This document shows positions 1-46,909 of a stretch of DNA of 46,909 nucleotides, piece by piece. Position 1 is the stretch's first letter; every line of letters begins with the position of its first letter. The notes below the pieces were generated by a model. It was given only the letters and a program-made list of their open reading frames with translations. It did not search any database and was not told the DNA's origin. The position numbers were made by a program, and so were the translations under genes. The DNA is from Fibrobacter succinogenes (GTDB lineage: Bacteria; Fibrobacterota; Fibrobacteria; Fibrobacterales; Fibrobacteraceae): positions 1 through 46,909 of the forward strand of contig CACWPM010000034.1 in the NCBI GenBank assembly GCA_902762795.1, read 5' to 3'.

Positions 1-533
<533 letters not shown>

Positions 534-1406
534 ATGGCAATCGATCAAGAAAACGTTTTTAGAGAGCACCCCTGTTTTGGGGCATGCAAGAACCGGAAAG
601 GACGCATTCATTTGCCTGTTGCTCCGGGTTGCAACATTGAGTGCCGTTTTTGCGACCGTCGCATCAACGAAGATGCCCAGGTCCCGGGAAATACAAGTAA
701 AGTCATTAAGCCCGAAGAGGCTTGTGGATACATTCGCAAGGCGTTGGAATACGTACCGGATCTTACTACGGTTGGTATTGCTGGCCCGGGCGATACGCTC
801 GCTACGCCGTTTGCACTGGACACGTTCCGTCTAGTGAAAAAGGAATTCCCGCAACTGATCCGCTGCATGAGCACTAACGGGCTTTTGCTGAACGACAAGG
901 CCGATGAAGTCATTGACGTGGGAATCGATACGCTGACTGTTACGGTGAATGCCGTCGACCCGGAAATCGAGGCGATGATCAACGCGAGAATTTTCTACCA
1001 CGGCAAGACCTATACGGGTGTCGAAGCGGCGAAAATCCTGATCCACAACCAGCTTGAAGGCATCCGCAAGGTTGCAAAGAGCGGTACGCTCATCAAGGTG
1101 AACACGGTTCTTTGCCCGGGAATCAACGATCAGCACATCGAAGATTTGGCGGCGACCGTGCGCGAAGCTGGCGCGATTATATACAACATCATCCCTTTGA
1201 TTCCGCAGAACGGTTTCAAGGACATCCCGGCCCCGACTCCGAAGGGTCTCGCAATTGCACAGGAGCAGGCGGGCGTGTTCATCAACGTATTCAAACATTG
1301 CGCACATTGCCGTGCCGATGCCGTTGGTGTCCCTGGAGTTTACGATATCGGTGCGCAAATCTACATGGACCGCATCCGTGTAAAGGAGACTTTCTCCCAT
1401 GGCTAA
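534..1406 (+). CDS. nifB: Nitrogenase cofactor biosynthesis radical SAM protein NifB
   Basis: 290 aa. NifB is a cytoplasmic radical-SAM enzyme that makes the NifB-cofactor (8Fe-9S-carbide core), the precursor of FeMo-co. The radical-SAM cluster motif CNIECRFC gives Cys33, Cys37 and Cys40. It is preceded by the NifB-typical HPCF (about 12-15) and HLPVAPGC segments. The C-terminal HCAHCRADAVGVPG motif near residues 255-268 is characteristic of NifB. The length matches the short NifB form that lacks the C-terminal NifX-like domain. The start ATG follows a GTGAGG ribosome-binding site. The gene is divergent from nifH, and its stop overlaps the ATG of a truncated nitrogenase-like remnant by 8 nt, suggesting it once headed a translationally coupled pair. 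Confidence 0.93.
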   Translation: MAIDQENVFREHPCFGACKNRKGRIHLPVAPGCNIECRFCDRRINEDAQVPGNTSKVIKPEEACGYIRKALEYVPDLTTVGIAGPGDTLATPFALDTFRLVKKEFPQLIRCMSTNGLLLNDKADEVIDVGIDTLTVTVNAVDPEIEAMINARIFYHGKTYTGVEAAKILIHNQLEGIRKVAKSGTLIKVNTVLCPGINDQHIEDLAATVREAGAIIYNIIPLIPQNGFKDIPAPTPKGLAIAQEQAGVFINVFKHCAHCRADAVGVPGVYDIGAQIYMDRIRVKETFSHG

Positions 1407-1488
1407 AATATTGGATCAAGCGCGTTATAAATGCGCGTTAGCAGCTATGTAGACGGCGCAATCCATTTCGGAAACTGTTCCTGTATTG
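1399..1488 (+). pseudogene. Remnant of a nitrogenase component-1-like (NifE/NifN/NifDK-family) gene
   Basis: An ATG overlapping the nifB stop and preceded by AAGGAG opens a 17-codon frame, MAKILDQARYKCALAAM, then TAG (1450-1452). Reading through the TAG in the same frame gives TAQSISETVPVL, after which the similarity ends. This resembles the N-terminus of NifD/K/E/N-family proteins, which typically read R-Y-x-C-A-L, then a Gln-containing helix, then a PVLH-type segment before the P-cluster Cys. The TAG stands where a Gln codon (CAG) would be expected, so one C-to-T change explains the stop. The P-cluster cysteines and the rest of the roughly 430-residue protein are absent. I call it a relic retaining its start and ribosome-binding site. 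Confidence 0.6.
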
Positions 1489-1569
1489 CTCTCTTTGTCG
1501 TTTACGAGTACAAGATTTAATAACGTGTTGGATTAAAGTCCGCTACCTCGTTTCTTTAGGCGTGGACTC

Positions 1570-1601
1570 TCCCGTGAGAAAAATCTCGCGGGAATTTTTT
1601 T
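1570..1601 (+). terminator. Intrinsic terminator after nifB and relic
   Basis: CCCGTGAG (1571-1578), loop AAAAAT, CTCGCGGG (1585-1592), then a run of eight T. One G-T pair in the stem. Closes the nifB transcription unit before the TIGR02147 gene. Confidence 0.8.
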
Positions 1602-1721
1602 GTGGGGCGGAAACCCTTTATGAAACACTCTTGTATCATATTTTAAGTACGTATAAAATAATATATAAAAATTTATTGATTTTTATTGTGTTTTCGCCAT
1701 TTTTGTTTTATTTTTATAGAC

Positions 1722-2564
1722 ATGAAACCGATTATGGAATATAAAGATTACCGCCAGTACATGCGTGATTTTTATGCTGAACGCAAGAGAAATTCGTATT
1801 TTACTTGGCGAAAATTTGCGAGCCTGGCTGGATTTGCTTCTCCGGCGTATTTAAAACTGGTCTGTGATGGCGAAACGAGGCTCAGTAAACCGGGGATTGC
1901 AAAAGTGGCCCGTGCCATGGGGCTTGAAGGTTTTGATTATACCTATTTTGCGTTGCTCGTAAAATTCATGAATGCAAAAAATGACAGCGAAAGAGAAGCT
2001 GTTCTTAAAGAAATTGATCATGAAGCGCGCATGAACAAAATTCGCATTGTCGATGCCGATGCTTTCCGTTATTACGAAACTCCCGCATGCCCCGTCATTC
2101 GCGAACTTGCTCCCGTCATGCCTGGAGCGACGCTAGGCGAACTTGCGTCTAAAATAAGGCAAGGTGTTACAGCCGCCGAAGTCCGCGAAATTTTGCAGTT
2201 CCTCGTCAAGACGAATTTACTCCAGAAGAACGCTGATGGGACATACGAACAGACGCAAAAAGCGGTCAAGGGTTCCAAGGAGACGATCCCTCTTGCTATT
2301 CGTACGATGAACCGGAAAATGTCTGAACTTGCGGTGCGCTCCATTATCAAGGATCCTGTGGAAGAACGAAATTTTTCCGGTATCACCATGGGCATTAATA
2401 AATCTATTTATGACCGAATTGTCAAAGAAATAGACGCATTTCGCAAAAAGATTATCAACATTGCAAATGAATGTTCAAAGATAGACCAGGTCTATCAAAT
2501 GAATTTGCAAATGTTTCCTCTTACAGATAAAGTTTCAACCTCGGAATCGGGAAAGGATAAATAA
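1722..2564 (+). CDS. TIGR02147 family protein (putative HTH-type regulator)
   Basis: 280 aa from the ATG at 1722; an upstream in-frame TTG at 1686 would add 12 residues. TIGR02147 is a paralogous family expanded in Fibrobacter. The hallmark N-terminus is an (E/D)YKDYRQYMRDFY-like segment followed by a helix-turn-helix-like region (about 25-70, including FASLAGFASPAYLKLVCDGE). A conserved C-terminal segment contains RNFSGITMGINKSIYDRIVKE. No signal peptide or membrane segment is seen, so it should be cytoplasmic and may bind DNA; the molecular function is not established. It is followed after 2 nt by a surface lipoprotein, an arrangement repeated at 15460-17537, which suggests it controls or senses its partner. 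No clear ribosome-binding site precedes either start. Confidence 0.82.
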   Translation: MKPIMEYKDYRQYMRDFYAERKRNSYFTWRKFASLAGFASPAYLKLVCDGETRLSKPGIAKVARAMGLEGFDYTYFALLVKFMNAKNDSEREAVLKEIDHEARMNKIRIVDADAFRYYETPACPVIRELAPVMPGATLGELASKIRQGVTAAEVREILQFLVKTNLLQKNADGTYEQTQKAVKGSKETIPLAIRTMNRKMSELAVRSIIKDPVEERNFSGITMGINKSIYDRIVKEIDAFRKKIINIANECSKIDQVYQMNLQMFPLTDKVSTSESGKDK

Positions 2565-2566
2565 AT

Positions 2567-3733
2567 ATGAATAAGGTGAAATCACTAATAGCTGTATGTA
2601 CGGCTCTGTTTTGGGCGTGTTCCGATAATCCGAGCGAGGCCGGAACTACCGAGATTGACAATACGTTTGCTATAAACAGCAGTTCTTCGAGCCATGAGCG
2701 CGATCTCGTCTGGTCTTCGAGTAAGGCCCTTTCTAGTTCTAGCAGTAATGGCGAAGCTTCAAAATTTTTCGCAACGGACACTAAACGCGGCTTAAAATTG
2801 GGCTCTTGTATTGCTTCTAGTTTGGAACCCATGCCGATGCGTGTCGCCCAAATCGTAAGCATCGCAGAAGCGTCTTCGGAAGATGCGCCTAAAGCGTACA
2901 TTCTTAATGATGGCAAGGGGCGTTATCAAGTGATGGCCTTGAATGTAAACGATCTCTGCCATGTCGATGCGGACCTTTTGACAAAACGTTCTGGTGACAC
3001 TTTGCAAATCGAATATGGATGTCGCGAAGAGAACGGGGAATGCGTAGTAGCTGAATCTCCATGCATGTGTCATAGCGACCACTGGTTTGACATTGAAGCC
3101 GAAAATGCGAATGTGAAGTTTATTCGATTTAGCGGAATCACATACCAAATCAGTGACGGACCGGTTCCAGAACCATCAAAAACAACACCACGCGATTCCT
3201 CTTCAACGCAAAACGATTCCGTTTTAACGGACACGCGTGACGGAAAAACATACAAACTTGTCAAGCTCGGCGAAAAAATTTGGATGGCCGAAAATCTCAA
3301 TTACGAAATGGAAGACGGCGTAAAGAGCTGGTGCAACGGAAACAAGACGGAAAACTGCGATAAGTATGGCCGCTTATACACATTCGAAGCTGCAAATGCC
3401 GCGTGTCCTCCAGGATGGCGCTTGCCCGAAGATGTAGAATGGCCCGAAAGAGGAAATGGCGGATACTCCGCATTCCTCGACTATGCCGTCGTAGGTTGGG
3501 GTGGTGGCAAGGACACTTACGGCTTTACTGTTTTGCCTGCTGGCGAATATAGAGCAAGTTCCCAGTATTTCTTTGAACCAGGCCGTTTTGCCTATTTCTG
3601 GACATCTACGATAGACTCGCGAAACCACAATTGCCCGATAATGATCCATTTTGGCAACGGTTCCGAAGGAATGGTGAACGTCTGTGCGAATAGCGAAAAC
3701 GACGGACACTCTGTCCGCTGCATGAAGGATTGA
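2567..3733 (+). CDS. FISUMP-domain lipoprotein (TIGR02145)
   Basis: 388 aa. The N-terminus MNKVKSLIAVCTALFWAC has a lipoprotein signal with lipobox ending at Cys18. Serine-rich linkers follow (about 38-62). The middle section (about 65-200) is unrecognised and has several Cys, including CVVAESPCMC. Residues about 220-388 are a Fibrobacter succinogenes major paralogous (FISUMP) domain: DTRDGKTYKLVKLGEKIWMA, ENLNYE, YGRLYTFEAANAACPPGWRLP, and a Cys near the C-terminus. FISUMP proteins are thought to be surface-exposed lipoproteins of unknown function. The segment after GWRLP is shorter than the common LPSxxEW form. It starts 2 nt after the TIGR02147 stop, so the two are almost certainly co-transcribed. 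Confidence 0.85.
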   Translation: MNKVKSLIAVCTALFWACSDNPSEAGTTEIDNTFAINSSSSSHERDLVWSSSKALSSSSSNGEASKFFATDTKRGLKLGSCIASSLEPMPMRVAQIVSIAEASSEDAPKAYILNDGKGRYQVMALNVNDLCHVDADLLTKRSGDTLQIEYGCREENGECVVAESPCMCHSDHWFDIEAENANVKFIRFSGITYQISDGPVPEPSKTTPRDSSSTQNDSVLTDTRDGKTYKLVKLGEKIWMAENLNYEMEDGVKSWCNGNKTENCDKYGRLYTFEAANAACPPGWRLPEDVEWPERGNGGYSAFLDYAVVGWGGGKDTYGFTVLPAGEYRASSQYFFEPGRFAYFWTSTIDSRNHNCPIMIHFGNGSEGMVNVCANSENDGHSVRCMKD

Positions 3734-3786
3734 TTTTTTTAACGTGTTGAGGATTCTTCAATAGGAAAAACAGTAGGAGGAAAAGA

Positions 3787-3820
3787 GAAGGCGGGCATCG
3801 GCTTGCCTTCTTTTGTTTTT
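3787..3820 (+). terminator. Intrinsic terminator after FISUMP lipoprotein
   Basis: GAAGGCGGGC, loop ATCG, GCTTGCCTTC (two G-T pairs), followed by TTTTGTTTTT. Confidence 0.8.
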
Positions 3821-3833
3821 ATGATATTAAAAA

Positions 3834-3910
3834 GCTATAGAAAAAAACTATAAAATATGCTAGAAATAAAATATTAGACAAAACTATAACGGACTTCTAT
3901 ATTTTGCATC
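3834..3910 (+). promoter_or_regulatory. Promoter block A, duplicated upstream of the ABC operon
   Basis: This 77-bp block aligns without gaps to 6340-6416. It carries -35 TTAGAC (3874-3879), an 18-bp spacer and -10 TATATT (3898-3903). Upstream is a dyad-like CTATAG-N7-CTATA element, and ACTATAAC lies in the spacer. The CTAT-type elements are plausible sites for the LysR regulator encoded at 5337. The same block precedes the DUF4418/ABC operon, so the C-S lyase and the transporter are probably controlled together. Confidence 0.6.
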
Positions 3911-3987
3911 AGTGCTAGAAGCCTGTAACTGTGAGACAATTGCAAGGATGCACAATATCTCGATGTACTGAAACGAAAGGCATTCAT

Positions 3988-5199
3988 TTGGAAGAAGAAC
4001 GAAATTTAGACTTTGATACTGTTGTAGATCGTCGCCATACCAAAAGCGTCAAGTACGATTTCTTTGTAGAATGCGGGCTTGTGAAACCGGGCGAAGATTC
4101 AAACGGCATTCTTTCGCTATGGATTGCGGATATGGACTTCAAGACAAGTTCATTCGTTCAAGATGCGTTGATTCGTACGGCGGAACACGGAATTTTCGGT
4201 TACAGTGAAAGTCAAGAAGACTACTTTCGCATCCTTCAGGATTTTTACCATCGTCGCCACAATTACGAAATTGAAAACCCTCGCTGGGTCTTGAAAACGC
4301 CCGGCGTGATGTTTGCAATCGCTATGGCCGTAAAGGCGTTCACGAACGTTGGCGATACCGTACTCATCCAACAGCCGGTCTATATGCACTTTGCCGACGT
4401 GATTGAAAGCAATAGTAGAAATGTTGTTAGCAATGATCTTGTTTACGGTGAGGATGGCCGTTATCATATCGACTTTGAGGATTTCGAAAAGAAAATTGTC
4501 GACAATAATGTCAAGCTTTTTTTGCTTTGTAGCCCGCATAATCCTGTTTGTCGCGTCTGGACTTGCGAAGAACTTTTGCGCATGGGCGAAATTTGCTTGA
4601 AACATAATGTCATTGTCGTGAGCGATGAAATTCACAACGACTTTATTTTTAAGGGAGTGCACACGGTGTTCGGTTCGCTTAGCGAAGAACTGGCCGACAA
4701 TTCGATCATCGTCACTGCGCCGACAAAAACATTTAATTTGGCAGGAGTTCAGATTTCCCATACGTTTGTGAAAAATCCAAAACTTCGCCGAGCACTTCGT
4801 AACCAAATCATTTCAACTGGCTACAGTCAAGTTAGCATTCAAGGGCTGGTCTCCGCCGAGGCCGCTTATTCTAAAGGCGATGTCTGGCTGAATGCACTCT
4901 TGAAGTATATCAAGGGAAATATTGAATATACGAGTGAATTTGTACGTAAAAACTTTAAAGGTGTAAAGCTCGTTCCGATGGAAGCGACATACCTTGCCTG
5001 GCTTGACTTTAATGGCTTGGGGCTTACGACGGCGCAAGTGGATGACCTCGTTCTCCATGGGGCTCGCCTATGGCTTAATAGCGGAACGAAATTTGGCAAA
5101 ACCGGAGCTGGGTTCCAGCGTTTGAACCTCGCGTGTCCTCGAAGTACATTGGCGGAGGCTCTCAGTAGATTGAAAGTTGCTCTTGATTCTGTCAAGTAG
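3988..5199 (+). CDS. patB: PatB/MalY-type PLP-dependent C-S lyase (cystathionine beta-lyase)
   Basis: 403 aa from TTG at 3988, which has AAAGG 7 nt upstream and gives the usual PatB start near the D-R-R-x-T-x-S-V-K motif. A GTG at 3931 would add 19 unrelated residues. It is a fold-type I PLP enzyme cleaving the C-beta-S bond of cystathionine or cysteine conjugates to thiol, pyruvate and ammonia. Seen: VDRRHTKSVKYDF, LWIADMDF, CSPHNPVCRVW, SDEIHND (Asp213, PLP ring) and TAPTKTFNLAG with Schiff-base Lys247. MalY-like proteins can also have a regulatory role. It has its own promoter (block A) and terminator and sits just upstream of a LysR gene, a common arrangement for sulfur-metabolism control. 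Confidence 0.87.
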   Translation: MEEERNLDFDTVVDRRHTKSVKYDFFVECGLVKPGEDSNGILSLWIADMDFKTSSFVQDALIRTAEHGIFGYSESQEDYFRILQDFYHRRHNYEIENPRWVLKTPGVMFAIAMAVKAFTNVGDTVLIQQPVYMHFADVIESNSRNVVSNDLVYGEDGRYHIDFEDFEKKIVDNNVKLFLLCSPHNPVCRVWTCEELLRMGEICLKHNVIVVSDEIHNDFIFKGVHTVFGSLSEELADNSIIVTAPTKTFNLAGVQISHTFVKNPKLRRALRNQIISTGYSQVSIQGLVSAEAAYSKGDVWLNALLKYIKGNIEYTSEFVRKNFKGVKLVPMEATYLAWLDFNGLGLTTAQVDDLVLHGARLWLNSGTKFGKTGAGFQRLNLACPRSTLAEALSRLKVALDSVK

Positions 5200-5209
5200 A
5201 CGCAACGAG

Positions 5210-5252
5210 AGCCTCTAGGATGCTTAGAATCCACCTGGAGGCTTCTTCTTTT
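5210..5252 (+). terminator. Probable terminator after patB
   Basis: AGCCTC (5210-5215) pairs with GAGGCT (5238-5243), enclosing a partly paired arm, followed by a T-rich tract. Confidence 0.6.
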
Positions 5253-5336
5253 TATGACATTCCTATAATACATGTAGGATAACGATGCTAAAATTTTTAT
5301 ATTTAACATGCAACCAAAAAGGGATATAAACAAACC
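5253..5336 (+). promoter_or_regulatory. lysR upstream region with a dyad CCTATAATACATGTAGG
   Basis: The dyad has outer arms CCTA/TAGG. Its CCTATAAT half also occurs in promoter block B (6389-6396). LysR-type regulators commonly bind T-N11-A dyads and autoregulate, so this is a candidate autoregulatory site. Confidence 0.4.
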
Positions 5337-6281
5337 ATGACTTTACAACAATTACGTTACGCCATCGGAATTGCGAAAGCCGGCTCCTTTAACAAAGCGG
5401 CTGAATCGCTGTTCATATCCCAGCCGTCTTTGACGACCGCGATACATGAACTTGAGGAAGAAATCGGCATCACTGTTTTCAACCGCACTAGTCGCGGAGT
5501 CACGCTCACGCCAGAAGGCGAAGAGTTCATCGCGCGTGCAAATGAACTTTATAACCACTACGAATCTGTTCTCGAACGCTATAGTAAGGAAGAGCAAAAG
5601 AAGAAACGCTTTGCCGTTTCTACGCAGCACTATTCTTTTGCGGTCAAGTCCTTTGTGAACATGGCAAAAAAATTTAACATCGATGACTATGAGTTTGCAC
5701 TTCGTGAAACAAAGACAAAAGAAGTCATCGACGATGTGACGAGCCTCCGCAGTGAAATTGGCATTATTTATTTGAGCGATTTTAATCGGAAATACATTAC
5801 ATATTTGCTCAAGGAACACGATCTAGTCTTCCAGAAGTTGATTGACTGCAAGGCCTATGCTTACATGTGGAAAAATAATCCCCTCGCAAACAAGCCCTAC
5901 GTAAATCTCGAAGACCTTTCGGATTATCCTTGCCTTTCTTTTGAACAGGGCGAAAGTGGAAACTATTACTTTGCTGAAGAAATATTGAGCACAAATGAAT
6001 ATCACAAGACGATTAAGGCAAATGACCGCGCTACTATGCTCAATTTGATGGTGGGTCTCAACGGTTATACGCTTTGCTCCGGCATTATCAGCGAAGAAAT
6101 CAACGGCTCCGATTACGTTGCTGTCCCCTTCAAGGACGCAAACGGTGAAGATGACCGCTCCATGGAAATCGGCTATATCACCAAGAAAAACTTTATGCTC
6201 AGCACAATTTGCCGCATATACATTCGTGAAATGGAAGAATATCTCAAGGCGTACACGGCCGAGCATAATCCGAATGTTTAA
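5337..6281 (+). CDS. LysR-family transcriptional regulator
   Basis: 314 aa. The N-terminal winged helix-turn-helix (1-60: LQQLRYAIGIAKAGSFNKAA, SLFISQPSLTTAIHELEEEI, GITVFNRTSRGVTLTPEGEEF) is canonical. The rest (about 90-300) is a LysR substrate-binding domain, including CLSFEQGESGNYYF. It acts in the cytoplasm as a DNA-binding activator or repressor responding to a small metabolite. It lies between the patB-type lyase and the DUF4418/ABC operon, which share a near-identical promoter block. The most economical reading is that it regulates both flanking units, probably in response to a sulfur-containing metabolite; that ligand is inferred from context only. It has its own terminator, so it is probably monocistronic. 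Confidence 0.88.
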   Translation: MTLQQLRYAIGIAKAGSFNKAAESLFISQPSLTTAIHELEEEIGITVFNRTSRGVTLTPEGEEFIARANELYNHYESVLERYSKEEQKKKRFAVSTQHYSFAVKSFVNMAKKFNIDDYEFALRETKTKEVIDDVTSLRSEIGIIYLSDFNRKYITYLLKEHDLVFQKLIDCKAYAYMWKNNPLANKPYVNLEDLSDYPCLSFEQGESGNYYFAEEILSTNEYHKTIKANDRATMLNLMVGLNGYTLCSGIISEEINGSDYVAVPFKDANGEDDRSMEIGYITKKNFMLSTICRIYIREMEEYLKAYTAEHNPNV

Positions 6282-6295
6282 TGTCATTTTTGCTG

Positions 6296-6323
6296 CGCCC
6301 ATCGATCTGATGGGCGTTTTTTT
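6296..6323 (+). terminator. Intrinsic terminator after lysR
   Basis: CGCCCATC (6296-6303), loop GATCT, GATGGGCG (6309-6316), then seven T. Confidence 0.9.
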
Positions 6324-6339
6324 ATTGTGTAGACATTCT

Positions 6340-6416
6340 GCTATAGTAAAAAACTATAAATTACGTTAAAAATAAAGTATTGGACAAACCTATAATAGCC
6401 TTCTATATTTGGCATC
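6340..6416 (+). promoter_or_regulatory. Promoter block B of the DUF4418/ABC operon
   Basis: Gap-free homologue of block A (3834-3910) with about a dozen substitutions. It has -35 TTGGAC (6380-6385), an 18-bp spacer and -10 TATATT (6404-6409). The upstream CTATAG-N7-CTATA dyad and CCTATAAT inside the spacer are kept. Confidence 0.62.
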
Positions 6417-6437
6417 GGACAAAACATGGAGGTTATT

Positions 6438-6866
6438 ATGAAAAAAGGTTTATTCTTTGGGGCTGCAACAATTGTTTTGGGTATTCTTGTGTCGGTGCTT
6501 TCATTTGTCTTGCTTCCTTTTTGCAAGCCTATGGGACATATGGTCATGCGCTGCCATACAACCTCTACTGTTGACGGTTTTATTGGCATAGCTGTTGCTT
6601 TAATCGGAATAGCTTATCTTGTTTTACCAGGTTTTCGCAACGCTTTGTCTGCAACTGTGATTGCCGCAGGAGTCCTTGTTGCACTTGTTCCCGCCTTGTT
6701 TGTTGGTGTCTGCGCAAATCCGCATATGCCTTGTCATGCCATTTCATCTTCGGTTTTACAACTGATTGGAATTTTAATCGCGCTTGTCGGTATAGCCAAT
6801 AGCGTGTACTTATTGAATCGCAGTATATTGCGAGAGGAGAGTAATAATGAATCATATCGTACTTAA
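6438..6866 (+). CDS. DUF4418 family integral membrane protein
   Basis: 142 aa from ATG 6438, with GGAGG five bases upstream; an in-frame ATG at 6426 is less likely because it lacks a site. Four hydrophobic segments (about 4-26, 46-63, 70-91, 106-125) mark an inner-membrane protein. Two predicted non-cytoplasmic loops carry paired Cys/His/Met motifs, CKPMGHMVMRCH (after TM1) and CANPHMPCH (after TM3), which look like soft-metal or thiol-reactive sites. DUF4418 has no assigned function. It overlaps the permease gene by 20 nt and shares its promoter, so it is probably an accessory subunit of this ABC system. Confidence 0.8.
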   Translation: MKKGLFFGAATIVLGILVSVLSFVLLPFCKPMGHMVMRCHTTSTVDGFIGIAVALIGIAYLVLPGFRNALSATVIAAGVLVALVPALFVGVCANPHMPCHAISSSVLQLIGILIALVGIANSVYLLNRSILREESNNESYRT

Positions 6867-8037
6867 AATTGTTTATGCAAATTTTTGGCGCCATCCGTTT
6901 AGAAATATTGGACTCGTTTTTTTAACGGCTATTGCTTCGGCGACGCTTCTTTCTGGCGCTCTGTTTTCAGAAAGTCTTGATGCCGGCTTTGAACAGCTGT
7001 CATCGCGCATGGGGGCGGACTTGATTGTTGTTCCGTTCGAAAGTGACGCGAAAGATCAACCCATTCTCTTGCAAGGCGAATTAAGCCACCGCACGCTCCC
7101 ACGGGAAATTTTAGAATTTACTCGAAACATTCCTGGAATTAAAATAGCTTCATCGCAATATTATTTTTCTTCGCTCGGTTCCAGCTGCTGTGATAAGAAA
7201 GTTATTATTATCGGTTTTGATTCCAAAACGGATTTTACTATCAAACCGTGGATCCGCAGAAATTACAAAAAAGATTTCCCCATAGGATCTGTAATTGTGG
7301 GCAGCGATATCCAAGTCGATGAAACTGGGAAAATCAAGTTCTTCGACAAGGAATTTGTTGTTGTTGCAAGTTTGGAACGCATGGGTAACAAGCTCGACCA
7401 AGCTGTTTTTGCCGATGCGGGAACGATCGAAATTTTGCAAAAGGCGGCTAAGGAAAAGGGGCTTAATTTCATTTCCGAAGGAAAACCTTCCGCCATTCTC
7501 GCAAACATCGAAAAGGATGCGGACTTCGAGAAAATTTCGCAGACGTTGTATGAAAAATTTGACAATATCCACGTTATACCCCGTAAAAATTTGTTTGATA
7601 GCGTTATTGCTACGGCGAGATTGTCTAAAATTGTCATCTGGATTATCGCGATCTTTTTCCTGATTGTCTCGATTGCCGCAGTTTCCGTATCGTTCTCCCT
7701 TTCGGCAAATGAACGTAAACGCGAATTTGCAACACTTAGGGTCATTGGTTTTACGCAAAAGAAATTGGAACAAATTGTTCTTGGTGAATCTTTGCTTGTG
7801 AGCGGAATTGGTACGATTATCGGGACTTTATTCGGTATATTTATAACGCTTTCGTTCCGCATATTTGTTATAGACCGTTTGTCTGTACCGTTCTTGCTGC
7901 CCAATGCCGTGGTTGTCTTGTTGACGATTGTCGCTACATTGTTCGTTCCGTCTATTATCGGGACTGGAGCTGCTTATCGAATTGCTAAAAAAATCGGTAA
8001 AATAGATGTCTATTCGGCATTGAAGGAGGAAACTTAA
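6847..8037 (+). CDS. FtsX-like ABC transporter permease (MacB/LolE type)
   Basis: 396 aa. One N-terminal membrane helix (about 16-38) is followed by a large extracytoplasmic domain (about 40-255) and three C-terminal helices (about 260-285, 310-335, 350-375). This is the FtsX/MacB permease fold. These proteins work as mechanotransmitters with a LolD-like ATPase rather than as channels. The outer domain contains a vicinal cysteine pair, SSCCDKKV, at about residues 112-119. The pair may interact with metals or thiols and matches the Cys/His-rich loops of the DUF4418 partner. The ribosome-binding site is AGGAG, and the stop overlaps the ATPase start as TAATG. Substrate unknown. Confidence 0.88.
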   Translation: MNHIVLKIVYANFWRHPFRNIGLVFLTAIASATLLSGALFSESLDAGFEQLSSRMGADLIVVPFESDAKDQPILLQGELSHRTLPREILEFTRNIPGIKIASSQYYFSSLGSSCCDKKVIIIGFDSKTDFTIKPWIRRNYKKDFPIGSVIVGSDIQVDETGKIKFFDKEFVVVASLERMGNKLDQAVFADAGTIEILQKAAKEKGLNFISEGKPSAILANIEKDADFEKISQTLYEKFDNIHVIPRKNLFDSVIATARLSKIVIWIIAIFFLIVSIAAVSVSFSLSANERKREFATLRVIGFTQKKLEQIVLGESLLVSGIGTIIGTLFGIFITLSFRIFVIDRLSVPFLLPNAVVVLLTIVATLFVPSIIGTGAAYRIAKKIGKIDVYSALKEET

Positions 8038-8720
8038 TGATTTTAAATGGTAACAACATTACAAAAGAATATACTCGTCGCGGTGAAACTTTCCCCGCTG
8101 TCAACAAAGCCGATTTCTTTGCATGGTCCGGCGATTACACTGTAATATTCGGAGAGTCCGGTAGCGGTAAAAGTACGCTCCTGAACGCTCTTGCCGGAAT
8201 TAGCGCTCCTACATCCGGGAGCATCGAAATCGATGGTCAGCCGCTTTATTCGCTCGATGACGAAAGTCTTTCGAAATTGCGAAATGAACGTATTGGTTAT
8301 ATCCCGCAAAATACGGCTTGCTTGCCTGTATTCACCGTAACCGAAAACATCGAACTTGCCGCAAGTTTGTACAAACGGAGAGTCGATAAGGATCAAGTCA
8401 AAAGCCTGCTGAAAAAGCTCGGGATTGAGCATTTGGCTGACGAATATCCTGCCAACTTGTCGGGTGGGGAACTTCGCCGCGTTTCCATTGCTCGAGCCCT
8501 TGTCAACAATCCAGACTTGATTATCGCTGATGAACCGACCAGCAACCTCGATGAAGACAATAGTCGTAAAGTATTCAGCTTGTTCGGACGGCTTGCAAAA
8601 GCGGGGGTTGCCATTGTCGTTGCCACGCACGATAGGACCGCGTTTGGCTACAGCAATCGTGTTTATCACATGAAATTAGGATCTCTTATTCCTGATATTG
8701 GAGAATACGGCAACCTGTAA
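8037..8720 (+). CDS. ABC transporter ATP-binding protein (LolD/MacB type)
   Basis: 227 aa, the typical length of a LolD-type nucleotide-binding subunit. Visible are Walker A GESGSGKST (39-47), Q-loop Gln91 in YIPQN, signature LSGGELRR (141-148), Walker B LIIADEP (161-167) with catalytic Glu166, D-loop SNLDE, and the switch His in VVATHDR (about 199). It would energise the FtsX-like permease encoded just upstream, with a 1-nt overlap. It is the last gene of the three-gene DUF4418-permease-ATPase operon. Confidence 0.92.
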   Translation: MILNGNNITKEYTRRGETFPAVNKADFFAWSGDYTVIFGESGSGKSTLLNALAGISAPTSGSIEIDGQPLYSLDDESLSKLRNERIGYIPQNTACLPVFTVTENIELAASLYKRRVDKDQVKSLLKKLGIEHLADEYPANLSGGELRRVSIARALVNNPDLIIADEPTSNLDEDNSRKVFSLFGRLAKAGVAIVVATHDRTAFGYSNRVYHMKLGSLIPDIGEYGNL

Positions 8721-8760
8721 AATTTCTACTTTTGTAATGTAAGTGAAATGCCGTAAACTT

Positions 8761-8822
8761 GTCATGCCCGATCCTGTCCTCGCGCCTGTCCTCGCTTGAC
8801 GGGGATGACGGGAATCATCGGG
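8761..8822. repeat. Degenerate GTCAT-type palindromic repeat
   Basis: Contains CCCGAT (8767-8772) and ATCGGG (8817-8822) as outer arms, a direct repeat CCTGTCCTCGC at 8773-8783 and 8785-8795, and a reverse-orientation GATGACGGG. The GTCAT / TCCTCG words match units of the larger repeats at 14493-14720 and 46719-46909. It lies between the ABC operon and the symporter. Confidence 0.45.
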
Positions 8823-8842
8823 TTTCTCCTGTTCATGTTGCT

Positions 8843-10258
8843 ATGAAACTTCTGCTAATTTATTTCTTCGTTCTTGGTTTTATTTGCATACGCGACTTGT
8901 TTAAAGTCAAGAACTTTGATGATTATGTTGTTGCGGGGCGCAGGCAAACTACCCCGTTTGTTTTCATGAGTCTCATGGCGACCGTTCTTGGGGCTTCTGC
9001 GACAGTAGGCATAGCATCTCGTGCGGAAAGCATTGGCTTTGCTGCGTTTTGGTGGCTTGGAACGGGGGCGGTTGGCTTTTGGTTCCAGGCGGCTTTTTTG
9101 AGCAAGCCCGTTCACGATCTTGATGTACGCACGCTCCCCGAAATCGCAGAAAAGACAGTTGGGAAAACCGGACGAAAGCTCGTTGCTTTTATTATCGCTA
9201 TTTCGTGGATCGGGATTATTGCGGCGCAGTTTGCCGCGATGGCAGGCTTTATTGGACTTGTGCTGGGACATGACGCTGGAACGCTTTCAGTCTTGGTTAC
9301 GGCGGTTATTGTCATTGTCTATACGCTTTTGGGTGGGCAGCTTTCTGTTGTCCGTACGGATGCTTTGCAATTTGGAATTTTGACGCTTGGATTTTTTGCA
9401 ACGGCAGTTTATCTGTTCGGCGGATTTTCGGGGGCCGAAAATGCTGTTTTGACAGCTGCGAGTATCTCCGAGCCTGGGGAAAATTTCTCATCGGACGCCG
9501 TCGCATCAAACGCTGGGCTTGCGACTTTTGGTAAATTTGCTCTCTTGAACGAAAAATTTGGTGCTTTCGATTTGGTTATTATGTTGTTTACTATTGGGGG
9601 AGCGTACTTTCTTGGTCCAGATGTGATTTCGAGAAATCTCGTTGCCAAAGATTCTGCATCTGCTCGCCGAGCGGTTGTTGCGGGGAGTTTTGCGATTATT
9701 GTTTTTAGCGTCATCATAGTTTTGCTTGGCATGTGGGCCGCAACCTATGCGCCCGCAGTTTCCGGCTCGGTGACGAATCCGCTTTTTCGCCTTGCGACAG
9801 GTGTGCTTCCGCTCCCGCTTGCGGCACTCCTTTCCGTTGGCCTTTTGTCGGCTCTTCTTTCTTCGGCAGACACGTGTCTCATTAATTCTGCCGCCATTTT
9901 TGGGAGCGATATCCTGAACACGCGCCGTATTTCTGTTGTGCGTCTGCTCGTTGTCGCTATTGGTATTGTCGCAACATATCTTGCGCTTCAAGGCAAGGAT
10001 ATCATCGGACTTTTGACAATGGCATATTCTGTCTATACGCCGGGAATTGTCGCCCCGCTTGCTGTCGCCATCATCGCATACAAAAAGTTCTATGTCAAGA
10101 AAACGTTTTGGTATGCGGGCGTCGTTATTGGCGGGCTTTTCGGGCTTGTTCCGACAATACTTTCGTCAACGGTGAAATATCAAAGTCCTGCCTTTTTACC
10201 CCTTGCCGGAATAGCAATTTCTCTAGCGTTTGCAATTGCGAGTTTGAAAAAGAAATAA
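8843..10258 (+). CDS. Sodium:solute symporter family protein
   Basis: 471 aa from ATG 8843. The open frame extends upstream to 8759, but those 28 codons translate the repeat sequence, so I reject them. About 12-13 hydrophobic segments and SSS-family features are visible: DYVVAGRRQTTPFVFMSLMA near the start, TLGASATVG-like and GFWFQAAF segments, RTLPEIAEKTVG (SSS intracellular region), and LSSADTCLINSAAI. The family couples Na+ influx to uptake of sugars, amino acids, pantothenate or similar solutes; the substrate cannot be told from sequence. No strong ribosome-binding site precedes the chosen start. Confidence 0.85.
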   Translation: MKLLLIYFFVLGFICIRDLFKVKNFDDYVVAGRRQTTPFVFMSLMATVLGASATVGIASRAESIGFAAFWWLGTGAVGFWFQAAFLSKPVHDLDVRTLPEIAEKTVGKTGRKLVAFIIAISWIGIIAAQFAAMAGFIGLVLGHDAGTLSVLVTAVIVIVYTLLGGQLSVVRTDALQFGILTLGFFATAVYLFGGFSGAENAVLTAASISEPGENFSSDAVASNAGLATFGKFALLNEKFGAFDLVIMLFTIGGAYFLGPDVISRNLVAKDSASARRAVVAGSFAIIVFSVIIVLLGMWAATYAPAVSGSVTNPLFRLATGVLPLPLAALLSVGLLSALLSSADTCLINSAAIFGSDILNTRRISVVRLLVVAIGIVATYLALQGKDIIGLLTMAYSVYTPGIVAPLAVAIIAYKKFYVKKTFWYAGVVIGGLFGLVPTILSSTVKYQSPAFLPLAGIAISLAFAIASLKKK

Positions 10259-10330
10259 TCTAGAATGTCCGGCTCCGGTTTACCGGTAAGCCAAGCCTAG
10301 TTTCCATGATGTTTAAATAATTGGAATTGT

Positions 10331-10372
10331 AAAAAAAGAGCCCCGCACACTGTGCAGGTCTCTCCATTTTTA
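10331..10372. terminator. Bidirectional terminator between symporter and PorV-like gene
   Basis: An imperfect stem GAG.CC.GCAC / GTGC.GG.CTC (10338-10362) is flanked by A7 on the left and a T-rich run on the right, so it can serve both converging genes. Confidence 0.65.
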
Positions 10373-10418
10373 TTGACGATTAGTAAGAACTAGTGCTCGT
10401 CTGCAAAGGGTTCTGTGA

Positions 10419-12596
10419 CTAGAACTTAAACAACATGCCGAAGCGCATTTGCCCGTCACGTACACCGTCCGCTTTGCCGACATTCTTGATGGTAGCCCAG
10501 TCAAACTGCAAAACGTCAGAAATCATGACGCCTACGCCGAAGTCGACTTCGTTACGCTTGCCTACGCGGTCGTAAAGGTAGCCCAAGCGAAGAGCGATTG
10601 TGTTGGAATAAATGAATTCCGTACCCAAGTTGAACACGCCGCGCATGAGAGAATTCGTCTTGCTGTTGTCGTCATCGTCTGTGTCGAAAAGTGCCTTCCA
10701 ACATGCGATATAGAACGGTTCAGGGTCGCCGTTGCTGTCGTCAATCACGACTTCGCGGTTGTAGTCAAAGGCTACGGTCCATTTATAATCTGCCATGCTG
10801 AGAATCTCGTAAGAAAGACCGAGGCGCCAGGTCAATGGAATCGGGTCCTCGATAGTCTTGTCCACGTAGTAAACGCTTGGGCCGATGTTGGCAAGCACCA
10901 ATGCAAAGTTGAGTTTCGGGATAAAAAGATTCTTCTTCAAGACGCCGATGTCGAATGCGTAACCGAACGTGGTGGCTTCTTCTTCGCCAGCACCGGCGCC
11001 GGAACTCAGGTCGGAGTAGAAGAACTTTATAGAAAGACCGAGACCCCAGTCGTTCGGGAAGCGAGTGCCGTAGCTAATGCCACCGACGATTTCGGAACTG
11101 TTGTATGCCACGAGGTCATCGACGTCCAGATCGCCTGAAACAACGGTCGAACCGAACGAAACGAAATTCACGGAAACACCGAGCGTTCCCCAGTCGTTCA
11201 GGGGGATAGTCATGCCGCCGTAGAGGTGGTAGAGATCTGGGATATTGAGGATAGGCAAAAGTTTTTCGTAGAACGCCGTGAGCTGGTAGTCGGCATCCTT
11301 GTATTGTTCCATGCCGTTGGCCGTGCTGAACCACACGTCATTTCCTTCGGGAAGGACCGCCCAGACCTTGTTTGTCGAAAGTCCGTTGCCCTGGTGGTAG
11401 TGCATCCATTCGTCGTCGCGCTTGGTCACTGTGGGGTCTTCCTTGGAGCCGCGTTCGAGTTCGGCTTTACGTCCACTCGCGGTGGCGTAGTCCGGCAGGT
11501 GGCGCCAGACACCGAGGTCCGTTGCGATCCAGATGGCGCCCTTGCGGTCCACGGAAACATCGTTCACGTTGTTGTTCGCAAATTGCACTTGTTCCCACTT
11601 GCGGAGCGTGAAGTGCGATAGGCCTCCCTTGTGGGTTGCCCATACGTGACCCGAACTATCTACAGCGAGTGCTGTCGGGGAAAGGTCCATGATGCCGTCT
11701 TCCTGGTTGAACAGGCTCCAGCGGTCCTTGTCGTTTGCGCTCTTTTTCGGGGTGAGGCGGGCAACGCCTGCGCCATCGACTGCGACGAATAGTTCCTTGC
11801 GGTTCTCGGACCAGACAAGAGCGTTGATTTTTTGGCTAGGGAGGACTTTTCCTTTTTGTTCGAATGCTCCGTTGCGGTAGACGAAAAGGCCGTTGTCCGT
11901 GCCAATCCAAAGAGAGGCGCCTTGCTTTGCCAAGGCCGTGACGCGACGTTCGCCAAGTTCTGTTTCAAAGGATTTCCAGCTTTTTCCGTCAAAACGGAAA
12001 AGTCCCTTGGGGGTTCCGACCCAGAGCTTTTCGGTGAGGCTTTCGTAAAGGATGGATGTGATGGTGTCCTTGACGACCAGGTCCCAGGGCATCTTGACTT
12101 CGACCACGTGGGATTCGTCGTCGGCGTTTTTCACATCGTTGAAGGCTTTGACAACTCGCGTGTATTCATCGAGCCCGCGTTCGGTGCCGACGTAGGTGCG
12201 TACGGCGTCCTTGATTTTCGCGTTACCTTGCAAGGTGACGGAATAATAATTGACCCATTGTTCGCCGTCGAACTTTAAAATGCCTTGCGTGGTGCCGGCC
12301 CAGAGTTCGCTCTTGTCGAAGAACCCGTTTTTGGAGCGGGATGCCATGTGGGTGAAAAACGGTGTCTTCTTGGCGTCTGCGCTGTATGACTTGCGCCATT
12401 CGTCGGCGAGGGGTCCGAATGCAAGACCTGCCGGGTTGTAGTACATGGCGGTTGCGTCATCGGCAAGTGCGGCACCGACTTCGCCCATACCTAGCTGGCG
12501 TGCGCCAACGGGCATTTGAAGGGTTATGATTGCCGAACCTGTGGCAAGAGCCATGGCAGGTGCTAGAAGAATAGCTGATAATAGTGACTTACGCAA
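10419..12596 (-). CDS. PorV/PorQ-type outer-membrane protein with inserted beta-propeller
   Basis: 725 aa with signal peptide (about 1-19). Residues 30-62 (VGARQLGMGEVGAALADD, then ATAMYYNPAGLA) are the signature N-terminus of the PorV/PorQ/UPF0164 family of outer-membrane barrels. The sequence then leaves the barrel. From about 95 to 435 it has at least seven two-component-regulator-type propeller blades, each with a motif like WAGTTQGILKFDG, WVGTPKGLFRFDG, WIGTDNGLFVY or WIATDLGVW. The barrel resumes from about 445 to the end (LYHLYGGMTIPLNDWGTLGV onward), finishing in RFGMLFKF. PorV proteins shuttle cargo to the attachment complex in type IX secretion; this version may present a propeller at the surface. 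Its start overlaps the upstream gene by 8 nt. Confidence 0.82.
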   Translation of the reverse strand: MRKSLLSAILLAPAMALATGSAIITLQMPVGARQLGMGEVGAALADDATAMYYNPAGLAFGPLADEWRKSYSADAKKTPFFTHMASRSKNGFFDKSELWAGTTQGILKFDGEQWVNYYSVTLQGNAKIKDAVRTYVGTERGLDEYTRVVKAFNDVKNADDESHVVEVKMPWDLVVKDTITSILYESLTEKLWVGTPKGLFRFDGKSWKSFETELGERRVTALAKQGASLWIGTDNGLFVYRNGAFEQKGKVLPSQKINALVWSENRKELFVAVDGAGVARLTPKKSANDKDRWSLFNQEDGIMDLSPTALAVDSSGHVWATHKGGLSHFTLRKWEQVQFANNNVNDVSVDRKGAIWIATDLGVWRHLPDYATASGRKAELERGSKEDPTVTKRDDEWMHYHQGNGLSTNKVWAVLPEGNDVWFSTANGMEQYKDADYQLTAFYEKLLPILNIPDLYHLYGGMTIPLNDWGTLGVSVNFVSFGSTVVSGDLDVDDLVAYNSSEIVGGISYGTRFPNDWGLGLSIKFFYSDLSSGAGAGEEEATTFGYAFDIGVLKKNLFIPKLNFALVLANIGPSVYYVDKTIEDPIPLTWRLGLSYEILSMADYKWTVAFDYNREVVIDDSNGDPEPFYIACWKALFDTDDDDNSKTNSLMRGVFNLGTEFIYSNTIALRLGYLYDRVGKRNEVDFGVGVMISDVLQFDWATIKNVGKADGVRDGQMRFGMLFKF

Positions 12597-13152
12597 GTTG
12601 CCTCCAATCCGGGACGTTATAGGTGTTTCCGTGTGTCGGGATTACAGCCTTCCATCCGGATTTACTTGGGTTTTCCCAGGGTTGCTTCGGTAAAAGCTTA
12701 CAGTCGCAGCCCAGAACGTATGGTGGTAAAATTTCCGCGTGATTGCGAATCTGTTCGCGGGTGATGAAATTTTCCTCGCTGACGAATTTACAATAATTCT
12801 TGCCTTTGGGACCAACGACTATTCTGTAAGTGGCGGTACCCGCCTTGTCCCCTTCGTCAATTGTCTTGATTGTTTGTTCCAGTGAATTGTTCCACTGCTC
12901 GATGTATAAAGATCTTTGTTCTGGTGTTAAATCTTGCGTTTCGAGCCACGCCCTGATCGATGCTTCGGAGGGCTTTACGGCGGTGAGCGTCTCGCGGGCT
13001 GGGCGACCGATGGCGGCGTATTGCCCCGATACGTCGATAACCGGTTTCAATTCCTCTTTTTCGTCGGAGTTGTGCATGCCTACGTAGATGCCGATGCCGG
13101 CAAGCACGATGGACAAGAGCACAATCGCGATGACGATGATGATTGATAGCAT
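12589..13152 (-). CDS. Membrane-anchored protein of unknown function, coupled to the PorV-like gene
   Basis: 187 aa. One N-terminal hydrophobic helix (about 2-26) is followed by a soluble domain, so a single-pass membrane anchor with the domain probably in the periplasm. A central charged helical part (about 50-110) contains LTPEQRSLYIEQWNNSLEQT. The C-terminal part has a C-D-C motif (LGCDCKLLP) and a Trp-rich end. I recognise no family. The stop overlaps the start of the PorV/propeller gene by 8 nt, which implies translational coupling and a related role at the envelope. The ribosome-binding site is weak. Confidence 0.75.
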   Translation of the reverse strand: MLSIIIVIAIVLLSIVLAGIGIYVGMHNSDEKEELKPVIDVSGQYAAIGRPARETLTAVKPSEASIRAWLETQDLTPEQRSLYIEQWNNSLEQTIKTIDEGDKAGTATYRIVVGPKGKNYCKFVSEENFITREQIRNHAEILPPYVLGCDCKLLPKQPWENPSKSGWKAVIPTHGNTYNVPDWRQLA

Positions 13153-13224
13153 ATTTAAATCCGTTTACGATAAATCCTTACTCTCAAAAACTAGCATTTT
13201 CTATTTTATAAGATAGGAGATATT

Positions 13225-14415
13225 ATGTTAAAATTAAAGTTTTTTCTTGTGTTACTTGCTTGTAGTGTCGCTTGGGCTGTCCCGTTCAAGGTTGAAACGG
13301 TCAAGGAAGGTGGTGGAGAGCCCATTCGTGCAGGTCAATTGATTAAAGTTCATTATAAAGGATACTTGGCGGTAGACAGTTCCATTGTGAACAAAGCGGC
13401 TACGGATTCGACTGTTGAAGCCCCGTATTTTGCAAATTCCTATTACAGCGAAAAACCACTGGAGTTCACTGTGGGCGTGGGCCAGGTGATAGAAGGCTGG
13501 GACAAGGGACTTGTGGGCATGAAAGTCGGTGAAATCCGCAAACTTTCTGTGCCGTCGGTCATGGCTTATGGCGATAATTCCCTCGAAGGTATTCCGCCTA
13601 ACAGCGATTTGATGTTCGTGGTTGAACTTGTTCATGCTGAAAAGCCGCTCGAAGCAGACAAATTCCCTGCCGATGTCGAAAAGCTCAAGTGGCGCGATAT
13701 GGGCCGTGGACTCAAGGTCTTTGACGAAAAGGTCGGCGGTGGCAAGTTGAACGCTGCAGGTAACGTAATTAAGGTACATTATACGGGATGGCTTTTGTCG
13801 GGCCGCAAGTTCGGTAGCTCGAAGGATCTGGGCAAGCCGCTCGAAGCTATCATGGGTGCAGGCAAGATGATCAAGGGTTGGGAAACAGGCCTTGACGGTA
13901 TGCGTGAAGGCGGTGTTCGTTGGTTGCGCGTGTCGCCTGCGATGGGCTACGGTGCTACGGCATTCTCGATGATTCCGCCGAACTCTACGCTCTTGTTCCG
14001 CGTCGAAATGGTTTCGAGTGATGTGGACCCGGAATTGGCGAAGCACATGGACTTCTTCCCGGATACGACGCTCCTCAAGTACGAAAACGGCCCTGAAGGA
14101 CTTCGCTATGCGGTGGTAAAGCAAGGTGAAGGCGAACCGGCGCGTGCTGGTCACCGTGCGATTGTCCATTACACCGGCTGGATGGTTAATGGGTACAAGT
14201 TCGATAGTTCCCGCGATCGCGGTCAGCCGTTTGCTTTTGAACTCGGTGCAGGCAACGTCATTCGCGGCTGGGAACTTGGCGTGCAGGGTATGCTCCCCGG
14301 CGAGAAGAGAATCCTCGTGGTGCCGCCAGGCCTTGGCTACGGTAGCCGCGGCGCAGGTCCGATTCCTGGTGGCGCAACGCTTATCTTTGCTGTAGAATAC
14401 CTCGGCGAAGAGTAG
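13225..14415 (+). CDS. Exported triple-FKBP peptidyl-prolyl isomerase
   Basis: 396 aa with a signal peptide ending near Ala18 (VAWA-VP). Three FKBP_C domains lie in tandem: about 20-138, 155-265 and 285-396. FKBPs catalyse cis-trans isomerisation at prolines; here probably in the periplasm or at the surface, assisting folding of exported proteins. Domain 3 keeps the active-site pattern (HYTGW, YKFDSS, VIRGWE, GYGS, PIPGG, FAVEY). Domain 2 has Gly in place of the pocket Asp (KFGSS). Domain 1 lacks it and carries an insertion of about 18 residues. Only domain 3 therefore looks fully active. The start is set by AGGAGA before the ATG. The gene is divergent from the PorV-linked pair 72 bp away. 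Confidence 0.93.
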   Translation: MLKLKFFLVLLACSVAWAVPFKVETVKEGGGEPIRAGQLIKVHYKGYLAVDSSIVNKAATDSTVEAPYFANSYYSEKPLEFTVGVGQVIEGWDKGLVGMKVGEIRKLSVPSVMAYGDNSLEGIPPNSDLMFVVELVHAEKPLEADKFPADVEKLKWRDMGRGLKVFDEKVGGGKLNAAGNVIKVHYTGWLLSGRKFGSSKDLGKPLEAIMGAGKMIKGWETGLDGMREGGVRWLRVSPAMGYGATAFSMIPPNSTLLFRVEMVSSDVDPELAKHMDFFPDTTLLKYENGPEGLRYAVVKQGEGEPARAGHRAIVHYTGWMVNGYKFDSSRDRGQPFAFELGAGNVIRGWELGVQGMLPGEKRILVVPPGLGYGSRGAGPIPGGATLIFAVEYLGEE

Positions 14416-14492
14416 CGGCAGAGCCGCAGTAGGCAGTAGGAAGGGTTGTTGCCGGAAACTGTTTACTTTGTTACTTCGATTTGTCTTCCTTT

Positions 14493-14720
14493 GAGCCGTC
14501 ATTCTGAGGGTGTAAGCCTGAAGCTCAGTCATCCTCGACCCCGTCATCCTCGGAGCCTGTCATTGTGTAATCACATGACTCGGCGGGTATCAAATGCAAG
14601 TCCACAAGTGGCCTCTCGCTTGATACCCTTGCATGTCATTCTCGACCTTGTCATCCTCGAAGCCCGTCATTGTATCTACATTTGGGAGGGAAACCATAAT
14701 TTCTCGTATAATCATTGCGT
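14493..14720. repeat. Interspersed repeat, copy 1 (GTCAT units plus structured core)
   Basis: Positions 14542-14671 match 46719-46848 over 130 bp with one visible mismatch, and weaker similarity continues to about 14720. Several GTCATYCTCGR-type units flank a core with GGGTATCAA (14585-14593) and ATGCAAG (14594-14600), followed by TTGATACCC (14620-14628) and CTTGCAT (14628-14634). The two possible stems share a base and interleave, so they cannot both form fully. Translating the repeat gives similar spurious frames in both places, so no protein is called. It lies after the FKBP gene without a T-run of its own. Confidence 0.8.
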
Positions 14721-14843
14721 AGGGACAACCTCAAAAGGTGAGTGTTGCGGCCACGATCATCCTCCGCTAGGAGGATCCATACAGTCCTAATTGCTCTTTT
14801 ACCTTTCTTGGATATGGCAAGTCCGCCGTGCGCGGACTTTTTT
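14719..14843 (+). ncRNA. Candidate small structured RNA
   Basis: A consensus -10 TATAAT (14707-14712), with a poor -35 TTGGGA 19 bp upstream, would start a roughly 125-nt transcript with no meaningful reading frame. It could fold into ACCT-CAAA-AGGT (14728-14739), ATCCTCC-GCTA-GGAGGAT (14759-14776) and a terminator hairpin (14819-14839). The anti-Shine-Dalgarno-like CCTCC is hidden in the second stem. The second repeat copy lacks the TATAAT at the equivalent place. It matches no RNA family I know. Confidence 0.3.
14819..14843 (+). terminator. Strong intrinsic terminator
   Basis: AAGTCCGC, loop CGTGC, GCGGACTT, then further T. No protein gene ends within 400 bp upstream, which is the main reason for suspecting a small RNA here. 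Confidence 0.85.
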
Positions 14844-14936
14844 GTGGGCTAAAACTGGAGGATCTGTTGAAAGTACGCTTGCTTTGGATAAATTAATTAT
14901 TGCTGTAGAATCGGAAAAACGCGAAATAGCCGTTTT

Positions 14937-15178
14937 TTTACGTAAAAATCGATGAAATACCGTTCTTTTTTACGTAAATTTTACAACAAAGTAATCAATT
15001 TTTCCTAAAAAAGCCCGTTTTGGCATCTCGGTTAGGTCGGTTAACTTAATAAAAAGGCCCTGAAATGACCCGATTTCTATAAAAAAGAAGACGAAATGGG
15101 ATGAAAAGTCAAAAATGCTTTGTACAACGTAACGTTTTTACGTAAAAATTGTCAAAAACTAAACTGAGTTTACGTAAA
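14937..15178. promoter_or_regulatory. Four phased copies of palindrome TTTACGTAAA
   Basis: The perfect 10-bp palindrome occurs at 14937-14946, 14969-14978, 15137-15146 and 15169-15178. Spacing is exactly 32 bp within each pair and exactly 200 bp between pairs. The sequences between the copies are not duplicates of each other. This looks like a cooperative protein-binding array in a gene-free AT-rich stretch upstream of the TIGR02147/lipoprotein pair. Confidence 0.6.
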
Positions 15179-15459
15179 TTTCGCCGTTCTCGCTAAATTT
15201 TAATTGTTCCCACAAAAATTTCGCCATTTCCCTCAAGAATGCCTTTCGACATCCTTTCTGCATATTTATTATCTTTAGCTATCTACTAATGACCATTGAC
15301 CAATAACTGTTGACCATCACTCGGAGTGCAGTCTAGATCCTACAACCTAACCACTAATCACTAATCACTGCGCCTCCGGCGCTCCCATTGACAAAAAGTC
15401 CATACCAAATGTTTACATAGTAGGGCAATGAGAGAGAGATTTAAATATTTTAGATATTG
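15179..15459 (+). promoter_or_regulatory. Upstream region of the second TIGR02147 pair
   Basis: Holds two AAATTTCGCC words (15176-15185, 15217-15226), a run of degenerate TGACCA and CACTAAT short repeats (15286-15368), a GCGCC-TCC-GGCGC hairpin (about 15370-15382), and TTGA-N6-GTCCAT (15388-15403). The last differs by one base from the motif found before the CAZyme genes. No gene is seen. Confidence 0.4.
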
Positions 15460-16326
15460 ATGGTTACTTTTTCTGACATAGCGGATTACCGCGACTTCTT
15501 GAAGGAATTCTACGACAGGCGCAAGGTCGAGATGCCCTTCTACAGCTACCGCATGATGGGTGATAAGCTCGGGCTAGACTCCAGCTATCTCTATCGCGTA
15601 TTGCAAAAGAAGCAGCACTTGCCTGCTCATGCGTTACCTGCGGCAAAGGAAATCCTTGCGCTGGCTGGTCGCGAGGCCGAATATTTCGACCTCCTCTATT
15701 CTGCTGCTGTCTGCAAGGATAAGACCAAACGCGAAGAACTCATGGCGAAAGCCCTCTCGCTGCGCGACGTGGAACGCCATTCTTTGCAAGAGGCAGAACT
15801 TAAACTTCTCGAAAACTGGTGGATTCCTGCGGTACGCGCCTACCTGGAATTGAACGGCGGTGTTGTAAACGTGAAGCAGATTGCGAGGGACATCTGCCCG
15901 CCGATTACCGAAGCTCAGGCTCTCGAAGCCATTGAAACTTTGAAAAGCGTCGGTCTTGTGAAAAAGCTTGTATCGGGCAAGCTTGCGTTGACCGAAGCCC
16001 ATTTGACAGTAGGGGGCCCCGAAAAGGCGAAGGCCGTGCGTAATTTCCAGCGTCAGGTGTTGAGTCTTGCGAGCGATGCGCTTGAAAACATCCCTGTCAA
16101 TGAGCGAAACATTTCTACACTGACTCTTTCTGTGGACCAGTCCTGTTTCGAGGATTTGGGGGACATGCTGAGGGAATTCCGTCGATTAGTCCAAAAAAGA
16201 GTTGACGGAGCCAAGAATCCTGATCGTGTTATGCAGCTTTCTATGGCGTTTTACCCTGTAGCCCGTAAAGGAGGGGCTACGGAAAATACTATAATAGTGG
16301 GGGAAGGTGCAGGAGATAAAAAATGA
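15460..16326 (+). CDS. TIGR02147 family protein (putative HTH-type regulator), second copy
   Basis: 288 aa from ATG 15460 (a TTG one codon earlier is possible). It has the family pattern of the 1722 gene: D-Y-R-D-F-L near the start, an HTH-like stretch YRMMGDKLGLDSSYLYRVLQ (about 28-47), and a C-terminal segment NERNISTLTLSVDQSCFEDL. No signal peptide or membrane helix is seen. The last codons overlap the downstream lipoprotein gene (ATGA), so the two are translationally coupled. Pairwise identity with the first copy looks low outside the family motifs, so these are old paralogues. Function unproven; a regulator of its partner is the simplest guess. Confidence 0.83.
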   Translation: MVTFSDIADYRDFLKEFYDRRKVEMPFYSYRMMGDKLGLDSSYLYRVLQKKQHLPAHALPAAKEILALAGREAEYFDLLYSAAVCKDKTKREELMAKALSLRDVERHSLQEAELKLLENWWIPAVRAYLELNGGVVNVKQIARDICPPITEAQALEAIETLKSVGLVKKLVSGKLALTEAHLTVGGPEKAKAVRNFQRQVLSLASDALENIPVNERNISTLTLSVDQSCFEDLGDMLREFRRLVQKRVDGAKNPDRVMQLSMAFYPVARKGGATENTIIVGEGAGDKK

Positions 16327-17537
16327 TTAAACGGGCGTGGACATACGGATTGGCGACATTGGCGCTGTGCTATGTCGCCTGCGATAGCGGTCGTACTGCT
16401 GGATCGTCGATGGAGACTGAGAACTCTATCGCGTTACTGGTGCAGTTGGCCGATGGCACGCCTGCTGCACGTATGGACGTTATTGTCCGCCCTGAATCTT
16501 ATTTGTCGGGTGCAACCGAACTGGGTTCGGACTCCCTTTACCAGTTGCACTTTGAAACCGACATGTATGGTCGTGTTACTTTGCGTGATGTCCCATCGGG
16601 TTCTTATGTTATTGAAGCCCGTAGCGATTCCCTGAAGGGTTTTGCAAAAATTGCTTATGTCGAGGCTGATACGACAACTCCTCTTACGGTAGAAGTTTCT
16701 GAACCGAGCAAGGTCTCCGGTCGTGTCGGTCTTCCGCAGTTGGTCCGCCGTTCGGCGACCGTTTCTGTGCAGGGACTGGACTACCAGGTCCCGATGGATT
16801 CTACGGGTTACTTTGAATTTGAATCGCTCCCGAACGGCGAAGTTGAAATTGTCGCTTTTGTCAATGATACCGATAAGGATTCCGTTACGGAATATGGTAG
16901 AATCTCGGCGGACGTCGGAGGACAGTCCGGCGATGGCGATTTATACCTCGGCGATTCCGCTTATGTCAAGACGTACTTCGTGTTCGATGACTTTGAGGAC
17001 GGGGTCGATCTGTGGATGCCGGCTGCATCTAAGAATGGCGAAGTCAAATTGGACCTTGTATCCGCAGGGCGTGGGCGCAAGGGCAAGGTCGCTCACTTTG
17101 TCTGTGAACGCGACTCCGCGGCAGATTGGGACTGGGCTCTCATCGGCCGTGAACTCGGTGGCTTTGTAGATATGAGCGATCTGGATTCCATCAGTTTCTG
17201 GGCTCGCAGTTCCGTAAAATCGCAGATTTCGTTTGCCTTTGACATGCTCGTGAATAGCGATTCCGTGACAAGTTCCGAGAATATAAAGTCTTGGGCTCAC
17301 TTTAATGTGGATACGGCCTGGACGCGAGTCGTTGTGTCGCCCTCGAAGTTGGACACTGCTGATAGCAATGGCGGGAACGTCGGCTGGGATGCCGTCAAGA
17401 AACGTGTGACAAAAATTAGCATCTTTGGCCAAATGGGTACGGAAGTCTGGGTCGACGATATCGAGGTCTTTGGTTACGGCATCTTTGACCCCTATGCCCC
17501 GCTTTCTAAGAAGAAAGCCGCTAAAAAAGAAGATTAA
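16323..17537 (+). CDS. Lipoprotein with carboxypeptidase-regulatory-like repeats and a CBM11/CIA30-like domain
   Basis: 404 aa. The signal ends in the lipobox CYVAC (Cys20). Residues about 38-130 and 130-215 resemble carboxypeptidase-regulatory/Cna-B-like beta-sandwiches (VTLRDVPSGSYVIEARSDS; GYFEFESLPNGEVEIVAF). Residues about 220-390 fit the CIA30/CBM11-type galactose-binding-like fold: YFVFDDFEDGVDLWMPA, LDSISFWARSS, DTAWTRVVV, VTKISIFGQMGTEVWVDDIE. CBM11 binds beta-glucans, so a surface polysaccharide-binding role is plausible but unproven. The C-terminus is a Lys-rich tail. It is coupled to the TIGR02147 gene by a 4-nt overlap, like the first pair. Confidence 0.8.
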   Translation: MIKRAWTYGLATLALCYVACDSGRTAGSSMETENSIALLVQLADGTPAARMDVIVRPESYLSGATELGSDSLYQLHFETDMYGRVTLRDVPSGSYVIEARSDSLKGFAKIAYVEADTTTPLTVEVSEPSKVSGRVGLPQLVRRSATVSVQGLDYQVPMDSTGYFEFESLPNGEVEIVAFVNDTDKDSVTEYGRISADVGGQSGDGDLYLGDSAYVKTYFVFDDFEDGVDLWMPAASKNGEVKLDLVSAGRGRKGKVAHFVCERDSAADWDWALIGRELGGFVDMSDLDSISFWARSSVKSQISFAFDMLVNSDSVTSSENIKSWAHFNVDTAWTRVVVSPSKLDTADSNGGNVGWDAVKKRVTKISIFGQMGTEVWVDDIEVFGYGIFDPYAPLSKKKAAKKED

Positions 17538-17550
17538 AGCTTATCCATTA

Positions 17551-17572
17551 TTGATTTTTTATCCATGAGACC
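17551..17572 (+). promoter_or_regulatory. TTGA-N6-ATCCA motif before the first GH43 gene
   Basis: TTGATTTTTTATCCATGA followed by GACC, 111 nt before the GH43 start. It overlaps the 5' side of the hairpin at 17568. The same 22-bp context, with one change, occurs at 24359 before the paralogous GH43. Confidence 0.5.
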
Positions 17573-17597
17573 TACGGTTTACTGTGGGTCTTTTTTT
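17568..17597 (+). terminator. Terminator / leader hairpin before the first GH43 gene
   Basis: AGACCTACGG, loop TTTA, CTGTGGGTCT, then T7. It can end the lipoprotein gene, but the same 10-bp hairpin with compatible pair changes also lies before the second GH43 (24376), where no gene ends. It may therefore be a leader attenuator. Confidence 0.7.
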
Positions 17598-17661
17598 GAT
17601 GTCTAGAGATAGATTTATAAGTAGCGGATTTACGATGTTTGGTTCGTTCGAAGGAGTGTTC

Positions 17662-19902
17662 ATGAAACTACTTAAAAAATTTACGATGTTTGGGCTGCTG
17701 GCTGGCTTTGGTGTAAGTGCGCTTGCAGACAACCCAATTTCGACTTATCATTACTTGGCGGATCCCGGTGCCGCAGCCGATGATGAATACTTCTACATCA
17801 TCACGGACTCCGATGACCCGGCGCCAGCCAATTCTGACGGTTACAAGATTTACGCCCTTTATGCATTCCGCAGCAAGGATATGCAGAACTGGACCGACTT
17901 CGGCATCATTTACGATGCCCGCAAGGTGAACGGTATTAACGATATTTGGGCTTCTGGCATTGCGGTGCATAACGGTACGTTCTATATCGTGTTCCCGGAT
18001 GGCGGTGGCGGCGGTATCGGCTACATCAAGGCGCCTGCTATCGATGGACCGTGGGCGAACGCTGTGGGCCAGGGCAAGGACAAACTTGTCGGTGGCCGTG
18101 GCATCATCGGATGCGATGGCGTTTCTTGGTGCTTTGACCCGGGCATTTTTATTGACGACGATGGCACGACCTACGTGACGTGGGGCGGTGGCGAAGGTAC
18201 TAGTCGCCCGAATACGGACAACTTCGATATCGTCAAGCTGAATGATGCCAAGGATGCTCCGGTGGGCAACGGTTCTCATGTGAAGGTGAACAACTTGCCG
18301 ACTCGCAAGATGCTTGAAGCTTCTTACATCCACAAGCACGGGAACAATTACTATTTCTCTTACAGTACCGGCTGGCAGCAGGGTGCACCGACGATTGACT
18401 ACGGCATGTCCTCGAATGTCATGGGACCTTACACCTGGAAAGGCACGATTCTCGGCGACCCGAGCATGAACGGCAGGAGCGTCAACGGCAACAACAACCA
18501 CCATGGTATTGCCGAATTCAAGGGACATTCTTACGTTGTTTATCATGATCGCCGTATCGCGAAGGGCCACAATGGCCTTGAAAAGATTCCTGCTGATGAT
18601 GGCAGGCCGAATCCGAACGAAGGTTACCACCGCAGCGTTTCTGTGGATGAAATGTTTTACAATGCCGATGGTACGATTCAGACCGTGAAGGTGACTGACG
18701 AAGGTCCGAAGCAGATTGAAAATTTCGATCCGTATGATTGGTATCCGGCTCTCACGAGTTCCAAGCAGAAGGGGATCCGTAGCCGTTCCAACTTTGTCTT
18801 GGGCAAGAAGGCCGAACATGTGTTGCTCCCGCTTTCTTCCAAGGAATCCTGGCTTCGCGTGTCCGGTGTTGACTTCGGGACTGCCGCGACTGGCTTCACG
18901 GTGGAAGCGGCAAGCACGGCGGACAACAACAAGATTGAAATCCATACCGGTTCTGCATCGGGTACGCTCGCCGGTACTTGTACTCTCAAGAATACGGGCG
19001 ACAAGAGCAAATACGTCGAGAACAAGTGCGAAGTGGAAGGTCTGAAGGGTGTTGTGGCTCAGTTGTTCCTTGTGTTCAAGGGCGATAAGGATTCTACCAT
19101 GGCTATCAAGGCGTGGGGTTTCGAAGGCAGCGGCACGACTCCGCCCGAACCGCAAAAACCGTTCGGCGGCAAGGCCTGGGCTATTCCGGGCAAGATCGAG
19201 GCTGAAAACTTTGACGAACCGGGTTCTGGTCGTGGCAGCGAGATTGCGTCATATAACGAAAGCGATGCCGAGGACCATGGCGCCGAAAGCAACGATGGCA
19301 AGAGCTATCGCGAAGGCACAGGCGTTGACATCTACAAGAAGGCTACGGGCTATATCGTTGGCTACAACCAGGCTGGCGAATGGCTGGAATACACCGTGAA
19401 TATCGCAAAGGAAGGCGACTACACGATGTTTGCCGCTGTGGCTTCTGGCGGTACGAGCGGGAGCTTCAAGCTGTCTATCGACGACAAGGACATCACCGAA
19501 GAAATCGCGGTTCCGAAGAACGAGGGCGAAGACAACTTCGATGATTACAGCAAGGTGAAGGCTAACGTGAAGCTCCCGGCTGGCGAACATATCCTCCGCT
19601 TTACCGTGACTGGCGACTGGATGGACATTGACTACATTCAGTTTGCAGAGGGCAAGGACGCGAAGGACCCGGACGAAGGACTTATTGGACTGAAGTCGAT
19701 CGTCCACGTGAATGCAACTTCTGCTGAAGCCTACGATGTGTTCGACTTGAGCGGCAAGAAGGTGGCAAGCTTTATGGCTCGTAGCATGGATGATGCCCGT
19801 AAGATTTGGAACGCGGGCGTTCCTTCTCAGAAGGTACGGGGCTTTGCCCTCATCCGCAACCGTAGCACCGGCATGACCGCAAAGGTTCGCGCCACGCGCT
19901 AG
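17662..19902 (+). CDS. Secreted GH43 enzyme with CBM6 (arabinofuranosidase/xylosidase type)
   Basis: 746 aa from ATG 17662, which has AAGGAG five bases upstream; the frame is open back to 17584. Signal peptide 1-22 (SALA-DNPIS). The GH43 five-bladed propeller covers about 24-345. Predicted catalytic residues are Asp34 (base, YLADPG), Asp159 (CFDPG) and Glu219 (acid, MLEASY). A linker beta-domain (about 350-495) precedes a CBM6 (about 505-640: IPGKIEAENFD, VGYNQAGEWLEYTV, MDIDYIQF). The C-terminal tail (about 680-746) is shared with the other enzymes here. It probably removes arabinose or xylose units from arabinoxylan at the cell surface. It is a paralogue of the gene at 24474. Confidence 0.9.
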   Translation: MKLLKKFTMFGLLAGFGVSALADNPISTYHYLADPGAAADDEYFYIITDSDDPAPANSDGYKIYALYAFRSKDMQNWTDFGIIYDARKVNGINDIWASGIAVHNGTFYIVFPDGGGGGIGYIKAPAIDGPWANAVGQGKDKLVGGRGIIGCDGVSWCFDPGIFIDDDGTTYVTWGGGEGTSRPNTDNFDIVKLNDAKDAPVGNGSHVKVNNLPTRKMLEASYIHKHGNNYYFSYSTGWQQGAPTIDYGMSSNVMGPYTWKGTILGDPSMNGRSVNGNNNHHGIAEFKGHSYVVYHDRRIAKGHNGLEKIPADDGRPNPNEGYHRSVSVDEMFYNADGTIQTVKVTDEGPKQIENFDPYDWYPALTSSKQKGIRSRSNFVLGKKAEHVLLPLSSKESWLRVSGVDFGTAATGFTVEAASTADNNKIEIHTGSASGTLAGTCTLKNTGDKSKYVENKCEVEGLKGVVAQLFLVFKGDKDSTMAIKAWGFEGSGTTPPEPQKPFGGKAWAIPGKIEAENFDEPGSGRGSEIASYNESDAEDHGAESNDGKSYREGTGVDIYKKATGYIVGYNQAGEWLEYTVNIAKEGDYTMFAAVASGGTSGSFKLSIDDKDITEEIAVPKNEGEDNFDDYSKVKANVKLPAGEHILRFTVTGDWMDIDYIQFAEGKDAKDPDEGLIGLKSIVHVNATSAEAYDVFDLSGKKVASFMARSMDDARKIWNAGVPSQKVRGFALIRNRSTGMTAKVRATR

Positions 19903-19920
19903 TTCCATATAGACCCATCA

Positions 19921-19953
19921 AAAAAAAGGCTCCTCGAAAGAGGAGCCTTTTTT
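19921..19953. terminator. Bidirectional terminator
   Basis: A-run, GGCTCCTC (19928-19935), loop GAAA, GAGGAGCC (19940-19947), T-run. It serves the GH43 gene and the converging minus-strand operon. Confidence 0.9.
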
Positions 19954-19977
19954 AGAGAATGCTTCAGAACAAAAAAG

Positions 19978-20814
19978 TCAGTGTCTTTTGGGGAAATTCA
20001 ATCGAACGGTAAATCCGTTTTCAAAGCGAATAATTGCCGGAGTACGGAATTTGTCAGCAGAATTTTCGCGCCATGAGCCACTGCGAATGAAGTTGCCATT
20101 CATGTCGAACGCTTGGAATTTTGTTCCCGATAAAGTCTCATGCTGCACAGGAGATTTCAGGGCTGTTGTTGAACCTTTCACAAAATCTGCACCGCATTGG
20201 CGAACCGTATCGATAAGACTACAAACATTGTAATTATCATAGATGCAGAGTGATGAAACTGGATTTATTTTACCTGCGTATTCTGTGAATTCTCCATTAG
20301 CATTTCTCATCAAAGTGTAAACGGCGTTGGAAAAAGGAAATTTTTCATCAGGCGGAAAGCTGCCTCCATACATGTCTTTTATTTTCTGTACTATATAGTG
20401 AATCGTCGAATCTGCTTCTGCTGCGGATCCTTGGAAAACGCCGGCTGGCTGCAAACGGTTGAACTCTTCAATAATGACCTCCTCTATGTATAGCGTCCCT
20501 ATTAAACTATCGCATTCCGTTTTTGAAAAACATAATTGGAAAAATGAGATTTGATTGTCGAAAAGGAATACCAAGATTGCTGAATCCGAGGGAGCAATAT
20601 AAGCGCTATAATGCTTATTCAAACTGAGATTTTTCACCGGAGGGTTAATCAGCGACACCTTTGACAGGTCTAGACCGCGTCCTTTAAACAAGTCAATCTG
20701 CATTGCAGGGTACATCATGTCAAGAGCTTTGTAAGAAATCACCTCGCATTCTTGAGCATGAGACAAAATCACCATGCATACGCATGCCGCGAATGTCAAA
20801 ATGAATTTTCTCAT
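19978..20814 (-). CDS. Secreted protein of unknown function, coupled to the cysteine protease
   Basis: 278 aa with a clear signal peptide (1-20, ending SHA-QE). No known domain is recognised. The body has scattered Cys residues (CEV, CFSKTEC, CIYDNYNVC, CGADF) that could form disulfides. The last 45 residues (TKFQAFDMNGNFIRSGSW, then FENGFTVRLNFPKRH) resemble the C-terminal tails of the CAZymes in this window, so it may use the same export or attachment route. Its ATG overlaps the stop of the 1128-residue protease gene (ATGA), indicating translational coupling; it could be a partner or inhibitor of that protease. Confidence 0.75.
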   Translation of the reverse strand: MRKFILTFAACVCMVILSHAQECEVISYKALDMMYPAMQIDLFKGRGLDLSKVSLINPPVKNLSLNKHYSAYIAPSDSAILVFLFDNQISFFQLCFSKTECDSLIGTLYIEEVIIEEFNRLQPAGVFQGSAAEADSTIHYIVQKIKDMYGGSFPPDEKFPFSNAVYTLMRNANGEFTEYAGKINPVSSLCIYDNYNVCSLIDTVRQCGADFVKGSTTALKSPVQHETLSGTKFQAFDMNGNFIRSGSWRENSADKFRTPAIIRFENGFTVRLNFPKRH

Positions 20815-23800
20815 AAATTCCCCATGCTAACGGTTAGGTTGTTTGGAATAGGGTTGAAGTCCACATGATATAACTTGGCATACTGGTGCACTGAGATTTT
20901 TTCTGCATATATCTTCCCATAATATAATTTCCGTGATTGGGCTAAAATCACTTCTGAGTGCGGTGCAATTATACTCCCAGCTACCATATTGTCAATATAC
21001 ATTCTTTTTCCATGGGCATGCTGAATTAATTTGAATCCTTGAGCAATGAGGGGGTATTCTACAGCATTGTTGTCTGTTTTGGCACGCCACGTAAAATCAC
21101 CGTTTATATGCATCACAGTTTCTTGACCTGGCTCCTTAAACGTAACGCTTGATCGAGAATCTAATTGGATTGAACCGATATAATATGTTCCTGGTAGAAT
21201 ATTAAGTGTTGCGTTTCCTTCGGCTTTTATAGAAGAGTAGTAGCCTAGCCTTAGATCATAATTATATGCCTCTTGAGCAATAAACTCGTGATTTGAAGAT
21301 ATAGTGTAATCAGCTAAATCATAATTTGGCTGCAAAAAATTGATATTCCAATATTCTTCAGGTAAGTTTGTTATTCCGTTATCTATAGTCGATCCGTTTT
21401 GCATGTAAATGTCATCTACATTAGATGGAGGTGTGAGGTAAATGCCTCCTTTCACACGAGTGTTGCTACGAAGTAGCACTTTGCCTTTTGAATATATATC
21501 GCCAACAGTTGCACGAGCCCCCACTTTAGTAGCAAACTCTCCATTGATATCTTCTGCTGCAGAGGCTATACTACAGAATCCAGTTGGCGTACTTTCGTTG
21601 TAGCAGACGACCCCATCGTTGTAATTTAATTCGGATCGTGCATAAAGCGTTACGCTTGCGGCATTTGGTGGTACTGTTTGATTGTTGTCCTTGACGTAAA
21701 CATCAGTTTCATTATTGTCTTTTTTTCCGTTATTGTTTACATCTTCATCTCCATCGCCTATTCCATCGCCATCGGAATCGGGATCTTTCTCTGCTCGTAA
21801 TCCATCGCCATCGATATCGGCAAAAACTTCCTTGCTTACTCCGAAACCGTTCTCTGGGTATTTTTCTCGAATTGTGTATGACATGATTTCTGTTTTATCA
21901 TCAATACCATCATTATCATAATCTCTATTTTGTTCCTGATTTTCTAAAGCAAATTGATGATATTCTTCTAAATCAAACTTTCCATCATTATTCGAATCAT
22001 AATTAGAATTAAAATCATATGTGCCGAACCGATAAAATTCGTCAAAATCTATAAGGCCATCTCCATCGGCATCTTTAATTTCATTAAAATCCATAAAGCC
22101 GTTTCCATTTGAATCTTCATAAAGTTCGGACATCCTTATTGGTCTTTTAAATTCATTTGGTTTCTTTAGAATATAAAATTCATGCATATTGGGTGTAACG
22201 TTGAGGGGTCTCCACATTATGGTTCCATTATTATCGATATTGTGGAACCGATATACGTATATATCAGCATTTGTATGGAAAACAGACTTGTCAATTAAAA
22301 TGGCGGCATCAATTAACATGATGTGGCTTCTTTCCCAAATAATGACAGGATATTTATTTTTCAAAGCGGCAAGTGCTTCTTTATCGGTTAATCTTGCACC
22401 AGGGAATGGATGGAATTCATCAGAATCATTTGGATAATACGTCCAACCATAATGGTCTAAATTTTCAACATTTAGAGCCCAACGAACTACTTGGCTAAAA
22501 AATCCGGCTCCATCTTCACCATGTGGAAATGCATTAAAAATTGGATTTTCTGGAAATTTTACTTTTGACATATAGTGATATCTTATCTCATCCTGTGTCA
22601 GATTTCCTCCATAAAAATGATTTAACTCTGCTGCCGCAACAGCCCAGCATCGCCAACTTTCTTCATCATCGTATTTGTAATGTTTGGGATCCGAGAACCG
22701 ACGATTGCCAAATAAATCTACATATCCCGAGATGTTGTGCGGTTTATCCCATTCAGCGTCAGTAATGCGTTCGCCCCATTTGAGATCGAGCATGTAGGAG
22801 TCCTTACGTGCTGCAAGTGGAACTACATTCAAATCGTATAATGGATGGTGTTCAGTAGCCAGTACAAAGACCTTAAATGAATTGTAGTAATCAAAAGGAA
22901 TATTGGGATTTTCGTTTGTATGCCCTTTTTCAAATTCAGCTTCATTAAAATATTGGGGTTGTACTATCCACAGGTATTCGCCGGACTCTATTTGTATTGG
23001 AAAGTTTTCTTTATCTGTAATTTCATGGTACAGCACCTTTTTATCGTTTGCTCTCACAAGGGATACTTCGTACGATTTTGCTCCGGCAACAGGAATCCAC
23101 GCTAACACCGTTTCTTCCCCATTGCGCTTGAAAACGGAACTTCCTTCACCTAGAACAAGCGGTTCGGCATAGGGCAGCTGAGAAGCTGCCAATCCTACCA
23201 TATTTTCGCGGAACTTATTCCAACTAATAATTGAATCTGTTCCATTTTTGATAACTGCACGGAAGAAATCGCCCTTGCGATAGATGGAAACAGGTCCTAT
23301 GACAGGTTCTTCCGAGGTGTTGAAGAATTGTTCGGGATCAATGGATCTGTTTTCAGCTTGAAGCGAATCTGCAAAAATGCCTCGGGCGCCCCAGACAATG
23401 TAATCTAGCGGCGTGGCTTCGTGGTAGAGGACGAACTCGCCGACATTGCCAAAAGAAAGTGCCGGAATGCTCATCACGGCGCTGTCGTTAGTGCAGTTCG
23501 AAAGAGGGCCGCTACACACTCGCAATGTAGATTTGGGTTCAATTGTCAAATCGTTGAGGGAATGCATTTTTCCTGAGGCGTCCTTGATTTTCACGCCGTT
23601 CAGGGCAATAGGTGTATTGCCATAATTTTGGAGTTGGACCCAGGTGGACACGGAGTCGTCAGTTTCGGGCCGGATGCCGATAAACCGAAGTTTTGGAGCT
23701 TCGATAGGAGGTTCGGTCTGCGAGGAGTGTATTCCTACAATTTTGTTGTTGCCTTCGTAAATTTCGTAAGTTACCGCGTCCGCAAAATCGTTGCCGGGAT

Positions 23801-24197
23801 ATCCGGGTTGGCTTTCTTTATGGAGTGACCCCCAGCCTGAACGACGGATTCCGACGCTAATACCGTCTGCATTTGGGATGGCGCCTTGGCCGAGAACAGG
23901 AATTCCGACTTTCAGAACTGCAGTCGTGTTGTCCATTTGTTCTAGTTGCGCAGACAATCCTTCCAGGTAGTGTTCTTCTAGAACAAGGGTGTCTGTAGAC
24001 TTTTTTTTCAGATAGTACTTGACTTGTACATTGTTATATTGTTGGCCCGAATTGTTGATGATGCGCATTCGCAGGCCCAAAATGTCGTTGTTGTTAGGCT
24101 GTTCGTCCTTCACTTCGATTCGGATGGACGCGCTAGACCAGGCAAAGCTTGCTAGAAACAGCAAAAAACAAAAAAAAGACCCAAAACAGGTTTTCAT
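20811..24197 (-). CDS. Large secreted papain-like cysteine peptidase with EF-hand/TSP3 repeats
   Basis: 1128 aa. Signal peptide about 1-23. Residues 25-150 look like a CBM3-type or similar beta-sandwich (NNNDILGLRMRIINNSG, NNVQVKYYLKK). About 185-270 resembles a lamin-tail domain (WVQLQNYGNTPIALNGVKI). The peptidase (about 505-665) has ESWRCWAVAAAELNHFYGG with nucleophile Cys517, His625 in ERSHIMLIDA, and Asn653 or Asp656 in YRFHNIDNNG. About 694-835 is a run of Ca-binding DxDxDG-type loops (EDSNGNGFMD, KDADGDGLIDFDEF, SDGDGIGDGDED). The C-terminal part (850-1128) is unrecognised. The coding sequence is AT-rich compared with its neighbours, lies on the opposite strand, and sits between two GH43 paralogues, suggesting insertion. 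Substrate unknown. Confidence 0.78.
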   Translation of the reverse strand: MKTCFGSFFCFLLFLASFAWSSASIRIEVKDEQPNNNDILGLRMRIINNSGQQYNNVQVKYYLKKKSTDTLVLEEHYLEGLSAQLEQMDNTTAVLKVGIPVLGQGAIPNADGISVGIRRSGWGSLHKESQPGYPGNDFADAVTYEIYEGNNKIVGIHSSQTEPPIEAPKLRFIGIRPETDDSVSTWVQLQNYGNTPIALNGVKIKDASGKMHSLNDLTIEPKSTLRVCSGPLSNCTNDSAVMSIPALSFGNVGEFVLYHEATPLDYIVWGARGIFADSLQAENRSIDPEQFFNTSEEPVIGPVSIYRKGDFFRAVIKNGTDSIISWNKFRENMVGLAASQLPYAEPLVLGEGSSVFKRNGEETVLAWIPVAGAKSYEVSLVRANDKKVLYHEITDKENFPIQIESGEYLWIVQPQYFNEAEFEKGHTNENPNIPFDYYNSFKVFVLATEHHPLYDLNVVPLAARKDSYMLDLKWGERITDAEWDKPHNISGYVDLFGNRRFSDPKHYKYDDEESWRCWAVAAAELNHFYGGNLTQDEIRYHYMSKVKFPENPIFNAFPHGEDGAGFFSQVVRWALNVENLDHYGWTYYPNDSDEFHPFPGARLTDKEALAALKNKYPVIIWERSHIMLIDAAILIDKSVFHTNADIYVYRFHNIDNNGTIMWRPLNVTPNMHEFYILKKPNEFKRPIRMSELYEDSNGNGFMDFNEIKDADGDGLIDFDEFYRFGTYDFNSNYDSNNDGKFDLEEYHQFALENQEQNRDYDNDGIDDKTEIMSYTIREKYPENGFGVSKEVFADIDGDGLRAEKDPDSDGDGIGDGDEDVNNNGKKDNNETDVYVKDNNQTVPPNAASVTLYARSELNYNDGVVCYNESTPTGFCSIASAAEDINGEFATKVGARATVGDIYSKGKVLLRSNTRVKGGIYLTPPSNVDDIYMQNGSTIDNGITNLPEEYWNINFLQPNYDLADYTISSNHEFIAQEAYNYDLRLGYYSSIKAEGNATLNILPGTYYIGSIQLDSRSSVTFKEPGQETVMHINGDFTWRAKTDNNAVEYPLIAQGFKLIQHAHGKRMYIDNMVAGSIIAPHSEVILAQSRKLYYGKIYAEKISVHQYAKLYHVDFNPIPNNLTVSMGNL

Positions 24198-24473
24198 TCC
24201 TACTCCTTTTTTTAATCGTTAATAAGCGTAACTTATTATCTGTACGAATGTTATATATTATTCATATTTTTCGTTGTTTTGACAGACAACGGTAATAATC
24301 CTTGTTTCGGGAATTTCCTTCTTCCGCCATCCGTTTCTGATTACTTCTTGCTAATCCGTTGACTTTTTATCCATGAGACCTGCGGCTTGTCGTGGGTCTT
24401 TTTGTGTCTCCGGAAATAGTTTTATAAAAAAATGGGATAGCGGTGTGACTGGTTGATCCCAAGGAGTGGACAA
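24198..24473. promoter_or_regulatory. Divergent region between protease and second GH43
   Basis: Holds the protease promoter (minus) and the GH43 leader (plus). TTCGTTGTTTT-N4-GACAACG (about 24270-24291) recurs at 26840-26861, upstream of the GH43 relic. TTGA-N6-ATCCATGAGACC lies at 24359-24380, 115 nt before the GH43 start. Confidence 0.5.
24359..24404 (+). promoter_or_regulatory. TTGA-N6-ATCCA motif and terminator-like leader hairpin
   Basis: Hairpin AGACCTGCGG, loop CTTG, TCGTGGGTCT, then T5 (24376-24404). Compared with the copy at 17568, stem changes keep pairing through G-T exchanges. The preceding gene is on the other strand, so this is not an ordinary end-of-gene terminator. Confidence 0.6.
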
Positions 24474-26684
24474 ATGAGAGTATTTAAACATTTGACGGTG
24501 GCCGGATTGCTTGTGGGCTTTGGTGTGAGCGCGCTTGCCGATAACCCGATTTCGGCTTACCATTACTTGGCCGACCCGGGTGCCGCTTCTGACGATACCT
24601 ATTTCTACGTCATCACGGACTCTGACGACCCGGCTGTGGCAAATGCCAACGGCTACGACATCAAGGCTCTTTACGGCTTCCGCACCAAGGATATGAAGAA
24701 CTGGACCGACTTCGGTATCATTTACGATGCCCGCAAGGTCGACGGTATTGGCGATATCTGGGCTTCCGGTATTGCGGTGAACCCGAATGACCATAGATTG
24801 TATATCGTGTTCCCGGATGGCGGTGGTGGCGGTATCGGTCTCATCGGTGCCGATAGCATTGCCGGCCCTTGGTCCAATCCGGTTTCGGGCAACAAGAAGC
24901 TCATCAACAACTGGGGTGGCGGCATTTCGGACTGCGACGGCATCGGTTGGTGCTTTGACCCTGCAATCTTCTTCGATGAAGATGGAACTGGCTACTTCAC
25001 GTTTGGCGGTGGCGAAAGCAATAGCCGCCCGGCAGCCAACAACAACAACAATATCTTCAATATTTACAAGTTTAACAAGGATATGAAGGGCTTCGATGTG
25101 AGCTCCAAGACCCAGCTGAAAATCGGCGGTCCGAAAGCGATGGAAGCGTCTTACATCCATAAGTACAAGGGCAATTACTATTTGTCCTACAGTACGGCTG
25201 ACTTGCGCATTGCCTATGGCATGTCCAAGAACCCGATGGGCCCTTACGAATACAAGGGTATCTTCATGGGGAACCCGAGCATAAACGGCCAGAACATCAA
25301 CGCCAATAACAACAACCACCATGGCATTGCGGAATTCAAGGGGCATTGGTACGTGGCTTACCATGACCGTCGCATTGCAAACGGTTATGATGGCTTGGAA
25401 AAAATTCCTGCGGAAGACGGCCGTGCAAATCCGAACCCGGCTTACCACCGCAGCGTCAGCGTCGATGAATTTACTTATAATTCCGATGGCACCATGAAGG
25501 AACTGACCTTCACGAAGGAAGGCCCGAAGCAGATCGAAAATTTCGATCCGTATGACTGGTATCCGGCGCTCACGAGTTCCAAGCAGAAGGGCATCCGCAG
25601 CCGTTCGAACTGGAGCCTGGGCAAGGTCGCCGAACATTTGTTGCTTCCGCTTTCGACGAAGGAATCCTGGATTCGCGTGTCAGGTGTTGATTTCGGTACT
25701 GCGGCGACGGGCTTCACGGTTCAGGCAGCAAGTACTGCCGATGGCAACAAGATTGAAATCCACACGGGTTCTGCTACGGGTACGCTCGCGGGCACCTGCA
25801 CTCTCAAGAATACCGGCAACAAGAATACGTTTGCCGAAACCAAGTGCGATGTCGAAGGTCTCAAGGGTATCGTGGATCAGTTGTTCCTCGTGTTCAAGGG
25901 CGACAAGGATTCGACCATGGCTATCAAGGCTTGGGGCTTCGAAGGTAGCGGTTCTACACCGCCGACTCCGCAGGTTCCGTATGATAGCGTTGCCGTCAAG
26001 ATTCCTGCCAAGATTGAAGCTGAAAAGTTCGACATTCCGGGAACGGGTCGCGGTGGCGATGTCGATTCCTACAGTGATAATGAAAAGGAAAACCAGGGCG
26101 ATGCCAAGTTCCGTACGGACGAAGGCGTTGACATTGTGTTGCTTGATTCTGCCGACGCTTCTAAGGGCATGGCTGTTGGTTACACGGCTTCTGGCGAATG
26201 GCTCGAATATACGGTCGATGTTTTGGAAGATGGCGAATATGCTATCAGGGCATCGGCATCGACTGGCATGGAAAATGGTGCAAGCTTCTGCATCTTGGCC
26301 GACGGAAAGGCAATTGGCGATACGGTTAAGGTCCCGCAGACGGGCGAAGACTGGAGCGTCTATAAGGAATTTGAAGGTGGCAAGGCTACGCTTACGAAGG
26401 GAACTCACGTGATTCGCCTTGTGATTACTGGTGATAACGTGAACATCGATTGGTTCTCCATCGGCGATGTCAAAACCGATGCTATCAAGCCAACTATGAA
26501 ATTGCGGACAAATACGTCTAACGTCTATCGCGTGTATGGCGTCAATGGAAAGATGATGGGCACTGTGGATCTTGCGGGCAAGAATGCGAGCGCGGCTCTG
26601 CTGGATGCCGGATACACCAAGGGCGTTTACATGCTTAGGGGTGTCGATGGTCGCAAAGCCTTCATGACTTCTGTTGTGAAATAG
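24474..26684 (+). CDS. Secreted GH43 enzyme with CBM6, paralogue of the 17662 gene
   Basis: 736 aa from ATG 24474 (AAGGAG upstream). Signal peptide 1-22. The GH43 domain is very similar to the first copy over the whole length: HYLADPG with Asp34, CFDPA with Asp162, MEASYIHK with Glu224, and the GIAEFKGH and YHRSVSVDE segments are conserved. The linker beta-domain is nearly identical (QIENFDPYDWYPALTSSKQK). The CBM6 (about 500-640) is more divergent, with GDVDSYSDNEKENQG in place of the longer insertion. The C-terminal tail ends AFMTSVVK. Probably an arabinoxylan-debranching exo-enzyme; the duplicate may have shifted specificity. It has its own leader hairpin and terminators. Confidence 0.9.
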   Translation: MRVFKHLTVAGLLVGFGVSALADNPISAYHYLADPGAASDDTYFYVITDSDDPAVANANGYDIKALYGFRTKDMKNWTDFGIIYDARKVDGIGDIWASGIAVNPNDHRLYIVFPDGGGGGIGLIGADSIAGPWSNPVSGNKKLINNWGGGISDCDGIGWCFDPAIFFDEDGTGYFTFGGGESNSRPAANNNNNIFNIYKFNKDMKGFDVSSKTQLKIGGPKAMEASYIHKYKGNYYLSYSTADLRIAYGMSKNPMGPYEYKGIFMGNPSINGQNINANNNNHHGIAEFKGHWYVAYHDRRIANGYDGLEKIPAEDGRANPNPAYHRSVSVDEFTYNSDGTMKELTFTKEGPKQIENFDPYDWYPALTSSKQKGIRSRSNWSLGKVAEHLLLPLSTKESWIRVSGVDFGTAATGFTVQAASTADGNKIEIHTGSATGTLAGTCTLKNTGNKNTFAETKCDVEGLKGIVDQLFLVFKGDKDSTMAIKAWGFEGSGSTPPTPQVPYDSVAVKIPAKIEAEKFDIPGTGRGGDVDSYSDNEKENQGDAKFRTDEGVDIVLLDSADASKGMAVGYTASGEWLEYTVDVLEDGEYAIRASASTGMENGASFCILADGKAIGDTVKVPQTGEDWSVYKEFEGGKATLTKGTHVIRLVITGDNVNIDWFSIGDVKTDAIKPTMKLRTNTSNVYRVYGVNGKMMGTVDLAGKNASAALLDAGYTKGVYMLRGVDGRKAFMTSVVK

Positions 26685-26698
26685 TTTGGTTTACAATA

Positions 26699-26797
26699 CG
26701 CAAGTCTTTCCTGAAATTCGGGAGAGGCTTGCTCTTGCTGTTTTCGAACCCGCATTGGAACGGGAACACCTTTGGAAAAATCCTTAGGGTGTTTTTA
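26699..26797 (+). terminator. Two hairpins after the second GH43
   Basis: First, a 16-bp stem with three G-T pairs between GCAAGTCTTTCCTGAA and ATTCGGGAGAGGCTTGC (26699-26731), with only a weak T tract. Second, AACACC / GGTGTT with T5 (26764-26797). Confidence 0.6.
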
Positions 26798-26839
26798 TGT
26801 GTTCTTAATTGTGTATTTATGTGAAAAAATGTAAATAAA

Positions 26840-26905
26840 TTCGTTGTTTTCTTTGACAACGTTATTACCGAAATGTCAATGATAAAAAACGATGAATAAT
26901 AGATT
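26840..26905. promoter_or_regulatory. Relic of a GH43-type upstream region
   Basis: TTCGTTGTTTT-N4-GACAACG matches 24270-24291. ATTACCGAAATGTCAATG (26865-26882) matches ATTACCAAAGTGTCAATG before the GH30 gene (27341-27358). It fits the view that the following GH43 fragment was once an expressed copy. Confidence 0.4.
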
Positions 26906-26939
26906 TTTGGATGTAGAGAGGTTAAATTGCACACGAGGT

Positions 26940-27014
26940 TTGACAACCGTTTTTGGTCATGGTTGTGTGGCCCTGGTGTTGGCCGATACCCCTCTTTCGA
27001 ACTATCATTATTGA
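26940..27014 (+). pseudogene. Decayed GH43 gene start (signal peptide and first mature residues)
   Basis: In one frame this reads LTTVFGHGCVALVLADTPLS then NYHY and a stop TGA (27012-27014). It lines up with LTVAGLLVGFGVSALADNPI then SAYHY of the intact GH43 proteins: same signal-peptide length, same A-D-x-P-[IL]-S-x-Y-H-Y junction. The catalytic Asp and everything downstream are missing. Together with the related upstream sequence, this is a third GH43 copy reduced to its N-terminus. Confidence 0.6.
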
Positions 27015-27082
27015 CGGTCACAAAAAGTTTATGGTTTCTTCCGCAAGGTAGAACAAAAGAGTTCCTCCTAAACCACACACCC

Positions 27083-27295
27083 TAATGACGCTGAAAGGCG
27101 TTGTTACGTCCCAGGACGCAAGTCCTGGGGCGTTTCGTTTTCACATCGCTCAAGCACCAATAGTGAGCAAGGCTATTCCTTCGCAGTAGCGTGCAAAACG
27201 AGTGTCGCGGACGACTGCTTGCAGGCGTACATGACCGAGTAAAGCCGCTGACACCGTAGGCGTCCACTCCGAGCTGGGGCCCCTCCCGCAAGTAG
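27083..27295. other. GC-rich structured element of unknown nature
   Basis: Sharply GC-richer than its surroundings. It has ACGC/GCGT around TGAAAG (27088-27101) and a 12-bp stem with a GCAA tetraloop (27106-27117 with 27122-27133, one G-T pair). It also has GTCG-CGGA-CGAC, CTGC-TT-GCAG and a GGGGCCCC palindrome near the right end. A 69-codon frame on the minus strand covers it but has no ribosome-binding site and a Ser/Arg/Cys-rich, low-credibility product. It may be a repeat, a structured RNA, or a mobile-element remnant. Confidence 0.4.
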
Positions 27296-27473
27296 TGTAT
27301 TTACGAATGAAAAAATTCTTGTTCAGAGCTTTTTCGTTCATTACCAAAGTGTCAATGGAAAATTTTTCGCATTTGGGGAGCATCTCTACCGTAGGGTATA
27401 AATTTAAGATGAACCCTCATGTATGGGGCATGGGGAACTTTATTGGGGTTAAATTTAAAATGGGAGATGTAGA
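27296..27473 (+). promoter_or_regulatory. Upstream region of the GH30 gene
   Basis: Contains ATTACCAAAGTGTCAATGG (27341-27359), related to the relic leader. TGTCAATGGAAAAT resembles TGTCAAGGAAAATG before the GH27 gene. The common TTGA-N6-ATCCA motif is only half kept here (reverse strand TTGACACTTTGGTAA). Confidence 0.35.
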
Positions 27474-29543
27474 ATGAAGTGTATGGGTGATGTCTTGAAA
27501 GCTGCCGTTTGTGGCCTTGCTTTTAATATACCTGCTTTTGCCTCCACGGTTACGGTCAATGTCGGTGAAGAACACCAGGTTATCCGTGGTTTTGGCGGCA
27601 TGGTGCATAACCAGTGGCAGAACGGCGGCGGGCTTTCCGACGCCGATGCGAAACTTGCGTTCGGAACGGGCGAGGGCACGATTGGCCTCAATACGCTCCG
27701 TATTCCCGTGTACGCCAGTTCCAACGATTTCAACAAGGAAGTGGCTGCTGCGAAGTCTGCGAAGAAGTATGCCGGCGATGACTTTATTCTTTATGCGACG
27801 CCCTGGACATCGCCTTATGCAGGCGCCAATCAGCATATAAGGTCTTCGGATTATCAGAAATATGTTGATCACTTGAACAGCTTTACGGCATACATGAAAA
27901 ACCAGGGGGTTCCCCTGTATGCAATTTCCATCAGCAACGAACCGGACTGGTGCGGTGAATGGGCTTGCTGGAGTGCCGACGAAATCTACAACTTCACCAA
28001 GAACTACGCCGATCAGATGCGCAAGAACGGCACGAAGGTGATTTCGACAGAATCATTCAAGTACGACAAGAACCTTTACAACAAGGTCTTGAACGACGCG
28101 AAAGCCCTTAAGAACTGGGACATTCTCGGTGCGCACTTCTATGCAAGCCAGGCCTCGACGGGCGACAACTTTTTCGAGTACAAGCTTGCCGACCAGAAGG
28201 GCGTGGAACGCTGGATGACGGAACACTACACCGAAAGCCAGGGAAGTGGCAATTACTGGCGCAAGTACATGAAGACGGGCGACCAGGCGAATACGGCCGT
28301 GTACGATACCGTGCGCGCCATGGATTTGGCTTACGAAATTCATCGCGGTTTTGTTATCGGAAATTTTAATCAATACACCTGGTGGTACATCCGCCGTTGC
28401 TACGGCCTCATCATGGAAAAGGACTTTGGCAACAAGTTGCAGGTTCCGCAAAACGAAATCGGCAAGATTAGCAAGCGCGGTTACGTGATGAGCCAGTTCG
28501 CGCGCTTTATCCGCCCTGGGGCAATTCGCGTGGGCGCGACCGCCAAGCCCGAAGCGAACTTGTTTGCTTCCGCCTACAAGAGCGCCGATGGCGATAGTGT
28601 GATTGTCGTGCTCGTGAATCGCGATTACAAGAACAACAAGACGGTGACCATCAAGGTGCCGGGCGCAAATATCTCGTCATTCCGAGTGTACACCACGAGC
28701 GAAGCGAAGAACGCGAAGGACGATGGCGAAGTCGAAGTCAAAGACGGTTCGGTCACGATTACCACGGACCCGGGCAATACAAGCAACAAGGACTGCATCG
28801 TGACGCTCGTGGGCGTTGGCACGCCGGCAGATCCCGTGCCTCGCAAGCCTTATGGCGACAAGGCCGTGGAACTCCCGGGCAAGATCGAAGCCGAAAACTA
28901 TGATGTGATGGGGTCGGGCAAGGGCAATGTCACCTATAAGGATAACGATTCTGCAAACAAGGGCGGCAAGTACCGCGAAGACGGTGTCGATATCGAGGAT
29001 GGCGGTGACAATTTTGCCGTGGGTTACACGCAGACGGGCGAGTGGCTCGAATACACCGTGAACGTGAAGGCCGATGGCGAATACTATGCAGCTGCGCATG
29101 TTGCCTCCGGTTCCGAGACATCGGGATTTGAACTTCTGCTTGACGAAAAGGAACTCGTGAAGGCTGTGACGGTCCCGAAGACGGGCGAAGAGTGGAACGT
29201 CTATAAGGATCTCTCGCTGGGCAAGGTGAAGCTCACGAAGGGCGAACACATTTTGAGACTCTCGATTACGGGTGATTTTGTGAATGTCGATTGGCTACGC
29301 TTTAGCGTGAACGAAAATGGCGATGACACTTCACATGATGCTATCAGCACGAATTTCAGGTTGAAGAACGAGGTCGAAACGTTCGGCGTTTACGATGTGA
29401 ACGGCATGTTCGTGGGCAAGTTCGAAGCTCTCGGTTTGAGCGAAGTCCAGCGCATGACTCGGGACGTGGTTCGTTCGGGCGGCATATATATTGTCAAGCC
29501 TTTCCGCAGTGGTAAATTTTACCGCATTTCGGTGATGAAGTAG
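27474..29543 (+). CDS. Secreted GH30 (subfamily 8-like) glucuronoxylanase with CBM6
   Basis: 689 aa with signal peptide (about 1-23). The GH30 barrel and side beta-domain span about 24-450. Catalytic residues by motif are Glu156 (acid/base, ISISNEPDW) and Glu250 (nucleophile, WMTEHYTES). WWYIRRCYG (303-311) contains the Arg that in GH30_8 enzymes recognises the 4-O-methyl-glucuronosyl branch, so the likely reaction is endo-cleavage of glucuronoxylan. CBM6 follows (about 460-600: LPGKIEAENYD, VGYTQTGEWLEYTV, VNVDWLRF), then the shared tail ending FYRISVMK. It is the only endo-acting xylanase candidate recognised by a classical family in the window. GGGAG precedes the start. Confidence 0.9.
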   Translation: MKCMGDVLKAAVCGLAFNIPAFASTVTVNVGEEHQVIRGFGGMVHNQWQNGGGLSDADAKLAFGTGEGTIGLNTLRIPVYASSNDFNKEVAAAKSAKKYAGDDFILYATPWTSPYAGANQHIRSSDYQKYVDHLNSFTAYMKNQGVPLYAISISNEPDWCGEWACWSADEIYNFTKNYADQMRKNGTKVISTESFKYDKNLYNKVLNDAKALKNWDILGAHFYASQASTGDNFFEYKLADQKGVERWMTEHYTESQGSGNYWRKYMKTGDQANTAVYDTVRAMDLAYEIHRGFVIGNFNQYTWWYIRRCYGLIMEKDFGNKLQVPQNEIGKISKRGYVMSQFARFIRPGAIRVGATAKPEANLFASAYKSADGDSVIVVLVNRDYKNNKTVTIKVPGANISSFRVYTTSEAKNAKDDGEVEVKDGSVTITTDPGNTSNKDCIVTLVGVGTPADPVPRKPYGDKAVELPGKIEAENYDVMGSGKGNVTYKDNDSANKGGKYREDGVDIEDGGDNFAVGYTQTGEWLEYTVNVKADGEYYAAAHVASGSETSGFELLLDEKELVKAVTVPKTGEEWNVYKDLSLGKVKLTKGEHILRLSITGDFVNVDWLRFSVNENGDDTSHDAISTNFRLKNEVETFGVYDVNGMFVGKFEALGLSEVQRMTRDVVRSGGIYIVKPFRSGKFYRISVMK

Positions 29544-29586
29544 GGCTTTGTATCGCATCCATTCCAAAGACTAATAATCAGAACCA

Positions 29587-29602
29587 TTGATAAAACATCC
29601 AT
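29587..29602 (+). promoter_or_regulatory. TTGA-N6-ATCCA motif before the CE6 gene
   Basis: TTGATAAAACATCCAT, 99 nt before the CE6 start, in the 142-bp gap after the GH30 gene, where no terminator with a T-run is seen. Confidence 0.5.
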
Positions 29603-29685
29603 AGTATATGGAAAATTTTACGGAGCAAATTGGAGGTTTTGAGGATAATTTTAAATAGGTGAAATGTGCGAAAAGGAATATCACA

Positions 29686-31338
29686 ATGAGAGTGGAAAGA
29701 AAATTCAAGAAAATAATGGCGCTTGTTGGCGTTGCCGCGGGTCTTTCAGTGTTTGCGGTTACGGATGCCATGGCGGCCCCGAATCCGAACTTCCATATTT
29801 ACATTGCCTATGGTCAGAGCAATATGGCGGGAAATGGCGATATTGTACCTGCAGAGGACCAGGCTACGGACCCCAAGAATTTCATTATGCTCGCATCCCA
29901 CACGGCCAACGCAAATCAGCGTAGCGGCCGTACCACCCAATCTATCAAGACGGGCGAATGGGCTGCGGCAATCCCTCCGATGTTCCATCCTACCGAGAAC
30001 CTCTCCCCGGCGGACTATTTCGGCCGCGCGATGGTCGATTCGTTGCCGGGTGTCACCGTGGGCATTATCCCTGTGGCAATCGGTGCTGTAGCTATCAAGG
30101 CATTCGACAAGGATCAGTACAAAGCCTACTTCAATTCTGCTGAAAGTTATATCAAGAACTGGGCTAAGGACTACGATTCCAATCCCTATCAGAGAATTGT
30201 GGACTTGGGCAAGAAGGCCAAGGAGGTGGGCGTCATCAAGGGTTTTATTTTCCACCAGGGCGAAACCGATGGTTCCGGCACGGAATGGCAGAATAATGTG
30301 TACAAGACCTTCAAGGACTTTGTAAATGCCCTTGAACTGGACGAAAACGAAGTGGCTTTCGTGGCGGGCGAATTGCTCCAAGAAGGCAACAACTGCTGTG
30401 GCAGCAAGAATGCCGGTATTGCCCAGCTTAAAAACAAGTTCAAGAAGTTCGGTTTGGCGTCTTCCAAGGGCTTGCAGGGCAACGGCAGGGATCCTTATCA
30501 CTTCGGGCGTGCCGGTGTTATTGAACTGGGCAAGCGCTATTGCTCTGAAATGCTGAAACTTATCGACAAGAAACTCGATCCTAACGCTCCAGCTGTTGAC
30601 TTGGTAGACCCCAGCAAGTCTGTGGTTCCCGATGAACCTCCCGAGGAATACGGCCCTTATGGCGATGCTCCCGCTAGTATTCCTGGCTCTATTGAAGCAG
30701 AAAACTACAACAAGGGCGGTGCCGACAAGGCTTATATGGACTTGAGCAAGGGTAACGAAGGCAACAAGTTCCGTAAAGACGATGTAGATATTTACCAGCC
30801 GAACATGGGCATTGCTGTGGGGCACTGCCAAAAGACGGAATGGCTCAAATATACTGTAAAAGTCGAAGCCGATGGTGAATATGAAATTTCTGCCAACGTG
30901 GCTGGCGACAACGGAACGGGCAGCTTTGTACTTTATATGGACAGCGTGCGCATTGGCGATGAAATGAAGAACGAAGGGAATGGCTTGGATGCATACTCCG
31001 TTGTGAGCGGCGGCAGGGCGACCTTGAAGGCCGGCACGCATGAAATGAAGCTTGAAATCACCAATGACTGGATTGATATCGACTATATTGAATTCAAGGC
31101 CATAAAGGAATCCTATGCTATTCCGAAAGTTCGCGTTGACATTACCGAAGCCGAAAGCAGCTTTAGCGTGTTCGATATGCAAGGGATTAAACTTGGAGCA
31201 TTTACCGCCAAAGGCGTGGATGACGCGGAGCATCTCGTGAGGGAAAACGCAAAGCTTCGCAAGCAGTCAAAGGGCGTGTTCTTCATTCGAAAAAATGGAA
31301 ATAGATCTCTAACGAAAAAGGTGGTAATACATGAATAA
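29686..31338 (+). CDS. Secreted CE6/SASA-type acetyl xylan esterase with CBM6
   Basis: 550 aa from ATG 29686 (AAGGAA upstream; the frame is open to 29659). Signal peptide ends near Ala31. The SGNH-type esterase domain (about 34-290) shows AYGQSNMAG with nucleophile Ser45, the HQGETDGSGTEWQ block with Glu193, and DPYHFG with Asp269 and His272. CE6 enzymes remove O-acetyl groups from xylan. CBM6 (about 325-465: IPGSIEAENYN, VGHCQKTEWLKYTV, IDIDYIEF) and the shared tail follow. In F. succinogenes S85, CE6-CBM6 esterases with such a tail are described as acetyl xylan esterases. The small membrane-protein frame at 31331 overlaps its 3' end. Confidence 0.9.
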   Translation: MRVERKFKKIMALVGVAAGLSVFAVTDAMAAPNPNFHIYIAYGQSNMAGNGDIVPAEDQATDPKNFIMLASHTANANQRSGRTTQSIKTGEWAAAIPPMFHPTENLSPADYFGRAMVDSLPGVTVGIIPVAIGAVAIKAFDKDQYKAYFNSAESYIKNWAKDYDSNPYQRIVDLGKKAKEVGVIKGFIFHQGETDGSGTEWQNNVYKTFKDFVNALELDENEVAFVAGELLQEGNNCCGSKNAGIAQLKNKFKKFGLASSKGLQGNGRDPYHFGRAGVIELGKRYCSEMLKLIDKKLDPNAPAVDLVDPSKSVVPDEPPEEYGPYGDAPASIPGSIEAENYNKGGADKAYMDLSKGNEGNKFRKDDVDIYQPNMGIAVGHCQKTEWLKYTVKVEADGEYEISANVAGDNGTGSFVLYMDSVRIGDEMKNEGNGLDAYSVVSGGRATLKAGTHEMKLEITNDWIDIDYIEFKAIKESYAIPKVRVDITEAESSFSVFDMQGIKLGAFTAKGVDDAEHLVRENAKLRKQSKGVFFIRKNGNRSLTKKVVIHE

Positions 31339-31414
31339 AAACGAGTTGGTTGTCGTAAAGCAGATTGCGTTCTTTTTTGTTGTCGCGGTCGCTCTCGGGC
31401 TTGTGTACGGCTAA
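31331..31414 (+). CDS. Possible 27-residue single-pass membrane peptide
   Basis: ATG 31331 overlaps the CE6 stop by 8 nt and has AAGGTGG 8 bases upstream. The product, MNKNELVVVKQIAFFFVVAV then ALGLVYG, has a charged N-terminus and one hydrophobic helix. The overlap, the ribosome-binding site and the terminator about 100 nt downstream suggest a real coupled gene. It is too short to rule out chance, and no homologue is known to me. Confidence 0.4.
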   Translation: MNKNELVVVKQIAFFFVVAVALGLVYG

Positions 31415-31511
31415 TACGAGAATGAGAGAATTTGCGAGTTGAATGAACGGAATGGCATTTGCAAATAGAATGCATAAACGAATGCACGAAATTTTAGTGT
31501 GACTCCTATTA

Positions 31512-31550
31512 GGGCTTCGGTGAAAACCGGAGCCCTTCTTTCTTGTTTTA
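31512..31550 (+). terminator. Terminator after CE6 / small ORF
   Basis: GGGCTTCGGT, loop GAAA, ACCGGAGCCC (one G-T pair), then a T-rich tract. Confidence 0.85.
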
Positions 31551-31571
31551 TAATTGCAACGGGAGCAAAAA

Positions 31572-31604
31572 AAAATCGCTCTGGGTAATTCCCAGAGCGA
31601 TTTT
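31572..31604 (-). terminator. Terminator of the CE1 gene
   Basis: AAAATCGCTCTGGG, loop TAATT, CCCAGAGCGATTTT: a 14-bp perfect stem. Read on the minus strand it is followed by a T-run. Confidence 0.88.
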
Positions 31605-31636
31605 GGTGTATAGGATGAATTATGAAATCAAATCCA

Positions 31637-33118
31637 TTACGGCAGTGTGAACTGCTTCAGGAACGGCCAGCCGATCTTGCCATCGCCCTGTTCGTGTCCG
31701 CCACCCTGCTTGGTGCAGAGGACAACCTTCGTGCCGTCCTTGCAGTTGGAGTATTCTTGGCAACCGTCGGAGTTCTTGGCCGGAGAACCGGTGCAGCCAT
31801 TCTTTTGTGCCCAGAACTTGAAGTTTTTTTCTGCTCCCAAGAAGTTCAAACCGTCACCGTAACCGCTGTCGCCACCCTGGTAACGGCAGACGTTGTCAGA
31901 CGTGCCACGGAACATGATGACAGAAATCGGACGATCCGGATTGCACTTGGCGCTGTTCGTCGTGTTCAAGTCCATTGCTGCAGGAGCGACTGCGGCGTAA
32001 ATGTCGGACATGAAGCATGCAACGTGGTTGCTCATGCCGCCGCCCATGGAGAAGCCGGCTGCATAGACGCGCTTGGTATCGATACATGCGATCTCTTCAA
32101 CGGCCTTGATCATTTCGCGGGAGAACTTGACGTCGTCATCGTCAGAGCAGCAAGGACCAACGTTCCAGCCGGGGCCCATCTTACGGGAGTCAGCCGATTT
32201 GGTGCCATCGGGGTACAAGGAGATTACGCCTTCGGGTTCGGTGAGAGCTCTGTACTTGGTGTCTTTGTACTGGCCTTCGCCATTACCCATGACAGGGTGG
32301 TAGTCCACAAACAGCGGTACCGGCTTGTCGCCCTTGTAGGCGCTTGGCACGTTCATGATGAAGGTGCGCTTCTTGCCATCGACGGTCACGCTCATGTTCT
32401 GCTTGCCGGGCTTTGCTGTCTTGCCGGAGCAGTCGATGATGGGTTCGATTTTCGCGCTGCTGGAGGAAACTTCGTCTTTCTTGGAAGAGCTGGACTTTTC
32501 TTCAATCTTCGAAGAAGAGCTGGATGCTGGATCGTTTGAACCTTCTTCCATCTTGATTTTGACATCCGTTTCGACTTCGGCCTTCATGGTGTAAGTCTGG
32601 TTCTTGTAACCTTCTTTCACGAATACGATGGTCGGCATCGGATCGCCATCTTTCATGAGCTTTACGGTGGAGCCGAGCTGGTAGGTGTTGCGGTTGCCGT
32701 CTATGTTGATGCGCAAGAACTTGGCGCCCATGGCTGCCGTCTTGTTCAAGTCGTAGCTTACGGTTCCGTTCACGTAGTGCTGCGTCTTGGAATAGGCGAC
32801 CTTTCCGAGAGCATCCATGACGGATATCGTAATCGTCTGTGCCTTGACATTTGAAACGGTGATGACGTTGTGGCTGAACTGGATGGTCGGCCTTACGAAT
32901 TTCAACACAGGTATGGCATCTCCGTTATGGACGATGCTGAAAGCACCGGTTTCCGAAGTTGTTGCTTCTACACCTGCATAGTTGAAAGATGAAATTTTTA
33001 CGTCAGCAAGTGGTTGACCCACTTTATTTTGGACTACGCCGCTGATGCTCCAAGCAAAAGAAAGGGTGCTCAGCGCTGCGATGGTTCCTGCGAATGCCAT
33101 GAATTTTGACATGGTCAT
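31637..33118 (-). CDS. Secreted CE1-type feruloyl/acetyl xylan esterase with N-terminal beta-domains
   Basis: 493 aa; start at 33118 set by AAGGAG five bases upstream. Signal peptide about 1-22. A carboxypeptidase-regulatory-like domain (about 24-90: SGVVQNKVGQPLADVKISSF) is followed by a segment (90-145) like the CAZyme tails (ITISVMDALGKVAYSK, FLRINIDG). Serine-rich linkers (about 198-222) lead to an alpha/beta hydrolase of the LpqC/PHB-depolymerase/CE1 type (about 228-493). Motif residues are Ser357 (GFSMGGG), Asp408 (RGTSDN) and His475 (GGGHEQ). It probably cleaves feruloyl or acetyl esters from arabinoxylan. It is the only CAZyme here on the minus strand and has neither CBM6 nor the C-terminal tail; the tail-like module is internal. 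Confidence 0.85.
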   Translation of the reverse strand: MTMSKFMAFAGTIAALSTLSFAWSISGVVQNKVGQPLADVKISSFNYAGVEATTSETGAFSIVHNGDAIPVLKFVRPTIQFSHNVITVSNVKAQTITISVMDALGKVAYSKTQHYVNGTVSYDLNKTAAMGAKFLRINIDGNRNTYQLGSTVKLMKDGDPMPTIVFVKEGYKNQTYTMKAEVETDVKIKMEEGSNDPASSSSSKIEEKSSSSKKDEVSSSSAKIEPIIDCSGKTAKPGKQNMSVTVDGKKRTFIMNVPSAYKGDKPVPLFVDYHPVMGNGEGQYKDTKYRALTEPEGVISLYPDGTKSADSRKMGPGWNVGPCCSDDDDVKFSREMIKAVEEIACIDTKRVYAAGFSMGGGMSNHVACFMSDIYAAVAPAAMDLNTTNSAKCNPDRPISVIMFRGTSDNVCRYQGGDSGYGDGLNFLGAEKNFKFWAQKNGCTGSPAKNSDGCQEYSNCKDGTKVVLCTKQGGGHEQGDGKIGWPFLKQFTLP

Positions 33119-33412
33119 AGCGACTCCTTTTTATAGTTTAAGATGTCAAACATTTTTTACACCGGTCCAACCAAATCCCCTAAGTTTCGCTAGACCTATA
33201 CCAAATATAGGTGGTTGGCGCTTTTTTTTTGATAAAAACGTAACATGAAAGAAAATAAACCGTTGAGAAAATTGCGAAAAGAAAATTTTACCAAAAATGG
33301 CCTTATTGATAAAAAATCCATGAAAAAACCTCGTTTTGGGGGGTGAAGATCCTCTATTTGGGGTAGATTAAGGTTGTAGAACTTGTCCATTCAGGTTGGA
33401 AAAGGAGAGTTT
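33119..33412. promoter_or_regulatory. Divergent CE1 / GH43 promoter region
   Basis: CCTATA-N5-TATAGG (33195-33211) nested in CCAACC...GGTTGG and followed by a T9 run looks like a terminator on the plus strand with no gene before it. TTGATAAAAAATCCATGA (33306-33323), 107 nt before the GH43 start, is one of the best copies of the shared motif and could also serve CE1, 188 nt away. Confidence 0.5.
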
Positions 33413-35716
33413 ATGGGATTGTTTTGTAAAATGGCAAAATCAGCCGCGTTTACGGTTTTGGCGGCTGCCGTTGTGAATAGTTTTGCTGTGTCGGTCAGTA
33501 ACCCGATTATGTACGTCGATAGCCCGGACCCGTCTATTGTCCGCGTTGACGATGCCTATTATATGGTGACGACGACCATGCATTTTGCGCCGGGCGTTCC
33601 CGTTTTCAAGAGCACGAACCTTTCGCAGTGGCGCACGGTGGGCTACGCTTACCAGACCCTCATCAACAATAACAATATGAACCTCAATGGCAGCTTGGAT
33701 GCGTACGGCAAGGGCTCGTGGGCATCGAGCATCCGCTATCGTGACGGGTTTTTCTATGTGCTGACCCCCTCTTATACCAGTAACAAGACGCACCTTTACA
33801 AGACCGCCGATATTGAAAATGGCCCGTGGTCCGAAGTGCAGCTCCCGTTCTATCACGACCCGTCGCTTTTCTTTGACGATGACGGCACGGCCTGGGTGTT
33901 CTTCGGCAGTGGCGACCAGATCAGCTACGTGCAACTCAATGACGATGCGAGCGGCGTTAAAGCTGGCGGCAAGAGCGGCAAGGTCGGCGGCGTGAGCGTC
34001 AACCAGGTGACGCACGCTTCTAATTACTATGTGCAGCAAGAAGGTTCGCACATGGAAAAGGTAAACGGCGAATACTACTTGTTCACGATTTCCTGGCCGT
34101 CGGGCGCCTGCCGTACCGAAATAGTTTACCGTTCCAAGAACCTTTTGGATGGTTTTAGCGGCAGAATTTTCCTCCAAGACAATGGCGTTGCCCAGGGCGG
34201 CATCTTTGACACTCCGGAAGGCGACTGGTATGCGCTTCTGTTCCGCGACTCTGGACCGGTAGGCCGTATGGCGCACCTCGTTCCGATGGTCTGGAAGGAC
34301 GGCTGGCCGGAACCGACGGGTGGAACCAAGAAAGCCCCTTCGACGTTGGATTTGCCGGAACCACAGGAGTCGGGCTACGGCATGGTGACAAGTGACGACT
34401 TTGATTCTGACGTGCTTCCGCTCGAATGGCAGTGGAACCATAACCCTGATAACAAGAACTGGTCTTTGACGGCGAATCCGGGATACTTGCGTATTACCAC
34501 GAGCCGCACGGATAGCCGTGTGCAGAATGCGAAGAATACGCTTACCCAACGTACTTTTGGCCCGAAGAGCTCTGGCAGAACGCTTGTGGATGGCAAGGGC
34601 ATGAAGGATGGCGACTTTGCAGGTCTTGTGGCTTTGCAGGATGACAAGGGCTTTGTCGCTCTCGCAAAAGAAGGCGGCAGCTACAAGGTCGTGATGTACA
34701 GCGGCAACGAAAAGAACGATACCCAGAAGGCAAGCGTCCCTATATCTGATTCCAAGGTTTATTTGCGCGTCGATTTTGACTTGCCGATCGATCGCGGTAC
34801 GGCAAGTTTCTACTACAGCACCGACGGAACGGAATGGAAGAAGATTGGCGAGAACGTCGGTCTCAGCTATTCGCTCCACATGTTCGTGGGCTATCGCTGG
34901 GGACTCTTCAACTTTGCGACCAAGACGGCTGGCGGTTATGCAGACTTCGACTGGTTCAAGGTCGGTACCGACTACAAGGATGAAATTTATCTGGGTTCTG
35001 CTCAGGACACGACTCCTCCGACTCCGTACAACGATGTCGCAGCGAAGATTCCGGGAAAAATCGAGGCTGAAAATTATGACGTGGGCAAGCCGAACCGCGC
35101 CTACTATGACAATGATGGCGACAACCAGGGTGGCGCCTATCGCGAAGAATCCGTCGATATCGTGCAGCTCGATTCCGCTGACAAGTCCAAAGGCTATGCG
35201 ATTGGCTACACCGGCGAAGGCGAATGGTTACGTTATACGGTGAATATCGCTGAGACGGGCGCCTACGAAGTAAAAGTGAACATGGCGACACCTTCCGAAA
35301 ATGCAGGCGTGAAGCTCTACATTGACGGTAAGGCGGTTACGGATGAAATTATTGCTGAGCAGAACGGTGAAAATGACTGGTCCACTTATTCTGTGGTTTC
35401 TGTCAAGACAACGGAAATCGCTGCCGGTGAACATGCGCTCAAGGTGGAAATCGTGGGCAACAACGTGAACGTCGATTGGTTGGATTTCTGCCTTGGCGAA
35501 TGTAAGACCGATAAAATTCAAGCCTTCCGTTATGGCATTGACGCCTCCAGAACCTACGGCGTCTACAGCTTGAATGGCAAGTTTGTCGGCCGTATCGATG
35601 CTTCGAACAGCTTCGATGTGCGTACGAAAGTGAATGCGCTAGTGAAACAGAGCGGGACCTATTTTGTGAAGTCGCTTAACAGCGGGCGTTCCTACCGCAT
35701 GTCTGTGACAAAGTAA
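33413..35716 (+). CDS. Secreted GH43 (beta-xylosidase type, with concanavalin-like domain) plus CBM6
   Basis: 767 aa from ATG 33413 (AAGGAG upstream; the frame is open to 33383). Signal peptide ends near SFA (25). The GH43 propeller (about 29-310) shows YVDSPDPS with Asp39, YHDPS with Asp149 and QQEGSHM with Glu210. The C-terminal concanavalin-like domain (about 325-525: SDDFDSDVLPLEWQWNHNPD, GDFAGLVALQDDKG, GYRWGLFNF) is typical of GH43 beta-xylosidase/arabinofuranosidase enzymes of the subfamily-12 type. CBM6 (about 545-685) and the shared tail (SYRMSVTK) follow. This would release xylose or arabinose from xylo-oligosaccharides; specificity cannot be fixed from sequence. Confidence 0.9.
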   Translation: MGLFCKMAKSAAFTVLAAAVVNSFAVSVSNPIMYVDSPDPSIVRVDDAYYMVTTTMHFAPGVPVFKSTNLSQWRTVGYAYQTLINNNNMNLNGSLDAYGKGSWASSIRYRDGFFYVLTPSYTSNKTHLYKTADIENGPWSEVQLPFYHDPSLFFDDDGTAWVFFGSGDQISYVQLNDDASGVKAGGKSGKVGGVSVNQVTHASNYYVQQEGSHMEKVNGEYYLFTISWPSGACRTEIVYRSKNLLDGFSGRIFLQDNGVAQGGIFDTPEGDWYALLFRDSGPVGRMAHLVPMVWKDGWPEPTGGTKKAPSTLDLPEPQESGYGMVTSDDFDSDVLPLEWQWNHNPDNKNWSLTANPGYLRITTSRTDSRVQNAKNTLTQRTFGPKSSGRTLVDGKGMKDGDFAGLVALQDDKGFVALAKEGGSYKVVMYSGNEKNDTQKASVPISDSKVYLRVDFDLPIDRGTASFYYSTDGTEWKKIGENVGLSYSLHMFVGYRWGLFNFATKTAGGYADFDWFKVGTDYKDEIYLGSAQDTTPPTPYNDVAAKIPGKIEAENYDVGKPNRAYYDNDGDNQGGAYREESVDIVQLDSADKSKGYAIGYTGEGEWLRYTVNIAETGAYEVKVNMATPSENAGVKLYIDGKAVTDEIIAEQNGENDWSTYSVVSVKTTEIAAGEHALKVEIVGNNVNVDWLDFCLGECKTDKIQAFRYGIDASRTYGVYSLNGKFVGRIDASNSFDVRTKVNALVKQSGTYFVKSLNSGRSYRMSVTK

Positions 35717-35753
35717 TTTAAAAAGACTTAAATCATAATTCCTCATACTCTTG

Positions 35754-35777
35754 GAGGTGCGAAAGCACCTCTTTTTT
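35754..35777 (+). terminator. Terminator after GH43
   Basis: GAGGTGC, loop GAAA, GCACCTC, T6. Confidence 0.92.
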
Positions 35778-35848
35778 GCTTTTTTATGTTTCGTGAAGGT
35801 CCTTTTAGGATCGCTTGCGCACAGTCTATTTATTCCGGCTCGCCATGG

Positions 35849-35866
35849 ATAATATGTCAAGGAAAA
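35849..35866 (-). promoter_or_regulatory. TTGA-N6-ATCCA motif in reverse orientation before GH27
   Basis: On the minus strand it reads TTGACATATTATCCATGG, roughly 70-85 nt before the GH27 start. Orientation independence argues for an operator rather than a core promoter element. Confidence 0.5.
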
Positions 35867-35932
35867 TGCATGGGGACCGTTAAACTTTTTTTGTTTTAGA
35901 GTTTACTTTCACGATTAGGAACAGGAGTGCCT

Positions 35933-37855
35933 ATGTTTGGTTTTAAGAAAAAAGGCGGTTGCAGGCTTGGTGTGTTGGCTACCATGGCTTTAGCGGGTTT
36001 GGTGGGTTCGGCTTTTGCGAGTGCCGACACTTTGGTGCTTACCCCCCCGCTGGGGTGGAATAGCTGGAATGTATTCCACGAAAATATCAACGAAAACCAG
36101 ATCAAGGAAATTGCCGATGCGATGGTCTCTTCGGGCTTGAAAGACGCTGGCTACGTTTTCCTTAACCTTGACGATAACTGGATGGATACCAAGCGCGATT
36201 CCAAGGGTAACCTGACGCACAATCCGAAGACTTTCCCGAGTGGCATGAAGTCCATCGCCGATTACGTGCATTCGAAAGGCTTGAAGTTCGGTCTTTATGG
36301 CGACCGCGGTAAACGTACCTGCCACCATTACAATAGCAACTGGTCGAGCGAAAGCGGCTCTTACATGCACGAAGAACAGGATGCCAAACAGCTTGCCGCA
36401 TGGGGTGTGGACTACTGGAAGTACGATAACTGCGACCCGGCACAGGGTTCTAACCAGCAGGAAGATTACACCCGCATGTCCAAGGCGCTCCGCAATTCCG
36501 GACGCGACATCGTGTTCAGTATTTGCGCCTGGGAATACAAGGACTGGATGCCTGCCATCGCTAACCTTTGGCGTACCACTTTCGATATCGGCCCCGAATG
36601 GATTTCGACCTCGTGGTACCGCGGCGTCTATGAAATTATCGATGCAAACGACAAGTACTGGAAAATTGCAAAGCCCGGTCACTGGAATGACCCGGACATG
36701 CTCGAAGTGGGCAACAGGGGCCTCTCTTACGAAGAACAAAGGTCCCAGATGACGATGTGGTCCATCATGGCTGCCCCTATCATGATTAGCTCCGATGTCC
36801 GCAATATGTCTGACCAAGTCAAGGAACTTTATCTGAATAAGGATATGATTGCCATCAACCAGGATTCCTTGGGCGTTCAGGGACACCGCGTTTCTAACGT
36901 GAACGGTAAGCAGATTTGGACCAAGCCTTTGCAGAACGGCGACATTGGCGTGGCTCTCCTCAATAACAATTCTTCTACCCAGACTGTTGAATGCAATTTT
37001 GCAGACATTGGCGTGGAGGGCGAAGTCGAAGTTCGTGATGCATGGCAGAAGAAGGATCTGGGCGCACGTACCAGCGTTTCCATTGAACTCCCGGCTCACG
37101 GTTCCGCGTTGCTCCGCCTGATTACTAAGCCGGTTCCGCGCGAACCGTTCAAGGGTAAACCTCTCGACATTCCGGGCAAGATCGAGATGGAAGATTTCGA
37201 CATTAGCGGTGTGGGCAAGGGCAACACCAGTTATAACGAACTGGATTCAGAAGACCATGGCGCCGGAGAAGGTGGCACGAGTTACCGCGCGGGTACTGGT
37301 GTCGATATCTACAAGAAGGCGACCGGATACATCGTTGGCTACAACCAAGCTGGCGAATGGCTCGAATACACCGTGAAGGTTGCCGAAACGGGTACTTACA
37401 CCATGAAGGCATCCGTGGCTTCGGCGAACAATACGTCTAGTTTCAAACTCTCGATGGATGGAAAGGACATCACCGAAGAAATTGCCGTCCCGCAGGCTAG
37501 TTCCGGCGAAGACAATTTCGACGAATACAACGCAGTTGAAGCCAATGTGAGTCTGACCGAAGGCGAACACATTCTCCGCTTTACGGTTACTGGCGACTGG
37601 ATGGACATCGACTACATCGAGTTCTGCAAGGAATCCTGCGATGAAAAAGTGGGGCTTGCTCATGTTCGCATGACGACGTTTGAATCCGAAAATTCGTTTA
37701 ACGTGTTCAGCGCTACCGGTAAACACCTCGGACGCGTTGACATGAACGGAGCAAGTGTGGGCGCATCCCTCAAAAAGGCGGGCTTTGCTCGTGGCGTGTA
37801 CATGGTTCGATCCATCGGTGGCGACAGAATCCATCGCGTGAAAGTCGCGAAGTAA
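35933..37855 (+). CDS. Secreted GH27 alpha-galactosidase with CBM6
   Basis: 640 aa from ATG 35933 (AGGAG five bases upstream; a GTG at 35927 is possible). Signal peptide about 1-31. The GH27 barrel (about 36-310) shows LTPPLGWNSWN, LDDNWM, LKFGLYGDRG and DYWKYDNC with nucleophile Asp165. LWRTTFDI carries acid/base Asp218, and WNDPDMLEVGN is conserved. A C-terminal beta-domain (about 315-400) ends before CBM6 (about 410-560: IPGKIEMEDFD, VGYNQAGEWLEYTV, MDIDYIEF). The tail ends HRVKVAK. It hydrolyses terminal alpha-galactosyl residues, such as those on galactomannan or galactosylated xylan. Its CBM6 is closer to that of the first GH43 (same YKKATGYIVGYNQAGEWLEY core) than to the others. Confidence 0.93.
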   Translation: MFGFKKKGGCRLGVLATMALAGLVGSAFASADTLVLTPPLGWNSWNVFHENINENQIKEIADAMVSSGLKDAGYVFLNLDDNWMDTKRDSKGNLTHNPKTFPSGMKSIADYVHSKGLKFGLYGDRGKRTCHHYNSNWSSESGSYMHEEQDAKQLAAWGVDYWKYDNCDPAQGSNQQEDYTRMSKALRNSGRDIVFSICAWEYKDWMPAIANLWRTTFDIGPEWISTSWYRGVYEIIDANDKYWKIAKPGHWNDPDMLEVGNRGLSYEEQRSQMTMWSIMAAPIMISSDVRNMSDQVKELYLNKDMIAINQDSLGVQGHRVSNVNGKQIWTKPLQNGDIGVALLNNNSSTQTVECNFADIGVEGEVEVRDAWQKKDLGARTSVSIELPAHGSALLRLITKPVPREPFKGKPLDIPGKIEMEDFDISGVGKGNTSYNELDSEDHGAGEGGTSYRAGTGVDIYKKATGYIVGYNQAGEWLEYTVKVAETGTYTMKASVASANNTSSFKLSMDGKDITEEIAVPQASSGEDNFDEYNAVEANVSLTEGEHILRFTVTGDWMDIDYIEFCKESCDEKVGLAHVRMTTFESENSFNVFSATGKHLGRVDMNGASVGASLKKAGFARGVYMVRSIGGDRIHRVKVAK

Positions 37856-37879
37856 ATTTCTCCTCAAAACACAATCAAA

Positions 37880-37911
37880 ATGTCTCGCACGCATGTGAGG
37901 CATTTTTTTTA
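37880..37911 (+). terminator. Terminator after GH27
   Basis: ATGTCTCGCA, loop CGCA, TGTGAGGCAT (two G-T pairs), T8. Confidence 0.88.
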
Positions 37912-38205
37912 TATAGTTTTGTTTTAATTTATTTGTAGTAATGCGAAAATTTTTAAAGAAATTTGTATGCTTTTTGGGGTAAAATGCGCACAAATTAAAA
38001 GATTGATGTGTTTATTTGGTCTTGTAGAATACTTGAAGCTGCGTTTTCTTTCATGACCGATTGCGGATTGCCAACGGCTAATGAACAGTCATGGATAAAC
38101 AGTCCACAAATTCTTGTTTCAAACCATAAAAATGTAAGCTTTTCAAGAATAATTTTAGAGTGTTGTTAGGGTGAACTATGTTTGGTTTTTTAAGTGAGGT
38201 TAGGT
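37912..38205 (+). promoter_or_regulatory. Upstream region of the GH141-like gene
   Basis: AT-rich. It contains a near match to the shared motif in reverse orientation (minus strand TGGACTGTTTATCCATGA, about 38089-38106), about 100 nt before the start. No gene is seen. Confidence 0.35.
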
Positions 38206-40806
38206 ATGAGTTTCAAAACATTAAGTCGATGGACTGCGATGTCCGTGTTTTTTCTTGGAGCCGCTGTCGCAAACTCAGCTGATCAGGCTACTTTCTATGT
38301 TGCGCCGAATGGTAGCGATTCCAACAAGGGTACCGAAGAGGCCCCTTTCAGAACGATTACGCAGGCGCAAAAGGCTGTACGTGCTATTAACGGCACGATG
38401 ACAGGCGATATTTCGGTCATTCTCCGTGGCGGTACTTATCAGCTCCCGGCTACTGTTAATTTCACCGAGGCTGACGGTGGTAAAAACGGTTTTTACGTCC
38501 GCTACAAGGCTTATCCTAACGAAACTCCGCTTGTCACGGGCGGTATCCCGATGACTGGTTGGGCTATTCACGATGAAAAGAACAACATTTGGAAAGTCGA
38601 AGGTGTTGATGCCCGTTTTCGTCAAATGTACGTGAACGGCAAGAAGGCTATTCGCGCCCGTATGCCAAACCTCAAGGATAATGGCGATCACAATTTCTTC
38701 CGCTTGAATAAAGTTGATTCTGCCGGCTGTGGCTTCCTTGTGAACAACAGCGATATCGGCTCCGCAAATTGGAAAAATTTGAATAAAGTAGAAATGCACT
38801 TGATGATTGCATGGGCGGAAAGCATTCTACGTTTGGACAAGGTTACGAATAACGGTAACGTTTCGAAAATTGATATTCAGGATCCTGAAAAGACAAAACT
38901 TTTCAAGCGCAAATATCCGATGCTTGGCACAGCTTTCATGAGTAACCCGCCGAAGCAGCAAGTTTACTACCTCGAGAATGCTTACGAATTTATCGACCAG
39001 CCGGGTGAATGGTATTTGGATGAAACGTCCAATACGCTTTACTACAAGGCTCGCGAAGGCGAAAACATGGCTACTGCAAATGTTGTCGCGCCGCGCATCA
39101 ACACGCTTTTCAGCATTCTTGGCAAGGACACTAAGAACAAAGTTGGCTACATGTCGTTCGAGGGCATTACATTTGCGCATTCCAACTACTTGCGTCCGAG
39201 TGAAGAAGGTTTCATGGATTTGCAGGCAAGCATGTTCAATATCGATGTCCTCGAAGAAAACGGTCGCCTTGGCAGTAACAAGTTCCTTCTATGGCGTCCG
39301 GATGCAGGTTTCCGTGTTGAAAATGCGCACCACATGAAAATCAAAAATTGCACGTTTACGCAGATGGCCGCGACAGGTCTTGATATGGTTTCCGGTACAA
39401 ACGATGATGTGGTTGAAGGCAACGTTTTCTACGAGATTGGTGCAAGTGGCATTATGCTTGGCAAGTTCTCTCAGGACTCCCTCACTGAAATTCACATCCC
39501 GTACAATCCGACCGACAAGGATGAAATCAGCACTCGCGATACGCTACGCTACAACCTTATCACCAATGTCACTAACGAACATCAGGGCGCTGTGGGTATC
39601 GGCGCTGGCTATCCGCGCTATGTCGTGATTGAAAATAACGAAGTGTCTTATACAAACTATTCCGGCATCTCTGTGGGCTATGGCTGGACCAAGCAGCAGA
39701 CTGCCATGACGAATAACAAGATTAATAGAAATAACATCCATCACATATCTCGTTTGCTTTGCGACTCCGGTCCGATTTACACTTTGAGTAATCAGGGAAC
39801 GGGAAGTGAAATCAAGGAAAACTATCTCCATGATTATGGTGGATCTGATTGGGCCGATTACTGGGTTCTCCCGATTTATCTCGATGAAGGTTCTAGCGGT
39901 TTCGCTGTTGAAAATAATTCTTACAAGAATGCACCGACTGGCGTTGGTCGAAATGTTCCGGGTGAATTTACCGAAAAAAACAACAATGGGTATATAGCTT
40001 CTGTTGCTGAAGCGGCCGGCCTTCAAGGTGAATTCAAAAACATCGGGGACCGCATCAACACCATCCCGCTTCCGGATTTCTCCAACGTGGTTCCGCAGGC
40101 TCCTTTTGTTGAAAACATGACGATTCCGGGTACCGTTGAAATGGAAAACTACGATGAAGGAGGCCAAAGCGTTTCCTTCAACGACAAGGACTTTGTGAAC
40201 GAAGGCGGTGTCTACCGCGAAGATGGCGTGGACATTACGTTAATCGATTCTACCGACAAGACAAAGGGCTACGCTGTAGGATACACGCAGGCTGGTGAAT
40301 GGATGGAATATACTGTGAACGTGTCTGCCGCCGGCGAGTATGCGTTCCTTGCAAATGTGGCGACGGGCCTTGAAGGTGCAAGTTTTCAGCTCTTCATGGA
40401 TGGCAAGGCCATCAGTGATACGATTGTTGCGCCGAAGGGCGAAGACTGGAATACTTACGGCTTTGTCGATGGGAAGACGACCGCTCTTGAAGCTGGCGAG
40501 CATGTACTTCGCGTGTCGATCACGGGTAGCTATTTGAATATGGACTGGATTAAGTTTGGCAAGAGTAAAGATGAACTCGTCTCCCTCAAACCAAACGCTC
40601 GCTATGGCTTGAATATGGATGTTTCCCGTAACACTACGCTAAATGTCTTTGATATTCGCGGTCATCATTTGGGCTCAATCTGCATGATGGGTATCCCTAC
40701 GGCAACCTCAGTGATGCAGCAATTGCATGCAAGGAATTTTAAGTCGGGTGTCTATTTTGTTCAAAGCGTGAACAAAGCGTTTGGCAAAATGATTCAGGTA
40801 AAGTAA
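38206..40806 (+). CDS. Secreted right-handed beta-helix enzyme, GH141-like, with CBM6
   Basis: 866 aa from ATG 38206 (GAGG upstream; a GTG at 38194 is possible). Signal peptide ends near NSA (25). The region about 28-620 is a parallel beta-helix with the opening FYVAPNGSDSNKGTEEAPFR, then ILRGGTYQL, YKAYPNETPLVTGG and RQMYVNGKKAIRARMP, which fits GH141. That family includes a rhamnogalacturonan-II fucosidase and a clostridial xylanase. In this setting a xylan-directed activity is plausible but unproven. CBM6 (about 640-775: IPGTVEMENYD, VGYTQAGEWMEYTV, LNMDWIKF) and the shared tail (MIQVK) follow. Only 19 nt separate it from the next GH43 gene, so they form an operon. Confidence 0.8.
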   Translation: MSFKTLSRWTAMSVFFLGAAVANSADQATFYVAPNGSDSNKGTEEAPFRTITQAQKAVRAINGTMTGDISVILRGGTYQLPATVNFTEADGGKNGFYVRYKAYPNETPLVTGGIPMTGWAIHDEKNNIWKVEGVDARFRQMYVNGKKAIRARMPNLKDNGDHNFFRLNKVDSAGCGFLVNNSDIGSANWKNLNKVEMHLMIAWAESILRLDKVTNNGNVSKIDIQDPEKTKLFKRKYPMLGTAFMSNPPKQQVYYLENAYEFIDQPGEWYLDETSNTLYYKAREGENMATANVVAPRINTLFSILGKDTKNKVGYMSFEGITFAHSNYLRPSEEGFMDLQASMFNIDVLEENGRLGSNKFLLWRPDAGFRVENAHHMKIKNCTFTQMAATGLDMVSGTNDDVVEGNVFYEIGASGIMLGKFSQDSLTEIHIPYNPTDKDEISTRDTLRYNLITNVTNEHQGAVGIGAGYPRYVVIENNEVSYTNYSGISVGYGWTKQQTAMTNNKINRNNIHHISRLLCDSGPIYTLSNQGTGSEIKENYLHDYGGSDWADYWVLPIYLDEGSSGFAVENNSYKNAPTGVGRNVPGEFTEKNNNGYIASVAEAAGLQGEFKNIGDRINTIPLPDFSNVVPQAPFVENMTIPGTVEMENYDEGGQSVSFNDKDFVNEGGVYREDGVDITLIDSTDKTKGYAVGYTQAGEWMEYTVNVSAAGEYAFLANVATGLEGASFQLFMDGKAISDTIVAPKGEDWNTYGFVDGKTTALEAGEHVLRVSITGSYLNMDWIKFGKSKDELVSLKPNARYGLNMDVSRNTTLNVFDIRGHHLGSICMMGIPTATSVMQQLHARNFKSGVYFVQSVNKAFGKMIQVK

Positions 40807-40825
40807 AAAAAGAGTGGGGTGCCTT

Positions 40826-42904
40826 ATGAAACTGACAAATAAATTATTGCTCGCATTTGGTCTTGGGATAGTCTCCAATGCATTTGCGGAAAACCCGATT
40901 ATCCAGACATACTATTCGCCTGACCCTGCTCCGGTTGTGTTTGGCGATACGGTCTGCGTGTATACCGGTAACGATGAAGGTGGTCACTTCTTTACCATGC
41001 ATGGCTGGCGTGTTTCTTGCACTACGGATATGGTAAACTGGACCGATCGCGGAACGCTTATTCTTTCGAACGAAAGCTTTGGCGGCAATGCCAAGAAAAA
41101 CGGGGACTGGGCTGCACAAGTCATTCGTCGTAATGGCAAGTATTATTATTACGTGACCGTAGAATCGACTCGTGGTGGACGCGCTATCAATGTGGCTGTG
41201 GCCGATAAGCCGGAAGGTCCGTTCAAGGATGCACGCAACGGGCAGCATTTGGCTGGCCCGAACTGGGATTACATTGACCCGACTGTTTGGATTGACGATG
41301 ACGGACAAGCTTATCTGTACTGGGGCAATCCGAAACTTTATTACGCGAAGCTCAAGGAAAACATGATTGAGTTTGATGGCGATATTAAAGTGACGGACAT
41401 GAGCCGCGGTTTCTCGCCGAACGGAAGTTCTGTCTATACTGAAGGTCCGTGGATTCACAAACGCGGCAAAAAGTATTACATGATTTACGCATCTCATGGT
41501 GTGCCGGAAAAGATCTCGTATTCGACCAGCGATTCTCCGACGGGACCATGGTCGTGGGGCGGCATCATCATGGATCAGGGCAACAACACGGCATTCACAA
41601 ATCATTCCGGCCTCATCGATTTCAAGGGACGCAGCTTCTTCTTCTATCATAACCAGAAGAATGTGAGTGGCGGTGGCTATAGCCGTTCTACCGCAGTCGA
41701 AGAATTTACTTGGAATGAAGATGGAACTATTCCGACCATCAAATCGACCGATAATGGCGTTGTCAAGCCGATCAAGAATCTCGATCCGTTCGAACGCGTC
41801 GAAGCCGAAACGAAATCTTGGGTTGGCGGCATTGCAGTCGATAAACCGCGCGATCCCGAAGGCGGCAATTACACTATTATCAATCATGTGGCTAAGGAAG
41901 GCGATAATGTCTACCTCACCAACATGGGTTCGAGCTTCTACACAAAGGTTCGCTCCGTGGATATGGGCGATGGCGCAGATAAGATTATCGTTTGCACGAG
42001 AGGCAAGGCTGGCAAAATCGAACTCCACGCTGGAAAACAGGACGGTGCAACACTTGCGACTATTGATGTGCCGGCAAGCGACAGCTGGCAAGAAAGTTCT
42101 TTCGATTTAAAGGATGCCGCTGGCGTTGAAGATTTGTTCTTCGTTGTCAAACAGGGCGGTTTTGATTTCGATTATTGGTACATGGAAAGTGAAAAGACGG
42201 CTGTTCCGCAGGAACCGTTCAAGGGCGTTGCCTCTGCAATTCCGGGCAAGATTGAAGCTGAAGATTATGATAAGGGAGGCCACAACAAGGCTTTCTACGA
42301 TAATGATCGTGATAACAAGGGCGGTTTCTATCGCGAAGACGAAGTCGATATCGTGGCTCTCGATTCTGCCGATACTTCCAAGGGTTACGCGTTAGGTTAT
42401 ACCGAAGACGGCGAATGGGTGGAATACACCGTCAATAACGAAGCCGCTTCTGAATACACCATCAAGCTGAACGTGGCTACAGCTTCTGAAGATGTCGGTG
42501 TCCAGTTCTTCATTGATGACAAAGAAATCACTGATGTCATCAAGGCTCCGCAAGGTGACGATTGGGCGACATACGGCGAAGTGACTGCAACGACGAAGGA
42601 AATCCCGAAGGGTGAACATGTACTTAAAATGAAAATTGTCGGCAACTTTGTGAACGTGGATTGGTTCAAGTTCTGCAAGGAAGCTGACTGCAAGGATAAC
42701 GTGGGCTTCCGCACGGCTCGTGTGAATCTTCAAATCCCGGAAAAGATTTACTCCGTATTCGGCATGACCGGAAAATTCCTCGGTAACGTCGATGTGAATG
42801 GTCAGAGCATCGCCAGGTCCATCCGCTCCGCAGGCTTTGTGCCTGGTGTGTATATGGTGCGCGGTCTCGGTCATTCCAAGACCTTCCGCGTGCTGGTAAA
42901 ATAG
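40826..42904 (+). CDS. Secreted GH43 enzyme with two beta-sandwich modules (CBM6)
   Basis: 692 aa from ATG 40826 (GTGGGG upstream). Signal peptide 1-21 (NAFA-ENP). GH43 domain about 22-320: YYSPDPAP with Asp33, YIDPTVWIDDDG with Asp151 and YTEGPWIHKRG with Glu206; also HGWRVSCTTDMVNWTDRG, typical of arabinoxylan arabinofuranohydrolase and related subfamilies. A first beta-sandwich (about 330-460: FERVEAETKSWVGGI, ADKIIVCTRGKAGKIELHAG) is CBM6-like. The second (about 470-620: IPGKIEAEDYD, LGYTEDGEWVEYTV, VNVDWFKF) is a canonical CBM6. The tail ends FRVLVK. Second gene of the GH141-GH43 operon; it probably debranches arabinose. Confidence 0.9.
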   Translation: MKLTNKLLLAFGLGIVSNAFAENPIIQTYYSPDPAPVVFGDTVCVYTGNDEGGHFFTMHGWRVSCTTDMVNWTDRGTLILSNESFGGNAKKNGDWAAQVIRRNGKYYYYVTVESTRGGRAINVAVADKPEGPFKDARNGQHLAGPNWDYIDPTVWIDDDGQAYLYWGNPKLYYAKLKENMIEFDGDIKVTDMSRGFSPNGSSVYTEGPWIHKRGKKYYMIYASHGVPEKISYSTSDSPTGPWSWGGIIMDQGNNTAFTNHSGLIDFKGRSFFFYHNQKNVSGGGYSRSTAVEEFTWNEDGTIPTIKSTDNGVVKPIKNLDPFERVEAETKSWVGGIAVDKPRDPEGGNYTIINHVAKEGDNVYLTNMGSSFYTKVRSVDMGDGADKIIVCTRGKAGKIELHAGKQDGATLATIDVPASDSWQESSFDLKDAAGVEDLFFVVKQGGFDFDYWYMESEKTAVPQEPFKGVASAIPGKIEAEDYDKGGHNKAFYDNDRDNKGGFYREDEVDIVALDSADTSKGYALGYTEDGEWVEYTVNNEAASEYTIKLNVATASEDVGVQFFIDDKEITDVIKAPQGDDWATYGEVTATTKEIPKGEHVLKMKIVGNFVNVDWFKFCKEADCKDNVGFRTARVNLQIPEKIYSVFGMTGKFLGNVDVNGQSIARSIRSAGFVPGVYMVRGLGHSKTFRVLVK

Positions 42905-42932
42905 AATTTAGGTTATATGTACTTGGGATGTG

Positions 42933-42959
42933 ATGGCGACCTTCGGGTCGCCATTTTTT
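42933..42959 (+). terminator. Terminator of the GH141-GH43 operon
   Basis: ATGGCGACC, UUCG tetraloop, GGTCGCCAT, T-run: a very stable hairpin. Confidence 0.94.
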
Positions 42960-43081
42960 ACTCTTGTCGCGCCGGATTTATTCCATGATAGTTTTTTTAA
43001 TATTGTCAAAAAAAACATGTGTTTTTACTTGGAACATTCCGGGTTGTAATAAACAAAAACTCTTTCCAATGTGTTCGACCT

Positions 43082-43102
43082 TTGACAATATATCCACGAA
43101 AC
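43082..43102 (+). promoter_or_regulatory. TTGA-N6-ATCCA motif before the GH2 gene
   Basis: TTGACAATATATCCACGAA, 93 nt before the GH2 start. It lies in the 270-bp gap after the operon terminator; nothing else is recognised in that gap. Confidence 0.5.
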
Positions 43103-43120
43103 TAGCAGAATAAGTCGTGA

Positions 43121-46648
<3,528 letters not shown>

Positions 46649-46670
46649 GAAATAATTGATTGAAGAACTG

Positions 46671-46711
46671 TCATCGCGAGGCTCGCAACATGGCCCCGCG
46701 ATGATTTTTTT
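46671..46711 (+). terminator. Terminator after GH2
   Basis: TCATCGCG (46671-46678) with CGCGATGA (46697-46704), partly paired inside, T-run. Confidence 0.75.
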
Positions 46712-46718
46712 ATGCACT

Positions 46719-46909
46719 CGTCATCCTCGGAGCCTGTCATTGTGTAATCACATGACTCGGCGGGTATCAAATGCAAGTCCACAAGTGGCCTCTCGCTTGA
46801 TGCCCTTGCATGTCATTCTCGACCTTGTCATCCTCGAAGCCCGTCATTCTCGACCGAAGGGAGGGAAACCATAATTTCTTGTTTTGCTCTTGCGTAGGGG
46901 AACCATAAT
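46719..46909. repeat. Interspersed repeat, copy 2 (cut by the window edge)
   Basis: Positions 46719-46848 match 14542-14671 with one visible mismatch. The mismatch falls in the stem (TTGATGCCC instead of TTGATACCC) and keeps a G-T pair. A GTCATTCTCGACCGAAGGGA unit and GAGGGAAACCATAATTTC follow, the latter also in copy 1. GAACCATAAT recurs at the very end, so the element continues beyond the window. Confidence 0.8.

Follow-up and report, generated by a model that had tools for sequence, protein, structure and literature searches.

Four-site, helically phased intergenic elements in Fibrobacter succinogenes and a candidate family of DNA-wrapping proteins

The window analysed here is a 46,909-nt stretch of a Fibrobacter succinogenes contig (CACWPM010000034.1). 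Between the genes for an FKBP-type peptidyl-prolyl isomerase and a TIGR02147/DUF4423 protein, it contains four exact copies of the palindrome TTTACGTAAA (Table 1). The first-pass annotation had reported these copies, their spacings of 32 and 200 bp and the small probability of such an arrangement arising by chance. Both spacings were verified; 0.12 copies of the word are expected per window, and none of 100 shuffles gave four. The region upstream of the palindromes also holds a 39-nt direct repeat of the GTCATCCTCGA type (14528-14566 and 14635-14673), akin to GTCAT.. tracts that recur in further Fibrobacter intergenic regions, and an intrinsic terminator (14819-14847) that is present too at the corresponding loci of RUG14562 (L102) and of genome G001 (L105).

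Table 1. Genes and element features around the four palindromes of the window
Feature	Position	Strand	Remarks
FKBP-type peptidyl-prolyl isomerase gene	13225..14415	+	Upstream of the window element
Whole element (two inverted site pairs, phased flanks and core)	14895..15220	.	About 31 helical turns; extent from the A/T wave
Half-element model matches	14906-15010; 15106-15209	+; -	Profile search
Outer left site TTTACGTAAA	14937..14946	+	Exact match
Inner left site TTTACGTAAA	14969..14978	-	Inverted partner of 14937, 32 bp away
Left inner motif ACAAAGTAA	14986..14994	+	Consensus ACAAASTAA; confers element polarity
Core	14995..15122	.	Letters not conserved among loci; 10.5-bp phasing in register with the sites
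Right inner motif TACAACGT	15123..15130	+	Consensus TACARACAACAT; same strand as left inner motif
Inner right site TTTACGTAAA	15137..15146	+	168 bp, or 16 turns, from 14969
Outer right site TTTACGTAAA	15169..15178	-	Exact match
TIGR02147/DUF4423 gene	15457..16326	+	Start about 240 bp past the window element

The four sites belong to an element with a fixed plan, namely outer site, 31-33 bp, inner site, variable core, inner site and outer site, which together form an inverted repeat. The inverted orientation within each pair is evident from congeners whose sites are asymmetric. Because the inner motifs ACAAASTAA and TACARACAACAT lie on one strand, the element is directional despite its symmetric sites. 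This direction tracks GC skew weakly and gene direction not at all, and strand or replication polarity was rejected as its explanation.

The genome of the window (G000; 3.93 Mb in 89 contigs) has 44 exact copies of TTTACGTAAA versus seven of the reversed word, an excess of about sixfold. Seven of the 44 are lone words outside elements, a number that matches the control prediction. Reading around the copies identified 20 quartets built on the same plan, and a half-element profile search added a 21st (C6:22180-22479) and found no orphan half in the genome. All 21 elements are intergenic, and each is matched as two inverted halves. Spacing is strict: the inner gap takes only values of 136, 146-147, 154-157, 166-169 and 177-179 bp (54 elements from seven genomes), each one helical turn from the next (Rayleigh p~1e-20, n=54). 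The concern that the palindrome might be common throughout AT-rich intergenic DNA with no preferred spacing is thus not borne out, and the earlier observation is correct and much larger in extent than first noted. One element (L019:4873-5104) seems short of a 32-bp step, with a single site doubling as the inner and outer site of its right pair.

The profile search detected elements in 22 of 80 Fibrobacter genomes, with copy numbers ranging from 0, as in most of the genomes, to about 23. Beyond the genus, a generic pair pattern is not in excess, and no description of elements of this kind in Fibrobacter was found in the open-access literature. Viral contigs searched with the pair pattern gave a few isolated single-pair matches and zero quartets, so a phage origin of the elements was rejected. 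Macrodomain clustering, suspected from the contigs of G004, was also dismissed, since 27 loci from three species are scattered across contigs C1-C5 of G063, all round the chromosome. The suggestion in the first-pass annotation of a chromosome-level site would be in keeping with the 21 dispersed loci of G000.

The DNA between the palindromes had been described as unrelated. This holds for its letters, which are not conserved among loci, but not for its composition, in which A/T recurs at 10.5-bp intervals that keep register with the sites. A/T trinucleotides have a period of 10.25-10.5 bp across the whole element, and spectral power at 10.5 bp is 29.6 in elements versus 2.45 in other intergenic DNA of the same loci and 2.06 in shuffles; it stays at 15.2 after the sites are masked. 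The core is phase-locked to the sites (R=0.93-0.95, and 0.93 when the core is taken by itself after trimming of the inner motifs). Around pair centres, A/T peaks fall at 0, +/-10, +/-20 bp and so on, and the wave is continuous through the pair centre and fades about 62 bp outside the centres of the outer pairs, which gives a phased stretch of about 320 bp or 31 turns. Phased A/T patterns in nucleosomes and in the gyrase motif have been read as marks of protein-bent or protein-wrapped DNA (PMC6379681). The phased sequence of the elements looks as if built for wrapping round a protein, and we infer wrapping from this periodicity. Cooperative binding on one helical face, as first proposed, would be consistent with the whole-turn gaps and the 10.5-bp phasing.

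The word found at the sites is characteristic of each species. It is TTACGTAA in 60 of 80 sites of G000, TTACGTGA in 66 of 72 sites of G001 and TTACGTCA in 27 of 36 sites of G004 (species-by-letter association for these three genomes, p=2e-42), and TTACGGGA in G041. Twelve G000 loci have an orthologous element beside the same neighbour genes in at least one other sampled species; their cores, where compared, are recognisably homologous, yet the letter is that species' own. The window locus has TTACGTAA here, TTACGTGA in G001 and mixed words in RUG14562, while a single pair is left in G006 (L101). Non-orthologous cores of one genome are 0.543 identical versus 0.525 when shuffled (n=377 pairs). 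Since within-genome cores are unrelated, the elements are probably not transposon copies, and they are not recent copies of each other. Sites that are kept and changed together are as expected if one protein reads all of them. About 80 sites in one genome have changed one letter in concert at loci where the surrounding DNA stayed homologous, which would document, as few natural systems do, a joint shift in specificity of a protein and its targets across the genome.

The neighbour genes of 58 elements are arranged in ordinary proportions (13 convergent, 29 tandem and 16 divergent) and encode unrelated housekeeping functions, including RsmB/F-like, Ddl, RNase D, TrpS, ClpP, GpsA, MnmE and OmpA proteins, among others. 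The targets of a regulon operator share function and orientation, whereas these neighbours are heterogeneous. Thus, the role of operator for the TIGR02147/lipoprotein pair, which the first-pass annotation put forward, finds no support as a role of the elements in general. The presence of an element at fixed loci varies between species. Empty loci, in two cases compared by eye with filled ones, are short intergenic regions with ordinary terminators, and the element often occupies the terminator's place; no target duplication is visible at the two loci, where the intergenic DNA is rearranged too. A promoter or terminator role was rejected because terminator-like hairpins occur in just 7 of the 58 cores.

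In G000, an open reading frame (ORF) of about 280 amino acids (G000:C3:124177-125004) lies between two elements with the same word, an arrangement that recurs in G004, G055 and G088 with proteins 79-88% identical. The flanking elements are direct and 1.27 kb apart in G000 and G004. The gene is multi-copy and missing from most element loci. A motif-free scan for 10.5-bp phasing places strong phased stretches next to nearly all homologues of the ORF, even those without an ACGT site. By a uniform criterion (a phased stretch within 720 bp of the ORF), 45 of 49 loci of the ORF family have such an element versus 5 of 200 random blocks of G063. Most gene-side elements are inverted pairs at whole-turn distances (p~2e-27, n=70 spacings), usually upstream of the ORF. 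Within the locus, the two flanking elements have similar cores (identity 0.68 in G000, L017:4952-6533, and 0.92 in G004, L064:5000-6553), pointing to duplication or gene conversion.

The word differs from one protein clade to the next (GGCGGTGAA, GCTACTAAA, GGGTACCAA, GGGGATTAA, TAGGACTAA, GTACCTATAA, ACGTACTAA and others). Protein identity correlates with word similarity (Mantel r=0.72, 0/5000 permutations) for words assigned by eye from the output of the phasing scan, which is a weakness of the test; the correlation persists without the TTACG clade (r=0.70, 0/5000) and is slightly higher for the N-terminal half. In four cases, the gene-side word recurs in the orphan elements of the same genome: TTACGT[AC]A in G000/G004, TTACGTGA in G067, TTACGGGA in G041 and GCTAC[TA]AAA in G063, where two unselected 15-kb stretches had one orphan three-pair element each. 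The protein family is present too in genomes that lack TTACG elements, and its members there have other words. G001 has about 20 TTACGTGA elements and no close homologue of the protein in an assembly 94% complete (best match 38%, with other words alongside), and G124 has elements and zero homologue matches. This gap could reflect missing sequence or a diverged partner; alternatively, the linked protein may not be needed.

The query member of the linked family has no Pfam or NCBIfam match. Its AlphaFold model (mean pLDDT 88.5) comprises an N-terminal coiled coil and a C-terminal alpha/beta domain; Foldseek gave no match at E<0.001, and Foldseek/VIA no clear full-length relative. The C-terminal domain of the predicted structure is a weak fold match to Bax1 (Z 8.0, rmsd 3.0, 98 residues), TnsA (Z 7.4) and Vsr (Z 6.8), and it aligns to the C-terminus of the PADLOC candidate defence protein PDC-S68 (E 7e-24). 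E168, D204 and E219 are invariant across 30 sequences, in agreement with the conserved acidic residues of PD-(D/E)XK folds, and the last part of the putative motif is WEH instead of E-X-K. The linked protein is therefore predicted to combine a coiled coil with a PD-(D/E)XK-like domain and is a candidate nuclease-like protein. It differs from PDC-S68 and the PD-(D/E)XK proteins mentioned in being a stand-alone protein of about 280 amino acids with an N-terminal coiled coil and DNA elements of its own.

Several known systems share some of these properties. The half-sites ACGTGAAA and ACGGGAAA resemble those of parS and NBS, which are also short, sequence-specific chromosomal sites. parS is a single 16-bp palindrome, TGTTNCACGTGAAACA, whereas the elements have TTACGTNA half-sites in inverted pairs, with four sites in two pairs at whole-turn spacing within a phased element of about 320 bp, and the linked protein is not a ParB. 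ParB/Noc is likewise a protein family with diverged DNA specificity (PMC7383237). One strong HTH_ParB match exists in each of 30 congeners, with or without elements, and an extra weak match in five genomes, G000 not among them, has no consistent relation to elements. ParB/Noc, suggested by the half-site resemblance, was rejected on this distribution of paralogues; the partition-like site of the first-pass annotation is unsupported as a ParB-type site, since element-rich genomes have the same single full-strength match as other genomes. The 13-bp matS site, with 23 copies in 800 kb of the Escherichia coli Ter macrodomain (PMC3330122), is comparable in that a short palindromic site, dispersed in about 20 copies, would have one protein reader, as predicted here. 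In contrast to matS, the elements lie all round the G063 chromosome instead of being confined to one region, with four sites per locus and an inferred phased wrap. For LrpC and RemA, wrapping of promoter-upstream DNA round an oligomer has been proposed (PMC8481266); the linked protein is a different one, and RemA sites are poorly conserved whereas the words here are nearly invariant per genome.

Taken together, the window element is probably an orphan within a family of DNA-wrapping systems with sequence specificity, whose binder would be the protein of about 280 amino acids; its cognate gene is most likely G000:C3:124177-125004. The mechanism proposed here is read from sequence in respect of binding, wrapping, dimer geometry and function. 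The four palindromes would be contacts of a single wrapped nucleoprotein element, with one dimer per inverted pair, the sites of which are three turns apart with a two-fold axis between them. Both pairs would lie on one helical face, a whole number of turns apart, and the A/T tracts every 10.5 bp would let about 320 bp bend or wrap round a complex of two or more dimers. The protein probably controls its own promoter, and the same protein probably occupies the approximately 20 orphan elements, including that of the window, as fixed architectural or regulatory nodes.

An alternative, which appears unlikely, is that each element is the solo leftover of a selfish mobile unit with the layout element-gene-element, in the manner of solo LTRs or MITEs, the nuclease-like gene having been lost through recombination between flanking elements. 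The gene does lie between two direct elements in G000 and G004, and the orthologous locus of G001 has one element and no gene; differences in occupancy between species, the many families with unrelated words and the patchy copy number (0-23) also fit such an origin. However, cores and spacers within a genome are no more similar than shuffled sequence, whereas MITEs or solo ends share their interiors, the sites shift letter in concert at orthologous loci, and the two filled and empty loci compared by eye show no target-site duplication, though their intergenic DNA is rearranged as well. Dissimilar cores combined with near-perfect sites, spacing and phase indicate copies maintained by selection. 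It is also doubtful that the elements serve defence or self-recognition, in a system where chromosomal elements would tether or license their own nuclease for action against incoming DNA. At a density of about one element per 190 kb, self-marking would be thin, although the match of the C-terminal domain to PDC-S68, the invariant residues corresponding to the E...D...E motif and the fast diversification of words, which resembles conflict, all argue for it.

Control of each neighbour gene through a loop, here of the TIGR02147 gene, is improbable to a similar degree. Intergenic placement, mostly upstream where the family's own gene is concerned, would fit such control, as would the phased element with a different word that precedes the TIGR02147 homologue of Fibrobacter sp. 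UBA1765, but the neighbours have neither a common function nor a preferred orientation, convergent genes flank 13 of the 58 elements, and in species that lack the element the TIGR02147 gene still has its proximal promoter region of TTGACA type. Strong DNA gyrase sites resemble the elements, as does nucleosome-positioning DNA, in a helix-phased alternation of A/T and G/C that is read as wrapping, and the periodic A/T arms of the E. coli gyrase motif have been ascribed to wrapping (PMC6379681). The gyrase motif nevertheless is 130 bp long, has a central part for cleavage between arms of 10.75-bp period and lacks a strict 8-bp word, whereas the elements are more than twice as long at about 320 bp, peak at 10.25-10.5 bp, are continuous through the pair centre and carry four exact words that vary by species and are tied to another gene family; gyrase is moreover universal and the elements are not, which makes this identity very improbable. 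Finally, each pair is a foldable inverted repeat and could in principle act as an RNA or single-strand hairpin of the REP/BIME kind. Stem pairing is not kept, however: unequal letters at the variable position break it in 14 of 40 pairs of G000 and 9 of 18 pairs of G004. Gaps of whole turns and unbroken phasing characterise duplex DNA, there is no Rfam match, and hairpins are accordingly the least credible account.

Under the preferred reading, in which the linked protein wraps the elements, an unannotated multi-copy protein family gains a putative DNA partner and a testable activity, and the data point to site-specific DNA wrapping at defined bacterial chromosomal loci. Whether this reflects a large unrecognised bacterial family is evenly balanced; in such a family, each protein would form a sequence-addressed, nucleosome-like particle on its own phased elements, several such systems, each with a different address, could coexist on one chromosome, and address and protein would evolve in concert.

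In G001 (L053:3283) and in G061 (L203), a TTACGTGA element has at its centre a pair of the GCTAC type, a word that belongs to another family, as if sites for two proteins could coexist in one element. TAGGACT-type elements (flanks of L196 and L192) are tandem arrays of up to six pairs with 64- and 137-bp spacing. The element of UBA1765 (L152:1786-2086) has four pairs with the word GCTTATAAA and is located close to the position of the window's element. A human-gut contig labelled 'Bacteriophage sp.' (MT839528.1; L303) encodes a homologue with 32% identity to the linked protein and has, after its gene, a phased stretch at about 3840-4140 (power 26); thus, the system may extend beyond Fibrobacter.
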